Assembly: GCA_003153055.1 (NCBI GenBank)
Contig: PMBV01000329.1
Span: 1-11,953, forward strand
DNA length: 11,953 nt
Source: Myxococcales bacterium
GTDB lineage: Bacteria > Myxococcota > Myxococcia > Myxococcales > Myxococcaceae
Reading direction: 5' to 3'
Shown here: one piece after another, positions 1-11,953 of the stretch
Position numbering within the stretch: the first letter of the stretch is position 1
How the letters are laid out: the number at the start of each line of letters is the position of its first letter
Translations under genes and position numbers: made by a program
Notes under the pieces: generated by a model
The model's input: only the letters and a program-made list of their open reading frames with translations
Databases searched by the model: none
What the model was told of the DNA's origin: nothing

Positions 1-271
1 AGCCATGATCGAATGCTCCTTGCTGGCTTTTCTCCCAGCGGTTGTTGAGGGGGCGGGGCCCGCCGGCTCCGTCCCCGCTTTTCTCCCGCTGCCAGTGGAT
101 CAGGAAATCACCCAGCAAGGTCCAGAAACCGGCAGCCGTGCCGAAAATCGCGCCGGCGGCACGGAGCGCCTACATCTGCCACCAGCGACGGCCGCTGCCG
201 GTCGAAACCACGAATCAGACCTGAGCCCCAGCTGCCTTGGCGCGGGGGTCACTCTGCCCGCTACCAAGAGC
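1..271. other. Unresolved region at left edge, no supported gene
   Basis: No gene is convincingly supported here. The + frame of the following coiled-coil gene stays open back to an ATG at position 5, but the translation is proline- and glycine-rich and low in complexity, so I do not extend the gene into it. On the - strand a frame is open from 169 to the edge (56 codons, after a TAG at 170-172). It reads like a short hydrophobic stretch (GTAAGFWTLLGDFLIHW) followed by a charged tail. It has no ATG, GTG or suitably placed TTG start and is unrecognised. It could be the remnant of a gene continuing off the left edge. The motif GAGAAAAGC occurs twice on the - strand, about 40 bases apart, without forming a clear repeat element. 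Confidence 0.4.
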
Positions 272-907
272 ATGATCGAGATTCGGCCCCCTGAGGGTGC
301 TGGTGACGACCTCTTCGCTATCGGACGAATCATCGGCTGGCTGAACCGAGGCAATGACCCCGACCTGCAATTCCTCTCGGTCTGGCTCAGCCAAATCGAC
401 TTCCGCCTGCGACTCAACGACGTCGGCCTCGCCCGGCAGTTCGTCCTCCAGCTTGCTGCGGCGCCAGTCACCGCCTCGTCGACCCTGGAAGAAGCGCTCC
501 GGAGGCTCGCGAAGGGAGGCCTCGAAAAGGCCGCAACCGTCGATGACGCTCGAGCTGCGCTGCAGAAGGAACGCGACGCGAGCCGCGAAGAGTGTCGACG
601 ACTCTCGGGAGAACTCGGCGCGTCGGAGGTGCGGGCTCGGGAGTTCGAGCAAGCCCTGATCGGATCCGTCGCGAAGACCCGCGAGTATGAGCAGCTCGAT
701 GCAGCGAAGCAGCGTCAGCTCCAGGAGGCGGCGCAGTCGGTCGCGGCCGCACAGCGACGCGTGGAGGAACTCGAGCAGGCGCTCCGCGCCGCACGACTGG
801 AGACAGATGAACTCAAAGCAACAATCGACTTCGTCAATCGGAGCCGCTTCTGGAAGGCTCGCAACGTATGGTTCGCCGGCAAACGAGCAGTCGGCCTTGC
901 TGAGTGA
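272..907 (+). CDS. Coiled-coil protein with C-terminal SRFWK-type tail, probable polysaccharide-locus protein
   Basis: The preferred start is the ATG at 272, giving 211 aa. The frame is open further back to an ATG at 5, but that part is low-complexity and unlike coding sequence. There is no strong ribosome binding site before 272, so the start is uncertain. Residues 1-75 are mixed, with a short hydrophobic run (LFAIGRIIGWL). Residues about 88-190 form a charged, alanine- and glutamate-rich heptad region typical of a long coiled coil (EELEQALRAARLETDELKA). The last 21 residues contain SRFWKARNVWFAGKRAVGL. This basic-aromatic tail is common at the C-terminus of coiled-coil extensions on glycosyltransferases and methyltransferases in O-antigen and exopolysaccharide clusters. 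No catalytic domain is visible. It may be a scaffold or chain-length-type accessory protein, or the detached tail of a larger glycosyltransferase. The deacetylase starts 27 bases downstream, so the two are probably co-transcribed. Confidence 0.6.
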   Translation: MIEIRPPEGAGDDLFAIGRIIGWLNRGNDPDLQFLSVWLSQIDFRLRLNDVGLARQFVLQLAAAPVTASSTLEEALRRLAKGGLEKAATVDDARAALQKERDASREECRRLSGELGASEVRAREFEQALIGSVAKTREYEQLDAAKQRQLQEAAQSVAAAQRRVEELEQALRAARLETDELKATIDFVNRSRFWKARNVWFAGKRAVGLAE

Positions 908-934
908 ACAGAATAGACCGGGTGAGGTGAGTCA

Positions 935-1768
935 ATGAGCATCGCGCAGTCACCACAGACGCTACTCCTGGGCGTCGACCTTGAAGACGTGCGCCTCCAG
1001 GTCCCAAATGGCGAGCGATATACCGATCGCGTACCTGCAATGACGCGAGAGTATCTCGCGCTCTTCCGCCGCTTCGGCGCGACAACGACGTTCTTCACCG
1101 TCGGAGAAGTGGCGCGAAGGCACCCGGCGCTTCTTCGAGAGATCGCCGACTCGGGGCATGAGATTGCCTGTCACACGAACACGCATTCGACGATCGACCG
1201 GCTGACACCGGCGTCCCTTCGTGAAGACCTCCAGCGGGCGCATGAGGCTTTTGAGGACGCTGGGGTTCCAAGACCGGTCGGCTTTCGAGCGCCCACGCTC
1301 TCACTCACAGAGAAGACCAGCTGGGCGTACGAGGTTCTCGGCGAAATGGGCTACGAGTACTCGAGCTCGGTGCTTCCGGCGCACAATCCTCTGTTCGGCT
1401 GGGCGGCCTTCGGAAAGCGGCCTCGACGCCAGTCATCGGTCGTGGAATTGCCCGTCTCCGTCCTTCCGCGAGTCGGGTTGCCTTTCGCGGCGGGCACGTA
1501 CCTGAGGGCTCTACCGACACCACTCATTGTGCTGGCGGCGCGCCTTCACGCGCGCCACCTCGGTCCGGTGGTCGGCTACGTGCACCCCTACGACATCGAC
1601 CTCGAGCAAGAGCGATTCATGCATCCGGGAATCAACGACTCCCGCTTCTACAATTGGCTCATGTACCACAACCGAGACACTGTGCTCGTCAAGTTGGAAG
1701 CGCTCTTGAATGCCGGTTTCGAGATGAAGAAGTACTCCACCTTCGTTCGAAGTGACCTGTGCCTATGA
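935..1768 (+). CDS. Polysaccharide deacetylase (NodB fold, XrtA/PEP-CTERM-locus type)
   Basis: This 277-aa protein is predicted to remove N- or O-acetyl groups from a glycan. The NodB-homology motifs are in order. An acidic LGVDLEDV motif lies at about 12-19, with catalytic and metal-binding Asp candidates D15 and D18. The metal-binding HxxxH lies at 80-84 within GHEIACHTNTH. GFRAPTLS (R118, P120) is at 116-123 and EYSSSV at 141-146. A late GYVHPYDID motif at 214-222 would supply the catalytic His (H217). The AAGTYLRALP segment (185-194) plus HPYDID matches the DUF3473-containing deacetylases found in exosortase/PEP-CTERM exopolysaccharide loci. No signal peptide is visible, so it probably acts in the cytoplasm, as those relatives are thought to. 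The start is supported by a strong Shine-Dalgarno (GAGGTGA, 924-930) four bases before the ATG. The substrate is unknown. The stop codon overlaps an ATG (ATGA) that opens a short truncated frame. Confidence 0.9.
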   Translation: MSIAQSPQTLLLGVDLEDVRLQVPNGERYTDRVPAMTREYLALFRRFGATTTFFTVGEVARRHPALLREIADSGHEIACHTNTHSTIDRLTPASLREDLQRAHEAFEDAGVPRPVGFRAPTLSLTEKTSWAYEVLGEMGYEYSSSVLPAHNPLFGWAAFGKRPRRQSSVVELPVSVLPRVGLPFAAGTYLRALPTPLIVLAARLHARHLGPVVGYVHPYDIDLEQERFMHPGINDSRFYNWLMYHNRDTVLVKLEALLNAGFEMKKYSTFVRSDLCL

Positions 1769-1842
1769 GCATCGAAGCTGGTCGACTCCTTTGGCCGCAA
1801 GTCGGACCAGAGCGAGCGTCGGCTCAACGCGCTCACACGTAG
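1765..1842 (+). pseudogene. Possible 5' stub of a lost gene, coupled to the deacetylase stop (ATGA)
   Basis: An ATG at 1765 overlaps the deacetylase TGA by four bases, the usual geometry for translational coupling. The frame begins MSIEAGRLLWPQVGPE and then stops at a TAG (1840-1842) after 25 codons. The first residues read like an ordinary protein start. The stop falls where the convergent GNAT gene begins to overlap (1833). I infer that the original downstream gene was cut off here by insertion or deletion. Chance is a real alternative, because ATGA overlaps occur randomly and 25 codons is short. Confidence 0.25.
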
Positions 1843-2909
1843 TCGTGGTCGAACCAGGTCAGATGCCAGTGGGGAAACGAGCTGGCGTCGAGCTGGAGCG
1901 TCGACGACTTGGGCCGGTGGACGACCAGCTTGAAGCTCTCCGACGTCTGCAGGAAGCCCGCTCGCGTCAGCAACCCACGGAAAGGCGAGTTCGGGTTCAG
2001 AATCGTCGCGACCAGGTCGGCACCTCCACGAATCGCCTCGCGCGTACATGCCCGCATGAGTTCGCGGCCTGAAGCGGAGTCGGCAGGGTCGTAAGCCATA
2101 TCAACCAGAGCCATGGCCTCGAGCCCCTTCATCTGGAGCTTGCGCAGTACCATGTACCCAATGACCACTCCTGCGCGCTTCGCAACGAAACAGGAGTAGG
2201 TGCGCGTGGACAACCCCTTGAAACGCCAGTTGAGGATCTCGGGGGTGCGCACGGCCATGGTCTTGAACCGCCCAGCGAGGCTCTCGAGCACCGGGGCCAG
2301 CGAGTGGTCGAAGCGGTCGACCTGCTCGACAGTGATCGACCGACTCGAAGGCAGCCATTGCCGAGTCAGCGCCCACCCTGCAAGCGTCAGCGGCAGCTTC
2401 CCCAGCGCCAGGGCCAGACCATTCTTCACGACCGTGGCAGCGACCCGGTTGAAGTTGATGGGCTTGGCGAACACCGGTACCTCGCCCAGTTTCTTCCAAC
2501 CCATGCGCAGGTGCGGCTCGAGCACGCCATCTCTGGTCACCAGCCCATAGGCGAAGGCGAGGTTCTTCTTCGGGTACTCTCTGAAGAAGTGGTTCTGCAG
2601 TGAGAAGAACAGGCTGCCCGTTCGGTTGGCCTTGTCAATCACCAGGTTCGAGGCAAAGCCGGCGACGACGCCCGCTTGAGTCTCGCCGCCCAGCTGAAAG
2701 GCGAACGGCAGCGCCCCATAATGGGCGATGACTGCCTCGCCCTCTTTCGCCACGAACTCCAGGTGGGTGCCGCTCGGAGTGTCGAAGTAGAGCCACTTCA
2801 GCATCGCCGGGAAGTTCTCGACCGTCAGGTCTTCGAGCAACAGATCGTTGCTCTTTGCCAGGGCTGCAACGGCTGGGAAATCGGCCTCTGTGACGTCCAC
2901 CATCTTCAC
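1833..2909 (-). CDS. Tandem GNAT-fold acyltransferase
   Basis: This 358-aa protein appears to hold two GNAT-like halves. The first (about 1-155) contains VVAGFASNLVI followed by a helix-rich NRTGSLFFSLQNHFF segment, a typical beta-4/alpha-3 region for acyl-CoA or acyl-ACP binding. The second (about 195-335) contains RTPEILNWRF (221-230), GVVIGYMVLRK, ALVDMAYDP and GADLVATILNPNSPFRGLLTRAGF. The C-terminus ends FPHWHLTWFDHDYV, a closing motif shared with GNAT proteins in exopolysaccharide loci. The GTG start at 2909 overlaps the ligase stop as GTGA; an in-frame ATG two codons later (2903-2901) is the alternative. It is the last gene of the operon, so I infer that it transfers the finished acyl group from an ACP or CoA to the amine or hydroxyl of the acceptor, perhaps a sugar. 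The acceptor cannot be read from sequence. Confidence 0.8.
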   Translation of the reverse strand: MKMVDVTEADFPAVAALAKSNDLLLEDLTVENFPAMLKWLYFDTPSGTHLEFVAKEGEAVIAHYGALPFAFQLGGETQAGVVAGFASNLVIDKANRTGSLFFSLQNHFFREYPKKNLAFAYGLVTRDGVLEPHLRMGWKKLGEVPVFAKPINFNRVAATVVKNGLALALGKLPLTLAGWALTRQWLPSSRSITVEQVDRFDHSLAPVLESLAGRFKTMAVRTPEILNWRFKGLSTRTYSCFVAKRAGVVIGYMVLRKLQMKGLEAMALVDMAYDPADSASGRELMRACTREAIRGGADLVATILNPNSPFRGLLTRAGFLQTSESFKLVVHRPKSSTLQLDASSFPHWHLTWFDHDYV

Positions 2910-4273
2910 GACTTGGGCTCCTCGAAGCCGCTGCGTTGCTTCTTGAACCGCTCGGTGTGCTGCGCGTCGGCGTCGACCAGAACGAAACGGAGGGGGATCT
3001 TGTACTTCGATAAGCGGGTCAGGCAGTGCGCGCGAAGTCGCTCAGTGACAGCCTCGGCAGATTCATCCGTCTCGAGCGAAATGCGGGCATGCACCACGTG
3101 GCCCATCAGAGGATGGGGCACGCCATACGCCGTGGCTTCCTTGATGTTCGGCGCCGACAGCAACACCGTCTCGACCTCCGCGGGGAAGACCTTCTGGCCG
3201 CCCACGTTGATCATGTCCGACTTCCGGCCAATGATGCGCATGTATTCCCCGCGCGTCTCGACCTGGTCTCCCGTGCACATCCACCCGTCGGCGTCGAAGG
3301 GGGTCGGCGCGTTGAGGTAGCCAACCATGTTCGCCTCGGAGCGCACCCACAGAATGTTGTCGACGACCTTGATCTCGAACCCGTCACCGCCAATCTTCAC
3401 CCACAACGAAGCGTCGTTCTCCGACTTCGAGCGCAGCACTCCCAGCTCCGAGAGGCCATAGGTCTGCTTGATCAGCGCCTTGGGAAAGATGCTGCGGACC
3501 TTCGCCAGCGTCGCTTCAGGCATGACCTCCGTACCGTAGGTGATGAGCTCGATCGACGAGAGGTCGAAGGCTCGGTAGGTCGACGAGGCGATGAGCAGGT
3601 TGATGAACGTGGGCGTGGTCGGCAGCAGCGTGGCCCTTCCGAATTGAATGGCCTCGCACACCGCCTTCGGGCTCCGGTCGGCAACGCACACGGCCGTACC
3701 GCCGTACGCAAAGGCACCCAGAAACGTGTTGAAGCCCCCAAAGTGGTCCATCAACAAGAACAGAATGGAACGCCAGCCCTGGCGCTCGACCGCGAACTTG
3801 CGCATCACGCGTTCACAGTCGTGGAGAATGCCCTTTGGCTTCCCAGTCGAGCCAGAGGTGAACACGACGAGGCCGGGGCTCTGGCGCTTCAAGAACTCGG
3901 TGACCAGCGCATTCGGCACAGGCGCGGGTAGCTTGCTGACCGAAACCTCATCGCTGGGGTCGACGGTGATGAGCACCTCGGCGCCTGCGATGGCGAGGAA
4001 AGCGTCGAGCTCGGCCTGCACCGCCCTGGTCAGCGGCACGATGATCGCGCGAGCCTTCATCAGGGCAAAAAAAAGCGAACAGGTCTTGGGAGAGAACTCT
4101 CCGAGCACTGCGCACACCGTGCCCGCCTTGATGCCGTGCTGTTCAAAGGCCACGGCCCAACCATCGACGCTGAGCAAGAAGTCGGTGTAGGACTGCTCAC
4201 GCCCGCGCCAGACGACGGCAGGCCGCGAGCCGTAGCCGGCCATTCGATCGAGTACTGTCTGAATCGCGTGCAT
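2906..4273 (-). CDS. AMP-forming acyl/aryl-acid ligase (ANL superfamily)
   Basis: At 455 aa this is a compact adenylate-forming enzyme. It is predicted to activate a carboxylic acid as acyl-AMP and load it onto CoA or the neighbouring ACP. The core motifs are clear: the P-loop FTSGSTGKPKG at 138-148, TYGLSELG at 271-278, WMCTGDQ at 331-337 and the hinge IGRKSDMINVGGQKVFPAEVE at 348-368. The C-terminal lysine motif is unusual. It reads TERFKKQR (440-447) where T-x-x-G-K-x-x-R is expected. The catalytic Lys (K444) and final Arg are kept, but the Gly is replaced by Phe. The protein is shorter than typical acyl-CoA synthetases (500-600 aa), which resembles stand-alone ligases that feed carrier proteins. 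A ribosome binding site (CGAGG, 4281-4285) sits seven bases from the ATG. The ACP-1 gene ends 20 bases upstream, which suggests direct loading of that ACP. The substrate is not predictable by eye. Confidence 0.88.
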   Translation of the reverse strand: MHAIQTVLDRMAGYGSRPAVVWRGREQSYTDFLLSVDGWAVAFEQHGIKAGTVCAVLGEFSPKTCSLFFALMKARAIIVPLTRAVQAELDAFLAIAGAEVLITVDPSDEVSVSKLPAPVPNALVTEFLKRQSPGLVVFTSGSTGKPKGILHDCERVMRKFAVERQGWRSILFLLMDHFGGFNTFLGAFAYGGTAVCVADRSPKAVCEAIQFGRATLLPTTPTFINLLIASSTYRAFDLSSIELITYGTEVMPEATLAKVRSIFPKALIKQTYGLSELGVLRSKSENDASLWVKIGGDGFEIKVVDNILWVRSEANMVGYLNAPTPFDADGWMCTGDQVETRGEYMRIIGRKSDMINVGGQKVFPAEVETVLLSAPNIKEATAYGVPHPLMGHVVHARISLETDESAEAVTERLRAHCLTRLSKYKIPLRFVLVDADAQHTERFKKQRSGFEEPKS

Positions 4274-4293
4274 CTGAGTTCCTCGCGCCAGTG

Positions 4294-4542
4294 CTACGTG
4301 GTGAAGACGACACCGTGCTCGCCGAGCACTTCTTTAATCAACGGAAAGCTGATGATCTCGAGCGACTGTTCTTCGGTCAAGGACACTTGAAACTGCTCTT
4401 CCAGCGCGAGCACCAGGTTCAAGTGCTTGAGAGAATCCCACCCGGGCACGTTGTCCATGGAGCTGTCGGCCGTGAGCGACTCCTCGGGCACACCGAACAC
4501 CTCAGCCAGCGTCTGCTTCAACTTCTGCTCACTAACCTGCAT
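4294..4542 (-). CDS. Acyl carrier protein (ACP-1), partner of FkbH
   Basis: This is an 82-aa stand-alone carrier protein. The phosphopantetheine attachment serine is S37 in VPGWDSLKHLNLV. The flanking acidic helices (VLALEEQFQVSLTEEQ) and the C-terminal helix (ISFPLIKEVL) complete a normal ACP fold. A longer reading from 4707 is open but only shadows the FkbH gene. The ATG at 4542 is fixed by a good Shine-Dalgarno (AGGAG, 4549-4553) six bases away. The gene starts 11 bases inside the end of the FkbH gene, so the two are translationally coupled and very probably partners. In characterised FkbH systems the glyceryl unit is placed on just such a small discrete ACP. A host phosphopantetheinyl transferase must activate it, since none is encoded here. 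Confidence 0.92.
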   Translation of the reverse strand: MQVSEQKLKQTLAEVFGVPEESLTADSSMDNVPGWDSLKHLNLVLALEEQFQVSLTEEQSLEIISFPLIKEVLGEHGVVFTT

Positions 4543-6361
4543 CGGTCGCTCCTGTTTTGAACTTGATCCACGCCGGAGGCGCGACTGGGGCTTGCACCTC
4601 GCGCTCCCAGACCTTGGTCTCGGTGGCCGTCTCGACGGGCTGAAACTGGTGCCCAGGGAAGAAGTCTTTGACCTGCGCATTCTTGGCGGTCGGCACGTAG
4701 CGCCCAACCACCTTGCGCGCGCCCTTCTTTTGGGCGCCGTGGTTGACGATGGTGCTCAGCAGGGCGTCTTCAACCCCCCGCCCGATGACCCGACAGCTGA
4801 GAAGGAAGCTGTCGATCTCGGCCACCGCCTGCGCGTAGGTCACGATCGCGACGCCCACCAAGCCCATATCTGCGACCTTGTCCTTGAGCCGCAGCGCGAA
4901 GACGTCAGCGCCGGGGTTCGACAGGAACGCGCGTATGTCGGCTTCGGTGTAGCGCCGGGTGGTGAGGTTGAACTGGTTGGTCTTCTGCGTCAACTGCGCC
5001 ACGCGGGGTATCTCGAGCTCGCTCGGGCGGCCGATGTCGACCTCGAGCTCGAGCTTCGCCAGAAACTCCTGCAGCGAACCCGAGGTGGCCTCGATTTGCT
5101 TTCGCTGCCGGTTGTCGCCGTACATCTCGTTGCGCCGCTGGTCTTCAGCCGAGAACGTCAACGAGTCGAAGAAGCCGCGACGCGTGAACTCGGCGCGAAA
5201 AGCTGACCCACTCTTGGGCATCTGAACGACCTCGACGTCCGGCAGATTCTCGCGCACGAACCCGGTCTCGAAGTCGCTGTCGTCGACGAAGACGAAACTG
5301 TCGAGGCCGATGTTGAGCTCGTTGGCGATGCGCCGGAGGTTGGTGACCTTGTCGTCCCAGTTGATTTGCCAGCTGGCGAAGTGCTTCTCACGCAAGAGCA
5401 TGTCCGGGTGCTCGCGCAGCACCTGCAGCACGTCGGCCAGATTGTTCTTGCTGCACAGCGCGAGAATCACGCCGCGGTCGTGGAGGTTCAGAATCTCCTC
5501 CTGGAAGGAGAGGAACGTCGACCCCGGGTACGAAGTGCCCAGCTTGATGCCACTCATCCCATCTTCCCCGATAACCCCACCCCAGAGCGTGTTGTCGCAG
5601 TCGAGGACCAGGCACTTCTTCGTCTTACCGCGCAGCGCCCGGAAGAACTTGCCCAGCTCACGCCCGATGGGAAGCAGCGCCTTCTGCGAGAGAGGCGCGC
5701 GCGCGAGGTGCCAGTGTCGATGGTCGAGGCAGTGCACCGAGCCGTGCGCCGCCACCAGACTCATGAGGTCCAGGACCGAGGTGCCGCCAGCCGCACGAGC
5801 CTCGTCGAGGAGCAGCTGGTTGAGCTGGATGATGGTCTGGGTCTGATACCCGGTCGACTGTCCATCGAGAATACCGAGCGTGGTCTCGGCGGGGAGTGGG
5901 AAGTTGTTGAAGACGACGGTCGCCTTCGAGTTCGCCCGAATCGCGCCGAGAAGCTCGTGCGTGTGCTGCCGAACGCGGTCGACCTCGGCGGCGATCTTCT
6001 CTTTCGAGCTGATGAACCGAGTGGTCAACGCGGGGCTGATGGTGTCGAGCCACTGCGCAACGAAGATGAAGTCGGGCTTGAAGTGGTAGAGCGCCGAGTC
6101 GGGGTTGAATACGTCAGCGGAGATCGAGTCGAAGTCGCCCACGTACAGCTCGGGGTGAACGCCCGCCTCGAAGGCCTCGACCGCAATGACCGGCAGCAGG
6201 GGCTCGATGGTGAAGTTGCGGAGCACCGCGATGCGATAGGTCGGGCGCTTCGAGACCTCAGGCGTCACCGTGCGCAGCTCATTCGCCGCGGAGGAGTACT
6301 GAGCATAGGTGCGCTGCTCGATGGTGGTGGCGAGCAGCTTGGCGAGTGAAGGGGGTAACAC
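4532..6361 (-). CDS. FkbH-like HAD-IIIC glyceryl-ACP synthase
   Basis: The length of 609 aa and the architecture match full-length FkbH-like proteins. An N-terminal SGNH-like region (about 40-235) contains VLRNFTIEPLLPVIAVEAF and VFNNFPLP. The HAD domain (about 249-400) has motif I LDCDNTLWGGVIGEDG (D254, D256, T258), motif II serine S304 in ALCSKNN, a lysine (K338) in WDDKVTNL and acidic motif FVDDSDFE (D360/D361). A C-terminal GNAT-like part (about 435-575) contains TNQFNLTTRRYTEADI and LSCRVIGRGVEDALL, both diagnostic of this family. Characterised members take 1,3-bisphosphoglycerate, remove phosphate and load a D-glyceryl unit onto an ACP. All HAD catalytic residues are present, so the enzyme should be active. 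The start is GTG, with Shine-Dalgarno AAAGGAG (6369-6375) spaced seven bases away. It ends overlapping ACP-1, its likely partner. Family assignment is secure; the exact acyl group is inferred. Confidence 0.93.
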   Translation of the reverse strand: MLPPSLAKLLATTIEQRTYAQYSSAANELRTVTPEVSKRPTYRIAVLRNFTIEPLLPVIAVEAFEAGVHPELYVGDFDSISADVFNPDSALYHFKPDFIFVAQWLDTISPALTTRFISSKEKIAAEVDRVRQHTHELLGAIRANSKATVVFNNFPLPAETTLGILDGQSTGYQTQTIIQLNQLLLDEARAAGGTSVLDLMSLVAAHGSVHCLDHRHWHLARAPLSQKALLPIGRELGKFFRALRGKTKKCLVLDCDNTLWGGVIGEDGMSGIKLGTSYPGSTFLSFQEEILNLHDRGVILALCSKNNLADVLQVLREHPDMLLREKHFASWQINWDDKVTNLRRIANELNIGLDSFVFVDDSDFETGFVRENLPDVEVVQMPKSGSAFRAEFTRRGFFDSLTFSAEDQRRNEMYGDNRQRKQIEATSGSLQEFLAKLELEVDIGRPSELEIPRVAQLTQKTNQFNLTTRRYTEADIRAFLSNPGADVFALRLKDKVADMGLVGVAIVTYAQAVAEIDSFLLSCRVIGRGVEDALLSTIVNHGAQKKGARKVVGRYVPTAKNAQVKDFFPGHQFQPVETATETKVWEREVQAPVAPPAWIKFKTGATDAG

Positions 6362-6374
6362 GACTGTGCTCCTT

Positions 6375-7592
6375 TCAGACCATCGCGATGCCGCCGCACA
6401 CGCGCAGCGTTTCGCCGGTGATGTGTACCGCGCCGGGGCTCAGAAGAAACTCGACGGCGTTGGCGATGTCTGCCACTTCAGCCAGGCGCCGCAGGGGGGT
6501 TTGCATCTTGGTGAGCATCTTGGCCTTGTCGGGCAGATTCGAGATCATGTCGGTTTTGGTCATGCCCGGCGCCACGAGGTTCACCCGCACTCCTTTGGGC
6601 CCGTACTCGACGGCGAGGGTGCGTGCAAACGCCGAGAGCGCGGCCTTCGTCGCCACGTAGGCCGACTGCTGGGCGGGAGGCACGCCATCGGTGAAGATCG
6701 ACCCGATGAAGACCAGCGAGCCGGTCTTGCGCGCGACCATGCCCGGGAGCACCGCCTGGGCGCAGTTGAACGCGCCGTGGAGCTGCACGTCGAGCTGGGT
6801 CTGAAAGGCTCCCCAGCTCAGCTCCTCGAACGGAGTGGGAATGGGCAGCGGAGCAGCGCAGTGAACGACGTGGTCGATGGGGCCGAACTCGCCCTCGCCG
6901 AAGGCCACCAGCTGCTTGACCTCGGCTTCGACGGCGACGTTGGCGTGCGCAGCCACCGCCTTGAGCCCCGCTGCTTTCAGCTCGTCTACCAGCGCCTTCG
7001 CCTCACTCTCACCACTGAGGTAGTTGACGACCACCTGGGCACCCTTCGAGGCGAGCTGTCTGGCGATGGCGGCGCCAATGCCCTTGCTGCCTCCGGTGAC
7101 GAGAACGACCTGCGCACGCTCGGTGGTCATCTCACGAGCCTCCTCTTTGACTTCGAGAACTTTGACATGGGACGTGCCCGTGATGAGCGCGTGCCCGTGC
7201 TGGTTGAGGACCTTGATCTTCAGAATGAGCACCCGCGTCGCGACCGACTTCTGATCGACCACGCCGGAGACGGTGATCGTGTCGCCGACGAAGGCGGGCA
7301 GCAGGAACTCGAGGGTCTGTGAGGTCCAGAGGGCGCCGCTGCCGGGGAGCAGCGTGCCGATGATCGTCGAGATGAACGACGACGAAACCATGCCGTGCAC
7401 GACGGGCCTACGAAACATGGTTCTGCGCGCGAACACTTCATCGACGTGCAGCGGGTTGTAGTCACCGGTCAGGCTCGCGAAGCTGTCGACGTCGGCCTGC
7501 GTGAGCGTGTGCTTGAGTTCTGCCTGGTCGCCCACTCGAATCTGGGCGAAGTCGAGGCTGAGCACTTTGACCTGCTCGCGGGCATAGCTCAC
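6375..7592 (-). CDS. Fused MaoC-like dehydratase and SDR reductase
   Basis: Two enzymes are joined in 405 aa. Residues 1-150 form a hot-dog MaoC/R-hydratase domain. The hydratase motif LTGDYNPLHVDEVFA (41-55) supplies the catalytic Asp44/His49 pair, and VVHGMVSSSFIS follows. Residues 158-405 are a FabG-like short-chain dehydrogenase with NAD(P) motif TGGSKGIG (166-173) and catalytic S298, Y312 and K316 (AYVATK). Two SDR signatures are altered. The NNAG motif reads HCAAP (244-248), and the usual catalytic Asn appears as Gln (Q270 in LDVQLHG). The Tyr-x3-Lys spacing points to a ketoreductase rather than a FabI-type enoyl reductase. Together the halves could reduce a 3-ketoacyl thioester and dehydrate it (or hydrate the enoyl). 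The GTG start overlaps the KAS III stop as GTGA. FkbH starts 13 bases after its end, its ribosome binding site touching this stop codon. Confidence 0.88.
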   Translation of the reverse strand: MSYAREQVKVLSLDFAQIRVGDQAELKHTLTQADVDSFASLTGDYNPLHVDEVFARRTMFRRPVVHGMVSSSFISTIIGTLLPGSGALWTSQTLEFLLPAFVGDTITVSGVVDQKSVATRVLILKIKVLNQHGHALITGTSHVKVLEVKEEAREMTTERAQVVLVTGGSKGIGAAIARQLASKGAQVVVNYLSGESEAKALVDELKAAGLKAVAAHANVAVEAEVKQLVAFGEGEFGPIDHVVHCAAPLPIPTPFEELSWGAFQTQLDVQLHGAFNCAQAVLPGMVARKTGSLVFIGSIFTDGVPPAQQSAYVATKAALSAFARTLAVEYGPKGVRVNLVAPGMTKTDMISNLPDKAKMLTKMQTPLRRLAEVADIANAVEFLLSPGAVHITGETLRVCGGIAMV

Positions 7593-8593
7593 GGCGCGTA
7601 CCAGCGAAGCACAGACGCACCGAACGTGAAGCCGGCGCCGACCCCGGAGATGACCACCACGTCGCCATGCTTCAGCTTCTTCTGCTCGTTCGCTTCACAC
7701 AGCGCGATGGCCATCGACGCCTCGGCGGTGTTGCCGATGTCGGCGACGTTCGTGTGGGTCTTCGTCATCGGCAACTTCATCTTGCCCATGAGGTACTGAA
7801 TCAAGTGCAGGTTCGCCTGGTGAAAGATGAAGAAGTCGACCGCCTCGACGCCAAGCTTCGCCTTGGCGAGCGCACGCTTGATCACCGTTGGCTGATATTG
7901 CACGACCTGTTTCCAGACCTCCATGCCGTTGATTTCGTAATAGTTGAGCGCTTGATCGATGTTGTCTGCGCGCATCGGAAAGCTCGAGCCACCTCCACGA
8001 ATGCGCACCGACTCGTAGACCTGGGTGTTCGAGAACACGTCGTGCGCCAGAAAGCCGAAGCCCGCAGGCACCCGGCCCAGCACCGCGGCGCCGGCGCCGT
8101 CTCCGAAGTAGAGGGAAGACTGAGGGTCTTTCCAATTCACGAAGCGCGACTGAAGCGCCGCGCCGATGACGACCGCGTGACTGAGGGTCGGGTCGCAGGT
8201 GAGCCGGTCTGCCGCCGTGTTCAAGCCGACTTGAAACGCGGTGCAGTTCGCCATCAGGTCGTAGGCGGCGGCGTTCTTCGTGCCCAGCAGTTGGTGCACC
8301 TTGCAGGCGAGCGCGGGCATCACATAGTCGGCCGTGAAGGTGCACCCCAGCACCAGGCCGACCTGCTCAGGTGAAACACCGGCGCGCTCGAGCGCCTGCT
8401 GGCTCGCCGCCGCGGACATGGCCGAGCAGGTCTCGGTGTCCTCGGCCACGAACCGTTGTCTGACGCCGGTCTTCTTCTCGATGGTGCCCGGCTCGAGACC
8501 TGCGCTCGTCTCGACGGACTCGTTGGTGACGAGCTTCTTGGGCACATAGGCCCCCATGCCCAGGATGCCGATGCCGGTGGTCGGTGCGTTCAT
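7589..8593 (-). CDS. Beta-ketoacyl-ACP synthase III (KAS III/FabH family)
   Basis: This 334-aa thiolase-fold condensing enzyme carries the full KAS III triad: Cys117 in DLMANCTAFQVGL, His258 in FIFHQANLHL and Asn288 in IGNTAEAS. The glycine-rich YFGDGAGAAVLG (162-173) and C-terminal GAGFTFGASVLRW are also canonical. It should accept a primer acyl group on Cys117 and condense it with a second acyl- or malonyl-ACP. The frame is open further upstream to 8710, but the ATG at 8593 is right because the sequence from NAPTTGIGILGMGAYVP onward is the normal KAS III N-terminus. It also overlaps the hydrolase stop as ATGA. No well-spaced Shine-Dalgarno is visible, so translation probably depends on coupling. 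KAS III-like enzymes next to FkbH and a discrete ACP are typical of tetronate clusters, but here it could equally be the elongating enzyme for a short modified acyl chain. Substrate selectivity is unknown. Confidence 0.93.
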   Translation of the reverse strand: MNAPTTGIGILGMGAYVPKKLVTNESVETSAGLEPGTIEKKTGVRQRFVAEDTETCSAMSAAASQQALERAGVSPEQVGLVLGCTFTADYVMPALACKVHQLLGTKNAAAYDLMANCTAFQVGLNTAADRLTCDPTLSHAVVIGAALQSRFVNWKDPQSSLYFGDGAGAAVLGRVPAGFGFLAHDVFSNTQVYESVRIRGGGSSFPMRADNIDQALNYYEINGMEVWKQVVQYQPTVIKRALAKAKLGVEAVDFFIFHQANLHLIQYLMGKMKLPMTKTHTNVADIGNTAEASMAIALCEANEQKKLKHGDVVVISGVGAGFTFGASVLRWYAP

Positions 8594-9291
8594 GTGGAAG
8601 CGGTATCTCCGAAGATGAAGTAGCTCGGCGCGGGACCGGTGAGACCCCTCCACCAGCTGCGAGCCTCGCCGATGGTCCAGGGGCGGCCGTGGCCAGGAAA
8701 GATGATGCACGCCTCGGGGAGGCCCTCGAGGAGCCGCGTCACCGAGACCTTGAGCGCCGCGGGGTCGCTCTCGGGGTAATTGCTTGGCCCGATGTGAGAG
8801 TGAAAGAGCGTGTCGCCCGTGAACACGAACGAGCCCTCGACGACATAGCTAACGCTGCCCGAGGTGTGCCCGGGCGTGGCCATCACCTGAACTGAATGCC
8901 CTGGCCAATCGAGGGCACTGGTCTCCGGTGCGAAGTAGGCGAGGCCGCGCGGGGCGCGCACCGCGGCGCGGGCGAAGCGGAACGCATACGTGCCAGCCTG
9001 CCGCACGAGGCGCTCCTCGAGCTTGTGCACCTGGGCGGTGATGCCAAATCGCAGGCCGAAGACTTCAGCTGAGGCCACGTGGTCGAAGTGACCGTGGGTC
9101 AGGGCGATGGCTCCCATCTGGTGAGCCTCGAGCTGCTCGGTGAGGAAGGGCTCTTCCATCCCGGGGTCTATCAGCAGGTGCTCCTGAGTCGGCTCGTGGG
9201 TCACCACGTAGCAGTTCTGCTTGAAGACGCTGTTGGTCAGCGTCGTCACCCGGTAGTCGCCAATTGCAATGGTCGGCCTCGCGACGCCCAT
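8590..9291 (-). CDS. Metallo-beta-lactamase-fold hydrolase (glyoxalase II/thioesterase-like)
   Basis: This 233-aa protein carries the complete metal-binding set of the fold. HGHFDH (66-71) gives H66, H68, D70 and H71. H142 lies in TPGHTSGS, D160 in FTGDTLF and H201 in IFPGHGRPW. These residues fit a two-metal hydrolase of the glyoxalase II type, which cleaves thioesters. No signal peptide is seen, so it should be cytoplasmic. In an operon of ACP-bound intermediates, I infer that it hydrolyses an acyl-ACP, either to release the product or to clear stalled intermediates. Some fungal polyketide systems use discrete MBL-fold thioesterases this way. It starts 9 bases after the SDR stop and overlaps the KAS III start by four bases. 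A lactonase or general glyoxalase II role remains possible. Confidence 0.85.
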   Translation of the reverse strand: MGVARPTIAIGDYRVTTLTNSVFKQNCYVVTHEPTQEHLLIDPGMEEPFLTEQLEAHQMGAIALTHGHFDHVASAEVFGLRFGITAQVHKLEERLVRQAGTYAFRFARAAVRAPRGLAYFAPETSALDWPGHSVQVMATPGHTSGSVSYVVEGSFVFTGDTLFHSHIGPSNYPESDPAALKVSVTRLLEGLPEACIIFPGHGRPWTIGEARSWWRGLTGPAPSYFIFGDTAST

Positions 9292-9300
9292 GCAGCCGCC

Positions 9301-10011
9301 CTAGTTCACGAGGCAGGTATGAAGAACCTGCCCGGTGACACAGCCGCTCTGGGGCGCCGTGAAGAACTGCACGATGTTACACAGCTCGGCCACGTCGATG
9401 GGGCGCTGGAGCGTCTGCATCGCCAGCATGTTTGCTTTCCATTGGTCTCCGAACGCCATGGACGCCTCGGTGCTCACGAGCGAAGGCGACACCACGTTAC
9501 AGGTGATGCCCTGGTTCGCGACCTCCCGTGCAAGGACCTTGGTGAACTCGACCACCGCAGCCTTGGCCGACGCATACGCGGGAGTGCCTGGAGCGTGCAG
9601 CTCTGTCATGATGGAGGTGAGGTTGACGATGCGCCCGTAGCGCTGGAGCCCCATGAGCTTCGAATACTCCCGGCACACCAGAAACGTCGTGGTGAGAATG
9701 GAGTTCACAAAAGCCTGAAAGCTTTCCAGCGTGGTGACACCGGTGAGGGCCCCTCGCTCGACCAGCCCGACGTTGCACACCAGCGCGTCAACCCGGCCAT
9801 GTTCACGCTTGACCCCACGCGCCCAGTCACGCACCTGCTTCTCGTCGGAGACGTCGACGCGAGAGTGGTGGTAGCCGGAGAGGTCGCCGAGGGTCGACTC
9901 TCCGCGGCTGCAGCCGATGACCGTCCACCCATGGGTCGCGAAGAACTCCGCCATGCCGCGCCCGATGCCGCGGCTGGTGCCCGTGATGACCATGACGTTC
10001 GAGGTGCTCAT
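9301..10011 (-). CDS. Short-chain dehydrogenase/reductase (FabG-like)
   Basis: This 236-aa protein is a classical SDR with a Rossmann motif TGTSRGIG at 10-17, a modified NNAG motif CNVG at 79-82, and the full catalytic tetrad N103, S133, Y146 and K150 (YASAK). FabG relatives reduce 3-ketoacyl-ACP with NADPH, and the operon context supports that role. The protein matches the sugar-nucleotide-modifying SDR group less well, as there is no long C-terminal extension. A clear Shine-Dalgarno (AGGGAG, 10018-10023) lies six bases from the ATG. With the SDR half of the fused protein there are two ketoreductase-type domains and no recognisable enoyl reductase. The two may act on different ketones, or this one may oxidise an alcohol. 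Confidence 0.88.
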   Translation of the reverse strand: MSTSNVMVITGTSRGIGRGMAEFFATHGWTVIGCSRGESTLGDLSGYHHSRVDVSDEKQVRDWARGVKREHGRVDALVCNVGLVERGALTGVTTLESFQAFVNSILTTTFLVCREYSKLMGLQRYGRIVNLTSIMTELHAPGTPAYASAKAAVVEFTKVLAREVANQGITCNVVSPSLVSTEASMAFGDQWKANMLAMQTLQRPIDVAELCNIVQFFTAPQSGCVTGQVLHTCLVN

Positions 10012-10054
10012 GCGCGTTGCTCCCTGCCGCCCGCCGGGGCGAGCTGACCTGGCC

Positions 10055-10354
10055 TTACGATGCGGCCAGCGAGACGAGGTACTCGGCGAACATGGCCCCC
10101 GAGAGCTGCGCAGCCCCGGGGTACTTGTCCTGGAGATCCGTCAGTACGATGTAGACGTCCTTGCCGGTCTTGCGATTGAGCCGCTCTTCGACGTCGGTGA
10201 TGAAGGTCACGAACCCCATTGAATCAAGGCTCGATTCCTGCCCGAGCAGCACTGCCCCGTCGCTCACTGGCAGGGCCGTTTCGATGAGGCCACTGCGCTT
10301 GAGACTGTCGATGGATTCCTGCATCAGGGCCATCACGTCACTTTTCGAAAGCAT
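10055..10354 (-). CDS. Acyl carrier protein-like protein (ACP-2)
   Basis: This 99-aa protein reads as a phosphopantetheine carrier with the attachment serine S45 in SSLDSMGFVTFITDVEERL. It differs from ACP-1: it is longer, has DSM instead of DSL, a longer N-terminal helix (residues 1-30) and a basic insertion (NRKTGKDV) after helix II. The frame is open further upstream to 10399, but those residues look non-coding. The ATG at 10354 begins the ACP-like sequence; ATGs at codons 8 and 11 are less likely starts. It is the first gene of the operon, 43 bases before the SDR gene. A possible hairpin lies just upstream. The early position suggests that it carries the chain processed by the SDR, KAS III and MaoC enzymes, while ACP-1 serves FkbH or the ligase. 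That division is inference. Confidence 0.82.
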   Translation of the reverse strand: MLSKSDVMALMQESIDSLKRSGLIETALPVSDGAVLLGQESSLDSMGFVTFITDVEERLNRKTGKDVYIVLTDLQDKYPGAAQLSGAMFAEYLVSLAAS

Positions 10355-10509
10355 TCTCGTTTCCCGTAGCACGCGGGTTCTTGGCTGTAAACCCGCCACA
10401 CGCCCACCGTCGTTCGGCCCGGAACTCGTAGAGACTCCGCTCCACCGGCTCCCTCCACGTGCCCTCCGCGCGGTTGCAAGGCGAGTGGCGATGGCATAGG
10501 CGACGCCGC
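10355..10509. promoter_or_regulatory. Divergent intergenic region between the acyl operon and the GtrA gene
   Basis: This 155-base gap separates the first gene of the minus-strand operon from the plus-strand GtrA gene, so promoters for both should lie here. I see no clear sigma-70 -35/-10 pair and no sigma-54 GG-N10-GC element. The best structural feature is the inverted repeat next to the ACP-2 start. The region is open on the - strand (frame ending at 10338) with no recognisable product. Confidence 0.45.
10373..10396. promoter_or_regulatory. Inverted repeat upstream of the acyl operon
   Basis: A perfect 7-base inverted repeat, GCGGGTT and AACCCGC, flanks a 10-base spacer, starting 18 bases before the ACP-2 start codon. 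No T-run follows on either strand, so it is not a classical terminator. It could be an operator for a dimeric regulator or a hairpin in the mRNA leader near the ribosome binding site. Confidence 0.4.
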
Positions 10510-10926
10510 ATGAATGACCCGCGGCGAGCGCTGCAAAAGACGACGCGCCAGGTCACCTCCTTCGGCCTCATCGGCGGCCTCGGAGCACTGACGAACGCCG
10601 GGGCCTATGCCGCCTGCATCTTTCTCGGCATGCAGTACCTCGTGGCGTTGGCCATTGCATGGGGCGCGTCCACGCTGCAAGGCTACTTGCTCAACCGCAA
10701 GTTCACCTTCCAGAGCTCGACGCCGGTGCGTCGCTCGCTCCCCAGAGTCGTCGCGGTGTACGTCGCCCAACAGGGGATCACCGCTGGTGGCATCTCGGTG
10801 CTCGTCGAGCGGTTCGGCGTCGGCCAGTTCCCCGCCTACCTGGTGATGGTGGGACCAGCAGTTCTCTTCAGTTTTCTGGCGATGCGCTTCTTCGCGTTCG
10901 CGCCACCCCAACGTGCACAGACCTGA
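10510..10926 (+). CDS. GtrA-family membrane protein
   Basis: This 138-aa protein has four predicted membrane segments at about 17-38, 42-60, 79-100 and 108-130. The motif GYLLNRKFTF (58-67), between segments 2 and 3, is the signature of the GtrA family. Members are small membrane proteins associated with surface-polysaccharide glycosylation, thought to flip or stabilise polyprenyl-phosphate-linked sugars such as undecaprenyl-phosphate-glucose. The start is placed at the ATG at 10510, where the basic N-terminus (MNDPRRALQK) precedes the first membrane segment; the frame is open back to 10459. No good Shine-Dalgarno is visible. The gene is transcribed away from the acyl operon and shares its upstream region with it. 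The usual partner glycosyltransferase is not adjacent in intact form; only a decayed family 2 glycosyltransferase lies downstream on the other strand. Confidence 0.85.
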   Translation: MNDPRRALQKTTRQVTSFGLIGGLGALTNAGAYAACIFLGMQYLVALAIAWGASTLQGYLLNRKFTFQSSTPVRRSLPRVVAVYVAQQGITAGGISVLVERFGVGQFPAYLVMVGPAVLFSFLAMRFFAFAPPQRAQT

Positions 10927-10987
10927 GGCAGCGAGCGATACGTCGGGGGCCTCGCCTTCGCAGGTGCGCACGCTGGTCACCGAAGGC

Positions 10988-11438
10988 TTACGCCGCCTCA
11001 TTCCGCAGGCGCGAAGGAGAACCGACCCTCGCTCGCCGGGTCCCGGAGAACAAAACCGCTCCCACGTGGAAGACGAAGGCGTGGTTGCAGCGGCCGATCC
11101 GGTAGCCGGCCACCCGCGCCCGCTGGCACCAATCATTCTCCCCGTTGTGGCCACGGCCACATGCGAGATCGAACCCCAGTTTCTCGAGCGCCGTGCGCCG
11201 CACGAGCAGGCAGAACCCGTGCGTAGTCGGCATCGCCGGGAACTGAGCGCGCCCCGATCGAGGCAGGGCCTGGGCGCGAAAGGCACCGGACTCGAGCGCC
11301 TCGGGCAGGCCCATCGCCGTGCGACCACATAGCGCAGCGGCGATTGAGATTGGGCGCCGTTCCCGTCGGGTACAACGGCGGGTCTTCCTCTCTCGGACGG
11401 CTCGCTCGCAGGCGCAGGGCTCCCGGCTCGGGGTTCAC
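10988..11438 (-). pseudogene. Decayed family 2 glycosyltransferase
   Basis: One frame (10988-11314) clearly encodes the C-terminal half of a GT-A glycosyltransferase: MPTTHGFCLLVRRTALEKLGF, then GRGHNGENDWCQRARVAGYR, which corresponds to the GxGxxEND-type acid/base motif, then AFVFHVGAVLFSG. Upstream of about 11314 this frame becomes arginine-rich and unlike the family. A second frame (open 11133-11438) continues the expected sequence with PPLYPTGTAPNLN. I infer at least one frameshift between about 11300 and 11370. The N-terminal nucleotide-binding half, including the DxD motif, is missing, and the C-terminus stops early (RLRNEAA). It lies antisense to and downstream of GtrA, consistent with a once larger glycan locus. 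Sequencing error could mimic the frameshift but not the missing N-terminal half. Confidence 0.65.
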
Positions 11439-11571
11439 CCCGGGCCAACTGCAAGAGTGCCCCTCAGCGCTCGGCAGAAGTAGGCCGGTCGAGAAGCGTT
11501 TCGTGCATCCGACGCACTCGATCGACCCTACGGACCGAGGAGAAACCCAGCGGCGTGCCCCCCGCGGCGAC
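11439..11571. other. Non-coding or degenerate stretch
   Basis: No intact gene is supported between the glycosyltransferase remnant and the methyltransferase stop. A short - strand frame (11464-11571) directly follows the methyltransferase TAG in the same frame and ends RMHETLLDRPTSAER before a TGA. It has no good start near its beginning and is too short to name. It may be leftover coding sequence from a decayed gene. Confidence 0.35.
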
Positions 11572-11953
11572 CTATGGCGCCGTCAGGACAAACTCGAGCT
11601 CGGTCGTATTTCCAGGGACCAGTCGATCGACCACAGCCACCGGCAGGGTCGCTAACAGGAGCAGGGGGTACACTCGCAAGTGCCCGCGAACAGGGGTTCT
11701 AAGCATCATCTTCATGTAATGCTCCAGGGTGAATGCCCACGCGCTCGGCAAGAAGGTCTTACGAAACAGCATCCCGGAGAACCCCCACCGTCTTGCCGCA
11801 ATTCTCAACCCGACAGCCGAAAACATCGCAGTGTGATACGGAAAGTGCAAGTAGCCCCAGTTTCGCCCGAACATACTGGCCGCTCTATGAGATGCGTTTG
11901 GTGTCAAGCCCCAAACTATTCCGCCCGGCTTCAACATACCCCTGAGCTGAGAC
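11572..11953 (-). CDS. SAM-dependent methyltransferase, C-terminal part (truncated by window edge)
   Basis: The frame is open across the right edge, so the N-terminus with the SAM-binding glycine motif lies outside the window. The visible 126 residues begin SQLRGMLKPGGIVWGLTPN, the usual post-catalytic LKPGG-strand of class I UbiG/Methyltransf_23-type enzymes. FGRNWGYLHFPYHTAMFS and RRWGFSGM follow, both typical of this group in polysaccharide clusters. The C-terminus carries a hydrophobic segment (VYPLLLLATLPVAVV) and ends naturally at a TAG. The ATG at 11937 lies inside the LKPGG strand and is not the start. The likely role is O-methylation of a sugar or glycan end. The acceptor is unknown. 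Confidence 0.82.
   Translation of the reverse strand, partial: SQLRGMLKPGGIVWGLTPNASHRAASMFGRNWGYLHFPYHTAMFSAVGLRIAARRWGFSGMLFRKTFLPSAWAFTLEHYMKMMLRTPVRGHLRVYPLLLLATLPVAVVDRLVPGNTTELEFVLTAP

What the first reader, a model, noticed from the sequence alone, without database searches (positions are those of the whole stretch)
1833..10354. Nine-gene operon that could build and transfer a glyceryl-derived or short modified acyl group
Seen: FkbH, two ACPs, KAS III, MaoC-SDR fusion, stand-alone SDR, MBL hydrolase, AMP ligase and tandem GNAT lie on one strand with gaps of 43 bases or less and several overlaps. Known: FkbH proteins load glyceryl from 1,3-bisphosphoglycerate onto a discrete ACP, and ANL ligases, KAS III, SDR and MaoC enzymes form acyl-thioester pathways. 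To my knowledge the Campylobacter flagellar glycosylation locus also combines FkbH-like, KAS III, ACP and ligase genes. Inferred: here the pathway makes a custom acyl side group that the GNAT places on a surface glycan encoded by the flanks. I do not recognise this exact gene set as a described system.
Basis: partly seen in the sequence, partly recalled or inferred. Interest (0 to 1): 0.8.

Follow-up and report, generated by a model that had tools for sequence, protein, structure and literature searches.

The report
Operon making custom sugar acyl groups
Nine tightly packed bacterial genes look like a small assembly line that turns a sugar-breakdown intermediate into a short decorated acid and hangs it on an amino sugar of the cell surface; much of the same set recurs in distant bacteria beside different sugar genes, so it seems to be a portable decorating module, not yet tested in the laboratory.

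Summary
The nine genes are real and lie where stated: minus strand, gaps 43, 9, -4, -4, 13, -11, 20, -4 bases. Corrections: ACP1 and the last protein match no Pfam or NCBIfam family (GNAT only through relatives; "tandem" untested). An Eremiobacterota genome has all nine in order. Without the last gene, usually with a methyltransferase, the set or most of it recurs in Omnitrophota, Bacillota, Chloroflexota, Bacteroidota and Pseudomonadota; a core trio, MaoC-SDR/FkbH/ACP2, occurs alone in more loci.
Best reading: FkbH loads glyceryl from 1,3-bisphosphoglycerate on ACP2; MaoC-SDR probably dehydrates and reduces it to lactyl; KAS III, the second SDR and ACP1 may extend it; an acyltransferase puts it on an amino sugar. 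Eight relatives have a PseH/VioB-like acyltransferase nearby, four of them with pseudaminic-acid or dTDP-sugar genes. In the window a new GNAT family takes that place; among its distant relatives N-deacetylases are enriched next door (12 of 87 adjacent genes, 5 of 551 others).
It works like the Pseudomonas viosamine island but starts from glycerate. N-lactyl and N-glyceroyl sugars are known structures. New variant of a known kind; product, enzyme steps and the window's acceptor are inferred.

The parts
10055..10354 (-). ACP1, 99 aa, first gene; probably carries the malonyl extender or growing chain (inferred)
   Evidence: no Pfam/NCBIfam hit; D-S motif in 7 of 7 aligned; 121 bits to L001 ACP1
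9301..10011 (-). stand-alone SDR, FabG-like 3-oxoacyl-ACP reductase, 236 aa
   Evidence: PF13561 148.4 bits, TIGR01830 147.2 bits, below its cut-off of 297.75; Y-K motif kept in the 9 aligned
8590..9291 (-). metallo-beta-lactamase-fold hydrolase, 233 aa; probable thioesterase (inferred)
   Evidence: PF00753 80.8 bits; THxHxDH kept in 11 of 11; present in 15 of 15 loci that have KAS III
7589..8593 (-). KAS III, FabH-type condensing enzyme, 334 aa
   Evidence: PRK09352 274.6 bits over cut-off 249; Cys-His-Asn in 11 of 11
6375..7592 (-). MaoC dehydratase fused to SDR ketoreductase, 405 aa
   Evidence: PF01575 71 bits and PF13561 197.5 bits; Asp44 and His49 invariant in 18 of 18; reductase Tyr kept in 15 of 18
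4532..6361 (-). FkbH-type glyceryl transferase/phosphatase with N-terminal extension, 609 aa
   Evidence: TIGR01686 292.6 bits, PF21211 35.6 bits; DxD motif in 22 of 22
4294..4542 (-). ACP2, 82 aa, acceptor of the FkbH product
   Evidence: PF00550 32.3 bits; WDS motif in 21 of 21; follows FkbH in most mapped loci
2906..4273 (-). AMP-forming acyl ligase (ANL), 455 aa
   Evidence: PF00501 134 bits, PF13193 43.5 bits; C-terminal Lys-containing motif kept in the 6 aligned that reach it
1833..2909 (-). GNAT-related N-acyltransferase of a small unnamed family, 358 aa
   Evidence: no family hit; 65 proteins in a capped search, itself included; profile matches enriched beside N-deacetylases
935..1768 (+). 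possible partner, opposite strand and tail to tail: XrtA/NodB-type polysaccharide deacetylase, 277 aa
   Evidence: PF01522 76.4 bits, PF11959 60.3 bits; TIGR03006 161.7 bits, below its cut-off of 276.2

Best explanation
The operon is a self-contained supply line for a short hydroxylated acyl group and its transfer to an amino sugar of a surface glycan. FkbH takes 1,3-bisphosphoglycerate and leaves glyceryl on ACP2 (from family knowledge). The MaoC-SDR fusion then probably removes water and reduces the resulting pyruvyl, giving lactyl-ACP2 (inferred, about 0.45). KAS III may condense that (or an acetyl starter) with malonyl on ACP1, and the stand-alone SDR reduces the ketone; with lactyl this would give 3,4-dihydroxypentanoyl (inferred, about 0.3). 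The MBL hydrolase is probably a thioesterase, and the ligase probably re-activates the freed acid or loads a further acid (inferred, weak). The last protein, a new GNAT family, places the acyl on an amino sugar. In several relatives a DegT aminotransferase is at hand to make the amine and the transfer enzyme is PseH/VioB-like; in the window variant the amino group may instead be freed by an N-deacetylase (inferred, about 0.4). Shown: gene content, order, conservation, intact catalytic residues, sugar-gene neighbours in relatives. Inferred: every chemical step and the acceptor.
For: Nine genes, same order, in L001. Of 41 stretches, 40 have a MaoC-SDR hit and 34 of these have FkbH in the same stretch; KAS III comes with MBL in 15 of 15. 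Pairwise identities of operon proteins rise and fall together, r 0.76-0.95 over 6-21 loci. Eight loci have a PseH- or Acetyltransf_3-type GNAT nearby: L005, L007, L010, L012, L016, L064, L179, L188 (the queries came from L007 and L064, and L012, L016, L179 and L188 match at only 47-61 bits). L064 has PseI 480.5, PseG 160.7 and PseH 105.7 bits, all over cut-off, with PseH between ANL and ACP1; L007 has RmlA and RmlB over cut-off and a DegT aminotransferase. The window GNAT profile lies beside an N-deacetylase in 12 of 87 adjacent genes against 5 of 551 others, 44 loci, P 7e-8. Eight of the first 23 MaoC-SDR proteins share longest-contig length and data source with a GNAT relative. Literature passages: viosamine island acyl supply by KAS III/reductase/ACP (PMC3927599); N-lactyl on Rha4N, Fuc3N and Pse, N-glyceroyl on Pse and Qui4N (PMC9912281) and on QuiNAc4N (PMC10609480); an FkbH loading unit listed as giving D-lactate-ACP (PMC7901079).
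Against: No enzyme step is tested. In three acidobacterial loci (L014, L015, L019) the reductase Tyr is Phe or Ala, so lactyl cannot be the universal product. L017 has MaoC-SDR and ACP2 without FkbH; its genome has one on another contig. The window deacetylase is on the other strand, and among its 120 best relatives no contig over 4 kb has the same length as one with a GNAT relative (compared by eye; a weak test, since the window's own pair is not recovered by it either); the closest full locus, L001, has only a PIG-L deacetylase 13 genes from the GNAT. 32 of the 44 loci have no deacetylase beside the GNAT by my profiles, and 9 of 43 other neighbours scanned are YqeY. L014, L017 and L019 have deacetylase plus DegT and NeuB-like hits, so the two amine sources are not exclusive; L018, L020 and L189 have a deacetylase with neither acyltransferase type recognised. 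Lower-scoring KAS III relatives in L062 and L102 have no MBL. L005 and L004 lack the ligase. Equal contig length is not proof: one such pair, L026 and L101, shared none of the 60-base probes tried. The window itself shows no amino-sugar genes. The PDB profile search of the GNAT gave nothing below E 0.034.
Confidence: 0.62

Rival explanations
1. Glyceryl itself (or a methylated glyceryl) is the transferred group; MaoC-SDR and KAS III serve a second, separate acyl such as 3-hydroxybutyryl.
For: N-glyceroyl Pse and Qui4N (PMC9912281) and N-glyceroyl QuiNAc4N (PMC10609480) exist; di-O-methylglyceric pseudaminic acid in Campylobacter (PMC3958885); a SAM methyltransferase sits in 10 of the 13 other KAS III loci, and for L006 on its companion L064.
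Against: MaoC-SDR stays with FkbH and ACP2 in many loci where KAS III is absent, which ties it to the glyceryl carrier; window and L001 have no methyltransferase of that type.
Confidence: 0.25
2. A small-molecule pathway of tetronate type: KAS III condenses glyceryl-ACP with a beta-ketoacyl thioester and releases a ring.
For: FkbH, stand-alone ACP and a FabH-like enzyme are the heart of the glycerate-utilisation operon (PMC7489565).
Against: The window KAS III is FabH-type (274.6 bits, cut-off 249), while the KAS III of a plasmid locus with tetronate-like gene content (L192; assigned by its neighbours only) scores 155 and aligns with the window's at 28% over 184 residues. No Agg4/Agg5-type partner or PKS was named among the window proteins scanned; several relatives lie in sugar loci.
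Confidence: 0.06
3. The operon makes an acyl for a membrane or outer lipid, not a glycan.
For: KAS III, SDR, MaoC, ACP and ligase are also fatty-acid enzymes.
Against: PseI/PseG/PseH, RmlA/RmlB, DegT, a Wzt-related ABC subunit and glycosyltransferases accompany several relatives; I did not search the loci for lipid genes as such.
Confidence: 0.05

Closest known systems
Viosamine island of Pseudomonas syringae (vioA, vioB, vioT, vioM, vioS, vioR, acp) and its counterpart in P. aeruginosa PAK (PMC3927599, passages)
   Same: dedicated KAS III, 3-oxoacyl-ACP reductase and ACP make a short hydroxyacyl that an N-acyltransferase puts on an amino sugar; deleting vioR removes the modified sugar
   Different: no FkbH, MaoC-SDR, MBL or ligase among the genes named in the passages; the window lacks VioA/VioB/VioT-type genes and has another acyltransferase family
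Flagellin glycosylation islands of Enterobacteriaceae (PMC4875605, section 9 read) and Aeromonas (PMC7874193, passages)
   Same: ACP, 3-oxoacyl-ACP reductase and AMP-forming ligase within pseudaminic-acid or flagellin sugar islands
   Different: FkbH and MaoC-SDR not mentioned in what I saw; LuxC/LuxE genes instead
Glycerate-utilisation (tetronate) operon (PMC7489565, passages)
   Same: FkbH plus discrete ACP plus FabH-like enzyme
   Different: other KAS III type, an acyltransferase/dehydratase pair and a PKS, which the window lacks
Methoxymalonyl-ACP extender operon of FK520 type (PMC7489565, passages)
   Same: glyceryl-ACP made by FkbH and modified on the carrier
   Different: needs two dehydrogenases and an O-methyltransferase; the window has a dehydratase-ketoreductase fusion instead
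FkbH loading units of the FR901464 and oocydin synthases (PMC7901079; PMC4552970; passages)
   Same: FkbH unit listed as giving D-lactate-ACP; oocydin module order DH-MT-FkbH-ACP resembles MaoC-SDR/MT/FkbH/ACP2 of relatives
   Different: parts of large polyketide synthases; the oocydin authors think their module not functional
Campylobacter flagellar glycosylation locus (gene content recalled, not checked)
   Same: glyceric-acid derivative on pseudaminic acid (PMC3958885, passage)
   Different: gene-level comparison not made here

Membership tests
FkbH family (TIGR01686) | profile score over curated cut-off, DxD motif | tested here: met
   292.6 bits against 146.65; LDCDNTLWGG, DxD in 22 of 22 aligned loci
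FkbH family (TIGR01686) | loads glyceryl from 1,3-bisphosphoglycerate | not testable with these tools
   needs biochemistry
Viosamine-island-type acyl supply | KAS III + 3-oxoacyl-ACP reductase + ACP together | tested here: met
   (the reductase is FabG-like but below the TIGR01830 cut-off)
Viosamine-island-type acyl supply | VioB/PseH-type N-acyltransferase and VioA/DegT aminotransferase | tested here: not met
   no hit in the window's 12 kb or L001's 21 kb with the L007/L064 proteins as queries; acyltransferase found in eight relatives
Tetronate glycerate-utilisation operon | FkbH plus discrete ACP | tested here: met
Tetronate glycerate-utilisation operon | tetronate-type KAS III, Agg4/Agg5-like partners | tested here: not met
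   FabH-type score against L192 (L192 assigned by neighbours only); no such partner named among the window proteins scanned
Methoxymalonyl-ACP operon | two dehydrogenases acting on glyceryl-ACP and an O-methyltransferase | tested here: not met
   no acyl-CoA or 3-hydroxyacyl-CoA dehydrogenase match in the nine proteins or the five flanking frames scanned; the only methyltransferase is a cut-off frame at the far end, below cut-off
Campylobacter flagellar acyl locus | shared gene set with the Cj1299-Cj1308 region (recalled) | not tested
   no annotated Campylobacter record searched; listings showed no gene-level description that I opened
GNAT superfamily (last protein) | GNAT fold, tandem copies | tested here: inconclusive
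   no family hit; relatives hit PF13527/PF13508/PF00583; structure prediction off
XrtA polysaccharide deacetylase (TIGR03006) | score over curated cut-off | tested here: not met
   161.7 bits against 276.2; same superfamily, PF01522 and PF11959 over cut-off

The most novel reading that the evidence does not exclude
MaoC-SDR, FkbH and ACP2 are a free-standing lactyl-ACP synthase that feeds glycolytic carbon into N-acyl groups of surface sugars, extended in the long operon by KAS III to a dihydroxypentanoyl group. The trio is a portable module with exchangeable delivery heads: PseH/VioB-like enzymes acting on DegT-made amines, or, as in the window, a new GNAT family that re-acylates an amine freed by an N-deacetylase, in the manner of NodB and NodA.
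Probability: 0.28. Interest if true: 0.75.

Novelty: new variant of a known kind. Interest (0 to 1): 0.55.

Why it matters
N-lactyl and N-glyceroyl groups on Pse, Fuc3N, Rha4N and Qui4N-type sugars are known from structures (PMC9912281, PMC10609480, passages). I saw no gene assignment for them in the listings and passages from the searches, which cover open-licence papers only and were read in part. This gene set gives a candidate that can be tested gene by gene, and a marker trio for predicting such groups in genomes. If the reductive route from 1,3-bisphosphoglycerate to lactyl-ACP holds outside polyketide synthases, it links glycolysis to surface decoration. The swap between PseH-like enzymes and the new GNAT family would show how one acyl supply serves different sugars.

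Tried and rejected
Tetronate and methoxymalonyl pathways: considered and put low (see rivals and membership). Structure of the GNAT: prediction was off; a PDB profile search gave 12 matches, mostly N-myristoyltransferases and aminoglycoside 2'-N-acetyltransferases, at E 0.034-0.92, not significant. Taxon of the window: no genome held; relatives hint at Eremiobacterota but this is not established. RNA genes: none found. Plasmid collection: MaoC-SDR no match at E 1e-40; FkbH 73 records, all under 60% identity. Virus collection: 3 partial MaoC-SDR relatives, not followed. FkbH (TIGR01686) rang in 0 of 14 control genomes.

Rows dropped: of the 45 loci, L028-L045 (18) match only part of the fusion, with low scores, and were left out. 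One search counted 41 rows: the window, L001-L027, L064 and the 12 loci. Of the 13 new genomes that cover most of the fusion, G1438 (partial) was not fetched; 29 other Bacteroidota matches cover only the SDR half. For one search I used 44 loci: window, L001, L062, L063 and the 40. These 40 are 35 of the 50 matches (those covering more of the profile were favoured), 3 of 4 and 2 of 6; L061 (contig of 4.4 kb) and the trio loci L013-L019 were not in it. The deacetylase profiles were seeded from the window, L063, L015 (PF01522 type) and L062, L001 (PIG-L type), a mild circularity, and related loci are not independent. Head type against deacetylase: 6 of 7 GNAT-family loci (L013, a short contig, lacks it) against 0 of 8 PseH-type loci; P about 0.0014 worked by hand, again not independent (four of the seven are acidobacterial). 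One search ended in a script error after printing what I cite. The equal contig lengths of L026 and L101 looked like a link but the 60-base probes tried did not match.
Full report
Observation. The window carries nine minus-strand genes in one run, with junctions of 43, 9, -4, -4, 13, -11, 20 and -4 bases. Pfam names seven of the nine. FkbH and KAS III pass curated NCBIfam cut-offs. ACP1 and the last protein match no family; ACP1 is recognised by its D-S motif and position, the last protein by GNAT matches among relatives. GC content is even, 0.61-0.68, so base composition does not mark the operon as foreign.

Conservation. A scan of named genomes with the MaoC-SDR family gave 45 loci; 27 were kept for mapping. 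L001, an Eremiobacterota genome, has all nine genes in the same order. The long set without the last gene, usually with a SAM methyltransferase, occurs in Omnitrophota (L005, without the ligase), Anaerosolibacter (L007), Chloroflexi (L010), a bin labelled Chryseobacterium (L016) and Rhodospirillales (L025, in two divergent halves cut by the contig ends), and in two genomes drawn from the phyla of the Polynucleobacter and Chryseobacterium loci (L179, without the methyltransferase, and L188). The trio MaoC-SDR, FkbH, ACP2 stands without KAS III in more loci. In one search, 34 of 40 stretches with MaoC-SDR also have FkbH; of the six without, L003, L021 and L183 are cut by contig ends, L006 has its partner on L064, L017 lacks it locally and L024 has only the MaoC half. 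KAS III came with MBL in 15 of 15. Identities of operon proteins correlate, r 0.76-0.95. The fusion is rare: at E 1e-75, full-length matches in 12 of 398 genomes of the Polynucleobacter phylum, 3 of 296 of the Chryseobacterium phylum (33 matched, 29 only in the SDR half and one partly) and 1 of 299 of the Anaerosolibacter phylum, each sample including one or two genomes already known to have it. In Polynucleobacter the operon seems to be split at a contig break beside transposase-like frames: MT-FkbH-ACP2-ANL-PseH-ACP1-SDR end one contig (L064) and MBL-KAS III-MaoC-SDR begin another (L006); that the two ends belong together is my inference.

Acceptor sugars. In L064, PseI, PseG and PseH pass their cut-offs and PseH lies inside the operon. 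L007 has RmlA and RmlB over cut-off, a DegT aminotransferase and a small GNAT, the gene logic of viosamine. L010 has PseH, PseG and PseI relatives, L005 PseH and PseG relatives. L016 has an ABC subunit related to Wzt and a PseH-like protein, both below cut-off. So the acyl supply is constant while the acceptor genes change.

The window variant. By the queries the window and L001 lack PseH/VioB-type and DegT genes and the methyltransferase, and they end in the new GNAT family. A capped search of a very large protein set gave 65 proteins of that family, itself included. Eight of the first 23 MaoC-SDR proteins share longest-contig length and source with one of them, which suggests that the form with the GNAT is a clade; equal lengths alone can mislead. 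The family profile matched 6 of 149 genomes of L001's phylum, 48 of 396 of an acidobacterial sample and 4 of 301 of a Chloroflexota sample. Over 44 fetched loci an N-deacetylase (PF01522 or PIG-L type) was the next gene in 12 of 87 adjacent positions against 5 of 551 others. In trio loci L014, L015, L017 and L019 a relative of the GNAT is followed directly by a deacetylase. This suggests deacetylation followed by re-acylation. But the closest relatives do not show it well: L001 has its PIG-L gene 13 genes away, the 120 best relatives of the window deacetylase share no contig length over 4 kb with the GNAT list (weak test), and many distant GNAT relatives have unrelated neighbours.

Chemistry. 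The catalytic motifs checked are intact in the window. FkbH to glyceryl-ACP follows from the family. That MaoC-SDR acts on glyceryl-ACP2 is inferred from its steady company with FkbH and ACP2, also without KAS III. Dehydration and reduction of glyceryl would give lactyl; a published table lists an FkbH loading unit as giving D-lactate-ACP and cites the FR901464 work (PMC7901079, passage), and I recall bryostatin as a further case (not checked). Against a universal lactyl product, three of 18 aligned MaoC-SDR proteins lack the reductase Tyr. KAS III, SDR and ACP1 resemble vioS, vioR and acp of the viosamine island, where loss of vioR removes the modified sugar (PMC3927599, passages). The roles of MBL and ANL are guesses.

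Known and new. N-lactyl, N-glyceroyl and 3,5-dihydroxyhexanoyl sugars are known structures (PMC9912281; PMC10609480; PMC3210612; passages only). I saw no description of this gene set in the listings of searches of an open-licence library, nor in the passages opened. It works like the viosamine island but is not a member of it, since its acyltransferase and aminotransferase are missing from the window and FkbH/MaoC-SDR are added. I therefore call it a new variant of a known kind.

Noticed in passing
window 10927-11570, minus strand: A GT2-like C-terminal piece (10988-11314) without an intact upstream part in any of the three frames; looks like a broken glycosyltransferase remnant (no Pfam match, by eye). 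A cut-off methyltransferase-like frame lies at 11572-11952.
   Followed up: partly
window 10459-10926, plus strand: GtrA-type membrane protein (PF04138, 65.7 bits) divergent from the operon.
   Followed up: no
L001 6261-7232: A 4'-phosphopantetheinyl transferase (PF01648, 69.1 bits) lies directly upstream of ACP1, fitting a need to charge the ACPs.
   Followed up: partly
L006 67-1217 and end of L064: Transposase-like frames (by eye) where the Polynucleobacter operon is split between two contigs.
   Followed up: partly
L180-L187: A second group with MaoC-SDR, one or more extra frames, then FkbH and ACP2 (L183 is cut by its contig end); contents not annotated.
   Followed up: no
L190 and L191: FkbH and ACP beside an MBOAT acyltransferase, in Sinorhizobium meliloti pSymB near capsule export genes and in a Rhodobacteraceae plasmid: perhaps O-glyceroylation of polysaccharide.
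   Followed up: no
L192 7739-11738: KAS III, FkbH, ACP and a 2-oxo acid dehydrogenase E2 protein on a Pseudalkalibacillus plasmid: looks like a tetronate-type operon in Bacillota.
   Followed up: partly
L014, L015, L019 MaoC-SDR: The reductase Tyr is replaced by Phe or Ala in the acidobacterial form, so its SDR half may be inactive.
   Followed up: no
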